DNA from: Deltaproteobacteria bacterium
GTDB taxonomy: Bacteria; Desulfobacterota; Desulfarculia; Adiutricales; Adiutricaceae
NCBI GenBank assembly: GCA_031278635.1
Contig: JAITKA010000064.1
Location: forward strand, 1 to 64,000
Reading direction: 5' to 3'
DNA: 64,000 bases
Positions 1 through 64,000 of the stretch are shown piece after piece; positions within the stretch are counted from its first letter, which is position 1, and each line of letters starts with the position of its first letter. The position numbers and the translations under genes are program-made. The notes below the pieces were generated by a model, which saw only the letters and a program-made list of their open reading frames with translations, made no database searches and was not told the origin of the DNA.

Positions 1-69
1 GTATAATCTAAGTTGGCGTCTTCGTTAGCCTATCGGAAAAAAATATGGCTTAAAATGGCTCGGCGTGAG

Positions 70-525
70 GGCAAGGTTTTTGGCAAAATCGCGACAAACC
101 AGGCCGTCCATTTTTTGGCAAAATGAGCCAAACCAGGCCGTCCAATTTTGGTCAAAACGACCCGTCATTGTCCCGCCTTACCATGGGGCTAGCCCAAGCC
201 TCGCCCGGGCCATGGCCCGGCCAAAGGCGAATGGTTATTTTTGCCGGTACTGGTTGTCTCAAAATCGCCGGCAAATTTTGTTAAAAAATAGCCGTAAACC
301 AAGCCGGCCAATCCTTGGCGCTATATAGTCTAAATTAACGGATTCATTGGTTTATCTGTGAAATAGTATGTATTAAAATACACACCGGGAGGGCAAGCTT
401 TTCGGCAAAATCGCGACAAGCCAGGTTGGCCAATTTTGGTCAAAACGACCCGTCATTGCCAGCCTTAGCATGGGGCGAGCCAAGGCCTCGCCCTGGGCCA
501 GGGCCCGGTCAAAGGCGAAGGGAAT
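70..525. repeat. degenerate direct duplication in non-coding DNA
   Basis: A block at about 72-233 recurs at about 392-524. Both contain 'ggcaaaatcgcgaca', then 'ccaattttggtcaaaacg', 'acccgtcatt', a 'catggggc' segment and a purine/GC-rich 'cggccaaaggcgaa'-like end. The first block also contains a shorter internal repeat of 'aaaccaggccgtcca' at about 98 and 133. The sequence before each block (about 3-60 and 323-380) is weakly similar too. No convincing gene lies between 1 and 660. This is probably a decayed duplicated element; no transposase or terminal repeats are visible. Confidence 0.6.
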
Positions 526-660
526 CCCCGGGGGTTTGGAAAATTACCGGAGAAACATAAAGTTACCCTTATGCCGGGGAGCGTGGTTCCGGTTTTGGGA
601 ACGATTGCGTTAGCGTTGGGCCAATAAAGCCTTAGGGGCCGAATGTACCGGGTGCGGGGA

Positions 661-1680
661 TTACGCGTTACGCCATTTGGGGGCGTAGGGGTCGGCCGGG
701 AAGCCGCTTTCGAGGGCGTCCCGGATGCCGGCCATGCCCTCAAGGATGGTAAGGGAGGGCTCGAAATTCAGGACCTGTTTTATTTTGGAGAACTTCACGA
801 AGTAGTCCCGTAAATCGGGGACTGCGGGCTCGTAGGTCACGTGGGCGTCCGGCCTAAGTTTGAGGAGAAGGTCGCCCAAATCTTTGAACTGGATATTTTG
901 CTCGTCCGAGCCGACGTTGAAAATTTGGCGATCCACCAGGTCGGCCGGGGCCTCCAGGGTCAGCCTAAAGGCTTTGGCCACGTCGGATACGTGGACGAGG
1001 GGCCGCCACTGCTCGCCGGAAAAGATCTTGGCCTGACCCCTTAGGGTAATGTCCCTCACGAGGAGGTTCACGGCCAGATCGAAGCGGGGCCTGGGGGAGA
1101 TGCCGTAGACGGTGGCCAGCCTTAAGACGGTGGGGGAAAAGGAGGGATTTTTGGAAACGGAAAGGATCCTTTCCTCGGCCCTGGCCTTAAGTTCGGCGTA
1201 AAGGGATATGGGGGCCAAGGGGGACTGCTCGTCCAGCTTTTCACCTTCCCTTGTGCCGTAACAGGAGTCGGTGGAGGTGAATATGAACCGGCTGACGCCC
1301 TGCCGGGAGGCGGTCTCCAAGAGGTTTAGGGCGGCCAGATAGTTGACCTCAAGGGCTGCGTCGGGGTTACGGTCGCAGGCGGGCTCGCCCACCAGGGCGG
1401 CCAGGAGGATCACGGCCGAGTGGCCCTTCACGGTGGCGTTAACCAGGGAGATGTCCCTTACGTCGCCGTGGACGATAGTAAGGCCCGGCTTGTTGGCTAT
1501 GAAATCGAGGGGCTCGGGCCCGTGAAGGAGCGAGTCCAGGACGGTCAGCCCATAGCCCGCCGAAAGGAGTTCCGAGACTATGGGGAGACCCACGTAACCG
1601 GCACCGCCGACGATTAAGACTTTGCCGGGGGGTGCGGGTATGGGCGAGGGGTCCGGTAAGGCGTTTTGATTTTCGTTCAT
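661..1680 (-). CDS. NAD-dependent epimerase/dehydratase (extended SDR)
   Basis: A 339-residue protein of the extended short-chain dehydrogenase family, which interconverts or dehydrates nucleotide-sugars using tightly bound NAD. The Rossmann glycine motif GGAGYVG is at residues 25-31, followed by a beta-strand ending in D (VLDSLLHG). An FTSTDSCYG segment and a YAELK motif (YxxxK) give the catalytic Ser/Thr-Tyr-Lys set. The C-terminal half has the usual WRPLVHVSDVAKA and IFNVGS motifs that contact the sugar nucleotide. An unusual Pro-rich stretch of about 18 residues precedes the first strand. Family membership is clear; the substrate is not (UDP-glucose 4-epimerase-like or another sugar). It stands alone with long non-coding DNA on both sides. 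Confidence 0.85.
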   Translation of the reverse strand: MNENQNALPDPSPIPAPPGKVLIVGGAGYVGLPIVSELLSAGYGLTVLDSLLHGPEPLDFIANKPGLTIVHGDVRDISLVNATVKGHSAVILLAALVGEPACDRNPDAALEVNYLAALNLLETASRQGVSRFIFTSTDSCYGTREGEKLDEQSPLAPISLYAELKARAEERILSVSKNPSFSPTVLRLATVYGISPRPRFDLAVNLLVRDITLRGQAKIFSGEQWRPLVHVSDVAKAFRLTLEAPADLVDRQIFNVGSDEQNIQFKDLGDLLLKLRPDAHVTYEPAVPDLRDYFVKFSKIKQVLNFEPSLTILEGMAGIRDALESGFPADPYAPKWRNA

Positions 1681-2559
1681 GGTGAGATGACCAGCCGGGA
1701 ATATTTAATGGTTGGGGAAAACTATGCAAAAAAAACCGAACGTCCGTATGGCCACGGCCTAAAAAAACGTCCGAATAAACTACATTATATATGGGCGCTT
1801 AGCCAGGATCGGTGAAAAAAGCCCCTTCGGTGGGGCGAATAAAACCTTAGGCCAGAGGCGAAAAAGCGAGGTCCGATCCCGGTAGGCTGTGTCAGGGAGA
1901 GGTTAAACCGCTCCGCTGGGTGGCCATGATTTAGTCGCGGCCTACGATAAACCGGGCGAAAGGCGGCCGGCCGCTTAACCCCAACAGGGCGTAAAACTTA
2001 ACGTTTCCGTGCCCGGATGGGGATTCCGCCGGGTTAGGGAGGCGACGCGGCGGTGCCTGGCTTTCGAGCCCTCGCTGCGTGGGGTAGCCATGGCCTAGCC
2101 GTTATGGGAACCATGGATCTAAGCCAGCGGTTTTTTTGGAGAAAAAAAACAAGCTTGGACCAAAGCCTTTAGCCGTGTGAATTTTAACACAAAGCTGGGT
2201 TAATGGTAAGTGGCCGGATTGTTGGGGAAGCGAAGGTTTGGCACGTTTCAGGTAGGCGGTGGTAAGGAGGTATTGTCGATACGACCTAATTTTTTATTTG
2301 GTGAAAAGTTGTATGTGGTTAAGTTGTTTGACTAAAAAAATGCTGGGGGTATTGCCGTTTGACAGGATAAAAGTGTATATTGACATGTCAAAAGAAAATC
2401 TAAATCTTGCAGCGAACGTTCGTTAGCTCAAAAAGCCTCGAAAAATCAGCGATTTGATATTTTACTGCGTGGATTTGTGGATCAGGTGATTAAAAAAAAC
2501 ATTTAAATTTAAAGTAAAAAAATGTTATGATATTTCCTACTTAAAACGACCGATATCGA
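1681..2559. other. long non-coding stretch, nothing recognised
   Basis: No credible reading frame in about 880 bases. Part of it (about 1795-2140) is GC-rich and broken by stops on all frames, like either a decayed gene or a structured RNA; signature sequences of RNase P RNA, tmRNA and SRP RNA were looked for and not seen. From about 2270 the DNA turns AT-rich and leads into the XRE regulator region. A perfect 12-base palindrome TTGACATGTCAA is at 2380-2391. Confidence 0.5.
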
Positions 2560-2573
2560 CTCGAAATTTCGAG
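2560..2573. promoter_or_regulatory. 14-bp palindrome upstream of XRE gene copy A
   Basis: CTCGAAATTTCGAG is a perfect palindrome whose core GAAATTTC also occurs upstream of the other two copies of the gene (3484-3491 and 5022-5029). It lies 299 bases before the start codon of copy A. A role as operator or promoter element is inference from recurrence. Confidence 0.4.
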
Positions 2574-2871
2574 ACGTTCCGGTTCCGGACTGAACTTTGA
2601 TTGAAAACCTTAAAGCCGCGCCGCAAACGTTGTCAAAATAAAAGGTTCGGTTCCCGGAAAATCCTAGAATAACAGAATGAAGGCGAAATTACCCGTCCGG
2701 CGTATCGCGGCGAGTATAAGGCGAAAACGAAGGGCGATTAAGCCGCCGATTTCTGGATCAATCAATACCGGCCCGTTTGGGCCAAGTCGCAAAGTGGGTT
2801 TTGGCGCATTGAAACAGGTGCCCCAGACCGTATTTTCGCATTCATTACTCCAAAGGAGAAGGGGAAGAATC

Positions 2872-3084
2872 ATGAAAGTTAACGGCGAAGCGTTCAAAGA
2901 GGCCAGGCTAAATAAGCTGATGAGCAAGTTACATCTAGCCAGCAGTTCCGGCGTGTCTCCCAACATTATTAAAAACATAGAACTCGGCAAGACCGCCAGA
3001 CCGGATCTAATCCGCAAGGTCGTTCTCGCCCTGGGCTTAACCGTCGAGGAGGCCTTCGAGAAAAAGATGGTAAAACACAATTGA
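2872..3084 (+). CDS. small XRE-family helix-turn-helix protein, copy A
   Basis: A 70-residue protein made almost entirely of one lambda-repressor-like (XRE) helix-turn-helix. The pattern is KLHLASSSGVSPNIIKNIELGK, then a helix with ARPDLIRKVVLALGL and a charged C-terminal tail. The start was chosen at the ATG with a good ribosome site (aaggagaagg, 2852-2861); the open frame extends further upstream but without a matching site. It is clearly paralogous to the gene at 5238: both begin with VNGEAFxEARL and end with ALGLxVxEAxEKK. A DNA-binding regulator is likely. The target is unknown; autoregulation is suggested by shared palindromes upstream. No partner toxin gene is visible. Confidence 0.7.
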   Translation: MKVNGEAFKEARLNKLMSKLHLASSSGVSPNIIKNIELGKTARPDLIRKVVLALGLTVEEAFEKKMVKHN

Positions 3085-3201
3085 TAATGCTATAAAAGAC
3101 CCTGATTTAAAATAAAATAACGATTAGACTTGTAATTGCGATATTTAATATGCTATAGGCTAAAATTAGGGGATTTTATACATTCGTCAAGGGTAAACTA
3201 T

Positions 3202-3245
3202 ACAATGACGCGTTCGCCAAAACACCAAGGCGAACGCGTCATTGT
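3202..3245 (+). terminator. perfect 17-bp inverted repeat, likely terminator
   Basis: acaatgacgcgttcgcc (3202-3218) pairs perfectly with 3229-3245 across a 10-base A-rich loop, followed by TTT. It lies 117 bases after XRE copy A. The flank 'ttcgtcaaggg' before it recurs at 4509 downstream of the broken copy, where the hairpin is degraded. A terminator is the simplest reading, but the length of the perfect stem is unusual. Confidence 0.55.
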
Positions 3246-3483
3246 TTTCCAGGGGTTGGCTAGGCCCAAAAATGCGTCGGGAGTCCTGGGCAAAAGATAC
3301 GGGTGGCCCTCGCTTGGTTGGTTTTAGGGAGGTGAGGATTTTAAATTAATTGTCAAGTAAATAAGGTAACGTATTCGCTGGTGCGAAAAGCCAATGATTC
3401 GTTGGCCCAGGATAATTTTTCATCAATAAATTTAACTGAACAGATTTAGATGATCATAAAAAGGCTCTTGATTTAGGCTGATC

Positions 3484-3508
3484 GAAATTTCGCTACGATA
3501 AATCGTAG
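3484..3508. promoter_or_regulatory. GAAATTTC box plus ACGAT-ATCGT palindrome, copy B
   Basis: GAAATTTC (3484-3491) is followed by the inverted repeat CTACGAT-aa-ATCGTAG (3493-3508). The same arrangement, GAAATTTC then ACGAT-ca-ATCGT, is found at 5022-5043 upstream of the intact copy C. Conservation between otherwise diverged copies suggests a protein-binding site. Confidence 0.4.
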
Positions 3509-3888
3509 GAATAGATCGGAAAGTATGGAGGGTTAGCTGTAATTTTTGTCATGCGAAATTGATTCAAGCTGGAATTATCTGAAAGTCATGGGGAGCGTTA
3601 AAAATTTTCGCATTTAATTTTAGATATTTAAAAATAATTTCCTGAAAGCTCGGCGCATTTAAATTGTCAATAAAATATGACAAAACGTACCGGTTCCGGC
3701 CCCAATTTTGAGAGATGATTTTAAGGCCACACAGCTTGCGCTAATATTTCCGGAAGGTTTGGTTCGAGAAAACTCCCATTGATTCAAAGAGGCCCAGTTT
3801 GGCCCAAACCGTAAAGCCGGTTTGGGCCTTTTGATACACGCGCACCAGATCGTATTTTCGGGTTCACGGCACCTAAGGGGAAGGATCC

Positions 3889-4421
3889 TACAGTTAACGG
3901 CGAAGCGACTAGGGAAGCTAATACATGGCGCCGTTAACATCTGCCGGAAGAGCATCTGCCGGAAGAATTTTTTGGCCTTAACCCGGGCGCCCTTACCGGA
4001 AAATTGGCCATGATAATGTCCGGCCCCTCACGTATCCCGCGACAATCCACGACTTCTTCTACGTTTTCATCGTTTCAATGGACGCACCTGTCCAGGCACC
4101 AGGAAACGAGACCAACCAACCCTATTTCGGCCATGATAGACCAGTCGTCGAATCGCCCGAATGACGGTATGTCGGTTACGACGGTTGTTTTAGGCATATA
4201 TCCCGGCGGGGATTTTCTGTGGGGGGCGGGGTAGTGGGGAGAATGAATCGTCATGGCCGTCATGGCCGTCATGGCCGGTTAAATCCCTTCGGCCTCGCTA
4301 GCCCCCCCGTCGCAAAAACGTTTCCGCTCCTGGCCGCCCCGGGCTCGTGACGGTGGCTCTGGCCCTGGGCTTGACTGCAAGGGAGGCTTTCGAAAAAAAA
4401 GAGGGTAAACGGAACCTATAA
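3889..4421 (+). pseudogene. broken third copy of the XRE regulator
   Basis: The 5' part (3889-3923: acagttaacggcgaagcg...) matches the first codons of copy A but has lost its ATG. The 3' part (about 4344-4421) reads LVTVALALGLTAREAFEKK and matches the last 25 codons. About 420 bases separate the two halves, against about 135 expected, so unrelated DNA lies inside. The upstream context (3776-3888: 'gattcaa..ggcccgtttggcc'-like, then 'cagatcgtattttcg') and the downstream context (about 4422-4530) also match those of copy A, so the whole unit was duplicated in tandem before one copy decayed. Confidence 0.65.
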
Positions 4422-5021
4422 TCGTATAAAATAGCACGATAAAAATAAATAGATTTCAATAGTAATATATTATTGTCCTAAAGCCAAATGATTGGCGAAA
4501 ATTATACTTTCGTCAAGGGGAAACCATGGAGCGACACATGCGCCAATGGTTTGTGGCGGAAGCGTCGCTCGCCGGCGGGGCCGGAGGAGGGAAATGCCCA
4601 ATGATTACGTGGTATTGGGCGTGTGTGTTCACCTGGATCGCAGAAGATTCGGCGGGGTTTTTGTTTGGGTCGGTTGGGGAAATGAAATTGATGGCTGGGC
4701 AAAAGGGCAAAGATTTTGCTGGGCGTGACAAAATTATATCAATAATTTAAGGGTGTTATGATAGAGAAATTAAAGTATGTCGGATTATGTTGGCGAAATA
4801 AAAATTTCGCGGCGACAAATTTGGACGTTAGATGGGAAATTTTGAAGGTTTAGGTCGGGTTTTGTCTAGCGCGAAAAAAATATTTTTGGCGGGAAGGGGG
4901 GCAAAAAGGGGCGGGCAGGATGGGGTTTTCGCGTTTAATATTGGGGTGTTAGTGTGAATGGGGTTGCGAATGTGGGGCGTTCGGGAGGGCGAATGATTTG
5001 ATCGGGGCAAAAAAAAGACTT
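4422..5021. other. intergenic, no gene
   Basis: The first 110 bases are the decayed downstream flank of the broken XRE copy, including 'ttcgtcaaggggaaac' at 4509. The rest shows no credible gene. A small inverted repeat GCGAAAT-aaaa-ATTTCGC is at 4793-4810. Confidence 0.5.
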
Positions 5022-5045
5022 GAAATTTCAAACGATCAATCGTAA
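5022..5045. promoter_or_regulatory. GAAATTTC box plus ACGAT-ATCGT palindrome, copy C
   Basis: GAAATTTC (5022-5029), two bases, then ACGAT-ca-ATCGT (5032-5043). This is the counterpart of 3484-3508 and lies about 200 bases before the XRE gene at 5238. An operator is inferred from recurrence. Confidence 0.4.
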
Positions 5046-5237
5046 GATCTCGCTCCCAAAAACATGGGGGTTCCCTTGGATTGGAACGATCGTTTTGTCG
5101 TCCGTACGAAGATTGCTTAAGGGCGATGGAAACGGTGCAAAGATCGGGGATTAAGCGCGGGCAGGCCGATTGCGGCTTATGGCAATGGACCGGCCCGTAC
5201 CATCAAACCGAGAGCGGTTACCACAAAGGAGAATCCT

Positions 5238-5459
5238 ATGTCGCTTGTTCACGTTAACGGAGAGGCTTTTTTCGAGGCGAGACTCGAGAGGTTTTTAAGC
5301 CAGGAAGCCTTGGCCGGGAAAGCCGGCGTTTCTTCCAATGCCATCAAAAGGATGGAAAGGGGCCAAAAAATCGGTTCCGAGATTACCCGCAAGGTGCTCA
5401 TGGCCTTGGGTATTAGCGTCAAGGAGGCTTTGGAGAAAAAGTTCGTTAGGTTTGGCTGA
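5238..5459 (+). CDS. small XRE-family helix-turn-helix protein, copy C
   Basis: A 73-residue protein with a single XRE helix-turn-helix: FLSQEALAGKAGVSSNAIKRMERGQK holds the two DNA-binding helices, then ITRKVLMALGISVKEALEKK. Ribosome site aaaggag (5225-5231) sits 6 bases before the ATG. It is a paralogue of the gene at 2872, more GC-rich and with the canonical ERG-type turn, so it is probably the functional member. No partner gene is adjacent; priA begins 300 bases further on in the same direction but has its own context. Confidence 0.75.
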   Translation: MSLVHVNGEAFFEARLERFLSQEALAGKAGVSSNAIKRMERGQKIGSEITRKVLMALGISVKEALEKKFVRFG

Positions 5460-5762
5460 GCGTTGGTGACCGCGGGAAGGCGGGCGCGGCCGGACGGGGG
5501 CAGGCGATTGCCCTTTCGGATGGTACACCCGCGAGTTGGCTAGGCGCGGTGCCGTTTGGGCCATGACCCGTGAGGGGAAATGGCCTGGCGGGAACGTGGC
5601 CGGCGATTGCATCAACCGAAATGGTCAAGGATTGGCCCCAACGCGTCCCCCATGGCTTGGGCCGGGGGGACGCGCTGGGGATTTTTTTTGTGGGGGGAGG
5701 GAAAGGCTTTTGGTGGGGGCGTTTGGGAGGGAAAGGTATGGGAGGCGCCGGGGCGTGATATA

Positions 5763-8285
5763 ATGTCGGGCGTGAAAAGCGATACTTTGACAAATACCAT
5801 GGCCGAAAACCAGGGGATTTTTTTTGTGGCCGTCGATAGTCCCGCCCCCGATTATTTTAGTTACCTGGCCCCGCCGGACACGGAGATTATGGTCGGCCAG
5901 ATGGTCAGGGTGAATCTGAACGGGCGGGAGCTTTTGGGCTACGTCATGGGGCCGGACAACGGCGGGCCGGCCGAGGGCCGGGGGTACAAGCTTAAGGCGA
6001 TTAGCCAGGTCGTGGTGCCGGAGCCCTTGTTCGGCCAGGATTTGGTCGATCTGGTGGGGTTCGTCTCCAGGTATTACATGTACCCGCCCGGGTTGTGCGT
6101 CAAGGAAATCTTGCCCGGGGGCCTATCGCCCAAGCTCAAGGTGGGTTACAGGATAACCGGGAAGGGGCTGGCCTTGGTCGGGGAGGGCCCGTCGGCCCTG
6201 GGGCTGATGGCCGAGGCTTACCCCGAGGCCGTCCCGGCCGCCAAGGTGGCGGGGCGCGGGGGGCCGGCGAAGCCGGGGGAGCTGCGCAGGCTGCTGAGGA
6301 AAGGCCTGGCCGAGGTCGTCTACGACATGGACGGTCAGTGGGGGGGGTTCACCCACGAGTGGTACGTTTCGCCGGTGGGGGCGGAGGGGCCGCTTCCTAG
6401 GCTGGGGCCCAAGGAGGCGGAGTTTTACGGCTTGGTCAAGGACGCCCCGCCCACGCCCATGAAGCATTACCGCGACGTTTTGGGATTCAACCCGCACGTT
6501 CAGGCCAAGAACCTCTGCCGCAAGGGCCTGGTGGCCATGGAAAGGCGCGAGAGGTTCAGGGACGACCCCAGCCGGGCCCTGTCGGTCGCGCCGACGTCCA
6601 TAGAAAGTCTGACCGGGGATCAGGAAAGGGCCGTGGCGGCCATAAACGGGGCCATCGGGGGGGGCGAGCGGGCCGGCTTTTTGCTCTTCGGGGTCACCGG
6701 GAGCGGCAAGACGGAGGTATATCTAAGGGCGGCCGAGAGGGCCTTGGCCAAGGGCAAGGGCGTCCTGTGGCTGGCCCCGGAGATCGCCCTGACCATGGGC
6801 CTGGAGGGGCGCCTGAAAGAGCGCTTCCCCGGGCAGGATCTGTCCATCCTCCACTCGGGCCTGACCCCGGGCCAGCGCCACGATCACTGGGTGGCCCTGA
6901 GGCGGGGGCGGGCCAAGCTGGCTTTGGGGGCGAGGAGCGCGGTTTTCGCGCCCATAGCCGATCTGGGGCTGATAATCGTGGACGAGGAGCACGACTGGGC
7001 CTACAAGCAGGACGAGGGCCTTAGGTACCACGGGCGGGATTTGGCCGCCTGGCGGGCCCAGGCCTCGGGCGCCGTGCTGGTGCTGGGCTCGGCCACCCCC
7101 TCGCTTGAGAGTTACCACCGGTCCCTGGAAGGGAAGCTCACGTTGCTGCGGCTCCAGAGCCGCCCGGGCTTGGCCGTTTTGCCTGAGGTGAGGATAATCG
7201 ATTTGCGGCTGGAGGGGAAGCGTTACGGGCCCATCGCCCACCAGGTCAAGGCCAACCTGAAAGACACCTTCGAGCGGGGCGAGCAGGCCCTGATGTTCAT
7301 AAACAGGAGGGGTTTGGCCAACCTGCCGCTGTGCCTCTCCTGCGGGGAGGTCATAAAGTGCCCCCATTGCAGCCTTTCGTTGACCCTGCACTCGAATTTC
7401 GACAGGGTTTGCGAGGCGGGGGAGGGCGATGACGGGCTGGCCGAGCTGAGGGCCGACAACCTGTTGGTCTGCCACGGTTGCGGCTACAGGGCCAGGCCGC
7501 CCTCGGTTTGCCCCAAGTGCAAGTCCAAGCTGTTCCGTTACCTGGGGGTGGGCACGGAGAGCCTGATCCGGGAGATGGAAAAAAGTTTCGGCAAAAGGGG
7601 CCTGCGGCTCGACACCGACAGCACGAGGCTCAAAGGGGGCCTCAAGGACATTTTGGAGAGCTTCTCCGCCGGGGAGGCCGATTTTTTGGTCGGGACCCAG
7701 ATGGCCGCCAAGGGGCACGATTTCCCGAACCTGACCATGGTCGGGGTGGTCGAGGCCGACATAGGGCTGAACGTGGCCGATTTCAGGGCCGCCGAGAGGA
7801 CCTTCCAGCTCCTGAGCCAGGTCGCGGGCAGGGCCGGCCGGCGGGAGAGGCCGGGGGCCGTGTTCATCCAGACCCGCAACCCGGATCATTACTCCATGAC
7901 CTCGGCCAGGGACCATGATTACGAGACCTTTTTCGCCAACGAGATAGCCATCAGGCGGGAACTGGGTTACCCGCCCTTCTCGAGGATGGCCCTTATTCGT
8001 TTCAGCGGCCCGGAAAGCGGGAAGGTCGAGGAGGAGGCCCAGTGGGCCGCCGACAGGGCCAGGGCCCTCTCGGCCGCCAAGGCGCCGGGCGAGATCGAGA
8101 TATTCGGGCCGGCGCCCTGCCCCATGACCAAGCTCAAGGAAAAGTATCGCCACCAGATCATGGTCAGGGCCGACAGGGCCGAGGATCGCCACCGCCTCCT
8201 CAGGAGGCTCTTGCCGGAGGTCAGGAAAAGGAAGCCCGTCGACATCGGCCTGACGGTGGACGTGGACCCCTATAACCTGATGTGA
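5763..8285 (+). CDS. priA: primosomal replication restart helicase PriA
   Basis: A superfamily 2 DNA helicase that reloads the replisome at stalled forks. Numbered from the ATG at 5763 (840 residues), the order is an N-terminal fork-binding region, Walker A GVTGSGKT (310-317), Walker B DEEH (407-410), then the zinc region with paired CxxC motifs from Cys524 (CLSCG, CPHC, CHGCG, CPKC) and helicase C motifs GTQMAAKGHDF and QVAGRAGR. All conserved elements are intact. Start is uncertain: ATG 5763 and ATG 5799 (MAENQG) are both reasonable and neither has a strong ribosome site; the frame stays open to 5580 but that extension is Gly/Trp-rich and implausible. Between the zinc motifs there is an acidic insert (about 20 residues) absent from typical PriA. 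Confidence 0.95.
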   Translation: MSGVKSDTLTNTMAENQGIFFVAVDSPAPDYFSYLAPPDTEIMVGQMVRVNLNGRELLGYVMGPDNGGPAEGRGYKLKAISQVVVPEPLFGQDLVDLVGFVSRYYMYPPGLCVKEILPGGLSPKLKVGYRITGKGLALVGEGPSALGLMAEAYPEAVPAAKVAGRGGPAKPGELRRLLRKGLAEVVYDMDGQWGGFTHEWYVSPVGAEGPLPRLGPKEAEFYGLVKDAPPTPMKHYRDVLGFNPHVQAKNLCRKGLVAMERRERFRDDPSRALSVAPTSIESLTGDQERAVAAINGAIGGGERAGFLLFGVTGSGKTEVYLRAAERALAKGKGVLWLAPEIALTMGLEGRLKERFPGQDLSILHSGLTPGQRHDHWVALRRGRAKLALGARSAVFAPIADLGLIIVDEEHDWAYKQDEGLRYHGRDLAAWRAQASGAVLVLGSATPSLESYHRSLEGKLTLLRLQSRPGLAVLPEVRIIDLRLEGKRYGPIAHQVKANLKDTFERGEQALMFINRRGLANLPLCLSCGEVIKCPHCSLSLTLHSNFDRVCEAGEGDDGLAELRADNLLVCHGCGYRARPPSVCPKCKSKLFRYLGVGTESLIREMEKSFGKRGLRLDTDSTRLKGGLKDILESFSAGEADFLVGTQMAAKGHDFPNLTMVGVVEADIGLNVADFRAAERTFQLLSQVAGRAGRRERPGAVFIQTRNPDHYSMTSARDHDYETFFANEIAIRRELGYPPFSRMALIRFSGPESGKVEEEAQWAADRARALSAAKAPGEIEIFGPAPCPMTKLKEKYRHQIMVRADRAEDRHRLLRRLLPEVRKRKPVDIGLTVDVDPYNLM

Positions 8286-8307
8286 GGGGCCCGGGCATTA
8301 CCGCCCC

Positions 8308-8327
8308 CCCGCCCCGCGCGGGGCGGG
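8308..8327. terminator. 20-bp GC palindrome after priA
   Basis: cccgccccgc/gcggggcggg is a perfect palindrome 22 bases after the priA stop. There is no T-run, so it is at best a weak terminator or a transcript-stabilising hairpin. Confidence 0.4.
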
Positions 8328-8399
8328 AGGGACTAATATATCGTTAGGCGCTCAATTAAGCCTATGTGATGATTTATTTCGCTTTTGTTTTTTCTAAGC

Positions 8400-8428
8400 T
8401 TGACGGAGGCCGGTAAAGGGCCTATGCT
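8400..8428 (+). promoter_or_regulatory. sigma-70 promoter for the DUF1015-ispE operon
   Basis: TTGACG (8400-8405), exactly 17 bases, then TATGCT (8423-8428). Start of transcription would fall near 8435, about 25 bases before the DUF1015 ATG. The element matches the sigma-70 consensus at 5/6 and 5/6 positions. Confidence 0.65.
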
Positions 8429-8460
8429 AGCAAAGTCAATTTTCTCTGGAGGCCATTTCC

Positions 8461-9885
8461 ATGGTTACGATAGCCCCGTTCAAGGGGGTGGTTTACGGTG
8501 ACTCTGAGCTTCAAGCCAACGGCCAGGATCTGTTCGCGCCACCTTATGACGTTTTGACCAAAGCCCAGAGGGCCGAGTACCTTAACAGCCATGCGCATAA
8601 CTTTCTCCACATCGACCTGGGGGAGGTTTTGGAAGACGATCCCGATCCCATGAGCTGGCACGCCAGGGCGGCCACGACTCTGACCTCGTGGCTCACGGGC
8701 GGCGTCCTGAGCAGGAGGGACACGCCGTCGATGGTTCTCGTGGATACCGAGTGGAAGCACCCGTTGACCGGGAGGCGCCTGACCCGGCTGGGGTTGATCT
8801 GTCTGATGCGCCTGGAGCCCCTGGACGGGGGCGGGAAGGTCAGGCCCCACGAGAAGACCTTCAGTTACCATAAGATGGAACGCCTGGATCTGATGGAAAA
8901 GACGGGGGCCCAGCTTAGCCCGGTCTTTGGCTTCTTTCCCGACCCGGAGGGCAAGATCCTCCAATCGATGTACGGCATGATGGGCGACTCGGCGGACCTG
9001 AACGTGACCGAGCGCGCCGGCATGACCCATCACGTGACCTTCGTCCAGAGTAACGACAGCCTGTCCGGGCTCGTGGCCGGGTTCGCCGACACCACCGTGT
9101 ACATAGCCGACGGGCACCACCGCTACGAGACGGCCATCAAGTACCGGGAGAACGTTTTGGCCGAGCTGGCCAAAAACGGGCAGGAGCCGCCCCCCAACTC
9201 GGCCATCGACTACGTCATGATCTATCTGTCCTCCATGGCCGATCCCGGCCTGTGCGTCCTCCCGACCCACAGGGTATTGTCGTGCTGCGATCTCTCCAAC
9301 GACGAGATTTTGAAGGCCCTGGAGCCCTACGCCGAGGTCAAGGCCTTCCCCAAGCCCAAGGACGGGTCCAGCGAGTCCCCCCTGCACGAGCTGCTGAAAA
9401 AAATGGGCCGGGACGACGCCAAGGGCCTGACCGTCTTCGGGCTCTGCCTGCGGGACACCGACACCTATTATTTCGTCAAGGTCCGGGAAAGGGTCAAGCA
9501 CAAGCTGATCAAGGCCAAGCCCGAGGACAAGAACCTGCTCGGCCTGGACGTCTCGATTTTGACCAACGTCATACTCAAGGAGGCCCTGGGCTACACCGAG
9601 GGCGACCTGGACGACCCCAAATGCATCTCCTATTTCTCCTCCGTCAAGGAGGCGGTCGACGCGGTCAACGAAAACGGCAACCGGGCGGCCTTCATCCTGA
9701 ACGCCACCAGCCTGGGGGAGATCATCAAGGTGGCCGAGGACGGCATGACCATGCCCAGGAAGGCTACCTATTTTTACCCCAAGGTTTCCAACGGCATAGT
9801 CCTTAACCTCATAAACCCCATGGACACCTTGCCGGATCCGCTAAAGTCCCAGAGCCCCGGGATGGGCCCGGTCAGCGATTTTTAG
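8461..9885 (+). CDS. DUF1015 family protein
   Basis: A 474-residue soluble protein of the DUF1015 family, recognised from the opening IAPFKGVVY, the APPYDV segment, NFLHIDLGE and the central IADGHHRYETA block (conserved His-Arg). The family is widespread in anaerobes and of unproven function; its members are often found near D-3-phosphoglycerate dehydrogenase or serine genes, not seen here. Start ATG has a good ribosome site (ctggagg, 8447-8453). ispE follows after only 3 bases, so the two are co-transcribed from the promoter at 8400. Confidence 0.85.
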   Translation: MVTIAPFKGVVYGDSELQANGQDLFAPPYDVLTKAQRAEYLNSHAHNFLHIDLGEVLEDDPDPMSWHARAATTLTSWLTGGVLSRRDTPSMVLVDTEWKHPLTGRRLTRLGLICLMRLEPLDGGGKVRPHEKTFSYHKMERLDLMEKTGAQLSPVFGFFPDPEGKILQSMYGMMGDSADLNVTERAGMTHHVTFVQSNDSLSGLVAGFADTTVYIADGHHRYETAIKYRENVLAELAKNGQEPPPNSAIDYVMIYLSSMADPGLCVLPTHRVLSCCDLSNDEILKALEPYAEVKAFPKPKDGSSESPLHELLKKMGRDDAKGLTVFGLCLRDTDTYYFVKVRERVKHKLIKAKPEDKNLLGLDVSILTNVILKEALGYTEGDLDDPKCISYFSSVKEAVDAVNENGNRAAFILNATSLGEIIKVAEDGMTMPRKATYFYPKVSNGIVLNLINPMDTLPDPLKSQSPGMGPVSDF

Positions 9886-9888
9886 GGG

Positions 9889-10818
9889 GTGGCCACGGAA
9901 AGCCAACCGGCCGGGGTGGCCGGGGACCCTTTGGGCGAGGAGAGGGCCCAGGCCAAGATAAACCTTTCGCTTAGGGTTTTGGGCAAAAGGCCGGACGGGT
10001 ACCATGAGCTCATGGGCCTGATGGCGAGGGTCGGGCTCCACGATGAGGTGAGCCTGTCGCTCGCGGGGCCCGGCGGCGAAGACGTTTTGGCCTTCGAGGA
10101 CCGGATAGGGGAGCCTTTCGGGGGGACCCTGGCCGGGGACGGGGAATTCGCGGGGCCGCGGAACCTGGCCCTGAGGGCCGTGCGGGCCTTCAGGGAGGAG
10201 ACGGGCCGGCCGGGGGGCCCGGTCAGGGTCAGCCTGGTCAAGGGCATTCCGTTGGGCTCGGGGCTGGGCGGGAGCTCCTCGGACGCCGCGGCCGTTTTGA
10301 GGATTTTGGGCCGGAAATGGCCCGTGGGCGGGGAGAGGCTAGGGCGTTTGGCCCTGGGCCTGGGGGCCGACGTGCCGTTTTTCCTCGGGGCCGGGCCGTT
10401 TTGCTGGGCCGGCGGGGTGGGGGAGCGCCTCAGGCCTTACCACGGGCCCATGCCAGGGGGCTACGCGGCGCTGGTCAACCCGGGGATTAAATTGTCCACG
10501 GCCAAGGTATTCGCTCAATTGGGGTTGACATCCGGGCTAAAGGGTAGTATTAGTCTTATCGCGGAGTCGGTTCAAGGCGACGGGCAACCTTTCTGGGGGG
10601 TCAATGACCTCGAGGGGGCGGCCGTCAGCCTTTGCCCCGCGTTAAGCATGGTCCGCGAGGCGATCGCCAAGGCCGACCCGGCGCCCGTTCGCATGGGCTT
10701 GTCGGGCAGCGGGGCGACCTATTGGGCCGTGTACGGCCGGTTGGGCGAGGCCCGGGCGGCGGCGGGCTCATTGGCCGGCCAGGGCTTTTGGGTCAGGGTC
10801 GTTACCCTCGGCCCGTAG
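9889..10818 (+). CDS. ispE: 4-diphosphocytidyl-2-C-methyl-D-erythritol kinase
   Basis: GHMP-family kinase that phosphorylates CDP-methylerythritol in the MEP pathway of isoprenoid synthesis. An AKINLSLRVLGKRPDGYHE block near the N-terminus, the GHMP ATP loop PLGSGLGGSSSDAAA and a C-terminal MGLSGSGATYWAVY motif identify it. Length of 309 residues is normal with a short N-terminal extension. The start is a GTG (9889) 3 bases after the DUF1015 stop; the overlap with that gene's end leaves no room for a separate promoter. The order ispE, tRNA-Gln, prs, rplY is a familiar deltaproteobacterial arrangement. Confidence 0.93.
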   Translation: MATESQPAGVAGDPLGEERAQAKINLSLRVLGKRPDGYHELMGLMARVGLHDEVSLSLAGPGGEDVLAFEDRIGEPFGGTLAGDGEFAGPRNLALRAVRAFREETGRPGGPVRVSLVKGIPLGSGLGGSSSDAAAVLRILGRKWPVGGERLGRLALGLGADVPFFLGAGPFCWAGGVGERLRPYHGPMPGGYAALVNPGIKLSTAKVFAQLGLTSGLKGSISLIAESVQGDGQPFWGVNDLEGAAVSLCPALSMVREAIAKADPAPVRMGLSGSGATYWAVYGRLGEARAAAGSLAGQGFWVRVVTLGP

Positions 10819-10929
10819 CGGGGACGGTAGGCGCAAAATTATCGAGAAAATTTTCGCGAAAATGGATCGTTAGGGCCCCGAAGAGAAAGGGGTTTGTTGG
10901 CCGATATTTAGTTTTTCGGCGGTTAACGT

Positions 10930-11006
10930 TGGGGCGTCGTCAAGTGGTTTAAGACACAGGGTTTTGGTTCCTGCATTCGAAGGTTCGAATCCTTCCGCCC
11001 CAGCCA
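10930..11006 (+). tRNA. tRNA-Gln (anticodon TTG)
   Basis: 77 bases including an encoded CCA. Acceptor TGGGGCG pairs with CGCCCCA, discriminator G, then CCA. The anticodon stem CAGGG/TCCTG holds loop TTTTGGT with anticodon TTG (reads CAA). The T arm is GAAGG-TTCGAAT-CCTTC. The U1-A72 pair is typical of bacterial tRNA-Gln. It lies between ispE and prs. Confidence 0.95.
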
Positions 11007-11221
11007 TATTTTTCTCTACCCAGCCAATCCCGTCGCCAGGCGAAAACCTTGGGGTCGATGAAACGACGAGAGTTTTGCCGACGATCTTGGCTGGTTATTG
11101 AAAGCTTGTTGAAAATGCAGGGGTTTTCGTAGTCTCGTCAATTTTCATCGTGACGTCGTTGTCCCCCCAATGCTTGACTGCGTACGTTTATTTGAAAAAG
11201 TAAACGTCTTTTTATTTGTAC

Positions 11222-11241
11222 TGACCCATAGTTATGGGTCA
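11222..11241. promoter_or_regulatory. 20-bp palindrome just upstream of prs
   Basis: TGACCCATA-gt-TATGGGTCA, a perfect 9-bp inverted repeat with 2-base centre, ending 18 bases before the prs ATG. Just upstream a second repeat, ACGTTTA...TAAACGT (about 11185-11208), is followed by a T-rich run. The first looks like a dimeric repressor site or a hairpin in the prs leader; the regulator is unknown. Confidence 0.45.
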
Positions 11242-11259
11242 TTATATCGACGGTACTTC

Positions 11260-12213
11260 ATGCCTAACGATATTGTGATGATCTCGGGCAACTCCAACGT
11301 TGGCTTGGCCACCGAGATTTGTGAGTCCTTGTGGCAGCCCTTGGGCGTGGCCCAGGTCAGGCGTTTCTCGGACGGCGAGATACTCGTGGAGATTGGCGAG
11401 AACGTCCGCGGACGGGACACTTTCGTCATCCAGTCGACCTGTAACCCCGTGAACGACAACCTCATGGAGCTTCTATTGATAATAGACGCCCTCAAGAGGG
11501 CCTCGGCCAGGAGGATCACGGCGGTCATCCCCTATTACGGCTACGCGAGGCAGGACCGCAAGGCCCAGCCGCGGGTCCCCATCTCGGCCAAGCTGGTGGC
11601 CGACCTTCTGACCGCGGCGGGGACGACCAGGGTTTTGGCCATGGACCTCCACGCCGGGCAGATCCAGGGCTTCTTCAACATCCCGGTCGATCACCTCTTC
11701 GCCGCCCCGGTCATTTTAAGCTACATAAAAGAAGCCTTCCTAAAAGAGGGAAGTCCTGATATAATACTCGTTTCGCCGGACGCCGGCGGGGTCGAAAGGA
11801 CGAGGTACCTGGCCAAGAGGCTCTCGGCCCCGTTGGCCATCGTCGATAAAAGGCGGGAAGCCCCCAACGTCGCCAAGGCCATGAACATCATCGGCGACGT
11901 CCAGGGGCGCCGGGCCCTGATCATAGACGACATGGTCGATACGGCGGGGACCCTGACCCAGTCGGCCGATTTCGTCAAATCCAAGGGGGCCATAGACGTG
12001 GTCGCCTGCGCCACCCACCCGGTTTTTTCCGGCCAGGCGGTGGATTTGATCAACGGGTCGTCGCTGACCCAGGTGGTCGTGACCAACACCATACCCCTTA
12101 ACCCTGGCGGGCGGGACGTATCCAAGATAAAGGTCCTTTCGGTGGCTTCCCTGCTCGCCGAGGCCATCAGGCGCATCCACCAGGAAGATTCCGTAAGTTC
12201 TCTTTTCATTTGA
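11260..12213 (+). CDS. prs: ribose-phosphate pyrophosphokinase
   Basis: Makes PRPP from ribose-5-phosphate and ATP for nucleotide, His and Trp synthesis. Motifs are intact: [32 protein letters not shown], the catalytic flexible-loop region DKRR, and the PRPP loop [12 protein letters not shown]. From ATG 11260 the protein has 317 residues, the usual length; the frame is open to 11170 but the extension has no homology pattern. The ribosome site is weak, and a palindrome sits immediately upstream. rplY follows after 44 bases. Confidence 0.95.
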
Positions 12214-12257
12214 CGAACCCGCGGACGATAGCACGTTTTTTCGGAGGAAATTATACC

Positions 12258-12917
12258 ATGGGTCTCAACGATACCCTCGCCGCCTCGCCCCGCGAGGCCG
12301 GCGGCAGCAACCTGGCGGGACGCCTCAGAAGGGAGGGCCGGCTGCCGATCGTCTTTTACGGTCACGGCCTTTCGGAATCCCAAAGCCTCACGATCGATTA
12401 CGCCCAGTTCAAGTCGGTTTTTTTGGGCACCGAGGGCAACCGCTTTCTCTACACCCTGGCCCCCGAGGGCCAGGAGTCGGCCCCGGCCCTGCTTAAGGAC
12501 TACCAGGTCGATCCCGTCAGCCGCAAGGTCATCCACGCCGATTTCCAGAGAATCGACCCCCAGAGGGCCGTGACCGTCCAGGTCCCGGTGACCATGGTCG
12601 GCAAGGCCGCCGGGGTCGAGAGGGGCGGCCAGATGCAGCTGGGCGAGAGGGAAATCACCGTCTCGGGCCTGCCCGCCGACATCCCCCCGGTCATCGAGGC
12701 CGACGTGTCCGCCCTGGGCCTGGGTCAGACCATGCACCTCTCCCAGGTCAAGCTCCCGCCCACCCTCAGGCTGGTCAGGACCGCCGATTTGCCCGTGGCC
12801 ATGGTGGCCGTGCCCAAGGGCCTTAAGGCCGAGGCCGACGCCGCCTCGGGCGTGACCCCCGGGGCCAAGGCCGCCGACAAGAAGGGCGACGCCAAAAAGA
12901 AGACCGACAAAAAATAG
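12258..12917 (+). CDS. rplY: 50S ribosomal protein L25 (long CTC form)
   Basis: 5S rRNA-binding ribosomal protein. The N-terminal L25 domain (VFYGHGLSES.., LLKDYQVDPVSRKVIHADF) is followed by the C-terminal beta domain of the general-stress CTC form (VPVTMVGKAAGVERGG.., ITVSGLPADIPPVIEADVS) and a Lys/Ala-rich tail typical of RNA-binding proteins. 219 residues. Start ATG 12258 has a strong ribosome site (cggagg). It is probably co-transcribed with prs and ends at the terminator at 12943. pth, which often comes next in this gene order, is absent here. Confidence 0.92.
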   Translation: MGLNDTLAASPREAGGSNLAGRLRREGRLPIVFYGHGLSESQSLTIDYAQFKSVFLGTEGNRFLYTLAPEGQESAPALLKDYQVDPVSRKVIHADFQRIDPQRAVTVQVPVTMVGKAAGVERGGQMQLGEREITVSGLPADIPPVIEADVSALGLGQTMHLSQVKLPPTLRLVRTADLPVAMVAVPKGLKAEADAASGVTPGAKAADKKGDAKKKTDKK

Positions 12918-12942
12918 TTTCGTCCCCTTGCAAAAAAAACAG

Positions 12943-12967
12943 CCGGCCCCCCAGGGGCCGGTTTTTT
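12943..12967 (+). terminator. intrinsic terminator after rplY
   Basis: ccggcccc (12943-12950) pairs with ggggccgg (12954-12961) across a 3-base loop, followed by six T. Textbook Rho-independent terminator. Confidence 0.9.
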
Positions 12968-13122
12968 CGTTGGGGGCAAAAAAATGGGTGGCGTTTGCGT
13001 CAAAAAATGGGTATATTTACGGCTGGAAACGGATCAGTCATGCCTTTTTTGGCCATTTTGACGAAAAATGGCCCAGCGATTTCCTCCGGCCTGGCCGGAG
13101 CCCCGGAATAAAGGAGACGAAT

Positions 13123-13656
13123 ATGGACGATTTTATGGAGCTCGCCTTAAAGCGCCAAAGTTGCCGCCAGTACCAGGACAAGCCCGTCGAGCATGACAAG
13201 CTGCTCAAATGCGTCGAGGCCGCCCGCCTGAACCCCTCGGCCTGCAATTCCCAGCCCTGGAGCGTGGTCGTGGTCGAAAGCCCCGACGTCGTGCCCGAGG
13301 TGGCCAAAACCACGATGCAGCTTGGCATCAACGAGTACATCGGGAACGCCAAGGCCTTTTTCGTGATCGTCGAGGAGTACGCCAAGCTCATACCCAACGT
13401 AGCCAAGGTCCTCGACAGCCAATACTGGGCCAAGGGCGACTTGGGGGCCTTCGCCTACGCGCTGTGCCTGCAGGCCGAGTCGCAGGGCATTGGCACGTGC
13501 ACCTTGGGCGTTTTCGACCGCCCCAGGCTGCGGGAGCTTTTGTCCATCCCCCAGGATAAAAACATCTTCCTGGTCATCGCCGTCGGCTACCCGGCCAAGG
13601 ATCACGTCAGAAACAAGCAGCGTAAGCCCATCGAGGAAATCGTCCGTTTCGTCTGA
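13123..13656 (+). CDS. nitroreductase family protein
   Basis: A 177-residue FMN-dependent oxidoreductase of the nitroreductase family. It opens with the LKRQSCRQYQDKPV pattern whose Arg and Ser residues bind FMN, then NPSACNSQPW (FMN phosphate/ring site) and a C-terminal IGTCTLGVF...LVIAVGYPA segment. This subgroup acts on unknown quinone or nitro-like substrates. ATG 13123 has ribosome site aaggag (13111-13116). A monocistronic unit bounded by terminators on both sides. Confidence 0.88.
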   Translation: MDDFMELALKRQSCRQYQDKPVEHDKLLKCVEAARLNPSACNSQPWSVVVVESPDVVPEVAKTTMQLGINEYIGNAKAFFVIVEEYAKLIPNVAKVLDSQYWAKGDLGAFAYALCLQAESQGIGTCTLGVFDRPRLRELLSIPQDKNIFLVIAVGYPAKDHVRNKQRKPIEEIVRFV

Positions 13657-13671
13657 GCCTAAGGCCCCCGG

Positions 13672-13709
13672 ACCAAAAAAGCCATCGCCCCGTCGATGGC
13701 TTTTTTGGT
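13672..13709. terminator. bidirectional terminator after the nitroreductase gene
   Basis: A perfect 16-bp stem, accaaaaaagccatcg against cgatggcttttttggt, with a 6-base loop. The A-run on one arm and T-run on the other allow termination in both directions. Confidence 0.88.
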
Positions 13710-14102
13710 TCGGGGCCGTAAAAATTTTTTGACGATCGGGGTTTTGGCCGGGGGCCATTCGGCCGCCTGGCCGATGGCCAAGGGACGGTTTGGGGGCCGA
13801 ATGGCGGCGGCGGGCCGGGATTAAGCGGTCGTAATGTTGACTGATAGTCAATAAATTGGTTAGTCAGTGCGTAAAACATTTGTTGAAAAATGTCTAAATT
13901 TTTTGACTGGTGGGTTAGCCCCGGCCCTTTGGCGATTAACCGGGGTTGCTTGGATCGGGCCACGGGAGGGGCCGGAAAGTGCGCGATAATTGCCGTATTT
14001 AGAAATAGTTATCGCCGCGTGGGCCCCATGGGCCAAAATGGGGGCCGGGGCCGCCCAAGGCGCGTCAGTCCCTTTGGGGTCAAAAAAGTTTGAAAAAAAA
14101 TC

Positions 14103-14130
14103 TTGACAATGACTTTCGCTGTGGTATACT
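14103..14130 (+). promoter_or_regulatory. strong sigma-70 promoter of the fhs transcript
   Basis: TTGACA (14103-14108), 16 bases, TATACT (14125-14130). Nearly consensus in both boxes. It is the best promoter in the AT-rich gap of 870 bases before fhs and implies transcription from about 14137. Confidence 0.75.
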
Positions 14131-14136
14131 GCCTTT

Positions 14137-14526
14137 CACCTAAACGGATCGGTCGCTTCCCAAGAGCTTAAATATTGAGACGGGCAAATTTTGTTTAGAT
14201 ATTTTGTTGGCCCAAAGGTCCATTTTCGCCCGGATCCCGGCGGATGGGCCAATCGGTTCGAAACGAGAGATGGCCAACGGCCCGGAGCGGATAACGTTCC
14301 CGGCCCGAACCCCTGGAATAAAACCATTGTTTCGGGGGGCTGGATTAACCCCAAACCCTGGGAATGGGTTTTTTTGTCTTCAATCCAATCTCACCTTATC
14401 ACAGATGGTGGTGGCTTTCCGACCGCGTACCTAGGTTGGTCCCGGAAGCCGTAGCCAGGCCCCGGCCGCTGAAGATCCCTGTGCCGGGGGAAAATCAAGA
14501 ATTCCAAAATTACGGAGGAATCTTTC
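14137..14526 (+). promoter_or_regulatory. long fhs leader with internal terminator-like hairpin
   Basis: The predicted leader is about 390 bases. It contains an 8-bp stem ttggccca/tgggccaa (14207-14214 with 14245-14252) and, at 14353-14371, AAACCC-tgggaat-GGGTTT followed by more T, which resembles an intrinsic terminator inside the leader. Two readings: transcription attenuation of fhs, or a separate small RNA of about 235 nt ending at 14375. Conserved cores of the ZTP, SAM-I, cobalamin and glycine riboswitches were looked for by eye and not found. fhs has its own strong ribosome site (ggagg, 14515-14519). Confidence 0.5.
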
Positions 14527-16308
14527 ATGGCTTTAAAATGGCAAGACTTGACCGCCAAGGGCGCCAAGGATTACGAAATCGCCGAGGCGGCCGAAGCGTC
14601 TCAATTGAGGAAAATTAAGGACGTAGCCGCCGGCATCGGCCTCACCGATGACGAGGTACTCCCTTATGGGCATTATATCGCCAAAATCGACTACGCCAAG
14701 GTGCTTAGCCGTTTGGGCAATAAGCCCGATGGCAAATACATCGACGTTACCGCCATCACCCCGACCCCCTTGGGCGAAGGCAAGTCCACCACCACCATGG
14801 GCCTGGTCCAGGGCATGGGCCACCTCGGCCTGAACGTCACCGCGGCCATCCGTCAGCCCTCCGGCGGCCCGACCATGAACATCAAGGGCTCGGCGGCCGG
14901 CGGCGGCATGAGCCAGTGCGTTCCCCTGACCCCCTTCTCGCTGGGCCTGACCGGCGACATCAACGCCATCATGAACTCCCACAACCTGGCGATGGTGGCC
15001 GTCAACTCCCGCATGCAGCACGAGCGCAACTATGACGACGCCACCCTGGCCAAGCGCGGCCTGAAGCGTCTCGACATCGACCCCACCAGGGTCGAGTTCG
15101 GCTTCATCCTTGACTTCGCCGCCCAATGCCTCCGCAAGATCATAATCGGCCTCGGCGGGAAGCAGGACGGCTACCTGATGGAGTCCAAGTTCGGCATCGC
15201 CGTCAGCTCCGAGATCATGGCCATCCTGGCCGTGGCCGCCGACCTCAAGGACCTGCGCGCCCGCCTCGGCCGCATCGTCGTGGCATACGACAAGAAGGGT
15301 AACCCCGTCACCACCTCGGATCTCGACGTGGCCGGGGCCATGACCGCCTGGATGGTCGAGGCCATGAACCCGAACCTCATGCAGACCCTCGAGGGCCAGC
15401 CCTGCTTCGTCCACGCCGGCCCCTTCGCCAACATCGCCATCGGCCAGAGCTCCATCGTGGCCGACCGCCTGGCCCTTAAGCTCTCCGACTACCACGTGAC
15501 CGAGTCCGGCTTCGCCGCCGACATCGGTTTCGAGAAGTTCTGGAACCTCAAGTGCCGCTTCTCCGGCCTCATCCCCAACGCCGCGGTCATCGTGGCCACG
15601 GTCAGGGCCCTCAAGTGCCACGGCGGCGCGCCCATCCCCGCCCCCGGCAAGCCCCTGCCCGAGGAGTACAAGGTCCCCAACGTCGGCCAGGTCGAGAAGG
15701 GCTGCGAGAACCTCCTCCACCACGTTAACGTGGTCAAGAAGTCCGGCATCAGCCCGGTCGTCTGCATCAACTCCTTCGTGACCGACACGGCCGACGAGAT
15801 CAAGGCCATCCGCGACGCCTGCGTGGCCGCCGGCGCCCGCGTGGCCGTCTCCGATCACTGGCTGAAGGGCGGCGAGGGCGCCATAGAGCTCGCCAACGCC
15901 GTTAAGGACGCCTGCGAGGACGTGCCCAAGTTCAAGTTCCTCTACGACCTCGACCAGCCCCTCAAGGACCGCGTCGAGATCATCGCCAAGGAGGTCTACG
16001 GGGCCGACGGCGTGGATTACAACCCCGACGCCCTCAAGAAGCTCGAGGGCTTCCAGAAGGATCCGGCCACGGCCAAGCTGGGCCTCTGCATGGTCAAGAC
16101 CCACCTGTCGCTGTCCGATAACCCGACCATCAAGGGCGTGCCCAAGGGCTGGAAACTGTTCGTCCGCGACGTCCTGATCTACGCCGGCGCCGGTTTCGTG
16201 GTGCCCGTCGCCGGGGCCATCACCCTCATGCCCGGTACCGCCTCCGACCCGGCCTATCGCCGCGTGGACGTCGATACCGAGACCGGCAAGGTCAAGGGCC
16301 TCTTCTAG
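14527..16308 (+). CDS. fhs: formate-tetrahydrofolate ligase
   Basis: ATP-dependent formation of 10-formyl-THF from formate; key step of the methyl branch of the Wood-Ljungdahl pathway and also a source of one-carbon units. 593 residues (family about 555-600). Visible motifs: the P-loop [14 protein letters not shown], the FTHFS signature [16 protein letters not shown], the segment [18 protein letters not shown], and a C-terminal [12 protein letters not shown]. Very high C-ending codon use suggests strong expression. With two formate dehydrogenases in the same window it provides the CO2-formate-formyl-THF route. It ends at a shared terminator opposite the macB genes. Confidence 0.97.
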
Positions 16309-16342
16309 CGAAAACCCCTTCGCCCGGCCGTTTTCGGCCGGC

Positions 16343-16378
16343 AAAAAAAAACCGCCGCGAAAGCGGCGGTTTTTTTTT
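16343..16378. terminator. bidirectional terminator between fhs and macB
   Basis: A-run, accgccgc (16351-16358), gaaa tetraloop, gcggcggt (16363-16370), T-run. Perfect stem with both A and T tracts; serves the convergent fhs and MacB-type operon. Confidence 0.93.
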
Positions 16379-17600
16379 ACTGGAAGCGCAGGGCCTCGAT
16401 GGGGTTTTGCCGGGCGGCCTTCCAGGCCGGGTAGAAGCCGAAAAAGAGCCCTATGCCCGCCGAGACGGTAAAGGAGAGGACCATGGAGCCCGGGGTCACC
16501 ACCACGCTGGTCCGCCAGATGGCCTGGACCGTGTAGGCGCCGACCGAGCCGATGAGGAGCCCCAGGATGCCCCCGGTCAGGGAGACCAGGATGGCCTCCA
16601 GGATGAACTGGGTCAGGATGTCCCGGCGCCTGGCCCCGATGGCCAGCCGGATGCCTATCTCCCGGGTCCTCTCGGTGACCGAGACCAGCATTATGTTCAT
16701 GATGCCTATGCCGCCCACGGCCAGGGAGACCGAGGCTATGGCCCCCAGAAGGAGGGTCATGGCCGAGGCGGTGGCCTCGGCCGAGGCCATGACGGCCGAG
16801 AGGTTGGAGAGGAAAAAGTCGTCGTCCTGCATGGGATCGACCAGGTGGTGGCGTTCCCGGAGGAGCTCCCTGATCTCCGTCTCCAGGCGGGGCATGATAT
16901 CGGCGCTGTCGGCCTTGAGCATGATCATGCGGACCATGCCCCTGAACTGGCTCCCGGCCAGGTAGCGCTGGGAGGAGGTGAAGGGGACGATGGCGGTGTC
17001 GTCCTGGTCCCGCCCGTCGAGGCTTTGGCCCTTGGCGGCGAGGAGCCCCTCGACCACGAAGGGCACGTTCTTGACCCTGATCGTCTGGCCTATGGGGTTA
17101 ACCGAGCCGAAGAGCTCCTTGGCCACGCTCTGGCCCAGCCAGATGGTCCTGGAGCCCGACGAGACGTCCAGGGAATCCATGGCCCGGCCCCCGGCCAGCT
17201 CCCACGAGCGCACGGTCAGGAAATCGGCGTTGACGCCCATGACCATGGTGTTCCAGTTCTGGCCGCCGGCCACCAGCTGGCTGTTGTTGTTGACGACCGG
17301 GGTCGAGGCCGCTACCCCCGGCAGCTGGGCGAGGGCCTCCGAATCGGACTCGTTGAGGGTGTGGCGGCTGCCCGAGCCGGAGCGGACGCCCCCGGCGTTC
17401 TGGAAGCCGGCCAGGATGACGAAGACGTTGGTCCCCATGCTATCGACTTGCTTCTTGACGGTTAGCCTGGTGCCCTCGCCCACGGCCAGCATCAGGATGA
17501 CGGCGGCGACCCCGATGACCATGCCCAGCATGGTCAGAAAGGAGCGCATCCTGTTGGCCCCGATGGCCCGGACGGCCTCAAGCAGCATGGCTGGGAACAT
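16377..17600 (-). CDS. MacB-type ABC transporter permease
   Basis: A 407-residue inner-membrane permease of the MacB/FtsX (DUF214) family. One transmembrane helix lies near residues 20-45 (FLTMLGMVIGVAAVILMLAVG), then a large periplasmic MacB_PCD domain, then three C-terminal helices from about residue 280, with GGIGIMNIMLVSVTERTREIGIRLAIGARR the family signature. It pairs with the separate ATPase encoded directly upstream (stop and start adjacent at 17600/17601). With the MacA-like adaptor it forms a tripartite exporter for peptides, macrolides or lipid-like compounds; substrate unknown. The stop codon lies inside the terminator. Confidence 0.9.
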   Translation of the reverse strand: MFPAMLLEAVRAIGANRMRSFLTMLGMVIGVAAVILMLAVGEGTRLTVKKQVDSMGTNVFVILAGFQNAGGVRSGSGSRHTLNESDSEALAQLPGVAASTPVVNNNSQLVAGGQNWNTMVMGVNADFLTVRSWELAGGRAMDSLDVSSGSRTIWLGQSVAKELFGSVNPIGQTIRVKNVPFVVEGLLAAKGQSLDGRDQDDTAIVPFTSSQRYLAGSQFRGMVRMIMLKADSADIMPRLETEIRELLRERHHLVDPMQDDDFFLSNLSAVMASAEATASAMTLLLGAIASVSLAVGGIGIMNIMLVSVTERTREIGIRLAIGARRRDILTQFILEAILVSLTGGILGLLIGSVGAYTVQAIWRTSVVVTPGSMVLSFTVSAGIGLFFGFYPAWKAARQNPIEALRFQ

Positions 17601-18311
<711 letters not shown>

Positions 18312-18312
18312 G

Positions 18313-19614
18313 CTAAAACCTCGGCCTGGGGCCCGCCCCGCCACCGGACCCGGTCGCGCTCAGGAGCGTCCGGTCGCCCTCGGGCTGGTTCTCGCCGATG
18401 ATGACCTGATCGCCCTCCCTCAGGTCGCCGGATTTAACCACCGTTTGCCGCAGGTCGCTCATGCCCAGGGTCAGGGAGACCATCCTGGGCTTCCCGTCCT
18501 GGCCCAACGCGTAGACCCGGCCATGGGTCTCCGTTTCCCCGCCCCCGGCCTTGGCCTCGGCCGGGGCGGCCCCCTGGCCCCCGCCCCAATGGCCGACCGC
18601 CCCATCGGGGGTCCCATCGGGAGCCCCATCGGGCGGTGGCCCGCTTGGCTTCTCCGCCGCCTGGGCGGCGGCGGTGGCGGGCGGGGTCTCGGCCCCGACG
18701 GGCCGGTAGTTTAAGGCCGTGTTGGGGACCAACAGGACGTCGCTTTCCTTGTAAAGCTCGATGTCCACGTAGGCGGTCATGCCCGGCAACAGTTTAATGT
18801 CGGGGTTATCGACGTCTATGATGACGTCGTACGTGACCACGTTGGAGGTTATGGTAGGGTTCAGGCGGATTTGCCGCAGTTTCCCCTTAAAGGACTCCCC
18901 CGGGTAGGCATCGACCGTGAAGGTCACGTCCAGGCCGGGGGTGAGCCTGCCGATGTCGGCCTCGGAGAAGCTGGCGTTTATCTGCATCTTGGTCAGATCG
19001 CCCGCGATGTCTATCAGGGTCGGGGTCTGGAAGCTCGCGGCCACGGTCTGGCCCACGTCAACGGCCCGGTTGATGATGACCCCGTCCACCGGGGCCACGA
19101 TGCGGGTGTTGTTCAGGTTGTACATGTCCTGGGCCAGGGAGGCCTCGTGCTGGGCCACGGTGGCCTTGGCCATTTCCAGGTTGGCCTGGGCCGTGTCGAA
19201 TTCCTCTTTGGGGGCCGATTTGGCCTGAAAGAGCTTTTCCTGGCGGTCGAATTTCAGCTGGGCCAGCCTCTCCTGGGCCTGGGAGTTGGCCAGGTTGGCC
19301 TTGGACATGTCGGCCTTGGCCTGGAAGAGCTGATCGTCCAGGACCATCAAAAGCTGGCCCGCCTTGACGCTGTCGTTGAAATCGACCAAAATTTCCTTTA
19401 TCGTCCCCGAGATTTGGGTGCCGACGTTAACCACCATGACCGGGTTTATGGTGCCGGTGGCACCCACGGCGATGCGGAGCTGTCCCTTATTTACCCTCTG
19501 GGCGCGAAAAATGTTCTCACTCCGCTGGTCCCCGAGGAGCGTGGGGAGGGCATAGGCGAGGCCCCCGGCGATGATCAAGACGACGATGATTTTTACAAGT
19601 GTTTTCAGTTTCAT
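18313..19614 (-). CDS. MacA-like periplasmic adaptor (HlyD family)
   Basis: A 433-residue membrane-fusion protein. N-terminal anchor at residues 5-25, then barrel-sandwich half (GTISGTIKEILVDFND..), alpha-helical hairpin (about 100-180, Ala/Gln/Lys-rich coiled coil), second half-barrel (RIVAPVDGVIINRAVDVGQTV) and beta-barrel domain (FTVDAYPGESFKGKLRQI). An Ala/Pro/Gly-rich low-complexity insert of about 60 residues (around 305-365) interrupts the membrane-proximal domain. It is the first gene of the exporter operon. No outer-membrane TolC partner is nearby. Confidence 0.9.
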   Translation of the reverse strand: MKLKTLVKIIVVLIIAGGLAYALPTLLGDQRSENIFRAQRVNKGQLRIAVGATGTINPVMVVNVGTQISGTIKEILVDFNDSVKAGQLLMVLDDQLFQAKADMSKANLANSQAQERLAQLKFDRQEKLFQAKSAPKEEFDTAQANLEMAKATVAQHEASLAQDMYNLNNTRIVAPVDGVIINRAVDVGQTVAASFQTPTLIDIAGDLTKMQINASFSEADIGRLTPGLDVTFTVDAYPGESFKGKLRQIRLNPTITSNVVTYDVIIDVDNPDIKLLPGMTAYVDIELYKESDVLLVPNTALNYRPVGAETPPATAAAQAAEKPSGPPPDGAPDGTPDGAVGHWGGGQGAAPAEAKAGGGETETHGRVYALGQDGKPRMVSLTLGMSDLRQTVVKSGDLREGDQVIIGENQPEGDRTLLSATGSGGGAGPRPRF

Positions 19615-19700
19615 AAGCGTATCGGGAGCCTCGATTTTTCTAGTGTTTCATGGCCAAAAATGCCTTAATCCTTGGCCAAAAAATGGTACGGTCCTAAATA

Positions 19701-21272
19701 TTACGCAAAATCGGCGCCAATGTCCAAAAGGCTCTTCCAGGCCCCCGGCACGTGGGCCAGGATCTCGGTGGGGAATAGCCCCCTGTCGGTCAGCCCCGAG
19801 CTCGCCAGGTCCGCGGCCAGCCCATGGAGGTGGACGGCCAACGCCGCCGCCCCGAACGGCCCCAGCCCCTGGGCCAAAAGCCCCGCCGTGAGGCCGGTCA
19901 AAAGATCGCCCGTGCCCCCGGTCCCCAAAACCGGGCCGCCGGTGAGGTTGACCAGAAGCTCCCCCCCGGGCCCGGCCACCAACGTATGCCGGCCCTTGAG
20001 GACCACGACGGCCCCGGTCATCCCGGCCAGGGCCCTGGCCGCCCCGGGCCTGTCGGCCTGTATCTGGCCCGCGCCGAGGCCCAGAAGCCTCCCCGCCTCC
20101 CCCGGGTGGGGGGTGATGACCCTCGGGCCCCTGGCCGAGGCCAGCACCCCGGCCTTCCCGGCCAGGGCCGTCAGGGCGTCGGCGTCCAAAACCAGGGGTT
20201 TTTCCAGGCCCGTGGCCAGATCGAGCGCGAGCCTTTGGGCCTCCTGGCCCAGCCCCAGCCCGGGGCCCAGGGCCAGGGCCTCCCGGCCCGCCATGAAGTC
20301 GGTGAGGACGTCCGCCGCCTTGGCGGAGAACTCCCCCGGGAGGCTCTCGGGCAAGGCCAGGGTCATGGCCGAGGTCAGCTTGGCCTCCAGGATCGTGGCA
20401 AGGGACGCCGGATGGGCCGCCGTGACCAGACCGCAGCCCGACCTCTGGGCCCCCAGGGCGGCCAGGACCAGGGCCCCCGTCTTGCCCGAGGAGCCGCCGC
20501 AGATGACCGCGTGGCCGAACGTGCCCTTATGGCCCCCTCCGGGCCGTTCCGGTACCAGGCTTGCCGCGTACCTTCCGTCCAGGGCCTCGGCCCCTGGCCT
20601 GGCCCTCCCGAACATGGCCGGGCACAGGCCGATGTCGCCCAGGCGCACCTGGCCGCACAGCTCCGGGCCCCTCCCCAGGAACAGCCCAAACTTCAGGGTC
20701 CCCAGGCTCACGGTCAGATCGGCCCGCAAGACCCCGGGCCCGGCCTCCCCGCTATCGGCCGACAAACCCGAGGGCAGATCCACGGCCAGGACCCGAAACC
20801 GCCTCCGCCCGGCCGCCGCGGCCAGAACCCTGGCCGCCTGGCCCTCCAGGGGCCGGTCGAGGCCCGTCCCGAAAATGGCGTCGATGACCAGCCCGTACCT
20901 ATCGAAGTCCGGCAAGGGGTCGTCGGCCGACTCGATGACCCTGACCCCCAGGCCCAGTTTTTTCAAAAGGCCGTAATTGACCAGGGCGTCGCCCGTGGGT
21001 TCCCTCCCCGGCTTCCTCACAAGGCGGCAATCGACCGCGTGCCCCAGGGCCGAGAGGAGCCTCGCCAGGACGAAGCCGTCGCCCCCGTTCTGGCCGGGCC
21101 CGGCCAGAACCAGGACCCCGTGGGTCCCCTTGGCCAGATCGGGCCAGAATTCCAGGGCCGCCCTGAGCGTCGAGCGGGCGGCGTTTTCCATGAGGACGAT
21201 GCCGGGGAGGCCGAATTCATCCATGGCCACCCGGTCCAGGAGGCGGCTTTCCTGGCTGGTCGTAACGTACAT
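19701..21272 (-). CDS. nnr: bifunctional NAD(P)H-hydrate epimerase/dehydratase
   Basis: Repairs hydrated NADH and NADPH. The N-terminal YjeF_N epimerase domain (about residues 1-210) has VLAGPGQNGGDGFVLAR and IDAIFGTGLDRPLEG. The C-terminal ADP-dependent dehydratase domain (about 225-520) has KGTFGHAVICGGSSGKTGA, ALGPGLG, VLDADALT, ITPHPGEAGRLLG and NLTGGPVLGTGGTGDLLTG. The start is ATG 21272, preceded by a G-run (ggggggg), giving 523 residues; an ATG at 21290 adds six. Both catalytic domains appear complete. Confidence 0.92.
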   Translation of the reverse strand: MYVTTSQESRLLDRVAMDEFGLPGIVLMENAARSTLRAALEFWPDLAKGTHGVLVLAGPGQNGGDGFVLARLLSALGHAVDCRLVRKPGREPTGDALVNYGLLKKLGLGVRVIESADDPLPDFDRYGLVIDAIFGTGLDRPLEGQAARVLAAAAGRRRFRVLAVDLPSGLSADSGEAGPGVLRADLTVSLGTLKFGLFLGRGPELCGQVRLGDIGLCPAMFGRARPGAEALDGRYAASLVPERPGGGHKGTFGHAVICGGSSGKTGALVLAALGAQRSGCGLVTAAHPASLATILEAKLTSAMTLALPESLPGEFSAKAADVLTDFMAGREALALGPGLGLGQEAQRLALDLATGLEKPLVLDADALTALAGKAGVLASARGPRVITPHPGEAGRLLGLGAGQIQADRPGAARALAGMTGAVVVLKGRHTLVAGPGGELLVNLTGGPVLGTGGTGDLLTGLTAGLLAQGLGPFGAAALAVHLHGLAADLASSGLTDRGLFPTEILAHVPGAWKSLLDIGADFA

Positions 21273-21864
21273 GCGTTCCCCCCCCACCATGGGCCCCCGC
21301 CGGGGCCGGGCCTCGGTAATCGATGAATTTAAAGGCCGCCGTCCCCTTTGGGCGACTAGGTTTCCCTAATTTGCGACTCTTTCGCATTATGTCATAACCA
21401 TAAAATTCCATCAACCGGCCAATACCGTCTTGTCGGGCCAAGGCGGTATCGGTGCGCCCCTGGGCCCTCGGCCCAACCATGGCCAAACCAGGCCGATGGT
21501 ACGATTAATCCCAAATGGTTATGAAGGTGATAGATTTTTTTTGCACTATCCGGAATTCTATGTTTTAATCCTTTCGTTGAAGGCTTCTCCACCGAAAGGA
21601 GTCGACCCAAAGGAATAGACCATGGATAACGAACCATTTTTTTGTCTATTTTTGACAAATTCGTTAAACTTCATAATTAACCAGCGGAATGTCGGCTGTA
21701 TTGAATGGTTCATTCAGGCATCAGCGGGCCATGACCGCACCGGGCGGCGTCTGGCTCGGCCTGGCATGCCGGGTCAGCGCCCGGGTGAACGGCGGCGCGC
21801 CGCCGTTGGCCAACGTCACGGCGCTTGACCGGGGTTATTGTCCCCGAAAAGAAGGGTGGGTAAA
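21273..21864. other. intergenic before the atypical DUF1266 gene
   Basis: About 590 bases with no convincing gene. A perfect 20-base palindrome aacggcggcg/cgccgccgtt is at 21788-21807, about 60 bases before the next start codon. An AT-rich patch at 21620-21700 could hold its promoter. The change from GC-rich to mixed composition begins here. Confidence 0.5.
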
Positions 21865-23160
21865 ATGAAATCGCCTGGAATGGGAAAGAAGAACGCCAAA
21901 ATTAGGGCCGCCATGGCAAAAGCCGAAAAATCCATGGCCGCCAAGGCAAAAGCCTGGAAAGCTGAAGGCGCCGCGGCCGGGCCCGCCGGGGCTAAGACTG
22001 GGTATGCCGAAGTCGCATGGATTCGGTCCGCGATGGCTGAATTGATAAAATTCCGGGACGAATTGGCGAATATCCAATGGAAGACCGAAGTCATTGTGGA
22101 TAGTTTCGATGATTGGCGCGAACACATCTTACAGTTCTCGGAGCTTTCGTCCCTTAGGGGCGTACCGGGAAGCTCCCTTGGTATGGGAGAAGGGAAGATT
22201 TTTGCAAAAGTAAGCGAAAGCGATAAGAATAAGCTGATAATTTACCTTAAAGGTCTTGGAATCAGGGATTTGGAGAGCTTCAGGAGTACATTGGGAATAT
22301 TATTCAACTCTGATTATGAGCATAGCGCTTTTCGTGACTTACGGGAGAAGCGCTCTGGAGTTAACCCAAATACCATGAGCGACGGGGACCGCAGGATATT
22401 TGACAGCTTGATGGCTTTGGACGAACAATTGAGCGAAATATGCGGCAAGCTCGGCTTTCTCGCCTGGGATATTGGCGAGTGCATCGGCTTGTGTCGCCAC
22501 GCATATTCCGCCGGGCTCCTTTCGAAGGAAGACCTTTGGGCAATTAGCGTCGCTAAGGCGAGGTTCGCCTCCGAGCACTATGACGATTGGGGCGAATATG
22601 CGCTTTCCTATGCCAGCGGCGGCATATATTGTTTGTACCTTCGAATGTCGTGCTATAAATTAAGCCAGACCTTCGCAACCTCTTATATAAAGAAGCATTT
22701 CAGCCTTCTGCGGAAATTGACCGCGCCGGGGGGTCTTTGGCGCACGTCCTTCTGGCCGAAGTACTACGAGGGTGGAAAGAAATGCCTTATTCACCCCAGG
22801 GATCTTCGCATATTGATTCCCGAGTATATCGTGGCTTCCAAGGTTTTACGGGCTCATTTGTGTCCCGGTTTCGCTTTCGCGACGAATGTACTCGCTCGCG
22901 CCACGGACCGCATCATGGTGGACGGCGCGAAGGTGGGACTCATGTATCGCGAGTCGCCTCGAATAGTTGAGGACAGCGGTTGGCGCTTCGCCGCCGGTGA
23001 CGAAAGCTATGATTACAAGCGCAAGCGGAAATACTTCCCCGTATTTCACCTAAGCACGATCAGCAATTATGATCCGGATATCATCGAATTTTTGAATATG
23101 GAAACCGGAAGCGTGCTGCGACGAACCGACGGGGGCCCGCTGCATCCGGTTGATGGCTGA
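21865..23160 (+). CDS. DUF1266-DUF2185 fusion protein (possible immunity protein)
   Basis: 431 residues in three parts. Residues 1-45 are a Lys/Ala-rich basic tail. The middle (about 180-280) has the DUF1266 pattern: LAWDIGECIGLCRHAYSAGLL then DDWGEYALSYASGGIYCLY. The C-terminus (about 340-425) matches DUF2185: DRIMVDGAKVGLMYRE, DSGWRFAAGDE, STISNYDPDIIEFL. Proteins with these domains are common beside polymorphic toxins and type VI effectors, where DUF2185 is regarded as an immunity-type domain; no toxin is visible here. Codon use is less GC-biased than in the neighbours (AT in third positions), suggesting recent acquisition. ATG 21865 was chosen over an upstream TTG at 21838. Confidence 0.7.
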   Translation: MKSPGMGKKNAKIRAAMAKAEKSMAAKAKAWKAEGAAAGPAGAKTGYAEVAWIRSAMAELIKFRDELANIQWKTEVIVDSFDDWREHILQFSELSSLRGVPGSSLGMGEGKIFAKVSESDKNKLIIYLKGLGIRDLESFRSTLGILFNSDYEHSAFRDLREKRSGVNPNTMSDGDRRIFDSLMALDEQLSEICGKLGFLAWDIGECIGLCRHAYSAGLLSKEDLWAISVAKARFASEHYDDWGEYALSYASGGIYCLYLRMSCYKLSQTFATSYIKKHFSLLRKLTAPGGLWRTSFWPKYYEGGKKCLIHPRDLRILIPEYIVASKVLRAHLCPGFAFATNVLARATDRIMVDGAKVGLMYRESPRIVEDSGWRFAAGDESYDYKRKRKYFPVFHLSTISNYDPDIIEFLNMETGSVLRRTDGGPLHPVDG

Positions 23161-23551
23161 TAAGCGCTCGCGAAAGACCCGCGCTTCCGGCGCTCGCGGG
23201 CGTGACGGCGGGGCGCCATATTTCTTCTCGGGCCAAGGCGCGATCGTGGTTCATTTTTTAATCCATACCACGGTCATGACCGTCCCTTGCTTAACGCCGT
23301 ATGGATTGATAGACTGTTCATTGACCCTGATCGCCGTTTGGCCGGCCCCAAGCCGGCCCTCCCAGGGTCCCCCCGAAAGCCCCCATCCCGAGGCCTTTGG
23401 GGCCGCCAAAAACCGCCCTTCGTTTCCCCTGGCCCCGGGGCCGGGGCGCTTTCGCGGGAGGTGGCCAAATAACCCACGGTCAAGGGCTTCCGCCCTTAAA
23501 ACCTAATCCCTCCCCATGGCCAGGCCTAGGGGATCACTTGGGGAAGACCCG
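23161..23551. other. intergenic, small hairpin only
   Basis: 390 bases without a credible gene. aagggc-ttcc-gccctt (23482-23497) is a short hairpin followed by AAA, not a clear terminator. GC-rich and C-run-rich on the + strand (23340-23460), like decayed coding DNA. Confidence 0.4.
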
Positions 23552-24433
23552 ATGAGCTTTAAGCCTTTGATTTTGGACGATCGACCCACTTTCGTGGAAA
23601 TGGAAAAGCGGTACCCCCTTTACACCTCGGACGCAAATTTCACCAACATGTTCATCTGGCAGGGGTTTTATAATTTCTCGTGGACCACCGCCCACGACTG
23701 CCTTTGTTTGATCTCCCATCCAAGCGGGGGGACACCCTTTGCCATGCCGCCTCTGGGCCCACCGGAAAATAAGCTTAAGGCGGTAGAGTTTTTGATCGAG
23801 AACATGGACGAGCCTAGGCTCTCAAGGATTCCCGGGGAACTGACCGAGGCCGTGAGAGCGGCCCACCCAACCTGGCGCATCGAATCCAACGCGGATAACG
23901 ACGACTATGTTTATTTGGCCGAAAAGGTAATAAACTTAAGCGGCCGGAGGATGCACCAGAAAAAAAACCATTATAATGGCTTCGTGAAAAGTTACCGCCA
24001 CGAGCTGGTAACCATAACCCCTGACCTTCACGACGAGCTGGTGGAGGTCGAGGCCAAGTGGCTGATCTCCAAGACCGAGAAGATCGGCGAGGAGTCCCAC
24101 CTCCAGATAGAGAAACAGGCCGTCCATTTGCTCCTGGAGCATTTCTCGACCTTAGCCATCCAAGGCCTGGCCATACGGGTGGAGGGCCAGATAGAGGCCT
24201 TCTCCCTCGGCGAGTCCCTAAGCCCGGACACGGCCCTGATCCACGTGGAAAAGGGCAGCCCGACCATCCGGGGCATTTACGTGGCCCTGTGCTCGAGCTT
24301 CTGCCGGGTGGCCTTTTCCGACAAGACGTACATCAACCGGGAGCAGGACCTGGGCCTGCCTGGCCTTAGGTGGTCAAAGGAATCCCTCAAGCCAGACCAT
24401 ATGAGGAAAAAGTTCGATATTTGGCCCCTTTAG
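23552..24433 (+). CDS. DUF2156 domain protein
   Basis: A 293-residue protein of the DUF2156 family, related to the GNAT-like acyl/aminoacyl transferase domain of phosphatidylglycerol lysyltransferases (MprF C-terminal domain). Recognised from the start FKPLILDDRPTF, SDANFTNMFIW, the central KKNHYNGFVKSY and the C-terminal ALIHVEKGSP...YINREQDLGLPGLRWSKESLKP. It lacks the membrane-spanning flippase half of MprF, so it is a soluble transferase-like protein of unknown acceptor. ATG 23552 has the ribosome-like ggggaag upstream. Confidence 0.8.
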   Translation: MSFKPLILDDRPTFVEMEKRYPLYTSDANFTNMFIWQGFYNFSWTTAHDCLCLISHPSGGTPFAMPPLGPPENKLKAVEFLIENMDEPRLSRIPGELTEAVRAAHPTWRIESNADNDDYVYLAEKVINLSGRRMHQKKNHYNGFVKSYRHELVTITPDLHDELVEVEAKWLISKTEKIGEESHLQIEKQAVHLLLEHFSTLAIQGLAIRVEGQIEAFSLGESLSPDTALIHVEKGSPTIRGIYVALCSSFCRVAFSDKTYINREQDLGLPGLRWSKESLKPDHMRKKFDIWPL

Positions 24434-24491
24434 CCTTCGGTGCCTTCGAAGCCTACCTAAGCCTTCGAAGTTTTCGAAGCTGTCGAAAATA
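24432..24491. repeat. cluster of TTCGAAG repeats
   Basis: Between the DUF2156 stop and the LysM gene the heptamer-like unit (gcc)TTCGAAG(c) occurs about four times in 60 bases, in the form gccttcgaagcc, gccttcgaag, ttttcgaagc. Each copy is a palindrome around TTCGAA. It could form a hairpin or bind a protein. Confidence 0.4.
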
Positions 24492-24552
24492 TTTCGTGGC
24501 GTATCATGGATCGTTTGACGGGTGCGCCCTCAGGGGCGCCGGGGAGACATGT

Positions 24553-25122
24553 ATGTTCAAAACCTCACCAGCCGACTGGCTATCAAACTGGTCAGCCAGA
24601 GGTATCATATCGATTTCGTTGGCCCTTTCCCTCGCCCTTGTCGCCGCCTGCGGCGGGGTCTCCGAGGAGGATCTCCAAAACCTCAAGGCCGAGAACCTGG
24701 CCCTGGAAGCCGAGCTCGAGCAGGAAAAGCACCAGTCCGACGTCCTGAACCGGGCCCTGACCAACGCTTACCGCGAGAGGGACCGGCTGGTCGATCTCCT
24801 GAACGCCCAGCCCCAGGTCCCCGAGCCCGACTCCGCCGAGGTCGCCGCCGCCACCGAGGCCGCGGCCACCGAGGCGGCCACCGAGGCCGCCACCGCCCAG
24901 GCCGCGGCCGCCGCCCCCGCCGCCGGGGGGGCGGGCGCCCAGCCGGGCCAGACCCCCGCCGCCTCTGGCGATGTCTACGTCGTCCAGACCGGGGACACCC
25001 TAAGCACCATCGCCCAGCGGCATAATACCTCCACGGAGATCTTATTGGCTTTAAATCCCTACCTTACGAACCGTAACAACTTCATGGTTTGGGAAAACGA
25101 TAAAATACGATTGCCAAGATAA
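24553..25122 (+). CDS. LysM-domain lipoprotein
   Basis: A 189-residue predicted lipoprotein. The N-terminal signal has a hydrophobic core (ISISLALSLALVAAC) and a lipobox with Cys33. Residues 37-75 form a heptad-rich coiled coil (LQNLKAENLALEAELEQEK), followed by an Ala/Thr/Glu-rich linker (about 90-135) and a C-terminal LysM (VYVVQTGDTLSTIAQRHNTSTEILLALNP). This architecture is an outer-membrane or periplasmic lipoprotein bound to peptidoglycan. The start ATG follows ggggaga. A run of repeats in the linker DNA (gccaccgaggcc) is prone to length change. Confidence 0.82.
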   Translation: MFKTSPADWLSNWSARGIISISLALSLALVAACGGVSEEDLQNLKAENLALEAELEQEKHQSDVLNRALTNAYRERDRLVDLLNAQPQVPEPDSAEVAAATEAAATEAATEAATAQAAAAAPAAGGAGAQPGQTPAASGDVYVVQTGDTLSTIAQRHNTSTEILLALNPYLTNRNNFMVWENDKIRLPR

Positions 25123-25686
25123 CTAATAGCGATTCCGACTATAAATTACCCCTATGATTAGATTTTTATACATAATTACCCTAGTGCCGCTTATCAATCT
25201 CTCGTTACGCTTTGCCCTTAAGGCCGCGGTCGAAGGATTGGGCCTTAAGGGCCAAACCTTCGACCGCGGCAAGGCCGGAACGCGCGCCGGGAAACAAATT
25301 TGCGACGATTATCCCCTAGGCATACATGATATCGCTCTATAGCGGAGACGATATTCGCCCACCGATATGCCTTTTTTGCCCTTACGCCGAAAAATAATTT
25401 TCCCTGGTGAAAAAGGACTAAATTTGACCGACGGTTCCATCGGGTTCCCGCCAAAAGAACTACGAGAGTCCCTGGAACCAACGATTTATCGGCCCGAAAC
25501 GTTTGATTTCCCGGCACCGGTCGCCCATAACAAGCTGTAATTGCCACGCCGGGAATCCCGGGGCAATTACCGCAAAAAATTTTTTTTATGGCTGGGGTAT
25601 GCCATCAGCCATAAAAGCGTGCCGTAAGGACCATTGATTGCGTACCAAAGTCAGGCCAAAAGGGGCGACGGTTAAGGCTAAATCCC
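25123..25686. other. intergenic with large hairpin
   Basis: Contains a perfect 14-bp inverted repeat, gccgcggtcgaagg (25223-25236) with 25257-25270, around a near-palindromic 20-base centre (ttgggccttaagggccaa). There is no T-run, so it is not an ordinary terminator. A 62-codon frame over this region has no homology pattern. The rest shows nothing. Confidence 0.5.
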
Positions 25687-26820
25687 ATGCGAGACAGATC
25701 GGAGTTTAAAAAAGCCAAGCGGGTGGTCGTCAAGATCGGTAGCTCCCAGCTGTGCGAGCGGGAGTCACTGTCCTACGATCGCTTCCGGGCCCTGGCCAAC
25801 CAGGTGGGCCAGATCCGGCGGCGGGGCGTCGAGGTCATTTTGGTCACCTCGGGGGCCGTGGCCGCCGGGATGACCAAGCTTGGCTTCACCGCCCGGCCGA
25901 CGACGGTGAGGCTCAAGCAGGTCTGCGCCTCGGCGGGCCAGGTCAGCTTGATGGCCGCCTGGGACAAGGCTTTGGCGGTTTTCGATCTCAAATGCGCCCA
26001 GATACTTTTGACCGCCGACGATCTGGCCGACCGGCGGAGGTTTTTGAACGCCCGAAACACCATGATTTCCCTGGTCGATATGGGGGTGGTCCCCATCGTG
26101 AACGAAAACGACACCGTGGCCGTGGAGGAGCTCAAGGTTGGCGACAACGACACCCTGGGCTCGATGGTGGCGAGCCTGGTGGAGGCCGATCTGTTCATCA
26201 ACCTGACCGACACCGACGGGCTTTACGAGAGCGACCCCCGCTCCGACCCATCGGCCGCCCTGGTCAGGGAAGTGAGCGAGGGTTGCGGCCCCGGCCTGGA
26301 AAGGCTAGCCGGGGAGGGCGGGCCCCTGGGCGCGGGCGGCATGTACACGAAGGTCAGGGCGGCCTCGCGGCTGGCCGAACGGGGGCTCGCCAGCGTCATA
26401 GCCAACGGCCGGGCCAGGGACGTTTTGGCCCGCCTGATAGACGGCGAGGAACTGGGGACCTTTTTCAGGCCCACGAAAAACCAGCGCAAGGCCCGCAAGC
26501 ATTGGCTGGCCTTCGCCGCCAGGCCCAAGGGCGCCCTCTCGGTGGACCCCGGCGCGGCCGCCGCCCTGGTCGAGAAGGGCAAAAGCCTTCTCCCTAGCGG
26601 GATCATGAACCTGACCGGCCTCTTCGACGTGGGGGACCCGGTCTCCATCGTGGGGGCCGACCAAGAGGAGCTGGGCATCGGCCTTAGCAACTACAGCGCC
26701 CCCGAGGTGGAAAAGATCATGGGCCGTCCCAGCGCCCAGATAGAATCCATCCTGGGCTACACCCATTCCGAGGAAATCGTTCACCGGGACAACCTGGTGA
26801 TTTTCAAGGCCGCCCAATGA
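25687..26820 (+). CDS. proB: glutamate 5-kinase
   Basis: First step of proline synthesis. The amino-acid kinase domain has VVVKIGSSQL at residues 10-20, VTSGAVAAGM, the glutamate-binding VNENDTVAVEELKVGDNDTL and a LTDTDGLYESDPR segment. The C-terminal PUA domain covers about 280-370 (KGALSVDPGAAAALVEKGKSLLPSGI). 377 residues is the full PUA-containing length. No proA is adjacent. It begins the run proB-gmhA-27519-28478 in one direction with short spacers. Confidence 0.95.
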   Translation: MRDRSEFKKAKRVVVKIGSSQLCERESLSYDRFRALANQVGQIRRRGVEVILVTSGAVAAGMTKLGFTARPTTVRLKQVCASAGQVSLMAAWDKALAVFDLKCAQILLTADDLADRRRFLNARNTMISLVDMGVVPIVNENDTVAVEELKVGDNDTLGSMVASLVEADLFINLTDTDGLYESDPRSDPSAALVREVSEGCGPGLERLAGEGGPLGAGGMYTKVRAASRLAERGLASVIANGRARDVLARLIDGEELGTFFRPTKNQRKARKHWLAFAARPKGALSVDPGAAAALVEKGKSLLPSGIMNLTGLFDVGDPVSIVGADQEELGIGLSNYSAPEVEKIMGRPSAQIESILGYTHSEEIVHRDNLVIFKAAQ

Positions 26821-26906
26821 TTCACGTTTTTCGTTCGGGAGTATAATGGCCAAAGGCCGGCCCATTGGCCATGGCCAAGGGCGCCGGCTTTTGGGAGGTC
26901 GCCATT

Positions 26907-27506
26907 GTGGAAAAAATAATCGCCAAAGCCTTCGAGGAGTTAACCGAGTCGCTGGGGCTGGCCTACAAAAGGTCGGATCTTTTGGTCAGGGCCGCCGACA
27001 TGATCTCGGGCTGCCTGACCCAGGGCGGGGTCGTCTATCTCTGCGGGAACGGCGGCAGCGCCGCCGAGGCGCAGCATTTCGCCGCCGAGTTCGTGGGAAG
27101 GTTTTTGATCGAAAGGCCCGGCCTCTCCGCCGTGGCCCTGACAACGGATACCTCGAAGCTCACGGCCATAGGTAACGATTACGGCTACGGGGAGGTCTTC
27201 GCGAGGCAAATAAAGGCCCTGGGGAGGCCGGGGGACGTATTGTGGGGCCTTTCCACCAGCGGGACCTCCAAAAACGTCCTTAAGGCCTTCGAGGTGGCCT
27301 CGGCCGGCGGGCTGGGGACGATTTTCATGTGCGGCGCGAAGATCCACGATCCCGGCGCGGCTGACCTCATAATCGACGGCCCGGCCCCCAACACGCCCAG
27401 GATCCAGGAACTCCACCTCCTCTACGGCCACGTCATCTGCCAGCTGGTCGATCACGTAATCGTGGAGGGCGGCGCCGCCGCCCTGGGCCGAGGCCGCTCC
27501 CGGTAA
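26907..27506 (+). CDS. gmhA: D-sedoheptulose-7-phosphate isomerase
   Basis: SIS-domain isomerase making D-glycero-D-manno-heptose-7-phosphate for the LPS inner core. Motifs: VYLCGNGGSAAEAQHFAAEFVGRF, LTTDTSKLTAIGNDYGYGEVF and WGLSTSGTSKNVLKAFE. The GTG at 26907 was chosen as start because ggaggt lies 8 bases upstream, giving 199 residues; a longer version from 26865 adds 14 residues without support. Its presence implies a Gram-negative envelope with heptose-containing LPS. Confidence 0.92.
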   Translation: MEKIIAKAFEELTESLGLAYKRSDLLVRAADMISGCLTQGGVVYLCGNGGSAAEAQHFAAEFVGRFLIERPGLSAVALTTDTSKLTAIGNDYGYGEVFARQIKALGRPGDVLWGLSTSGTSKNVLKAFEVASAGGLGTIFMCGAKIHDPGAADLIIDGPAPNTPRIQELHLLYGHVICQLVDHVIVEGGAAALGRGRSR

Positions 27507-27518
27507 GGATTTTAATCG

Positions 27519-28481
27519 ATGAAACCTAAGCTTCCCGAGCTGGATTTTGGCTCGGTCAGATTCTCGAGCCTAAAGGATCGCCCCTCGAAGGTTAACCTCA
27601 CCGATTTCGCCAAGCCGCTGGTCCCGGGGGGTAGCTTCGCCGGTTTCGTCGATGGCCTGTCCGATATCCTGGCCGCCAAGGACATAAAGGACGCCGCGGC
27701 CTCGCTGGCCAGGGCCGCGAAAGACGGGCGGACCGTCATGCTGGCCATGGGCGGCCACCCGATCAAGGTCGGCCTGGGGCCGGTCATTTGCCAGCTCCTG
27801 AGGGGCGATCTCGTCTCGTCCATATCCGGCAACGGCGCGATCATGGTCCACGACACGGAAGTCGCCCTGACCGGGGCCACAAGCGAGGACGTCGCCGCGG
27901 GCCTGGGGAAGGGCGATTTCGGGGTGACAAGGGAGACGGGCGAGATAATCGCCATGGCCATAAACAGGGCCGCCGAAAGCCGCGAGGGGCTTGGTCGGGC
28001 GCTGGGCCAGACCCTGATCGACCTTAAGGCCCCCAACCTCTCGGTGAGCGTCTTGGCGACCGCCGTCATGGCCGGTAAGCCCGTGACCGTGCACGTGGCC
28101 ATCGGGAACGACGTCTACCACATCCACCCCGCCTGCGACGGCGCCAACCTCGGGGCGGCCACCATGGACGACTTCAAGACCTTCTGCCGGATTGTGGCCA
28201 CCCTTGGCCAGGGGGCCTTCATTAACCTCGGCTCGGCGGTCATCATGCCCGAGGTCTTCCTCAAGGCCCTGACCCTGACCCGGAACATGGGCTTCGCCGT
28301 CGATGGCCTTACGACCATAAACATGGATTTCATCAAGCAGTACCGCCCCTCGGTCAACGTGGTCGAGCGCCCCACCAAGGGGAGCGGCCGGGGCTATACC
28401 CTGATCGGCCACCACGAGATCATGTTCCCGCTCCTCATGGGCATGGCCATGGAAAAACTCGCCGCCATGGGTGAAACGTGA
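27519..28481 (+). CDS. conserved protein of unknown function next to gmhA
   Basis: A 320-residue soluble protein. Visible features: TVMLAMGGHPIKVGLGPVI (glycine/histidine motif after a predicted strand), SGNGAIMVHDTEVALTGATSEDV, VHVAIGNDVYHIHP with two His, GSAVIMPEVFLKALT and YRPSVNVVERPT. The alternating strands and glycine turns suggest a Rossmann-like fold, with a loose resemblance to deoxyhypusine-synthase-type enzymes that I cannot confirm. It follows gmhA by 12 bases and overlaps the next gene by 4, so it is in the same operon; a role in envelope sugar metabolism is inference. Confidence 0.6.
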   Translation: MKPKLPELDFGSVRFSSLKDRPSKVNLTDFAKPLVPGGSFAGFVDGLSDILAAKDIKDAAASLARAAKDGRTVMLAMGGHPIKVGLGPVICQLLRGDLVSSISGNGAIMVHDTEVALTGATSEDVAAGLGKGDFGVTRETGEIIAMAINRAAESREGLGRALGQTLIDLKAPNLSVSVLATAVMAGKPVTVHVAIGNDVYHIHPACDGANLGAATMDDFKTFCRIVATLGQGAFINLGSAVIMPEVFLKALTLTRNMGFAVDGLTTINMDFIKQYRPSVNVVERPTKGSGRGYTLIGHHEIMFPLLMGMAMEKLAAMGET

Positions 28482-28981
28482 GAAAGGCTCTCGGCATCCT
28501 CCTGGGGCTCTTCCTGGCCCTGGCCCCGGGCCCCCTCCTGGCCCCGGGACCCATCCTGGCCCAGGACAAGCCCGCCCAGGCCGGCCTGGCCCCCGCCTTG
28601 GGCGAAAAACCCCTGACCGCCCGCTCGGCCGCCCACCTCTACGAGCTCATCAGCCGCGAGCCCCCGCTGAGCAAGCAGGAAATCCAGGCCTACGAGGAGC
28701 ACCTTGAGTCCATAGTGGCCCTGGACGCCGATCCCTCCCTCATGCCCGAGATCCTGGAGCGAACGGGCTGGACCCAGGAACGCTTCACTTACGTGGTCAC
28801 AAAAGTGAGCGTGGGCCTCTCCAATATCCTGTACCCGGAAAACCCCAGGCTCATAAACGCCCCCGATTTCGTCAACCCCACCCCCGCCGAGAGGGAACTG
28901 ATAGTCGATCGCCTCAAGGAGCTGGTCAAAGGCTACCAGAACCTCGCCAAACCCAAGCCCGTGTCCAAAGGGAATCGATAA
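28478..28981 (+). CDS. small secreted protein, unknown function
   Basis: 167 residues starting at a GTG that overlaps the preceding stop (GTGA), so translation is probably coupled. Residues 1-29 are a signal peptide (hydrophobic, Pro/Gly-rich, ending ILAQD). The mature part is mostly helical with LYELISREPPLSKQEIQAYEEHL and ERTGWTQERFTYVVTKVSVG. No known domain is recognised. Similar small helical secreted proteins occur beside LPS genes in deltaproteobacteria, but this is weak evidence. Confidence 0.65.
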   Translation: MRKALGILLGLFLALAPGPLLAPGPILAQDKPAQAGLAPALGEKPLTARSAAHLYELISREPPLSKQEIQAYEEHLESIVALDADPSLMPEILERTGWTQERFTYVVTKVSVGLSNILYPENPRLINAPDFVNPTPAERELIVDRLKELVKGYQNLAKPKPVSKGNR

Positions 28982-29036
28982 TCCCAAGCCTTCGGGGGGC
29001 TTGCCCTTTGGCCGGGCCAAAGGGCAAAAATAAGCC

Positions 29037-30053
29037 CTATTGTCTCTCCAGCTCGGCGACCCTGTCCCTGGCCTCCAAGTTCCCGTTTTTAATGGCTAAT
29101 TTGTACCATTTCAGGGCTTCTTTTTCGTCCTGGGGCAGCTCCCCGGTGTCGTAGAGGTAGCCAAGGTTATACATGCACCTGGCGTCGCCCTGGTCGGCCC
29201 CCTGGGTAAACCACTTTTTGGCCTGCTCGGCGTTTTTGGGGACGCCCTCGCCCTTGGCGTACATGACCCCGAGGTTATAGCGGGCGTCCATGTCGCCCTG
29301 CTCGGCGGCCATGGTGAACCACTTTAGGGCCTGGCCCGGTTCCTTGGGCAAGCCCTCGCCGAAAAAGTAGGCCAGGCCCAGGAGGTACTGGGCGTTCGGG
29401 TAGCCCTGGTTGGCGGCCAGCTGGTAATACTTGACGGCTTGCTTCATGTCCTGGGCCTTGTCCTTGCCCATTCCGTAAATCAGCCCCAGGGAATACTGGG
29501 CGGTCGGGTGGCCCTGATCGGCGGCCATGCGGTAGTATTTGATGGCCTCGTCGATGTTTTTCGTGGCGCCGTCGCCGTTCTGGGTCATGACCCCGATCTG
29601 GTACTGGGCCTCGGCGTGGCCCTCGTCCGCGGCCAGTTTCAGGTACTTGTAGGCCTCGGGCTTATTGGGGCTGGTCCCCTCGCCGTTGTAATACATGAGG
29701 CCCAGGAAAAGCTGGCCCACGCTGGAGCCGTTGTTGGCCGCGCTTTTGAAATACTCCAGGGCTTTTCCCGGGTCCTTTTTGACCACGTGGCCATTGTAAT
29801 AGAGCGAGCCCATGACCATCTGCGAGCGGGGGTAACCCTCGTCGGCCAGCTTGGCGCTCAGGTCGTGGGCCTTTTTGTAGTCCCGCTTGACCCCGTTGCC
29901 GAAATAATACCTCTCGGCCAGCTGATCCCTGGCCACCAAATCCCCGCCGTCGGATAACTGGGTCAGCGTGGCCGCGTCAGGCATCTCCTGGGCCATGGCC
30001 AACGGACACGAAATCAAGGCGAGCGACAGCATGAAGAAAATTAATCGTTTCAT
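29037..30053 (-). CDS. secreted Sel1-repeat (TPR-like) protein
   Basis: 338 residues with signal peptide 1-21 (FFMLSLALISCPLAMA) and about eight Sel1-like repeats of 36 residues from about residue 40 to the end. Each has the form A.Y.LG.MY..G.GV..D..KA..WY..AA..G, e.g. AQYLLGLAYFFGEGLPKEPGQALKWF. Sel1 repeats form a superhelix that binds partner proteins; secreted versions are frequent in host-associated bacteria. The start is ATG 30053; an upstream ATG at 30182 would add an unlikely Arg/Pro-rich stretch. Partner unknown. Confidence 0.85.
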   Translation of the reverse strand: MKRLIFFMLSLALISCPLAMAQEMPDAATLTQLSDGGDLVARDQLAERYYFGNGVKRDYKKAHDLSAKLADEGYPRSQMVMGSLYYNGHVVKKDPGKALEYFKSAANNGSSVGQLFLGLMYYNGEGTSPNKPEAYKYLKLAADEGHAEAQYQIGVMTQNGDGATKNIDEAIKYYRMAADQGHPTAQYSLGLIYGMGKDKAQDMKQAVKYYQLAANQGYPNAQYLLGLAYFFGEGLPKEPGQALKWFTMAAEQGDMDARYNLGVMYAKGEGVPKNAEQAKKWFTQGADQGDARCMYNLGYLYDTGELPQDEKEALKWYKLAIKNGNLEARDRVAELERQ

Positions 30054-30261
30054 AACCCACCAACGTATCGGCGCGCCGGCGCCGAAAAAGCGCAAGCGCT
30101 TGTAATGATGTGATTTTCCTGGGCGAGCCCATGGCAAAGGGCGGGGCCCGGGGCCCCGTCCCTCGGTCCCGTATCGAAGCATTATAGTACAGAACGGGAA
30201 AGAAAACCCGCGACCTAAAATTTCGCCGACGGTTTTTGCCCTTGGAAGGCCAAGTCCCCCG

Positions 30262-30903
30262 TCATCGGGGGTTTGTGGCCCGGTAGCAAAACTCGCAGGT
30301 CCGGTCGCCGGTCATGATGGTTTTGTCCCTCTCGAGGGTCACCCCGGGGGCGTAGCCTTCCATGAAGGCCCCGTCCCGCCCGCAGGAGACCAGAAAGCCA
30401 AGGTCGGTGAGGCCCATCTCCCGGTACATGTCGGCGTAGCCGCAGCGGGAGACGGAGTAGCGGAGGGTTTTATCCGTCGATTCGAGGACGGTCATGTCCA
30501 GGGCCCCGCCGCTGGACCAGAGGGGCAGGATTTGGGCGAAGGTCGTAAGGTCGGTGGCTACCTGGGACTGGGAGGCCTTTTGGCGGCCGGCGGCCCGGGC
30601 GTCGTTGACGATGGCTTGGCCGATGAGGCGCCCGGCGGCCGGTTGGCCATGTCTCTCGGCCAGTATCCGGTAAAAATATTTGACCAGGTCGATCTCGATG
30701 CGCCTTTGGGCCAAAATGGTCACCGGGGTTTGGCCCTCGAAGGGCGAGGGGGACGGGGAGGCCCCATGGGCGGCCAGGGACCGGCTGACTATGGACCGGG
30801 CCTCGGCCTCACCCAGTTCCTGGGCCATGGCCTCCTCGATGGGTTTGACGATGTTGGCCTCGATTTTCTTTTTTTCCGCTAGATAGTCCTGGCTGGTGGT
30901 CAT
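30262..30903 (-). CDS. ATC hydrolase family protein
   Basis: A 213-residue protein of the L-2-amino-thiazoline-4-carboxylic acid hydrolase family. The C-terminal half carries the family Cys pattern: SRCGYADMYREMG, then VSCGRDGAFMEGYAPGVTLERDKTIMTGDRTCEFCYR. In the named enzyme the activity is in cysteine formation from ATC, but most members in anaerobes have unknown roles. Good ribosome site (aaagga) on the minus strand. It lies just downstream of desulfoferrodoxin in the same direction, separated by strong hairpins. Confidence 0.75.
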   Translation of the reverse strand: MTTSQDYLAEKKKIEANIVKPIEEAMAQELGEAEARSIVSRSLAAHGASPSPSPFEGQTPVTILAQRRIEIDLVKYFYRILAERHGQPAAGRLIGQAIVNDARAAGRQKASQSQVATDLTTFAQILPLWSSGGALDMTVLESTDKTLRYSVSRCGYADMYREMGLTDLGFLVSCGRDGAFMEGYAPGVTLERDKTIMTGDRTCEFCYRATNPR

Positions 30904-30942
30904 TTGGGGATCCTTTCCCGGGGTGGGCGCAAAAACCGAAGA

Positions 30943-31019
30943 GGGCCGCCCCGGCCGGCATAACCGGGGCGACCCTTGGGTTAAAGGCCGGCCAGGGGCC
31001 GCCGGTGGGGCCCCTGGCC
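30943..31019 (-). terminator. paired hairpins after dfx
   Basis: ggccaggggcc (30990-31000) pairs perfectly with ggcccctggcc (31009-31019). A second hairpin, gggccgccccgg against ccggggcgaccc, is at about 30943-30973. They lie in the 124-base gap between dfx and the ATC hydrolase gene and probably end the dfx transcript, although T-runs are short. Confidence 0.6.
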
Positions 31020-31027
31020 TTGCGTCG

Positions 31028-31402
31028 TTAGGCCTTCCAGAGGCCGTGGAGGTTGCAGTACTCGCGGGCCACGGCCGGGCCCTCGTCGGCCTGGAAGGTG
31101 ACCTCGGGGGCCTGGCCGGGGGCCAGGCGCTTGAACTGGCGGATGCCGTTCACTTCCAGCTCGATCCACTGGATGTAATGCTTCTCCTCCATGGGGTGGG
31201 CCACGGAACCCACGGCCACCTTGTAGCCGCCGGGGACCTTGGTTATGACCGGGACGTGCTTTTCCTTGGCGGCGTCGGTGGTGTTGGCGATAAATTCCTT
31301 CATCGGGGCGGCGCAGCAGCTAAGGACGCCGGCGCCTTCTATGGCTACCTCGACCATCTGGCCGCAGGACTCGCATTTTAAAACATTACCAATCTTGGAC
31401 AT
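31028..31402 (-). CDS. dfx: desulfoferrodoxin (superoxide reductase)
   Basis: Two-iron superoxide reductase of anaerobes. The 124-residue protein has an N-terminal desulforedoxin-like rubredoxin domain (CESCGQ..., GAGVLSCCAAPM: Cys x2-x2-Cys and Cys-Cys) and a C-terminal SOR domain with the His/Cys iron ligands (HVPVI, GSVAHPMEEKHYI, REYCNLHGLW). It reduces superoxide to H2O2 without making oxygen. Good ribosome site aaggtg. Rubrerythrin, which removes the peroxide, is directly upstream in the same direction. Confidence 0.96.
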   Translation of the reverse strand: MSKIGNVLKCESCGQMVEVAIEGAGVLSCCAAPMKEFIANTTDAAKEKHVPVITKVPGGYKVAVGSVAHPMEEKHYIQWIELEVNGIRQFKRLAPGQAPEVTFQADEGPAVAREYCNLHGLWKA

Positions 31403-31455
31403 GAAACACCTTATTTCGTGTAATGGGTTTTAGAAAGTTTGCTATATTCCGTCAG

Positions 31456-31495
31456 TAAGCCTAAGGCCGGGGCGGGTGCCCCGGGATTGGGCTTA
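31456..31495 (-). terminator. hairpin between rubrerythrin and dfx
   Basis: Nested stems: taagcc (31456-31461) with ggctta (31490-31495), and ccggggc (31467-31473) with gccccgg (31478-31484). The outer stem includes the rbr stop codon. No T-run follows on the minus strand, so partial termination or mRNA processing between rbr and dfx is possible. Confidence 0.45.
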
Positions 31496-32062
31496 ATCGT
31501 GCAGGAACTCGAAGTAGGCCGGCGGATGGGCGCAGGCCGGGCAGGCGGTGGGCGGTTCCGTGCCCTCGTGGATGTAGCCACAGTTGCGGCAACGCCAGGT
31601 GACCTTCTTGGGCCTCTTGAAATGGGTCCCGTCCTTGATCTCCCCGAGGAGCTCGAGGTAGCGCCGCTCGTGGTATTTCTCGGCCACGGCGATGGATTCC
31701 ATGACGTCCCCGATGAGCTTGAAACCCTCCTCGCGGGCGATTTTGGCGTACTCGGGGTACATCGAGGTCCACTCGAAGTGCTCGCCGGCGGCCGCGGCGA
31801 TCAGCTGGCTGGAGGTGTCCTCCTTGAGGCCGGCCGGGAAGGCGGCGGTGATGGTGGCCTCCCCGCCCTCCAGGAAGCGGAAAAGCCTTTTGGCGTGCTC
31901 TTTTTCCTGATCGGCCGTCTCGGTGAAGATGGAGGCGATCTTCACGTAGCCCTCCTTGGTGGCCACGGAGGCGGCGAAAGTGTACCGGTTCCTTGCTTGG
32001 GACTCGCCGCAGAAGGCGGTCAAAATATTAACCTCGGTCTTGGAGCCTTTCATTGAAGTCAT
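31493..32062 (-). CDS. rbr: rubrerythrin
   Basis: A 189-residue diiron peroxidase. The N-terminal ferritin-like domain has the two ExxH-type sets: GESQARNRYTF, ADQEKEHAKRLF, AAAGEHFEWTSMYPE, AVAEKYHERRYLEL. The C-terminal rubredoxin domain has CRNCGYIHEG and CPACAHPPAYFE. It detoxifies H2O2 in the cytoplasm. ATG 32062 fits the family start (MTSMKGSKTE); an open extension to 32164 is low-complexity. Works with superoxide reductase as the classic anaerobe oxygen-defence pair. Confidence 0.95.
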   Translation of the reverse strand: MTSMKGSKTEVNILTAFCGESQARNRYTFAASVATKEGYVKIASIFTETADQEKEHAKRLFRFLEGGEATITAAFPAGLKEDTSSQLIAAAAGEHFEWTSMYPEYAKIAREEGFKLIGDVMESIAVAEKYHERRYLELLGEIKDGTHFKRPKKVTWRCRNCGYIHEGTEPPTACPACAHPPAYFEFLHD

Positions 32063-32454
32063 ATGACACCCGTGATTCGCCCCGGGCATGCGCCGGGGCG
32101 GTAATTTGGTCCCGGGCCCAGGGCCTTGGCCCGCGCCGGGAACCGTATGGCTGCCGGCCGCCAACCGGGGCGCCCCATGGGGCGCGGATCGATCGGCCGG
32201 TAATTGGCTGAATACGCTAGCTTTGGATTCAGGGGGCCCCTGGCCCCCGAAGGTTTTGTCAAGCCGGTAATAAGCTTAACTTGTTGAAAGCATATTAATT
32301 TTGGCGGGAGAAGTCAAATTCATATGCGGGGCCGAAATATTTCTAATGAAAAACAAGGGTTTAAATCGACAAAAAAAGGTAGCTTTGGTTTCTAATGACA
32401 AGGAGCGTTGGTCGGAAGGACGGAAGGGCGGAAGCCGGGGGTTATCGCGGACGG
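32063..32454. other. intergenic between rubrerythrin and hisD, no gene
   Basis: About 390 bases. The half next to rbr is GC-rich with several gcccgggcat-type inverted segments; the middle (32260-32400) is AT-rich. No promoter could be called with confidence for the minus-strand rbr gene. Confidence 0.4.
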
Positions 32455-32488
32455 GCAAAAAACCCCAAAGGCCGGTCAGCCTTTGGGG
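32455..32488 (-). terminator. intrinsic terminator overlapping the hisD stop
   Basis: On the minus strand, ccccaaagg (from 32488) pairs with cctttgggg (to 32463), followed by T6 (32457-32462 are A on the + strand). The left arm overlaps the last codons of hisD, so hisD ends inside its own terminator. Confidence 0.85.
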
Positions 32489-33777
32489 CCGAGCCTGACC
32501 TCGATGGTTTTGGCGTGGGCGGGGAGGCCCTCGGCCTCGGCCAGGGCGGTGACCGTCGGGGCCAGCCCGGCCAGGGCGGCGGGGGTGAGCTTCTGGAAGG
32601 TCATCTTTTTCTGGAAGCTATCGACGGAGAGGCCGGAGAAGGCCCTGGCCGAGCCGCCGGTGGGGAGGACGTGGTTGGGGCCCGTGGCGTAGTCGCCCGC
32701 GGGGATGGGCGAGTGGTGGCCCAGGAATATCGAGCCGGCGTTCCGGACCGAGCCGAGATGGGACATGGGGTCGTCGATGGCCAGCTCAAGGTGCTCGGGG
32801 GCGTACTCGTTGGCGAAATCGAAGGCCTCGGCGAGGCTCGGGGCGAACAATATGGCCGCGTTGGAGAGGGCCTCCCGGACGATGCCGGAGCGGGCGAGGG
32901 TCGGGATGGCATCGCCCACCAGGGCCGCGACCGACTCGGCCAGGGCCCTGTCCGTCGCGACCAGGACGGCCGAGGCCTGGGGGTCGTGCTCCAGCTGGGA
33001 CATGAAGTCCCAGGCCAGGAATTCCGGGTTGGCCGTGCCGTCGGCTATTATGAAGCCCTCGCTGGGCCCGGCCGGCTGGTCGATATCGACCTCGCCGAAA
33101 ACGGCCATCTTGGCGGCCGTGACCCAGGCGCTCCCAGGGCCGACGATTTTATCCACCCTCGGCAGCCCGGCGAGGCCGTAGGCGAGGCAGCCCACGGCCC
33201 AGGCCCCGCCCAGCTTGTAAATCTCCGTGGCCCCGGCCAGGTCCAGGGCGGCCAAAATGACCTCCCTCGCCAAAAGCCCCGGGCCGGGGGGCGTGGTGGC
33301 CACGATCGTCCCCACCCCGGCCACCTTGGCCGGGACGACGTTCATGAGGGCGCTTGAGGGGTAGGCCGCCCGGCCCCCAGGTATGTAGACGCCGACCCTG
33401 GCGAGGGGCCTCGTGACCCGGCCGGCCAAAAGGCCCTCGGCGATTTCCGTTATCCGCATGGGCGGCCCCAGCTGCGTGAGGTGGAAGCGCTCGATGTTTT
33501 CCCTGGCCTTGGCCAGGGCGGCCAGGAGGGCCGGGTCCAGGGACGCCTTGGCCCGGCTTATCTCCCCCTCGGTGACCCTGAAGTCCCTGACGGTCGGGTT
33601 TTCCCTGAGGCCGGAGTACTCCCGGGCCAGCTCCCTCTCCGGGTCGGCCCGGAGGGCCTCGAGGATCCGGCGCGTTTTGTCCATGAGGTTTTTCAGGTCC
33701 TCGGAGGAGCGGGCCAGGATGGCTTTCCGGCGCCCGGGCTTAAGCCCGGACAGGGTCTCGACTGGTATCATGTCCAT
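32476..33777 (-). CDS. hisD: histidinol dehydrogenase
   Basis: Last two steps of histidine synthesis, zinc- and NAD-dependent. 433 residues. Motifs: GVYIPGGRAAYPSSALMNVVPAKVAGV, KIVGPGSAWVTAAK, DQPAGPSEGFIIAD, the signature QLEHDPQASAVLV, and ATGPNHVLPTGGSARAFSGLSVDSFQK. Catalytic Glu-His are in the EYAPEHLEL segment. One variation: the usual GGAQAVAALAYGT reads GGAWAVGCLAYGL. No other his genes are adjacent. It follows tadA by 24 bases and probably shares its transcript. Confidence 0.95.
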   Translation of the reverse strand: MDMIPVETLSGLKPGRRKAILARSSEDLKNLMDKTRRILEALRADPERELAREYSGLRENPTVRDFRVTEGEISRAKASLDPALLAALAKARENIERFHLTQLGPPMRITEIAEGLLAGRVTRPLARVGVYIPGGRAAYPSSALMNVVPAKVAGVGTIVATTPPGPGLLAREVILAALDLAGATEIYKLGGAWAVGCLAYGLAGLPRVDKIVGPGSAWVTAAKMAVFGEVDIDQPAGPSEGFIIADGTANPEFLAWDFMSQLEHDPQASAVLVATDRALAESVAALVGDAIPTLARSGIVREALSNAAILFAPSLAEAFDFANEYAPEHLELAIDDPMSHLGSVRNAGSIFLGHHSPIPAGDYATGPNHVLPTGGSARAFSGLSVDSFQKKMTFQKLTPAALAGLAPTVTALAEAEGLPAHAKTIEVRLGPKG

Positions 33778-33801
33778 GGTTCTTTCGGGCTGGCGGCGGC
33801 C

Positions 33802-34293
33802 TCAGCCGTCGGTTTGGTTTTTCCCGCGCCTCTCGCGAAAAAAGGCCTGGATGAGGGCGGCGCAATCCTCGGCCATGAGGCCGCCCGCCACCACCGGGCG
33901 GTGGTTGAGCCAGGGCATCCCGTGGAGGCAAAGCCTGGAGCCGGCCGCGCCCCATTTGGGCTCCGGGGCCCCGTAGAAGATCCGGTCGAGGCGGGCGTGG
34001 ATGGCCGCCATGAGGCACATGGGGCAGGGCTCGATGGTGCTGACCAGGATGAGGCCGCCCAGGCGGTAGTTCCCCTTAATCCCCGCCGCCTTGCGCATGG
34101 CCAGGATCTCGGCGTGGGCCGTGGGATCGGAGAGGGCGATGACCTGGTTGCGGCCCGAGGCCAAAAACGTGCCGTCGGCCTCGGCCACGACAGCCCCGGC
34201 CGGGACCTCGCCCTGGCCCGCGGCCAGCCTCGCCTCGTCCAGGGCCATGGCCATGAGCCTCGCCGTGGCCTCGGAGTCGATTTCCAGGGGCAT
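33802..34293 (-). CDS. tadA: tRNA-specific adenosine deaminase
   Basis: Converts A34 to inosine in tRNA-Arg(ACG). 163 residues with zinc-site motifs TAHAEILAMRKA (His and catalytic Glu) and EPCPMCLMA (two Cys), and the following ARLDRIFYGAPEPKWGAAGS typical of TadA rather than cytidine deaminases. GEVPAGAVV aligns with the usual EVPVGAVV. Lies directly upstream of hisD. Confidence 0.92.
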   Translation of the reverse strand: MPLEIDSEATARLMAMALDEARLAAGQGEVPAGAVVAEADGTFLASGRNQVIALSDPTAHAEILAMRKAAGIKGNYRLGGLILVSTIEPCPMCLMAAIHARLDRIFYGAPEPKWGAAGSRLCLHGMPWLNHRPVVAGGLMAEDCAALIQAFFRERRGKNQTDG

Positions 34294-34315
34294 CCGTCTT
34301 ACCTAACGGGGGCCT

Positions 34316-34858
34316 CTACTTCCAGGCGCAATTTTCGCGAACGAACTTGAAAGATTCCGGCAGGTCGCTCACGTTGAAATAAGATTCTATGGCCTCGGAA
34401 GAGTCGGCCTTTTCGACCTTTACCAGCAATAGCCGGGCCTTCAGCAGATCCTTTATGAACGATTCGGGATTCGGGACCATCAGGGACTGGGAGTTGGCCG
34501 TTAAATTCCACTTGCCGTTTTTCATCTTGCCTTCGTCATACTGGTACTGGACGTTAAATTTCTTGCCTTTTTCGCTACTTAATGGGGTATCGAAGGCAAA
34601 GAAGGTGAAATTTTTCCCCCCTTGGCAACCGACGTGCACGGTGGCGCTGTCCAGGGTCACTTTGGTCATGTGGCTGGAAAAGGAGCTCTTGGCCACGAAG
34701 GCCGTGGCCGGGACCCCGGGGTTACCGTCGTCAAAAAGGGCGAACCAGTCGCCGATATTTTTTTCGGTATATTCCGCCTTAATTTGACCCGCCTGGGCCA
34801 GTAAAAAGAAGGCGATGAAAAACGAACAGAAAAGTTTCACTATCATAATTTGACTCAT
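34316..34858 (-). CDS. secreted protein, possibly IalB/VasI-like
   Basis: A protein of about 180 residues. Signal peptide with hydrophobic core KLFCSFFIAFFLLAQAG. The mature part has AFVAKSSF, VHVGCQGGKNFTFFAFDTPLS, NVQYQYDEGKMKNGKW, and ends SFKFVRENCAW; two Cys probably form a disulfide. The layout (beta-rich, Cys early and a final C-W) recalls the IalB and VasI/TagO type of periplasmic protein, but this is only a pattern match. AT-rich compared with tadA and hisD. Start uncertain between ATG 34858 and 34846. Confidence 0.5.
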   Translation of the reverse strand: MSQIMIVKLFCSFFIAFFLLAQAGQIKAEYTEKNIGDWFALFDDGNPGVPATAFVAKSSFSSHMTKVTLDSATVHVGCQGGKNFTFFAFDTPLSSEKGKKFNVQYQYDEGKMKNGKWNLTANSQSLMVPNPESFIKDLLKARLLLVKVEKADSSEAIESYFNVSDLPESFKFVRENCAWK

Positions 34859-34969
34859 GACTTTAAGTGTCAAGAAAAACAGGTCAAATGAGAACAATAT
34901 TTGCTAAAAGTTTAACCATGGCCATACTTTAGCACATAGGCTATTTTATGTCAAGGCCCGGACGATCCC

Positions 34970-35000
34970 CCCTCCCCCGCCAAAGGGCGGCGGGGGAGGG
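34970..35000. terminator. 12-bp GC-rich hairpin
   Basis: ccctcccccgcc (34970-34981) pairs with ggcgggggaggg (34989-35000), loop aaagggc, followed by cgtttt. It lies about 110 bases upstream of the minus-strand gene at 34316-34858 and could end a plus-strand transcript. Confidence 0.45.
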
Positions 35001-35229
35001 CGTTTTCGCTTATGGGCATTATATGGTAAAATAAAGGCGGTAATAAGGCGGCAACAATATTCATTTTTCGTCGCTTTTGGTTATTTTTAAAATAATCAGA
35101 TAGATACGGGTGAGGGTTTGGCCCGGGAGGGCGGGCGAAACGCCCTTGGTTCGGCAATCGGGTGATTGGGGGAGAGAAGGGGCGGCCGCTAATTTGGGGG
35201 GTGGGCAAAAGAGAGAACTTTTTGTTCTT

Positions 35230-35295
35230 TTATAAGCTCAAACGCATTCATCCGCCAGGCTAAAGTCTGGCGGATGAATGCGATTGGGCTCATAA
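35230..35295. repeat. long inverted repeat upstream of the crcB remnant
   Basis: A perfect 16-bp stem, cgcattcatccgccag (35243-35258) with 35267-35282, loop gctaaagt, extended outward by a further 13 pairs with two mismatches and a G-T pair (ttataagctcaa / ttgggctcataa). About 29 bp in total. No T-run. It could be a small MITE-like element, a protein site, or a leftover transcript hairpin. The fluoride riboswitch consensus was not recognised here. Confidence 0.55.
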
Positions 35296-35329
35296 AATCC
35301 GATGAAAATATTCGTAGAGGGTTGCTTTA

Positions 35330-35706
35330 ATGAATTATCTTTGCATTGCTATTGGGGGTGATTTTGGGGCATTATTACGATATTTATCAAGTCAATTTAT
35401 CAATATAACTCTAAATAATAGATTTTTATTTGGAACGCTTTTTGTTAATTGTATTGAGCATTATTGATATATTTTTTGATAAGCTTTATTTATATATTCG
35501 ACTTCAATATTAAATGGAGATTGTTTTTAGTGACGTGATTTCTTGGAGGTTATACAACGTTTTCTGCATATTCATTGGAAATGGTACAATATTTTATTAG
35601 CGGAAACATTAAATATGCCATTGTAAACATACTGTTGAACAATATTTTATGCATATTGTTAGTATTAATTGGCATATGGGTGAACAGGATAATTTTCGGA
35701 AAATAA
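35330..35706 (+). pseudogene. crcB: decayed fluoride channel gene crcB (fluC)
   Basis: From ATG 35330 the frame reads MNYLCIAIGGDFGALLRYLSS, then NNRFLFGTLFVNCI, the hallmark N-terminus of CrcB/Fluc. It then hits a stop near 35466 after a frame disturbance. In another frame a TGA stands where the conserved TGFLGG glycine should be, followed by FLGGYTTFSAYSLEM (the signature) and an intact membrane C-terminus ending IGIWVNRIIFGK, stop 35704-35706. At least one frameshift and one nonsense change therefore inactivate a gene of about 125 codons. It is strongly AT-rich (about 30% GC), unlike its surroundings, so probably acquired from an AT-rich source. Confidence 0.8.
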
Positions 35707-36364
35707 TGGGACGCGGGGGCCATTCGGGGGCTTGGCCTGGGGGGAAGCCATGGGCCGCGCCGGGCCCCGGAAACCGGGCCTCGGAAACCATGCTCCCGGA
35801 TGTCCAAGGGGCGGTTGGCCACGCGCCGGGCCGGCGGGGGAAAATGCCGGGAGAAGGCATTTTGCAAAATTAGTGCCAATGCTTCAAGATCAGAGGGCTT
35901 TTTAGATAAATATGTGACGCTTTTGCCATGCCATCAAATAGAAGGTGGTTTACAAATTTCACGGCAAAGTGTAAAATAACCCTGAGCTTACTACAAGCGG
36001 GTGGGTTAAGCCCCACGGTAGAAGGCTGGTTGAAAAAGTCCGCCGTCCCATGAGTATCGCTGACAAAAAAACGCGCTAGCCGCGGCATTCCGTCCGATCA
36101 AAATTGGTTAACTAACTAGTGTTTGTTAACATTGTTTACAAAGATCGGTTTTTTGCCGTTGTGGTTGTTTTTGTGGTTGAATCGATGGCATAGCTTTATT
36201 TGACGATTATGAATTAATTAGGGCTTTTTTCATCAGATTGTTTAACATCTTGCGCTAAAGCGATTTATGTGCATATATATAGGGTTCCGACAACACACCT
36301 GGTTTGAGACCGCTCAAACCGCATTCCGCCTCGACGCTGGTCGAAGGTTACCTGGGTTATTTTT
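35707..36364. other. intergenic before the V4R gene
   Basis: A GC-rich patch (35707-35860) is followed by AT-rich DNA. No gene can be supported: a 72-codon minus-strand frame at 35870-36088 has no recognisable pattern. The 13-mer gtgtttgttaaca at 36119-36131 is found again, inverted, at 54060-54072 in front of the mobB-like gene. Confidence 0.4.
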
Positions 36365-36886
36365 ATGTCAGACAGGAAATACGAATTCTCGTGGGAACTA
36401 ATCGGTGATTTGGACAACGCCAGGCCAAATCTGGGGCCAACCCTGCGCATAGAGGCCTATCGGCTTCTTCAGTTTTGCACCCGGGATATTTTGGAGCAAA
36501 GGTACGGGACTGAAGCCGCCGATGAGATCTTCTATCAGTCCGGGGCCTTAGCCGGTCGTAATTTCTACGAGAACGTCCTTGACCACAAGCCCACGGATAT
36601 CCAGGACCTGGTCAAGCAACTTCAGACCCTGCTCAAGGACATCGGCATAGGCATCTTCAAGGTCGAAAAGCTCAGCGAGAACCTGGAGTGCATCATGACC
36701 GTTTCCGAGGATCTGGACTGCTCGGGCCTCCCCGAGCTCGGTTACGGGGTCTGCGTCTACGACGAGGGCTTCATCTCCGGCATCCTGGAGTCCTTTACCG
36801 GCCGTCCTTTCGACGTGAAGGAGATCGACTGCTGGTGCACCAACGAGCGCACCTGCCGTTTCGAGGCCAAGCCCAAGGCCCAGTGA
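36365..36886 (+). CDS. V4R-domain (4-vinyl reductase type) protein
   Basis: A 173-residue protein consisting of a V4R domain, a predicted small-molecule-binding domain found alone or attached to regulators and methanogenesis or chlorophyll proteins. It shows the RIEAYRLLQFCTRDILEQRYG start, YQSGALAGRNFYENVL, and the C-terminal ECIMTVSEDLDCSGLP...GVCVYDEGFISGILES, EIDCWCTNERTCRFEA with conserved Cys residues that could bind a metal. The diguanylate cyclase gene follows after 176 bases, so it may sense a ligand for that enzyme. The ligand is unknown. Confidence 0.8.
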   Translation: MSDRKYEFSWELIGDLDNARPNLGPTLRIEAYRLLQFCTRDILEQRYGTEAADEIFYQSGALAGRNFYENVLDHKPTDIQDLVKQLQTLLKDIGIGIFKVEKLSENLECIMTVSEDLDCSGLPELGYGVCVYDEGFISGILESFTGRPFDVKEIDCWCTNERTCRFEAKPKAQ

Positions 36887-37004
36887 TCCTGTCCGTGGCC
36901 AGCGAACTTGTCGCCGGCCCTTACGCCCATGGGGGGCTGGTGCCGGTGGCCCCGGGCCGGGGGCGGCAAATTCGCGCCGGCGTCCAAGGTTTTATTTACG
37001 AAAA

Positions 37005-37045
37005 GGGAGGCTGGACGCAAACGACGTAAGTTTGGTCAGCCTCCC
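37005..37045 (+). terminator. hairpin between V4R and GGDEF genes
   Basis: gggaggctg (37005-37013) pairs with cagcctccc (37037-37045), loop of 23 bases, followed by 'tatta' rather than a clean T-run. It may lower read-through into the GGDEF gene, whose GTG start is 18 bases further on. Confidence 0.45.
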
Positions 37046-37062
37046 TATTAACGTGGCCAGTA

Positions 37063-38157
37063 GTGACTGAAACGTACCAAGAAAAGAAAAGGCTAAGCCA
37101 CTTCACCAAGGCCCAGGCCGAATCGATGTTCAAGTTTCTTGAGAAGGTCATTACCGAGAGCAAGACACCTGTTCTACCCCCAGAATATGCCCAATGGGAT
37201 ACTTTTAATTCCCTTTTTCAGCACACCAGTGAGATAAAGTCGGCCCTGGCCAACTTCGCCAAGGGCGATTTGGACCTGCGGGTGGTCAAGAAAGGGGCCA
37301 CGACCGGTAACCTCAAGGCCATCCTGGCCAATCTCTCCCATCTAGCCTGGCAGTTCAAGGTGGCCGCCCAGGGCGACTTTAGCCACACCGTCGATTTCAT
37401 GGGCGAGTTCTCCGACGCCTTTAACCTCATGACCTCGAACCTCGCCCGCCACGAAAAAGAGATAAGCGAAAAGCAGCAGCAGCTCGCGGTCATGGCCGAG
37501 GAGCTAAAGAAAGAGATCCGCCACCGGGACATGGTCGAGGCGGCCTTAAAGGAGAGCGAGAACAATTACCGCAACCTGGCCCTCCACGATCCCCTGACCA
37601 AGATCTACAACCGCAGCTATTTCAGCGAGGCCGGCACCAGGGAGGTCGAGATAACCAGGCGCAGGGGCGACGAGTTGTGCCTCCTGATGATGGACCTCGA
37701 CAAGTTCAAGCGCTTTAACGATACGTACGGCCACCTTAACGGTGACTCCGCCCTTATCCACATAACCAAGATAGTCCAGGAGATACAGCGCAAGACCGAC
37801 ATCTTCGCCCGCTTCGGCGGGGAGGAGTTCGTGCTTTTGCTGCCCCAGACCCCCTTCTCGGGTGGCAAGATCATAGCCGAAAAGCTTAGGTCCGAGATAG
37901 CCTCGCGGCGCGACCCGGCCCCGAACTGCTCGGAACCCATAACCATAAGCATAGGCCTGGCCTCCCTGACCCAGGTGGATACCCTGAGGGAACCCTCCTC
38001 GGAGGCGGTCCTCCGCGACCTAATCTCGCGGGCCGACTCGGCCTTGTACGACGCCAAGAAACTGGGGGGTAATTGCGTGTGCTATTACGCCCCGAAGGAC
38101 GAACCGAACGTGTCCCACGTCCAGGCCGGCCTGGGCGTCAATAAGCTGTCGGCCTAG
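37063..38157 (+). CDS. HAMP-like/GGDEF diguanylate cyclase
   Basis: 364 residues. There is no membrane segment. The N-terminal part contains a HAMP-like or PAS-linker region (ALANFAKGDLDLRVV, then AAQGDFSHTVDFMGEFSDAFN), then a coiled coil (about 125-165), then GGDEF. The active-site motif GGEEF is at 252-256, with NRSYFSEAG, DLDKFKRFNDTYGH and an intact inhibitory RxxD (RKTD) exactly five residues before GGEEF. It should make cyclic di-GMP with product inhibition. GTG start at 37063 with a poor ribosome site. Probably paired with the V4R protein upstream. Confidence 0.9.
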   Translation: MTETYQEKKRLSHFTKAQAESMFKFLEKVITESKTPVLPPEYAQWDTFNSLFQHTSEIKSALANFAKGDLDLRVVKKGATTGNLKAILANLSHLAWQFKVAAQGDFSHTVDFMGEFSDAFNLMTSNLARHEKEISEKQQQLAVMAEELKKEIRHRDMVEAALKESENNYRNLALHDPLTKIYNRSYFSEAGTREVEITRRRGDELCLLMMDLDKFKRFNDTYGHLNGDSALIHITKIVQEIQRKTDIFARFGGEEFVLLLPQTPFSGGKIIAEKLRSEIASRRDPAPNCSEPITISIGLASLTQVDTLREPSSEAVLRDLISRADSALYDAKKLGGNCVCYYAPKDEPNVSHVQAGLGVNKLSA

Positions 38158-38159
38158 GG

Positions 38160-38179
38160 CCCGGCGGAAAACCGCCGGG
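38160..38179 (+). terminator. hairpin after the GGDEF gene
   Basis: cccggcgg-aaaa-ccgccggg, perfect 8-bp stem three bases after the stop codon; no T-run. Likely transcript end or stabiliser. Confidence 0.5.
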
Positions 38180-38381
38180 AGGGCCACCGGGGAAAGAACG
38201 AAAGGACCGATGGAAGGCGATTTGGGAGGTTGCTTATCAATTTAAGTCAAAACGTTAAATAGGCAAAGAAGTAAAAATAACGAAATTCATGATATTTATG
38301 TGTGGCTTTTAGCCCTTCGAGGGGCCTTTTGGATAGTCGGGAATTTTCCTTTGGCCTCAAAATTAGTGACGTCGTGGCCTA

Positions 38382-40142
38382 GTGAATAGATTTACCCTGA
38401 GTTTAAAAATAATATTGAGTTTTGCCGCCGTGGTCGCGGCGGCCCTCGTTTTGCTGATCGTGGTCGTCGTGACCGCCGAAAGGGAACTGGCGACGGAAAG
38501 GGGCTTGTGGCCGGGCATGTGGGAGCTGGGCCACGTGGCCGGGTCCCTTGGCCCCGGGAGCGATCGAAGCGCCGCCGGGAACCGGGTCCGGGAGTCCCTG
38601 GCCCAGTCCCCCGGCAAGGGCGCCACGGGCCCCCTCGCCGAGGCCGGGGCGCGGGTTAACTCCCTGGCCCAGCTTCGCGAGGGCCTCGATCGGGCCACGG
38701 CGGAGTTTGGCCAAAAGAAAGGCGCGCTTAACCTCGCCGCCCTGGAATTGGCCCTGGCCCGGCCCGGGGACGGGGTCCCGGCTGAACTTTCCGACCTTCT
38801 GGCCTCCGTCCTGGGGCTAGGCGACAAAAATCCCCCCCAAGCCCAAGACGTCCAAGCGGTCAAAGGGAAGCTCGAGGCCTACGGGGCCAAGTCGGCCCAG
38901 GGGGCCGGATCCGCCCTGACCGGGGCCCTGGGCGGGCTTTCGCGGAGCCTGGACGACTTCGCGGCGGCCCTTGCGGCCCTGTCCAAGGCCGGGGCGGATC
39001 TGTCCGCCCAGTCGGCCGCCCTGGCCAAGGCCCCTGGGGTGGGGGCGAGGCCGGCCTACGGCCTCTGGCCCAAGGTCACGGTCGGCATCCTGGCGCTACT
39101 GGTCCTCTCGGGCGGCCTGGTCCTCCTGTTGATAGCCAAGGCCATAAGGCCCCTCTCCCGCATCCAGGGCTGGCTCGACAAAAGCTCCAGGGACGTAACC
39201 AAAACCTCCGTCTCGCTTTCGCGCTCCAGCCAATCCCTGGCCAAGGGGGCCGCCGAGAACACCAAGGCCGTTTTGGACGCCATCTCCAGCCTCGAGGTCC
39301 TCCTGAGCACGGCCAAGCGGAACGCCGGGCACGCGGGCCAGGCCAAGGCGCTGATCGACCGGGCCAAGTCCTTCGTCGACGAGGCCCACGAGACCATGCT
39401 CCATATCTCCGCGACCATGGAGGAGATAAAGAATTCCGGTGAGGCCAGTAGCCAGATCGTCAAGACCGTCGACCAGATAGCTTTCCAGACCAACATCCTG
39501 GCCCTGAACGCCGCGGTCGAGGCGGCCAGGGCCGGGGAGGCCGGGCTCAGCTTCGCCGTGGTCGCCGACGAGGTCAGGAACCTGGCCAACAGCTCCTCGG
39601 CCGCCGCCAAAAACACCACCTCGATTTTGGATTCCAGCCTAAGGCGCATCACCGAGGGGGCCGATCTGGTCAAGATGGCCGAGAAGAGCTTCGAGGCCCT
39701 GGTGACCGTATCCGACGAGGTGGCCAACCTCATGACCGGCATCACCGAGGACAGCCAGGGCCAGGCCAGGGAGATCCAGGACGTCCATCAATCCATCGCC
39801 ATGATGGACAAGGTCACCCAGGAAAATTCCATGGAGGCCGCCGAGGCCGGTAACATCTCCAAAGAGCTTACAAGGCAGGCCGATCTCCTGAACCGGACCA
39901 TAGCCCACGTGGCCAGCGTGATCACCGGCGCCGAGGGCGCCGTGGCCACCGGGGCCGGGCTTTGGGACGAGGGCCCGGGCCAGGGGCCCGAGGGGGGCCG
40001 GCCGGGAAAACGCTCCCGCCAGACCGAGGGGGCCCGGATCGGGGCCCCCGAGGCCGAGCCGGTGCCCGTGAAAAAGTCCTTCGGCAAACCTTCCCAAAAA
40101 GCCATGGACAAGGCCCTCCCGATGGACGACGATTTTTTCTGA
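38382..40142 (+). CDS. methyl-accepting chemotaxis-type receptor
   Basis: A 586-residue membrane receptor. TM1 about residues 7-30 ([21 protein letters not shown]), an Ala/Gly-rich helical periplasmic region about 31-225, TM2 about 227-250 ([21 protein letters not shown]), then the signalling helix bundle. The hairpin tip [39 protein letters not shown] is essentially the MCP consensus. The very C-terminus is Pro/Gly-rich and basic rather than an NWETF-type tether. No che genes are in the window, so it may feed another kinase, for example the hybrid kinase at 43594. GTG start. Confidence 0.9.
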
Positions 40143-40968
40143 GGCCCCGACGTGACTTGTTTGTCGTGACTTGTTTGAAGGCCAGAAATCTCGGTAATTC
40201 GTATCATATTTAAGTAATTTTAGGCTGCATATGGAAGTTTAAATTGTTGTTAAATCTAGCAAGGCAGACGGTTTAAAATTTTTAAGCAGAAAAAAGTCGA
40301 TTATTGGCCTTCTAACTGGTGGCTTGTCTATAATTAAATATTGACTTACAACGAATATTAGTTACAATAAGACTAATATTTCGGCAAGATCTCCAAGCCG
40401 TTTTCCGACGCCTCAGGGCGGCCCCCATGGCCCCCCTTAGGCTTGGCGGTAAATTGACCCTAATTTAGGGTAACGAAGGGGGTTTTAACGGAAACGTAAA
40501 TACAAAAAAGCAAAGAGTTTTTATCGTAATTGGTTAATGGCATATTATTGGAACTCCAAAAAGCAGAAAATTAATGGTCTTTAATTAGCGAAATTGTCTT
40601 GGTTAGGCCCCGGTTGATGCGATAAAGGGCGAAAGGTCTGGCGTAAGGCCTTGATCGGCCGCGGGGGCCCGGGATCCAAGGCGTCGGTTTAGCGTGGGGG
40701 AATCACTGACTTTTCGCGGTTTGGCTTAAGTTTCCAAACCCGCTTGTATTTTGGCAACGGGACCTATAGAATAATTATTTAAAGGTTACGTTCACTTCTA
40801 AGCCGCGTTTTAATCTTGTTGGTTCGGTGTCATTAAAGTAAGTGGACGGTTCCTCCGTTTCGCCCCCGTTTTCTATTCCATCGATAGGGTCCATACGTGG
40901 TAAGCCCAAGAACCCCCCCAACGATTAGGGCCCGCGGCCCGTCAAGCGGGCGGTCAAATAATAAACCC
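40143..40968. other. AT-rich intergenic with inverted repeats
   Basis: About 825 bases without a gene. aatattagt (40354-40362) and actaatatt (40372-40380) form a 9-bp inverted repeat next to a possible promoter (TTGACT 40341, TACAAT about 40363). A second palindrome, accctaa-t-ttagggt, is near 40457-40471. No coding signal. Confidence 0.45.
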
Positions 40969-43515
40969 ATGGAGTCTCCAGCCTTGCCAACCCCCAGGAC
41001 AAAATACGTTTCGCCGCCCCGGCCCCCGGCAACGGGAAAAGGGTTATCCCTGACCGTGGCCTGCCTTTCCCTGGCGTTCATACTCTCGTCAGGGCCTTTG
41101 GCCCTGGGCCAAACGCCCGAGGCGGGGCCCCGGGGCCAGGCCGCCTCCCAGGCCGAGGCGGCGCGGTACGGGGGCACGACCGACATCGTTCTGACCAAAA
41201 CGGTCGAGGTATATTCCTACGAGGATCTGACTTTTTCCATCGACAGCTACACCATAAAGCCAGGCGACAACATAGCCAACATCCTCAAGGCCCAGGGCGT
41301 GTGGCCCCAGCAGCCGGACCAGAAACGGGAGTCCCAGTTACTTAGGCTCGTAAGCGAGCTAAACCCGGTCATCGCCAACCTAAACCAGATCTCGTCGGGC
41401 CAGACCATCTACCTGCCCTCGTCAAGGGGCCTGGACGAGGTCAAGGCCCAGGCGCAGGCCCAGGCCGCCCTTTTGGAAAACCTCGAGGCCAACCCGGACG
41501 CCAAGAAGGTAGCCACCTACGAGTTGGATCAACCGACCCAGAGCCCGGCCAGGGTGGTGGTCAGGAGGCAGATGCCGCCCGAGGAGGAGCTGGCCGAGGG
41601 CGAGTTTAAGCTGTGGCCGGACGGGAAGCCCCCCGAGGGGCCGCCCGCCGAGGAAGCGGCCCCGGTCGCCCCGATGAACCCGATCATACCCTTCGTGGGC
41701 CAGGGCCGGCAGCCGCCCGCGCCGGCGCAGGCGCAGGTCGCGGCCAACCCCGAGCCCGCCGGGGAACCCCAGGCGGCGCCCGAGCCCCCGGCCCCGGCCA
41801 GGGCCCAGGCCGCCCCCGTAAGCGCGCCCCAGGGCCCAGGCAACGAGGGCCCGCTGGCCACGTCCGCGGACGGGACGGTCTACCGGACCGTCAAGGTCAG
41901 GAAGGGCGACACGCTGGAGAAGCTCCTGCGGCGCGAGGGCCTGGACAGGAACCTCATCTACCGGCATTTGATAAAGCTGACCGTGGAGCTGAACCCCGGC
42001 CTTAAAAACCCCAACCTCATAGTCGCCGGGGCCGAGCTTAGGATCCCCGCTTCCGGCGGTTACCTGGCCGGTTACGGCGAGGCGGCCACGGTGGCGGCGG
42101 CCGAGGTCGCCCCCGCCCCCGCGCGGACGGCCAAGGCCGAGCCGGAGCCGGCCCCGAGCCCGCCCAGCTCCGGGGCCAAGGACCCGGCCCCGGTTGGCGC
42201 CGGGAAATACGTGATACCGACCAAAAGGCTCCCGGCGGCCCCCCTCCCGACCATGGAGGCCTTAAACGCCCGGACGGCGCTGGGGATTATTTTCACGAGG
42301 CTGGGCGAGAAGCTGGTCAGCAAGGGCCGGCTGTTCATGCCCCTGGATGAGCCGCCCCATTTCGATATCGATACGGCGGTTATACCGATAATTGAGTTCA
42401 ATAACAACCGGAAGATAATATTGGACTTTAATGGCGATATCGAGGCCGGTCTGATCAAGCGTTTTACGGATAAGTATACCGAATATTCCGTCTTCCAACC
42501 GGCCAAAAAGGAAAGCTTGGACAAGGCCCTGGAGCGCCTTCTGGCCTTGGCCAATTACTACCGCGTGTACGGGAAAAACCAAGCCTTCGAGGGCGGGCGG
42601 GACGTGAAGCTCAAGATCACGGCCGACTGGCTGATCTGGCCCTCGGTGGATAGCTGGAACAAGGGCCAGCCCACCATAGTCAACCTGGCCCCCTCGGCCG
42701 AAAACGGGACGCCGCCGGTCTGGGTCAGGTTCCTGAACGAGCACGGCATGAAGGTCATAGACCTCTTCCAGGGCCGCGTCATCGGGCCCTCGGGGGCCTC
42801 CCCGACCCCGGTCAACAATTTCACGGTCATCGAGGTGGACCAAAACCCCAGCGCCTTCGCCGTGGCCCTAATCAGGAGCCTGGGTTACTCGCCCAGGGTC
42901 GGGGTCACCGTCGATAACGAGAGGGGCAGGGTGGTCACCGGCGGGGCCGAGGCCAACCTGGGGAATTTCCCCCCGGTCTTCTGGGAGACCGAGAAGGGCC
43001 GTTTCATCTTGGAGTATGGCGAGTTCTCGACCGAGGATCTGCAAATCTTGAGGAAAAACGGCTTCAACATCATCTCCAGCCCCAAGGAATTCCGGCCTGT
43101 CCTGAAGGCCATACTGGACAGCGAGAACATAACCCTCGGGGGGAACCTGGTCCTGAACGGCAACTCGACCGGCGGGCCCTCGATAGAGCTGACCATAGCC
43201 GGCCAGAGCTTCCAGTTTAACGGGCGGTCGTATCTCTTTACGCCCGTTAGCCTTCCCGAGAACATGACTTCCCTGGACCCCAACCAAAACGTTGTGGTCC
43301 TCCATTACAAACAGGGGCCGGCCACGGTGATATCGGGCGGCCCCGCCCCGGGCCAGGGCGGCCAGGCCACGGCCGCGCCTACGGCGCCATCCGCCCCGGC
43401 CGCCCAAACCGGTCAGACCGATCAAGGCGGCCCGGCCCCGGCTTCCGGGGCCATGACGGCGGAGACTTTGACCGACGGGGCCGGCTCGGCCTCGATAACG
43501 GTCGAGCCATACTAA
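40969..43515 (+). CDS. large LysM-domain secreted protein
   Basis: 848 residues from ATG 40969. A basic N-terminus and hydrophobic stretch (LSLTVACLSLAFILSSGPLALG, about residues 26-47) form a signal peptide. Two LysM-like modules lie at about 90-155 (YTIKPGDNIANILKAQG..LNPVIANLNQISSGQTIYLP) and about 308-365 (VKVRKGDTLEKLLRREG..LNPGLKNPNLIVAGAELRIP). They are separated by Ala/Pro/Glu-rich linkers. The C-terminal 440 residues (from PLPTMEALNARTALGIIF) form a globular domain of unknown type. Architecture loosely recalls FimV or cell-wall-binding secreted factors. A possible longer start is at 40897. It is followed by the hybrid kinase. Confidence 0.7.
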   Translation: MESPALPTPRTKYVSPPRPPATGKGLSLTVACLSLAFILSSGPLALGQTPEAGPRGQAASQAEAARYGGTTDIVLTKTVEVYSYEDLTFSIDSYTIKPGDNIANILKAQGVWPQQPDQKRESQLLRLVSELNPVIANLNQISSGQTIYLPSSRGLDEVKAQAQAQAALLENLEANPDAKKVATYELDQPTQSPARVVVRRQMPPEEELAEGEFKLWPDGKPPEGPPAEEAAPVAPMNPIIPFVGQGRQPPAPAQAQVAANPEPAGEPQAAPEPPAPARAQAAPVSAPQGPGNEGPLATSADGTVYRTVKVRKGDTLEKLLRREGLDRNLIYRHLIKLTVELNPGLKNPNLIVAGAELRIPASGGYLAGYGEAATVAAAEVAPAPARTAKAEPEPAPSPPSSGAKDPAPVGAGKYVIPTKRLPAAPLPTMEALNARTALGIIFTRLGEKLVSKGRLFMPLDEPPHFDIDTAVIPIIEFNNNRKIILDFNGDIEAGLIKRFTDKYTEYSVFQPAKKESLDKALERLLALANYYRVYGKNQAFEGGRDVKLKITADWLIWPSVDSWNKGQPTIVNLAPSAENGTPPVWVRFLNEHGMKVIDLFQGRVIGPSGASPTPVNNFTVIEVDQNPSAFAVALIRSLGYSPRVGVTVDNERGRVVTGGAEANLGNFPPVFWETEKGRFILEYGEFSTEDLQILRKNGFNIISSPKEFRPVLKAILDSENITLGGNLVLNGNSTGGPSIELTIAGQSFQFNGRSYLFTPVSLPENMTSLDPNQNVVVLHYKQGPATVISGGPAPGQGGQATAAPTAPSAPAAQTGQTDQGGPAPASGAMTAETLTDGAGSASITVEPY

Positions 43516-43593
43516 AGAGGAGAGGTGATCCGGGCCAAGTCGCCCGCGAAGTCCCTTCGCGGCTTTAAGCGTACGCACTCGAGATGAGTCACG

Positions 43594-46542
<2,949 letters not shown>

Positions 46543-46577
46543 GCGGCCATGCCTTCCCGGGATGGCGAAACCAAAGC

Positions 46578-47234
46578 ATGTCGCCCATCGATCAAAGCGC
46601 GCCCTTCGAAAACGGGGCCAAGCCCTTCCCGGCCGACACGGCCCTGATCCTGGCCGGCGGCCGCGGGCTCAGGATGGGCTATGACAAAAAGCGCCTCGCC
46701 CTTGGGGGCAAATCGGTCCTGGAAAGGCTGCTGGAGGGGCTCGGTCCGCTTTTCGCCAAGGTATTGGTGTCCTCGAATGACCCAGTCCCCGGCCTTGAGG
46801 CGCTCCCCGACACCCTTGGCTCCGGCCCCCTGGCCGGCATTTACCAGGGCCTCCTTCACTCCCCCTCGGACTGGCTATACGTCATCGCCTGCGACATGCC
46901 CTTCGTGAACCCCGGCTACATCGCCCATCTGAGGTCGATCGTGGCTTTGGGGGCTTGCGACGTCTGCCTGACCTCCCGCCAGGGGGGCCGCTATGAGCCC
47001 TTTAACGCTTTTTATTCCAAAAATTGCCTAAACGTAATAAAAGAGGCCTTGGAAAGGGGAGAATACAAGATTCAACCGGTCGTGGACCGCCTGAGGGTGG
47101 CCGTGATCCCCCCCGAGATCGCCAAAACCTTCGGTTCCGAGACGATGTTTTTCAACATCAACCGCCCCGGGGACCTGGATCGGGCCGAGGCCCGCTTACG
47201 GGACGCGCCTCCCGGCCCGAAGGGAGACCCCTGA
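46578..47234 (+). CDS. mobA: molybdenum cofactor guanylyltransferase
   Basis: Attaches GMP to molybdopterin to make the guanine dinucleotide cofactor (bis-MGD) needed by formate dehydrogenases. 218 residues. The nucleotide motif LAGGRGLRMGYDKK, GSGPLAGIYQGL, ACDMPFVNP (metal-binding Asp) and NINRPGDL near the end are diagnostic. ATG 46578 was chosen over an upstream open extension that overlaps the kinase gene. It is the only plus-strand gene of the formate dehydrogenase island, facing it across a terminator. Confidence 0.92.
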   Translation: MSPIDQSAPFENGAKPFPADTALILAGGRGLRMGYDKKRLALGGKSVLERLLEGLGPLFAKVLVSSNDPVPGLEALPDTLGSGPLAGIYQGLLHSPSDWLYVIACDMPFVNPGYIAHLRSIVALGACDVCLTSRQGGRYEPFNAFYSKNCLNVIKEALERGEYKIQPVVDRLRVAVIPPEIAKTFGSETMFFNINRPGDLDRAEARLRDAPPGPKGDP

Positions 47235-47272
47235 TCCCCCCAAAAAAAATGGCGTCCCGCGACGCCCCTTTG

Positions 47273-47300
47273 AAGGCCGGCCGCCGATACGGCCTTTTTT
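47273..47300 (+). terminator. intrinsic terminator after mobA
   Basis: aaggccg (47273-47279) pairs with cggcctt (47290-47296), then T-run to 47300. Confidence 0.75.
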
Positions 47301-47463
47301 CCTCCCGCATAAATTTCACTCCCATAAATTTCCGCGTTTTTAATTAAAACTCCCCCTCGCCCGGCCCCCGGGCAAAAAAATAACGCCGGGATTCGGTCGG
47401 CAGGTCTAGCCATGCCGCGTCCCGGCGTCGGGTCATGACCGGGTTCCACCCGGCAGGGTTAAC

Positions 47464-47994
47464 TCAAAGGGTGGCCTGGGTCCAGGAGCCGCTCACGGCG
47501 GCCCGTCGCCTGTCGGCGATCTCGTCGCGGAGCTCGCTTTCGGTGACCAGTTCCAGGGCGTCGGTCAGGCAGACCCGGACGCAGGCCGGCGAGTCGGCCA
47601 CGCCGGCGCAGAGGTCGCATTTCAGGGCCACGCACTTGGGCATGCCGTCGGGCATCGTCTGGCCGGTCTCGACCATGTCCATGGCCCCGAAGGGACAGGC
47701 CAGGACGCAGTTCTTGCAGCCGATGCACTTGTTGGCGTTGACCAGCACGCGCCCGGCCTCCATCCCGATGGCCCCGGAGACGCAGGCGGCCTTGCAGGCG
47801 GGCGTCTCGCACTGGCGGCAGTGGATGGGCGCCGTGACCGAGGACGTTTTGACCATGAAAAGCCTGGGGTTGAACTTGTAGTCGTCGTACCCGAGCTCGA
47901 AGAGCCGACGGCCCTCGTGGGCCACAACGCAGCTTATGAGGCAGGTCCGGCAGCCGATGCAGCGGCCGGGGTTGGCTTTGATGAAGGAGTTCAT
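47464..47994 (-). CDS. HycB/HydN-like Fe-S subunit of the Cys formate dehydrogenase
   Basis: A 176-residue polyferredoxin that passes electrons between formate dehydrogenase and a partner. Sixteen Cys arranged as four 4Fe-4S sites: CIGCRTCLISC, CRQCETPACKAAC, CIGCKNCVLAC, and CDLCAGVADSPACVRVC. Same architecture as HydN, HycB and the HycB subunits of hydrogen-dependent CO2 reductase. Its ATG overlaps the fdhF stop (ATGA), so it is co-translated with the dehydrogenase. It is a paralogue of the gene at 54710. Confidence 0.93.
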   Translation of the reverse strand: MNSFIKANPGRCIGCRTCLISCVVAHEGRRLFELGYDDYKFNPRLFMVKTSSVTAPIHCRQCETPACKAACVSGAIGMEAGRVLVNANKCIGCKNCVLACPFGAMDMVETGQTMPDGMPKCVALKCDLCAGVADSPACVRVCLTDALELVTESELRDEIADRRRAAVSGSWTQATL

Positions 47995-50180
47995 GCGCGG
48001 GCGTCCTCCCTTGCGATCCCCATCGAGGATCTGATGTCGGTGTAAATGCGCCGGACCTCGTTCTCGGCCCAGTCCTGATCCTCGATCCTCTCCACTTTGG
48101 CGGCGCAGTACTTATACTCCGGCGTCCGGCTGGTGGGGTCGAGGGAAGATATGGTCAGCTCGTTGCAGGCGCCGATCCACCACTGGTAGGTCATGTACAC
48201 GGCCCCGGGGCGGACCCGCTCGGTGGGCAGGCACCTCGCGATGATGGCGCCGCGCTTGGAGAGGACCCTGACCAGATCGTTGGCCGAAACGTTCAGGGAG
48301 AGGCAGTCCGCGGGGGACATCTCGACCCAGCCCGGCTCGTCCTCCAGGTTCCTGAGGGTCCGGCAGTTGCCGGTCATCGTCCTGGCCGAGTAGTGGCCCA
48401 CCTCCCTGACCGTGCACAGGGTCAGCGGGTAGTCCTTGTTCTCCACCTCCGTCGGGGGGTGGTAGTGGGCGGTCCCGAAGATGCCCCGTCCGTCGGGGGT
48501 GGCGAAATGGCCGCCCTTGTGGAGGTACATCGTGCCCGTATCGGCTGGGCCCTTGTCGAGGCAGGGCCATTGGACGCTTCCCTGTCGCTCGATCTTCCCG
48601 TAGGTGGCCCCGGTGAACTTCGGGGAGAGGTCGAGCATCTCGTTCCAGATCTCCTCGGTGTTCCCGTAGCCCATGGGGTAGCCCATGGCCGTCGAGACCA
48701 GGCAGATGATCTCCCAGTCGTCCTTGATGTCACCCACCGGTTCGACGACCTTGCGGATGCGCTGGAAGCCCCGGTCGGAGCTGGTGTAAACCCCGTCGTG
48801 CTCGCCCCAGGAGGTGGCGGGCAGGATGGCGTCGGCGAAGAGGGCGGTTTTGTTGAAGAAGATGTCCTGGACGACCACGAAGTCGATGGCCGCGAGGGTC
48901 TCCCTGAGCTCGGCCAGATCGGGGTCGGACTGGGCCGGATCCTCGCCGAAGATGTAGTAGGCGTGAATCCTCTTGGCCGGGTCCTTCTCGTGGACGACCC
49001 GCTCGGGCACCCTGGTCAGTTGGAGGCCGGGCTCGGTGGGCAGCGACTTGACGCCCCAGGCCTTGGCGAATTTGGCCCGGGCCTCGGGATCGGCCACCGA
49101 CTGGTAGCCGGGAAAGACGTCCGGGAGGACGCCCATGTCGCAGGTGCCCTGGACGTTGTTCTGGCCCCGCACCGGGCCGGTGCCCGTGCTGGGCCGGCCG
49201 AAGTTGCCGGTGAGCATGGCCAGGCTGCAGAGGCTTTTGACCACCTCGACACCCTGGGAGAACTGGGTGACGCCCATGCCCCAGAGGATGACCGACCGCC
49301 GGCTCCCCGCGTAACGGCGGGCCGCCAGCCTGATGTCATCGGGGCTCAGGCCGGTTATTTCCCCCACCCGCTCGGGCGGGTACCCCAGGACCAGCTCCCG
49401 GAAAGCCTCGTAGCCCTTGGTGTGGTCCCTGATGAAGGCCTTGTCCTCCAAGCCCTCCTGGATTATGACGTTGGCCAGCCCGTTGGTCAGGGCCAGGTTG
49501 GTTCCCCCCTTGAGGGGCAGGTGAAGCTGCGAGATCCGGGCCGTTTCGGTGATCCTGGGATCGGCGCAGATGATGAAGGCGCCCTTCTCCCTGGCCTTGA
49601 CGATCCTGCGGGCCACGACCGGGTGAGAGGTGGCGGCGTTGTAGCCGATGTTGAAAATGACCTCCGCGTCCTCGATCTCGGGGATGGAGAGCGACATGGC
49701 CCCCTCGCCGATGGTCTGCCGGGAGCCGGCGACCGAGGCCGCGTGGCAGATGCGGGCGCAGTGGTCGATGTTGTTGGTGCCGACGCAGGCCCTCATGAAT
49801 TTTTGCATGAGGTAGTTGGGCTCGTTGCCGGGCCCCCTGGCCGAGGCGGCCCCCATGATGGAGTCGGGTCCCCACTTGGCCTTGACCTTGGTGAGGTTGT
49901 CGGCCACGAAAGAAATGGCCTCTTTCCAGCCGACCACCTCCAGCGGGGAGCCCTTGCCCCCTTTGCGGATCATCGGGGCCCGCAGCCTTTTCGTGAGGAT
50001 TTTTGGGTCATTAAGGAAGTCCCAGCCGAACCAGCCCTTCAAACAGGCCTTGTCGTCGTTGGTCCGGCCCTGGACGGGGTGGACGTCGAGGATTTTGTTG
50101 GCCTCGACGTCCGTGGTGAACAACAGCTGGCAACCGGCGCCGCAATAGCAGCAGGTTGTCTGTGTCTGACGTACGGTCAT
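47991..50180 (-). CDS. fdhF: formate dehydrogenase H-type, cysteine form
   Basis: Molybdo/tungsto-enzyme interconverting formate and CO2. 729 residues, one 4Fe-4S cluster (Cys10 or 11, Cys13, Cys17, Cys46) and bis-MGD. The active-site residue is Cys145 (DHCARICHAASVAG), encoded TGC, where the second enzyme (55249) has a TGA for Sec; the next residue is the catalytic His146. Other family blocks: SARGPGNEPNYLMQKF, LWGMGVTQFSQG, VRGQNNVQGTCDMG, YQWWIGACNELT. Ribosome site aaagga. Soluble with no signal peptide, so cytoplasmic like FDH-H. Codon use is more GC-rich than in the Sec paralogue. It has its own start region after a terminator at 50377, so it is probably separately regulated. Confidence 0.95.
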   Translation of the reverse strand: MTVRQTQTTCCYCGAGCQLLFTTDVEANKILDVHPVQGRTNDDKACLKGWFGWDFLNDPKILTKRLRAPMIRKGGKGSPLEVVGWKEAISFVADNLTKVKAKWGPDSIMGAASARGPGNEPNYLMQKFMRACVGTNNIDHCARICHAASVAGSRQTIGEGAMSLSIPEIEDAEVIFNIGYNAATSHPVVARRIVKAREKGAFIICADPRITETARISQLHLPLKGGTNLALTNGLANVIIQEGLEDKAFIRDHTKGYEAFRELVLGYPPERVGEITGLSPDDIRLAARRYAGSRRSVILWGMGVTQFSQGVEVVKSLCSLAMLTGNFGRPSTGTGPVRGQNNVQGTCDMGVLPDVFPGYQSVADPEARAKFAKAWGVKSLPTEPGLQLTRVPERVVHEKDPAKRIHAYYIFGEDPAQSDPDLAELRETLAAIDFVVVQDIFFNKTALFADAILPATSWGEHDGVYTSSDRGFQRIRKVVEPVGDIKDDWEIICLVSTAMGYPMGYGNTEEIWNEMLDLSPKFTGATYGKIERQGSVQWPCLDKGPADTGTMYLHKGGHFATPDGRGIFGTAHYHPPTEVENKDYPLTLCTVREVGHYSARTMTGNCRTLRNLEDEPGWVEMSPADCLSLNVSANDLVRVLSKRGAIIARCLPTERVRPGAVYMTYQWWIGACNELTISSLDPTSRTPEYKYCAAKVERIEDQDWAENEVRRIYTDIRSSMGIAREDARA

Positions 50181-50535
50181 AAGCGTCCTTTCGCCCGCGA
50201 GCGGCGGTATCCGTGCGGTTTTTGCCGATCGCCTCCCACGACGGTCGCCAAACCCCGCGTTTTCGCCCCAGGCGCCTCGCCACGCCTGAGCGGTCGTCCC
50301 GGCCTACCCTGGGGCTCCCCATGGCGGATCCCCTGGTTCCCCCCGGGCGGATCGCCCGGGCGTGAAACGCAAGCCGGAAAAAACGCCGTCGGGGAAAATC
50401 CGACGGCATGTTCTTATAATGCCCCGTATTCTCTGGTTTATTCATGAAAAGGACCATCGTCCGGGGCGGAAAGCCCGGCCAGGGCCGCGACCTATGGGCC
50501 CATTCCCGGTCCCGTTCAGTCTTTGGGAACCCCGC
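50181..50535. other. upstream region of the Cys-type fdhF, with terminator
   Basis: A terminator at 50377-50407 (minus strand: gccgtcgg, 7-base loop, ccgacggc, then T6) ends the moaA-DUF3343 transcript. The following 200 bases up to fdhF should hold its promoter and any Se- or Mo-dependent control site; no consensus promoter could be named. Confidence 0.6.
50377..50407 (-). terminator. intrinsic terminator of the moaA-DUF3343 unit
   Basis: 8-bp stem gccgtcgg/ccgacggc, loop of 7, six T on the minus strand (A-run 50378-50383). Confidence 0.85.
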
Positions 50536-50808
50536 TTAGGCGATACCGTCAGGCAACGGGGTATATCGCCGTTTACCCGCGGGGTCCGTTTCTACTTTAT
50601 AGATCCCTTGTATGTTTATATTGGCTTTTTTTATAAGTTCGATTGCCTTAGGTAAGTCCGTTAGATCTACCCTTAGGCAAAATCCGCAATCCGAGCCAAG
50701 CTCGGAGGGCCGTCCCATGACGGCGACCGGCAAATCCCCCGATAAAAGGACATCCTCGGCGGCAATCGTGGCCGCCGTGCCGTGAAAGGTGATTACCGCT
50801 TCCGTCAT
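50536..50808 (-). CDS. DUF3343 protein, putative Se/S carrier
   Basis: 90 residues of the DUF3343 family (putative Se/S carrier-like). It shows the family order: strand TFHGTAATIAAEDVLLSGDLPVAVM, then PSELGSDCGFCLRV with the CGxC-like Cys pair, then helix DLTDLPKAIELIKKANIN. Family members often sit in selenium- or sulfur-trafficking gene groups. Here it lies between moaA and a formate dehydrogenase and in one island with selABD and yedF. A role in delivering selenium or sulfide to FDH or SelD is inference. ATG 50808 is the natural family start. Confidence 0.75.
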   Translation of the reverse strand: MTEAVITFHGTAATIAAEDVLLSGDLPVAVMGRPSELGSDCGFCLRVDLTDLPKAIELIKKANINIQGIYKVETDPAGKRRYTPLPDGIA

Positions 50809-50854
50809 GGTTCGCTTATCCCAAAAGCGGCCCAAGCCAAGCCTTGGCCGGTCG

Positions 50855-51865
50855 TTAGCCCCCTATGCCGTACATCCCGACCGGGCCCTTGTAGGTTCGG
50901 TCCTCATCGTTTGGCCCAGGTTTGGCGGAACCGGCGAAAAGGTGGCCGGTGGGTTTACTGGCGGCCAAGCGCCCCATCGCTTCCTTGATTTCGTCGTCGG
51001 AGGCCCCCGAACGGACGAGGGGTTTAAGGTCCAGGCCGGTATCGCTGGCCAGGCAAGGCTTGAGAAAGCCATCCGAGCCCAGGCGCAGCCGGGTGCAACT
51101 GGAGCAGAAACCATGGCTCATGGCGCTGATAAACCCTATTTTCCCCTTAAAGTTTGGTAGGCTATAGTATACGGCCGGACCGTTCCCGATCTTGGCGTCG
51201 TCGGGGCTCAGGCGCCCAAAACGGCTTTCGATGAGGGCCATGATCTCGTCGGTCGGGATGCCCTCCAAGCCGGTAGCCACGCCCATGGGCATGAGTTCGA
51301 TGAACCGGACGGCGAGCACTTCGTTCGCGGCCAGTCCGGCCAAATCGACCAACGTGGACTCGTTATGATGGCGAACCGGGACGCAGTTGATTTTAACGGG
51401 GATGCCCATCGACTTGGCCCGGCCCAAACCGTCCAAGACCGCCAATAGTTCGCTCCTGCGTGCCATTTTGGCGAAGATGGCCGGATCGTTCGTGTTAAGG
51501 CTAATGTTGATGCCCGCCAGGAGCGACGGGGCCCCATCGCCCAGGCGCCCCAGGAAGTCGGCCAGGAGCAACCCGTTCGTGGTGAGGGTGACTTGTTCCA
51601 GGGATGGTATCCGGTGAAGGGCCCTTAGGAACCACTCAAGGTTTTTCTGCAGCAAGGGCTCCCCGCCGGTCAGTTTCACGCGCCTGACCCCCAGTTCGCA
51701 CAAGAGCGAGCAGAGGCGGAGGGTCTCCTCCAGGCGTAGGAACGAGGAGTGGGGTTTCCATTCGACGCCACCCTCTGGCATGCAATACACGCAGCGCAGG
51801 TTGCATCTGTCCGTAATGGAAAGCCTAAGGTAATCCATGGATCTTCCGGATGGATCCAACATCAT
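50855..51865 (-). CDS. moaA: GTP 3',8-cyclase (molybdenum cofactor)
   Basis: Radical-SAM enzyme starting molybdopterin synthesis. 336 residues. N-terminal cluster motif CNLRCVYCMPEGG, then KLTGGEPLL. C-terminal second cluster: FCSSCTRLRLGSDGFLKPCL. The usual C-terminal GG dipeptide (here GIGG) is present and needed for activity. Two initial Met codons are in tandem (51865 and 51862). moaC, moaD, moaE and moeB are not in this window. The moeA gene is upstream after a 230-base AT-rich gap. Confidence 0.95.
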   Translation of the reverse strand: MMLDPSGRSMDYLRLSITDRCNLRCVYCMPEGGVEWKPHSSFLRLEETLRLCSLLCELGVRRVKLTGGEPLLQKNLEWFLRALHRIPSLEQVTLTTNGLLLADFLGRLGDGAPSLLAGINISLNTNDPAIFAKMARRSELLAVLDGLGRAKSMGIPVKINCVPVRHHNESTLVDLAGLAANEVLAVRFIELMPMGVATGLEGIPTDEIMALIESRFGRLSPDDAKIGNGPAVYYSLPNFKGKIGFISAMSHGFCSSCTRLRLGSDGFLKPCLASDTGLDLKPLVRSGASDDEIKEAMGRLAASKPTGHLFAGSAKPGPNDEDRTYKGPVGMYGIGG

Positions 51866-52095
51866 GGTGAAAGCCTCGCGAGAGATTGGTTCTGTTATGG
51901 TTAGCTAATCTTGGTCAAAAAATTCACGGATAAATTTTTTCGTCAAAAAAAATCGTACTCTAGAACATTTTAAAAATTATTGGAATGTCTATGAATCAGC
52001 AAAAACACCTAAGTCCGTAAAACTAGGAAAATTTAGCGAATAATTCCCACGTATTTAAGAAACAAGCGTCGGAAATCAGGGGTTTTTGCGGCTCG

Positions 52096-53343
52096 TCACT
52101 GGTTCGTCAAACCCAGTTTCACTATTTCAACGATGTCCCCCACCGCCAGTCCCTTCAAGCCTTCCTTCATGTCCACCAGGCAATTGCAGCCGGGGAGGGA
52201 GAAAAGCCGGCCGGAGGAATGGTCGTCGGGCAGAAAGACCTCCGGCAGCCTGGCCTCGGTCGGTAAGACGAGGCGGGCCCGTAGAAAGCGCCGTGGGGAG
52301 CTTCCGCCCTTTCCCCCGGAAAAGGGGGTTTGGAGCACGGCCTTGGCCCGCGTCAGGGTCAGGTCGGGCCGGTGGGCCAACCTGGCCAGGGCCGGCCTCA
52401 CGAGTAGCTCAAAGGTGGCCAGGGCGGCGAACGGGTTGCCCGAGAGGCAAAACATCGGTTTTCGGCCATGCCGGCCGCACATGAAGGCGTGCCCGGGTTT
52501 GAAGGCCAGACGGTGCACGTCCAGCTCCGCCCCGAGAAGGCCGAAGACCCGCCCCATGATGTCCTTGTCGCCGACGCTGACCGAGCCGGTGCTGATTATG
52601 ATATCGAGGGCGCCCGCCGTCCCCGCGATAATCCGGGCGGAAGGCCCGGGATCGTCGGGGAGGATCCGGTGCGGGCTGGTGGCGAAACCCAACTCGGCGA
52701 GGCGGGCGTTAAGCATGATGCCGTTACTGTTGTAGATTTTGCCCTCGGCCAAGGGGCCGCCGGCCGGGGAGAACTCCTCGCCGACGCAGAAAACCCCTAT
52801 GTTGGGCTGCCTGAAGACGGTGATCCTTTCGAGGCCCGCGGCGGCGAGCATGGCCAGGTGGGCGAAATCCAGTTTGGTGAAAGGTTTTATGAAGACCTCC
52901 CCGACCTTGATGTCCTCGCCGCTGAAAATATAATTCTCATGCTTTCTGGCCGGTCGCGGGATCAGCGCCCAGCCAGAATCGACGGTCACGATCTCCTTGG
53001 GCAGCATGCAGTCGGCGCCCGCGGGCATGGCGGCGCCGGTCATGATGGAAACGGCCTCCCCGGGCCCCAGTTCCCGGCCGAGGACCGACCCGGCGTAGAC
53101 GGCCCCCACGACCCTGAGGCGGGCCGGGTTGTCCGCGGTGGCCCCCAGGGTGTCCGCCCCCCGCATGGCGTACCCGTCCATCGAGGACCGGTCGAAGGGC
53201 GGGACGGCCGTCGTGGTTCTCACGTCCCCGGCGCTTACCAACCCGAGCGCGGCCTCGATCGGGACGTTCACGGTTTCGTTCAGGGGCTCTATCAGGTAGT
53301 CGAGACGTTCCAGGGCCGTTTCAAGCGTGGCCGAGGTAATCAT
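52096..53343 (-). CDS. moeA: molybdopterin molybdenumtransferase
   Basis: Inserts molybdate into adenylated molybdopterin. 415 residues from ATG 53343. Motifs: AVPPFDRSSMDGYAMRGADT, MTGAAMPAGADCM, SVSVGDKDIMGRV (molybdate/MPT binding) and FCLSGNPFAA; C-terminal domain IV follows. The start overlaps the stop of the P-loop gene upstream (ATGA). A long in-frame extension into that gene is not real. Confidence 0.95.
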   Translation of the reverse strand: MITSATLETALERLDYLIEPLNETVNVPIEAALGLVSAGDVRTTTAVPPFDRSSMDGYAMRGADTLGATADNPARLRVVGAVYAGSVLGRELGPGEAVSIMTGAAMPAGADCMLPKEIVTVDSGWALIPRPARKHENYIFSGEDIKVGEVFIKPFTKLDFAHLAMLAAAGLERITVFRQPNIGVFCVGEEFSPAGGPLAEGKIYNSNGIMLNARLAELGFATSPHRILPDDPGPSARIIAGTAGALDIIISTGSVSVGDKDIMGRVFGLLGAELDVHRLAFKPGHAFMCGRHGRKPMFCLSGNPFAALATFELLVRPALARLAHRPDLTLTRAKAVLQTPFSGGKGGSSPRRFLRARLVLPTEARLPEVFLPDDHSSGRLFSLPGCNCLVDMKEGLKGLAVGDIVEIVKLGLTNQ

Positions 53344-53996
53344 CGTCCCCGCCCATTGGGCAGCGCCGGGGCGAACTGCCGGAAAAAGTCCCCGTTGGCG
53401 GGGCTCCCCAATATCCTCAGGGCCAGTTCCCTCGCCGCCTTGCCGTCCAGGGGCGAGTCCGTCTCCAATAGGACGTCGGCCAAATCCGCGACCTTGTCGG
53501 CGCTGGGTTTCATGGGCCCGGAAAAGTTCCTTATCATGACGAAGATGCCTGGTTTGACGAATTCCCGGAGGCTGTTGGATTCGGCTATGACCAAGCCCAT
53601 CGGGGGAAGCGATTTGGCGAAAGCCTCGTAGCCCGCCGATAGGCGGTCCCGCAGGGACCGGAGCCAAAAAACCCTCTCGGCCCCGGCCGCCAACAACCGG
53701 GAGGTGTCGGTCCCCGATGAGGGGTCCAGCTCCTCGGCCAGGACGAACGGCTCGGTGAAGGAGCAGGCGCCGCAGCCCTCACCGTTGCGGTGGCAACCGT
53801 CCCCGGCTTTTTCCGCCGTGGTCACCTTGAGCGCTATCACCTTGAAAATTTTACTAAAAGCTTCTATCAGGGCGCAAGATAGGGTGGTTTTGCCCGTGTC
53901 GGTTCCGGAAGCTCCAACCATAAAGAGATACTTTGCGTTTATCAGCCCATTAATTGGCTTAACGTTATTTTCAATCGTATAATGAAGTTGATACAT
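53340..53996 (-). CDS. MobB/BioD-like P-loop protein of the moeA operon
   Basis: A 218-residue P-loop protein. GASGTDTGKTTLSCALI at 28-44 is a MobB/dethiobiotin-synthetase-like Walker A. After ALKVTTAEK a Cys/His cluster, CHRNGEGCGAC (Cys68, Cys75, Cys78), could hold a metal; later GLVIAESNSLREFVKPG. It resembles MobB, which binds GTP and stimulates guanylyl transfer by MobA, but differs enough that the name is not safe. Translationally coupled to moeA. Codon use is less GC-rich at its 5' end. Likely role: cofactor loading or nucleotide-driven step in bis-MGD formation (inference). Confidence 0.65.
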   Translation of the reverse strand: MYQLHYTIENNVKPINGLINAKYLFMVGASGTDTGKTTLSCALIEAFSKIFKVIALKVTTAEKAGDGCHRNGEGCGACSFTEPFVLAEELDPSSGTDTSRLLAAGAERVFWLRSLRDRLSAGYEAFAKSLPPMGLVIAESNSLREFVKPGIFVMIRNFSGPMKPSADKVADLADVLLETDSPLDGKAARELALRILGSPANGDFFRQFAPALPNGRGR

Positions 53997-54130
53997 AAAG
54001 CGAATGTGACCTAACTGGTACGTTTAAACGATATAAACAGGAAAAAGTTATTAACTGATTGTTAACAAACACTTAAGCATGGTTAAGTTATAATATTACG
54101 CTTCCAGAACCATCCCGAGTCGCCCGTCTT

Positions 54131-54243
54131 GGCGCTTCAAGTCCCGTCTTAAACGGTACCCGCTCGCCCCCGTTTAAGCCGGGCCTTACCGGCCGGGGGA
54201 CGGCAGGCCCCGCGACATGGCCATAAAACGACCTTGAAGCGCC
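54131..54243. other. possible structured element closed by an 11-bp stem
   Basis: ggcgcttcaag (54131-54141) is perfectly complementary to cttgaagcgcc (54233-54243). Inside are further stems: cttaaacgg (54150-54158) with ccgtttaag (54172-54180), and GC-rich arms at 54182-54215. It lies 135-250 bases upstream of the minus-strand mobB-moeA operon. It could be a leader RNA on that strand; no match to the known molybdenum cofactor RNA was recognised by eye. Confidence 0.4.
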
Positions 54244-54417
54244 TCGGCGCTCCAGACCCCTTGACCCTAGGTTTTTGTGTGTGGGGGGTGTTGTGATTGT
54301 GCCGCCGTCGGGCAGCCAAGGCGCCACGGGGCGATTGAGACCGTTTACCGGCTGGTCTGGAAGGGGGGTAAGGTTCACGGTTTTTTGGCCGCGGGATCGT
54401 CTGGCAATCCAACTAAA

Positions 54418-54557
54418 CGTCAACTATTTTGGCCGTCGGCCCTATTGGGCCGTCAGGTTATGGGCCGTCAGCTATTTGGGCCGTCAACTCTTTTGGCTCT
54501 CAGGTTTTTGGCCGTCGGCTTTTTTTTCCATCAGGTTTTTTGGCCGTGACCCGATAC
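54418..54557. repeat. degenerate 14-18 bp tandem repeat
   Basis: About eight units built on GGCCGTCAGNTNTTTTG: gccgtcggccctattgg, gccgtcaggttatgg, gccgtcagctatttgg, gccgtcaactcttttg, gctctcaggtttttg, gccgtcggctttttttt, catcaggtttttt, gccgtgaccc. Unit length is not a multiple of three and the frames over it lack homology, so it is non-coding. It lies between the FDH Fe-S gene and the mobB-moeA operon. Confidence 0.65.
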
Positions 54558-54709
54558 GTTAAATATTTTAAACTCCTTTATGCACAAAGTAAATTTTTTT
54601 TAATTATCGATGCAAAGAAAAGCAAAAAATATAATATTTCGCTTTTCTCGAATTGGCCGGCAAAAGGCTACCTTTCAAGGGGAGCCTTTTGCCGGGTTAG
54701 GGAAAAGGG

Positions 54710-55252
54710 TTACACGGGCCGGTTAATTTCCGGCGAGGAAGCGGTCATGAGAACTTTGGTCCGTTTCATGGCCAAAAGTTCGGCGAGGTCCTCGCTCTCA
54801 ACCAACCTCAGGGCCTCGGTCGGGCAGACGCGCTTACAGGCGGGGCCGCCCTCGAGGCCGTGGCAGAGGTCGCATTTGTGGGCGACCGAGCGCCTGGTGC
54901 CGTCGGGGTTGAGCTGGAAACCCAGGGGAACCATGTGGACCGCCCCGAAGGGGCAGGCCTCGGTGCAGGATTTGCAACCGATGCATTTGTCGCGATCGAT
55001 TAGCACGGTCCCGTCCTGGACGCGGATGGCCCCGGACTGGCAGACCGACTTGCAGGCCGGGTTCTCGCAGTGTTTGCACTGGACCGGTACGCTGACGTTG
55101 AAAGTCTTGATGACCTTCAGCCGCGGGTGGAAGTCGTACCCGTCCGGATCGATCTCGTAAATGCGTTTACCCTCATGGGCGACGACGCAAGCGATGGTAC
55201 AGGTGCGGCAGCCGATGCATAGCAGCGGGTCGCCTTGGACATAACGGTTCAT
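54710..55252 (-). CDS. HycB/HydN-like Fe-S subunit of the selenocysteine formate dehydrogenase
   Basis: A 180-residue protein with four 4Fe-4S sites: CIGCRTCTIAC, CKHCENPACKSVC, CIGCKSCTEAC, and CDLCHGLEGGPACKRVC. It is paralogous to the protein at 47464 along its full length. The start codon overlaps the fdhF stop (ATGA), the same arrangement as in the Cys module, so both modules descend from one duplicated fdhF-hycB pair. It should carry electrons from or to the selenoenzyme. Confidence 0.93.
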   Translation of the reverse strand: MNRYVQGDPLLCIGCRTCTIACVVAHEGKRIYEIDPDGYDFHPRLKVIKTFNVSVPVQCKHCENPACKSVCQSGAIRVQDGTVLIDRDKCIGCKSCTEACPFGAVHMVPLGFQLNPDGTRRSVAHKCDLCHGLEGGPACKRVCPTEALRLVESEDLAELLAMKRTKVLMTASSPEINRPV

Positions 55253-57444
55253 ATGGCTTTCCGTCCTTTCGCCACATCAATGCCCATGCTGAGGCGGATG
55301 TTCTCGTATTCCCTGAGGACGTAGCTTTCCGCCCAGGCCTGGTCTTCTATTTTTTCCACCCGGCAAGCGCAGTACTTGTACTCGGGGGTGTTGGAGATGG
55401 GATCGAGGGAGGCGATGGTCAGTTCGTTGCAGGCCCCAATCCACCACTGATAGGTCATGTAAACGGCTTGCTTCTTCACCCTGTCGGTCGGCAGGCATCG
55501 CGTGACGCAATGGCCTCGCTTGGAGATGACCTTGACCAGCTCGCCGTGCTTGACGCCCAGCTCCTCGCACAGGGCGGGGTTCATTTGGATCCAGCCGGGC
55601 TCGTCCTCAAGGTTCCGGAGAAGCCGGCAGTTTCCGCTCATCGTCCTCACCGAGTAATGGCCGACCTCGCGGGCGGTGGAAAAAATAAGCGGGTATTCGT
55701 TATTTTCCAGCTCGGTCGGGGGCTGCCAGTCGATGGACGAGAATTTGGCCTTCCCGTCGGGGTTGGCGAATTTACCGTCCTTGTGAAGGTAACTGGTTCC
55801 CTTGTCTTCCATGCCCTTACTCCGGCAAGGCCACTGGATGTTGCCGTACTTCTCGAGCTTTTCGTAGGTCGCCCCGGTGAAACTTGGGCAAAGGTCGATG
55901 ACCTCGTTCCAGATTTCCTCGGTGTTCCGGTACTTCATGGGATACCCCATGGCCGTCGAAATCCGGCTGATGATCTCCCAGTCCGTCAGGACGTTGGCGT
56001 CGGCCGGCGGGTCGATGACTTTCCGGATTCGCTGGAAGCCCCTGTCGCAACAGGAAAAGACGCCATCGTGTTCGTTCCAGCCCGTGGAAGGCAGGATAAC
56101 GTCGGCGTAAATGGCCGTCCTGTTCATGTAAATGTCCTGGAGGATGACCAATTCCAGTTTTTCCAGGGATTCCCGGACCTCGGCCAGGTCGGGATCCGAC
56201 TGGGCCGGGTCCTCCCCGAAGACGTAATAGGCCCTGATTTTTTTGGCCTCCGGCTCGTGGAGAACGTAATGCGGCACCTGGGTCAAGGGTATGCCCACTT
56301 TGTCCGACAAGGGGACACCCCAGGCTTTTTCGAATTTGGCCCGGATCTCCGGAACGGTGACGTTCTGGTACCCGGGGTACGAGTTGGGCAGGGCGCCCAT
56401 GTCGCAAGCGCCTTGCACGTTGTTTTGGCCGCGGACCGGGCCTATCCCGACGCCCCAGCGACCGAAATTCCCCGTCATGATGGCCAAATTGGCCAGGCCC
56501 TTGACCACGTTAACGGCCTGGGCGAACTGGCAGACCCCCATGCCGTAGAGGATCATGGATTGGCCGCTGGTGGCGTACATGCGGGCGGCTTTGCGGATGT
56601 CGTCCGGGTGCACCTGGGTAATGCCCGTCACGGCCTCGGGGGAATACTTCTTGCAGAGCTCCTTAAACTCGTCAAAACCAGAGGAATGCTCGGCGATGAA
56701 TTTGTCGTCGCACAAGCCTTCCTCGATGATGACGTGGGCGATGGAGTTTACCAGGGCCAGGTTAGACCCGTTTTTCAGCTGCAGATGGAGATCGGCGATC
56801 CTGGCCGTTTCAATCCGGCGCGGATCGACGCAGATTATCTGGGCGCCTTTCCTCTTGGCCCTGACGATCCTCCTGGCCACGATGGGGTGAGAATCGGCCC
56901 CGTTGTAACCGAACACGAAAAGAAGCTTGGCGTCCTCGATCTCGTGGACACCGTTGCTCATCGCTCCCGAACCTAACGAATACAGTAGACCCGCTACTGA
57001 GGGGGCGTGTCATATTCGGGCGCAGTGGTCGACGTTGTTCGTCCCTATCGCCGCCCTGGTGAATTTCTGCATGACGTAGTTGGCCTCGTTGCCGGGGCCA
57101 CGGGCGGACCCGGTACACATGATGGCGTCCGGGCCATGCTTTTGCTTGATTTCCATCAACCGGTTGGCGGTGTAACTTATGGCTTCGTCCCAACCGACCT
57201 CCTCCAGGGGGGAACCTTTCCCGCCTTTCCTGATGAGGGGGTTTTTGAGTCGCTTGGTCAGAATCTGTGGATCGTTTATGTAATCCCAGCCATAGTGGCC
57301 CTTTAGGCACAACGTGCTTTCGTTGGTTCGACCATGGGCCGGGACAGCCTCAAGGATCTTGTTTTGTTCCGGGTCGACTTTGAAGAGAATCTGACAACCC
57401 GCCCCGCAGTAGGCGCAGGTTGTTTGGACTTCATTAACGGTCAT
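55249..57444 (-). CDS. fdhF: formate dehydrogenase H-type, selenocysteine form
   Basis: 731 residues if the in-frame TGA at 57010-57012 is read as Sec145. Before it the protein reads NNVDHCARI and after it HAPSVAGLLYSLGSGAMSNG, the invariant context of Sec140-His141 in E. coli FDH-H and of Cys145-His146 in the paralogue at 47991. N-terminal cluster Cys10, 13, 17, 46 is intact, as are YVMQKF, VRGQNNVQGACDMG and YQWWIGACNELT. A perfect hairpin begins 10 nt after the TGA. selA, selB, selD and yedF are encoded just upstream on the same strand. Good ribosome site (aaggaaagga). Cytoplasmic; interconverts CO2 and formate. Automatic annotation would split it into two genes. Confidence 0.95.
56983..57012 (-). 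promoter_or_regulatory. Sec UGA codon with bacterial SECIS hairpin
   Basis: On the minus strand the UGA (57012-57010) is followed by 10 nt and then CAGTAG-CGGGT-CTACTG (56999-56983), a perfect 6-bp stem with a G-rich 5-base loop. E. coli fdhF has its SelB-binding hairpin about 11 nt after UGA with an AGGUCU loop; here the aligned bases read CGGGUCU. The Cys paralogue has no comparable stem at the same place. Confidence 0.85.
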
Positions 57445-57577
57445 ATGCGAGTCCTTTCCTTATAGCCGTCGATACGGCAAAATAGGAAAAAGAAGAAAAA
57501 AAGACCTTTGTTTTTGGCTTTACGAATCCAAAATAGATTAACTATTTTAAAAGGGTGAAAAAGAGAGGCACCGCTAT

Positions 57578-57721
57578 GCGATACCGGCTATTCAACGACG
57601 ATCGGGTCACCCTAGGTGGCCATACCGGGCAGTATGGCCAAGGGGCAACGCGATACCGGCTATTCGACGACGATCGGGTCGCCCTCGGTGACTATACCGG
57701 GCAGTATGACCCTGGCCGTGT
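57578..57721. repeat. 72-bp tandem duplication of the MOSC gene 3' end
   Basis: gcgataccggctattc begins at 57578 and again at 57650; the two 72-base units match at most positions, including gacgatcgggtc and taccgggcagtatg. On the minus strand the first unit encodes PGIVTEGDPIVVE and the MOSC stop codon (57660). The second, downstream unit repeats this as PGMAT-stop-GDPIVVE-stop outside the gene. A recent partial duplication. Confidence 0.8.
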
Positions 57722-58061
57722 ACAAAGGCGGGTCACGGCCGGTCAGTTCAATCAACGCGTCCTGGCTCCGGAGGCGAGTCCCCGGGGGAAAGGGCGATAA
57801 ATCCAAAGTGATCGCGAGATTCTCGCCCCGGGAACCGTATCCCCCGGCGGCCTTCGGCCCTTGGGGCGAAATGGGCCCGGTCTGGCTCAAAAGGACGAGC
57901 TGGGTGCTGCCCGGCCCGGTGTCGCAATCCCCGCTGAGGCCGAAATTTTTAAGGAGCTGCCCTTGGCCGACGCTTCGTTTGGGTTGGCCGATCACGCGGC
58001 CCGCGCAGACCGCCAAAATCTTGCCCGCGGCTTTTTTGGGGACGAAATCGATAACGCTCAA
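57660..58061 (-). CDS. MOSC-domain protein (short form)
   Basis: 133 residues with the MOSC pattern: GKILAVCAG, GLSGDCDTGPGSTQLVLLS, GSRGENLAITLDLSPFPPGTRLRSQDALIELTG, and a final GDPIVVE. MOSC proteins handle sulfur or molybdopterin; small stand-alone ones accompany molybdenum enzymes. The stretch that normally carries a GKxCH..C sulfur-acceptor motif is shortened here (LTGRDPPLYTARVILPG), so the usual Cys is missing. The start is a TTG at 58061 with aaagga 7 bases before it. Located between selA and the Sec formate dehydrogenase on the same strand. Could be degenerating. Confidence 0.65.
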   Translation of the reverse strand: MSVIDFVPKKAAGKILAVCAGRVIGQPKRSVGQGQLLKNFGLSGDCDTGPGSTQLVLLSQTGPISPQGPKAAGGYGSRGENLAITLDLSPFPPGTRLRSQDALIELTGRDPPLYTARVILPGIVTEGDPIVVE

Positions 58062-58466
58062 CCCTGGTCCTTTGATTCACGGGTCGGCTCGCCCGAAAAC
58101 CGATATTCATAAAAGGAGTAAAAAACTTTGCTTTTAGCAGTGATATTAATACCTTTTTGGTGATAAAAGAATTGGCCGATTTAACGATTCGTTAGATGTT
58201 TTTTTGTCAAATTTTTCTGAAAAAAATGGCAAAATAGCCAGCTAATACTTTATTATTTTGACACAAATTGAAATAAAATGCAATATTTTTTTGGCACGGC
58301 CCTTTGCTTGGGTTAATGGATACTCAAAATTTGTTTAACAATGCGAGTTAACTAGTAATTGTCCAAAGAAAAGTTGTAAATATAAGTATTTTCAATAAGT
58401 TAAATGGGTGTTCAAATGGTTAGGTCAGGCCCGACTTAACGCCTGGGTCAGCGCCCCTGTCAGCGC
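58062..58466. other. AT-rich gap between selA and MOSC genes
   Basis: About 400 bases, very AT-rich from 58120. Contains ttgtttaacaatg and gagttaactagt (58330-58355), similar in wording to 36105-36131. No gene and no tRNA-Sec could be found here. Confidence 0.45.
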
Positions 58467-59879
58467 TTAGGTCCCCGCCTTGGCCAGGCCCTGGGCCTGG
58501 GTCAGCGCCCGTTTGAGGAGCGGGTATTGGTCCGGGAAAATTGTCCTTACGTCAAAAAGGAGGCGATCCTTGAATATCCTGGCGACCACCGGGGGATTGC
58601 CTTGCCTTAGCTGTTCCTCGAGGGCGTTGATTGGCCGGTCGAGGGATTCGACGGAAACGGCCCAGGAGGCCAGGGGTTGCTCCGGGGCCGCCCCCCCGCC
58701 AATCCGGCCGCTGACCTCCAGTAGGGAGAGCTTAAGGCCCTGGAGGGGCCCCAAAACTTTTTTTAGCTTTAACGCCATGTTGCGTAATTCGGCTGGCGTA
58801 AGGTGGAGCATCCGGTAAGTGGGGATTAACCGCTTGGCCTCCTCCGGGTCCCGCAGCAGGCGCAGGGTGGTTTCCAGGGCGGCGAGGGTCAATTTGCCAG
58901 GGCGGATGGTCCGGGTCAAGGGGTGGGTTTTGATTTTGCCAACGATGTCCTTGCGGCCGACGATTAACCCGGCCTGGGGGCCCCCGAGAAGTTTGTCGCC
59001 GCTGAAACAGACGGCGTCGGCGCCTTGGGCCAGGGCTTTTTGGACGGGCGTTTCGTCCGTTATCCCCAGGCCGGACAAATCGATGAAAGAGCCGCTTCCC
59101 AAATCGACCACCAGCGGGAGGCCCTTTTCGCGGGCCAGCGAGGCCAACTCGGCGACGCTGGCCTGGGAGGCGTAACCGACTTGGCGAAAGTTGGAGGCGT
59201 GGACTTTGAGGATAAGGGCCAGCTCGATCCGCTCGGCGGCCTTCCTGTAATCGGCCAAAAGGGTACGGTTGGTGGAACCGACCTCCTTGAGGGTCACCCC
59301 CGAGGCCTCGACGATTTCGGCCAGGCGAAAGGAGCCGCCTATCTCCACCAGCTCGCCCCTGGAGATGGCAACGACCCGGTCCTTGGCCAAAACGGTCATG
59401 AGCGAGAAAAGGGCGGCCGCGTTATTGTTGACCGCGATGGCCGCCTCGGCGCCGGTAAGGGCGACAAGGAGTTCCTCGACCGCTTTCAGCCTGTCGGTCC
59501 GCCTCCCGGTAAATGGGTCGTATTCCAGGGTCGAGTAGCCGCCGGCCACCAGCCGGATTTGCTCCAGGGCGGCGGCGGACAGGGGCGCCCGGCCCAGATT
59601 GGTGTGCAGGACCACCCCGGTCGCGTTGATGGCCGGTCGCAGGACGGGTATCCGGTCCCCGAGGGCCAATTCTATGACCTGGGCCGTTAACGATTCCTCC
59701 GGGGGGATTTGGGTCAGCGCGCCTTCGAGCAAATCGGAGCGGAGCTTGGCCAGCGCCTCGCGAATGGCCTTGACCAATCGTGGGCGCGATATGCCCTTGA
59801 TGGCGGGAACCCCGGAAACCCAGGCGAGAACCTTTTCCACTTTGGGAATGTGTCTCAAAATTTCCGGGGCTTCGTCCAT
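58467..59879 (-). CDS. selA: L-seryl-tRNA(Sec) selenium transferase
   Basis: PLP enzyme turning Ser-tRNA(Sec) into Sec-tRNA(Sec) with selenophosphate. 470 residues from ATG 59879 (E. coli 463). Motifs: INATGVVLHTNLGRAPLS, GYSTLEYDPFTGRR, VNNNAAA, ISRGELVEIGGSFRL, VGSTNRT, and the PLP lysine Lys296 in CFSGDKLLGGPQAG. An open extension to 60032 is unlikely to be translated. It follows yedF on the same strand after 223 bases. Confidence 0.96.
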   Translation of the reverse strand: MDEAPEILRHIPKVEKVLAWVSGVPAIKGISRPRLVKAIREALAKLRSDLLEGALTQIPPEESLTAQVIELALGDRIPVLRPAINATGVVLHTNLGRAPLSAAALEQIRLVAGGYSTLEYDPFTGRRTDRLKAVEELLVALTGAEAAIAVNNNAAALFSLMTVLAKDRVVAISRGELVEIGGSFRLAEIVEASGVTLKEVGSTNRTLLADYRKAAERIELALILKVHASNFRQVGYASQASVAELASLAREKGLPLVVDLGSGSFIDLSGLGITDETPVQKALAQGADAVCFSGDKLLGGPQAGLIVGRKDIVGKIKTHPLTRTIRPGKLTLAALETTLRLLRDPEEAKRLIPTYRMLHLTPAELRNMALKLKKVLGPLQGLKLSLLEVSGRIGGGAAPEQPLASWAVSVESLDRPINALEEQLRQGNPPVVARIFKDRLLFDVRTIFPDQYPLLKRALTQAQGLAKAGT

Positions 59880-60102
59880 TCTTTTAACCCTTTTGGTACT
59901 TTTCGTGAGGCGTTGGCCGCGATGGAATAGGTTTTGGGCAAGGCCGTGAAAGGCGGCCCAAAGCGGACTTTCCCCGGGGAAACCGGGGACGAAAGAGGCC
60001 CCCCAAAGGACTTGCCCTTGGTCGTAAGCCATGGTTTCGACTCGTGATTATTGCCCTTGGGACGCGGGCCGGGGTTGGGCCTTGGAGGGCCCTCCCCGTG
60101 GT

Positions 60103-60690
60103 TTAGATGTTTATCACCCGTCCCGCCTGGGCCATGGTTTGGGCTATGGCGAACATGTTGGTGACGTTACCGACTTTAAGCTTCGCTTTGAGGTTAAAAA
60201 AGTCCAGGCAAGCCCCACAAGTGCTGACGATGGTTCCTTTGTCAACCAACGTTTGGAGATCGGCCAGCGAATTCGAGCCTTCGGTGGTCAAGAAAGCCCC
60301 ACCGTTGAAAAACAAAAGGTACTCCGGGCAAGGCTCCACCTCGGTCAAGGAGAAGATGAAAGCCTTCAGGAGCGTTTTGCCTAAGGTTTCGTCGCCGTGG
60401 CCCATCGTCGGGCGGCTTATGGCGACCACCAGATTGCCGGTCTCCGGCTGGACCTTCCGGTCGGCGGTGGTGGCCTGGACCGTGATTGCCACGCTAAAGG
60501 TCCCATCCCCCAGGGTGGCGCTTTTAACCAGATGGCCCATGGTAAGGGCCATTTTGGTTAAATTTTGGACGGCGATGTCATTGTCAACCAAAATGGTCAC
60601 CGTCTGACCGGGCGTATGGTCTTTGAGCGCTTTTTTAGCGTTAATGACGGGAAGTGGGCAGGGCTGGCCTAACATGTTTACTGTTGTCAT
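60103..60690 (-). CDS. yedF: YedF-like selenium metabolism protein
   Basis: 195 residues in two domains. The N-terminal TusA-like sulfurtransferase domain has the LGQPCPLPVINAKKAL motif with its single Cys at 11. The C-terminal DsrE-like domain has LLKAFIFSLTE, YLLFFNGGAFLTTEGS, and VSTCGACLDFF with a CxxC pair. This two-domain form is the family found with selD and selA and is proposed to carry selenium in persulfide-like form. It is placed between selD and selA. Confidence 0.9.
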   Translation of the reverse strand: MTTVNMLGQPCPLPVINAKKALKDHTPGQTVTILVDNDIAVQNLTKMALTMGHLVKSATLGDGTFSVAITVQATTADRKVQPETGNLVVAISRPTMGHGDETLGKTLLKAFIFSLTEVEPCPEYLLFFNGGAFLTTEGSNSLADLQTLVDKGTIVSTCGACLDFFNLKAKLKVGNVTNMFAIAQTMAQAGRVINI

Positions 60691-60824
60691 AGTTTTTCCA
60701 TTCTAATTAGTGTTGTAAAGGGTTTAAAAATCAGCTAATTTATTGTGGATTAGAAAACGTAAGTCATAAAAAATACCAACCAAATCTAGTATCCGTTCAC
60801 GGGCAAAGTGGCGATTCGCGAATC

Positions 60825-61856
60825 TCACAGGACCACCACGGCCGGGTCGCCGGGCCGGCGTTCCGAGACCTGGCCGATTATGGCCGACCGGGGGTCGTTG
60901 GTTTTCAGCGTCCCCAGCAAGGCCAAAGCTTGGTCGGCGGGGAGGCAGATGGCGAGGCCCCCAGAGGTCTGGGGGTCGTAGAGGATTTCTTCCTGGGCGG
61001 GGTCGAGACCGTCGAGCTCGACCCGGTTGGTCAGGTTGTTGCGGTTTCGCTGGCCCAGGGCGGTGGCGAAAAATTCCCTGGCGTAAGCCATGGCCCCGGG
61101 CAAGAGGGGCAGGGACTCGAAATTCACGTGGATGGTGAGCCGCTCGGCGGCCATCTCGCTTAGGTGCCCCAGTAAGCCGAAACCGGTGATGTCGGTCGCC
61201 GCGCTGACGGGAAACCCGGCCATGGCCTCGGAGGCTTGCCGGTTGGATCTGGTCATGGAACGGACCGCCCCGTCGAAATGCCCTTCCCTGGCCGCCCTGG
61301 CCCGGTTCGCGCTTAGGATCAGGCCAACCCCCAGGGCTTTGGTCAATATTATGGCGTCCCCGGGGTTCGCGGTGTCGTTGCGGCGGATTTTCCCCGGGTG
61401 GGCCAGCCCGGTCACGGCCAGGCCGTATTTGGGTTCCGGGTCGTAGATGGAATGCCCGCCTGCCAGGAAGGCCCCGGCTTCATGGATGACCTCGGACCCG
61501 CCGGCCAAAATCTCGGCCATGGTCCCGGGGTCCAGTTTTTGCGGGAAACAGACCAAATTCAGGGCCATGATCGGCTGGCCCCCCATGGCGTAAACGTCGC
61601 TTAGGGCGTTGGTCGCGGCGATTCGCCCGAAGAGGCGGGCGTCATCGACCATGGGGGGGAAAAAATCCACGGTGCTTATGATCGCCGTTTCCGGTGACAG
61701 CAGCCAGACGGCGGCGTCGTCGGACGTTTCGTAGCCCACCAGTAGCCTGTCGCAATCGCGGCGCGGCAAAAGGGTCAAAAACTTTGACAAAATGGCGGGA
61801 TCGACTTTCGCGCCGCAGCCGCCGGTTGGGCAAAAGGACATCAGGCTCTGGGACAC
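60825..61856 (-). CDS. selD: selenide, water dikinase (selenophosphate synthetase)
   Basis: Makes selenophosphate from selenide and ATP. 343 residues. Catalytic pair Cys14 and Lys17 in TGGCGAKVDP (the Cys form, not Sec). ATP and Mg sites: SDDAAVW, TVDFFPPMVDD, ATNALSDVYAMGG, GGHSIYDPEPKYGLAVTG, and TDITGFGLLGHL. The start overlaps the end of selB by 16 bases, so the two are translated from one message. All sites complete. Confidence 0.97.
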   Translation of the reverse strand: MSQSLMSFCPTGGCGAKVDPAILSKFLTLLPRRDCDRLLVGYETSDDAAVWLLSPETAIISTVDFFPPMVDDARLFGRIAATNALSDVYAMGGQPIMALNLVCFPQKLDPGTMAEILAGGSEVIHEAGAFLAGGHSIYDPEPKYGLAVTGLAHPGKIRRNDTANPGDAIILTKALGVGLILSANRARAAREGHFDGAVRSMTRSNRQASEAMAGFPVSAATDITGFGLLGHLSEMAAERLTIHVNFESLPLLPGAMAYAREFFATALGQRNRNNLTNRVELDGLDPAQEEILYDPQTSGGLAICLPADQALALLGTLKTNDPRSAIIGQVSERRPGDPAVVVL

Positions 61857-63823
61857 TTACGCGGGCCTTCCTGGTTGGGGTTTTTCCCGCCGGGGCGGGA
61901 AGGGAAAGAGTCGACGGCCAGGGGCAACCGGCCCGTCCCCGATTTGACGGCCAAGGCCCTGGTCTCAAAACTCTCGAGGAGGGCGAGGGCCACTTTCCGG
62001 GACGTGTTCAAGGCGTCGCGGAAAACGCTGAGCTCCACCGGGCCGTTTTTGGCCAGGGCTTGAAAATGCCCGAAGGCTTCCCCGTAGGCCTGGGCGTGCA
62101 TGTGGTATAGGTCGTCCAAGCGGATTAATTGACCCCCGCGAACCAAATAGGCCAAGGCCGCCTTGCGGCGACGGTTCCGATCCGGGTCATCGTTCGGGAG
62201 GACCTCCGAGGTGGCCATGGGTTTGAGGCCAAAATCCAGGTAGGTTCGCTCCAGGGACTCGACGAACTGGTTTTTGGCCTCGTCGACCTTGGGCTCGAAG
62301 GAGCGAAGGCGGGTGAACCCACCCTCCTGGACGGTAACGTCGCGGTCCTTCCAGTATCGCTGCAGCCCTTCCCAGGCGGCCGTGGAGGCGTTGCCGGCCA
62401 GCCTTGAGCGTATCTCCTCGGTCGAAAGCCCAAGGCTGTAAGGATTAAGTTTATGGTGATTGGTTAACAAACTCTTTATCTTTAGGGTTAAAGAATTAAT
62501 TTCCGACTTATGTATGAAAACGTCTTTGGCCAAGGGAACTATTAAGCCCTTATCGGCCAATACGTTGGCCTCGGCCCTGGCCGTGGGGCCCAGGTCGGCC
62601 CGGAGGGCCAATTCGGGCAGGGAGGCGAACGTGCCCGGTCTCTCGGCAATCGAGAGCTCGACCCGCTGCCTGAGGCTGCCGGACTCTTTCGTCTGGTACT
62701 GGTCGATGACGGCAGGCTTGTGGCGACGGTGTTTCTGGGGGTTGGCGTCCAGGATCGTCCCGCCCCCTATGGTGATGGCCGGGGAGGGGAACCGTATGAC
62801 CAGCCGATCGCCCCTGCGGGCCACCACGGGGTCGGTTAGGCGAAATTGGGCGTAATCGCTCTCGCCCGCGTTCAGGCGGTCGGATTCCATCAAAACGACC
62901 TTGGCGGTAACCTCCCGGGCGGCCAGGTGCAGTTGGACGAGCCCGTTGTTTTTCAGCGAAAACGGGGAGTTGGGCAAAATCGACAGCTGGGCGTCCAACA
63001 TGGGGGTGCCTCGCAGGCTGCCGACGGAGGCCAGCACGTCCCCCCGGTTTAAATCGGTTTTTTTTACCCCGGCCAGATTCAGGGCCACCCGTTGGCCGGG
63101 AAAGGCCTGGTCCGTCGTCAGGCCGTAGACCTGGATTTGCCTGACGCGACTGTCAATTTCCGCCGGGTAGACCCTGACCGGATCCCCGGTCTTGATTTGC
63201 CCGTCCAAAAGCGTGCCGGTGACCACGGTGCCGAACCCTTCCATCGAGAAGACGCGGTCAAGGGGCAGGCGGAAAAAGGTTCCCGGCAAACGCGGTTGGG
63301 TGAGCATCACCGAGTCGTGGAGCGCTTTGGTCAATTCGTCCAAACCTTGGCCCGTTTGGGCGGAAACCTCCACGATGGGCGGATCGTTCCCGAACGACCC
63401 CCCTATCAAAGATCGTATGTCGTCCGCGATGAGCCCGAGCCAGCCCGGATCGGTTATGAGGTCGCATTTCGTCAGGGCCACGACGCAGGACTTGATATCC
63501 AAAAGCCTTAAAATATCCAGGTGTTCCCTGGTTTGGGGCATGACCCCGTCATCCGCCGCCACGACCAGAAGGGCGATGTCGATCCCGCCCGACCCCGCCA
63601 GCATGTGACGCACGAAGCGTTCGTGCCCTGGGACGTCGATTATGCCCGCCACCAGGCCGTCCGGGAAAGTCAGGTGGGCAAAGCCGTTTTCGATGGTGAT
63701 GCCCCGCCTCTTCTCCTCGAGCAGGCGGTCGGTGTCGATGCCGGTCAAAACCCGGACCAAAGAGGTTTTGCCGTGGTCCACGTGGCCGGCGGTGCCGATG
63801 GTCATGTGCCTGGCGTGACTCAT
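61841..63823 (-). CDS. selB: selenocysteine-specific elongation factor SelB
   Basis: 660 residues. GTPase G1 GHVDHGKT (13-20), effector [13 protein letters not shown]3 [10 protein letters not shown]4 TKCDL. Domains II-III follow ([15 protein letters not shown]), then the C-terminal winged-helix domains (about 380-640) that grip the SECIS hairpin. The presence of the full winged-helix tail agrees with decoding of the UGA at 57010. First gene of the minus-strand selenium operon; its promoter should lie in 63824-64000. Start could also be the second Met (residue 7). Confidence 0.97.
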
Positions 63824-64000
63824 CGGCGGTTAACCCCTCGCGGCGCCGCCCCCGGGGGGCGACGGCGAAACGTGGGACCGTGGGTTTGTGCCCGCGCCCC
63901 GGAAAATGGCTGTTGCGATACCCGTCTAAGCATGTTCTGACCCAAGTACGATGTTTAAACAGTCGTTACGTTAATTCATTAAGCCAATGGCTATAATATA

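Follow-up and report, generated by a model that had tools for sequence, protein, structure and literature searches.

The gene fhs is probably controlled through its leader RNA, because it is preceded by a folded leader that related bacteria have kept by matched base changes. On the comparisons reported here, we think it rather likely that this leader of about 390 nt works in cis as a structured regulatory 5' UTR, specific to one lineage, in which two elements would act at different levels: E2, close to the ribosome binding site (RBS), on translation, and E1, restricted to one genus, on transcript elongation.

fhs encodes a formate-tetrahydrofolate ligase of 593 aa and occupies positions 14527..16308 (+ strand, as for all the leader features below) of the window, i.e. 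the whole stretch of 64,000 nucleotides that was analysed. The window belongs to a metagenome-assembled genome (MAG) of the Adiutricaceae (Thermodesulfobacteriota, class Desulfarculia), and the public records matching it are gut MAGs. Adiutricaceae are putative acetogens of termites (Arora et al. 2022, PMC9137090); in termite guts reductive acetogenesis is a main hydrogen sink, and this family is among its candidate agents (PMC9137090). The acetyl-CoA synthase family gene acsB is present in the same genome, so fhs probably serves acetogenesis there. Thirty-one of the 37 Adiutricaceae genomes carry fhs and its upstream DNA was read for 29 of them; all the genomes compared are assemblies, and the analysis of the leader rests on sequence. 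On the 3' side of fhs (16344-16377) a strong inverted repeat, AAAAAACCGCCGC...GCGGCGGTTTTTT, is likely a terminator shared with the convergent gene.

The conserved element next to the start codon

E2 (14404..14526), the conserved core of the leader, is a structured element of 123 nt that lies downstream of a terminator-like hairpin and abuts the fhs start codon. It was found in 16 genomes from five genera, always directly upstream of fhs. Its first helix, P1 (14406..14457), consists of an outer TGGT/GCCA stem, an internal loop and an inner GGCTTTC/GGAAGCC stem, and is conserved in genera g1 (that of the window), g4 and g11. P1 hardly varies in g1, where its predicted pairing is based on conservation and folding rather than proved by covariation. 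The fhs leaders of g7 (L022-L026) have in its place a different covarying stem, capped by a conserved C(U)CGCCAA(A)-type loop. Therefore the two halves of E2 evolve separately.

The second helix, P2 (14460..14489), is the best supported of E2. Nine pairs close a loop of 11-12 nt, CTGAAGATCCC in the window (consensus YURANGANCCC), and in the hand alignment of the 16 genomes 141 of 144 cells are canonical, and 6 of the 9 pairs have changed on both sides. In g11 (L019, L020) a U-rich run (UUUUUAUUAA, UUAUUUUUAA) comes after P2, which could itself function as a terminator in these genomes. Next to the gene, a Shine-Dalgarno (SD) hairpin (14501..14521) pairs ATTCC with GGAAT around GGAGG (14514-14518). 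Wherever the RBS is complete (15 genomes), this pairing is kept by position, with no covariation. The hairpin is weak in the window (-2.8 kcal/mol). According to the folding model, most g7 genomes have their SD almost fully paired; in the rest, the window included, it is only partly so.

Over the 16 sequences of E2, 93.5% of cells are paired, versus 83.1% in shuffles; sliding the structure leaves at most 54%. In the same set, 14 of 25 pairs show both-side changes versus 6.9 in shuffles, on an alignment that was fitted to its structure and so favours it. The hand alignments of E1 and E2 were made by eye; the g1 sequences are related, and the shuffles keep this relatedness.

A covariance model of E2 was built from ten sequences (g1, g11 and g4); its E-values, like those of the E1 model, are rough owing to a short calibration. 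It gives exactly one strong match per E2 genome, each directly upstream of fhs. Two genera outside the model are recovered in the same way: for g7 the fhs leader is the best match in each of the five fhs-bearing genomes (E 4e-5 to 5e-3); for g3 the fhs leader matches at E 5e-11. The model search did not find E2 in g2, g5, g6, g8 and g9, where fhs is present, and nothing credible appeared outside the family in 63 genomes of the class or in 395 genomes drawn from the phylum. A match in G421 (E 0.008 over these 395 genomes) is expected by chance. BLAST matches resembling E2 away from fhs in G011 and G008 are also attributed to chance, both lying in protein-coding DNA, and weak matches of the model at six other places lie within or beside open reading frames, or where no gene is evident, with no common context.

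The g6 leaders (Candidatus Adiutrix, L029-L031), which lack E2, have a different hairpin in common, with GCATACGGAGG at the RBS, formed by CACAACC...GGTTGTG in two of the three. Judged from its position, it is perhaps a replacement for E2.

The promoter and the genus-specific element

A sigma-70-type promoter, TTGACA-N16-TATACT with a TG-extended -10, is found at 14103..14130 and has 11 of 12 matches. The other ten E2 genomes outside g7 (genera g1, g3, g4 and g11) have a TTGACA / TATAMT-type promoter at the matching place, and the five g7 genomes keep only the extended -10, TGNTATAAT. The length of about 390 nt is counted from this conserved promoter to fhs, with the start deduced from the -10; no promoter-like site was found between the terminator-like hairpin of E1 and fhs. 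In G005 (L016), G002 (L017), G003 (L018), G004 (L021), G008 (L027) and G001 (L012) a TCTAGA palindrome stands at a nearly fixed distance, some 38-40 bases, upstream of the start of the -35, and it also occurs upstream of the fhs promoter of G006. By its placement it could be a regulator site; the 64-kb window contains TCTAGA a single time, and not upstream of its fhs promoter.

The 5' part of the leader (14137..14275, its start again taken from the -10) is predicted by folding to be structured and is poorly conserved. The motif GACYGCRG[CA] is present in this part in the other six g1 genomes, 98-117 bases after the -10. The window genome does not have it (lost or diverged) and shows a different hairpin at 14215-14250. 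The folding energy of the whole leader is unremarkable for this sequence alone (z -0.82; 5' part, z -1.52).

E1 (14276..14383) is made of three hairpins, A, B and C, the last of which is terminator-like. Across six g1 genomes, aligned from sequence alone and without structure, 94.2% of cells are paired versus 87.0% in shuffles (and at most 67% when slid), and 11 of 29 pairs are changed on both sides versus 5.0 in shuffles; none of 500 shuffles reaches either value. The hand alignment of E1 agrees with this one. Hairpin A (14279..14305; GGCCCGGAGCG / CGTTCCCGGCC) has 59 of 64 cells canonical and 4 pairs with double changes. Hairpin B (14310..14338; CCCCTGGAATAA / TTGTTTCGGGGG) has 61 of 62 and 8 such pairs, and is flanked by invariant CCCGAAC and by GGGG[CT]TGGA. 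Hairpin C (14347..14375) contains AAACCC, 7 nt and GGGTTT (14353-14371) followed by T, within 14353-14375, with the U run at 14369-14375. Its stem is weak in the window (-6.2 kcal/mol, with a 7-U run); in G005, G002, G001 and G006 it reaches -10.6 to -16.3 kcal/mol with four U, and G004 is devoid of the U run. In this one sequence 3 terminator-like sites were found versus 3.1 expected in shuffles, and hairpin C alone is at chance level. It rises above chance because hairpins A to C recur in five congeners with compensatory changes. As judged from these alignments, E1 is a real structured element.

E1 is absent from the other genera, and from G003, which has E2. Its covariance model, built from six sequences and briefly calibrated, gives convincing scores only in fhs leaders; the matches at E 1e-5 to 1 that it returns in nearly all genomes are GC-rich hairpins out of fhs context and are ascribed to chance. 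In G001 (L012) and G006 (L014) the separation between E1 and E2 is roughly 250 bases longer than in the window, and in G006 this stretch holds another terminator-like hairpin, AGCCAU-AAAA-AUGGCU-UUUUUC. For terminators in general, 15 were found upstream of E2 versus 4-11 in ten shuffle sets, a mild excess only.

The GGGG strand of hairpin B is complementary to the CCCC strand of hairpin C, which is the classical arrangement of an attenuator. A classical 2:3 antiterminator was nevertheless rejected: in every genome tested the alternative fold loses to the terminator fold by about 5-12 kcal/mol, and in the model E1 would be terminator-on by default. Regulation by E1, attenuation included, is plausible, but within a single genus and with a weak terminator.

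These results bear on a preliminary description of the leader made from the window alone. The near-consensus promoter that it reported is confirmed and kept in relatives, and the AAACCC...GGGTTT hairpin is present as described, although it took the comparison with congeners to lift it above chance. Its idea of a structured regulatory leader gains from the covariance analysis of the relatives' fhs leaders that it had proposed as a check, since conserved structure with covariation was found; it had missed E2, the most conserved part. Its attenuator is plausible, but is weakened by the restriction to one genus, the feeble stem and the cost of the alternative fold.

Weighing of the explanations

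Chance is disfavoured as an explanation of the conservation. The leader has the covarying RNA structure in a 5' UTR that is the general criterion for riboswitches, and it offers two candidate expression platforms, the terminator-like hairpin (14353-14375) and the SD hairpin (14501-14521), whose coupling to an aptamer is putative. A riboswitch, a protein-binding site or a stability element would nevertheless look similar in sequence data.

It is conceivable, if on the unlikely side, that E2 (or E1) is a metabolite riboswitch aptamer responding to tetrahydrofolate (THF), 10-formyl-THF, formate or another one-carbon signal and controlling SD access or termination. The conserved loop, the compact two-hairpin shape beside the SD hairpin and the control of a single gene of one-carbon metabolism are consistent with it, as are the published candidate before fhs in Leptotrichia (PMC11109978) and the presence of acsB, with the probable role in acetogenesis that this suggests. 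But only one gene per genome carries E2, its distribution is very narrow, Rfam did not recover a known aptamer core and nothing points to a ligand. More doubtful still is a more specific proposal, in which E2 would be a new class of riboswitch aptamer, reading a one-carbon signal (formate, a form of THF or a related cofactor) and adjusting the step by which termite-gut Adiutricaceae enter the methyl branch of acetogenesis, with E1 as a tandem transcriptional switch in one genus. If the leader does bind a one-carbon metabolite, it would represent a new class of sensor.

A protein, either CsrA or, by autoregulation, formate-tetrahydrofolate ligase itself, could instead bind in the P2 loop or at the GGA motifs close to the SD; we regard this as unlikely. 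A conserved loop on a covarying stem is typical of protein-binding hairpins in general, and ACGGA is found in the loop of the SD hairpin in most g1 and g11 genomes. For CsrA, however, GGA is common in SD sequences and the conserved P2 loop has none. The gene csrA is present in 34 of the 37 Adiutricaceae genomes, that of the window included, and is equally frequent in those with and without E2. It therefore fails to discriminate and, being so widespread in the family, neither supports nor excludes the role of CsrA.

To a similar degree improbable is a constitutive stabilising or insulating 5' UTR, whose hairpins would slow the decay of a heavily expressed mRNA without responding to any signal. 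Hairpins near the RBS can stabilise mRNA, and the 5' UTR of fhs1 in Acetobacterium bakii altered reporter mRNA levels with temperature (PMC6239172). Such a function does not, however, need an invariant loop of 11-12 nt kept across five genera, and it leaves the terminator inside the leader unexplained.

The preliminary description had also considered an independent small RNA, here E1 ending at the 14376 terminator with fhs transcribed separately. The succession of a promoter, a structured stretch of some 240 nt and a terminator-like hairpin would agree with it, as would the much longer separation of E1 and E2 in G001 and G006. This is now disfavoured and seems very improbable: fhs has no promoter-like site of its own after the hairpin, E1 is convincing only in fhs leaders, the terminator is weak, G003 does without E1, and the element with the best conservation is located past the terminator, beside the start codon. 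Lastly, a short coding sequence (a leader peptide or an N-terminal extension) can hardly account for the conservation: the frame from ATGGTGGTG at the start of E2 does run far in some congeners and joins fhs in G001 and G003, but stops interrupt it in G000, G002 and g11, the frames are not conserved, the changes in P2 are compensatory, and the P2 loop lies 58-62 nt from the fhs ATG, a spacing for which every remainder modulo 3 occurs among the genomes, so the E2 block is not coding.

We thus retain a cis-acting structured regulatory 5' UTR as the best explanation. Transcription would start at the conserved promoter about 390 nt upstream of fhs, and E1, where present, would set the fraction of transcripts that reach the gene. 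E2 would then set the access of ribosomes to the SD site, P1 and the P2 loop receiving a signal and the SD hairpin responding to it. Our search of the literature found no account of how Adiutricaceae control acetogenesis, and the conserved fhs leader RNA provides a concrete, testable handle on it. This case also shows that what is conserved most strongly in a leader may sit beyond an eye-catching terminator.

Relation to known leader RNAs

Rfam searches at gathering and permissive thresholds matched no family in the leader (E up to 10 for the window, E up to 5 for the leaders of 12 relative loci); above threshold, the window contains only a tRNA (10930-11003). The preliminary description, which had proposed such a scan, was thus right in recognising no known riboswitch core. 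The THF-I and THF-II riboswitches would fit the pathway, being, as is proposed for the fhs leader, cases of folate gene control by leader RNA, but their covariance models match neither the window nor the relatives at permissive E. A T-box leader was likewise rejected: no model matches, and the GGUGG...ACCGCG string (14407-14427) is not kept in G002, G022 and G016.

The fhs1 gene of Acetobacterium bakii has a temperature-responsive 5' UTR of 48 nt that affects the mRNA level (PMC6239172). This is also the fhs 5' UTR of an acetogen, but of a Firmicute and much shorter, and the likeness meant here is one of gene.

The closest parallel is the fhsA motif (WRC-63-1), presented by Narunsky et al. 2024 as a weak riboswitch candidate before fhs in Leptotrichia and in unnamed environmental sequences (PMC11109978). 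Both RNAs lie upstream of a formate-tetrahydrofolate ligase gene. Compared by description, the motif shows, as in E1, a hairpin followed by a terminator-like hairpin, with possible competition between the two. The competing pairing is there a pseudoknot, whereas between hairpins B and C of E1 it would be the GGGG/CCCC pairing, in the fold that is about 5-12 kcal/mol worse. E2 does not fit this description: it lacks a terminator in the window genome and is located on the SD, and the text on the motif mentions no RBS-proximal element. With the fhsA motif of Leptotrichia, described in 2024, the idea of a regulatory RNA before fhs has a precedent.
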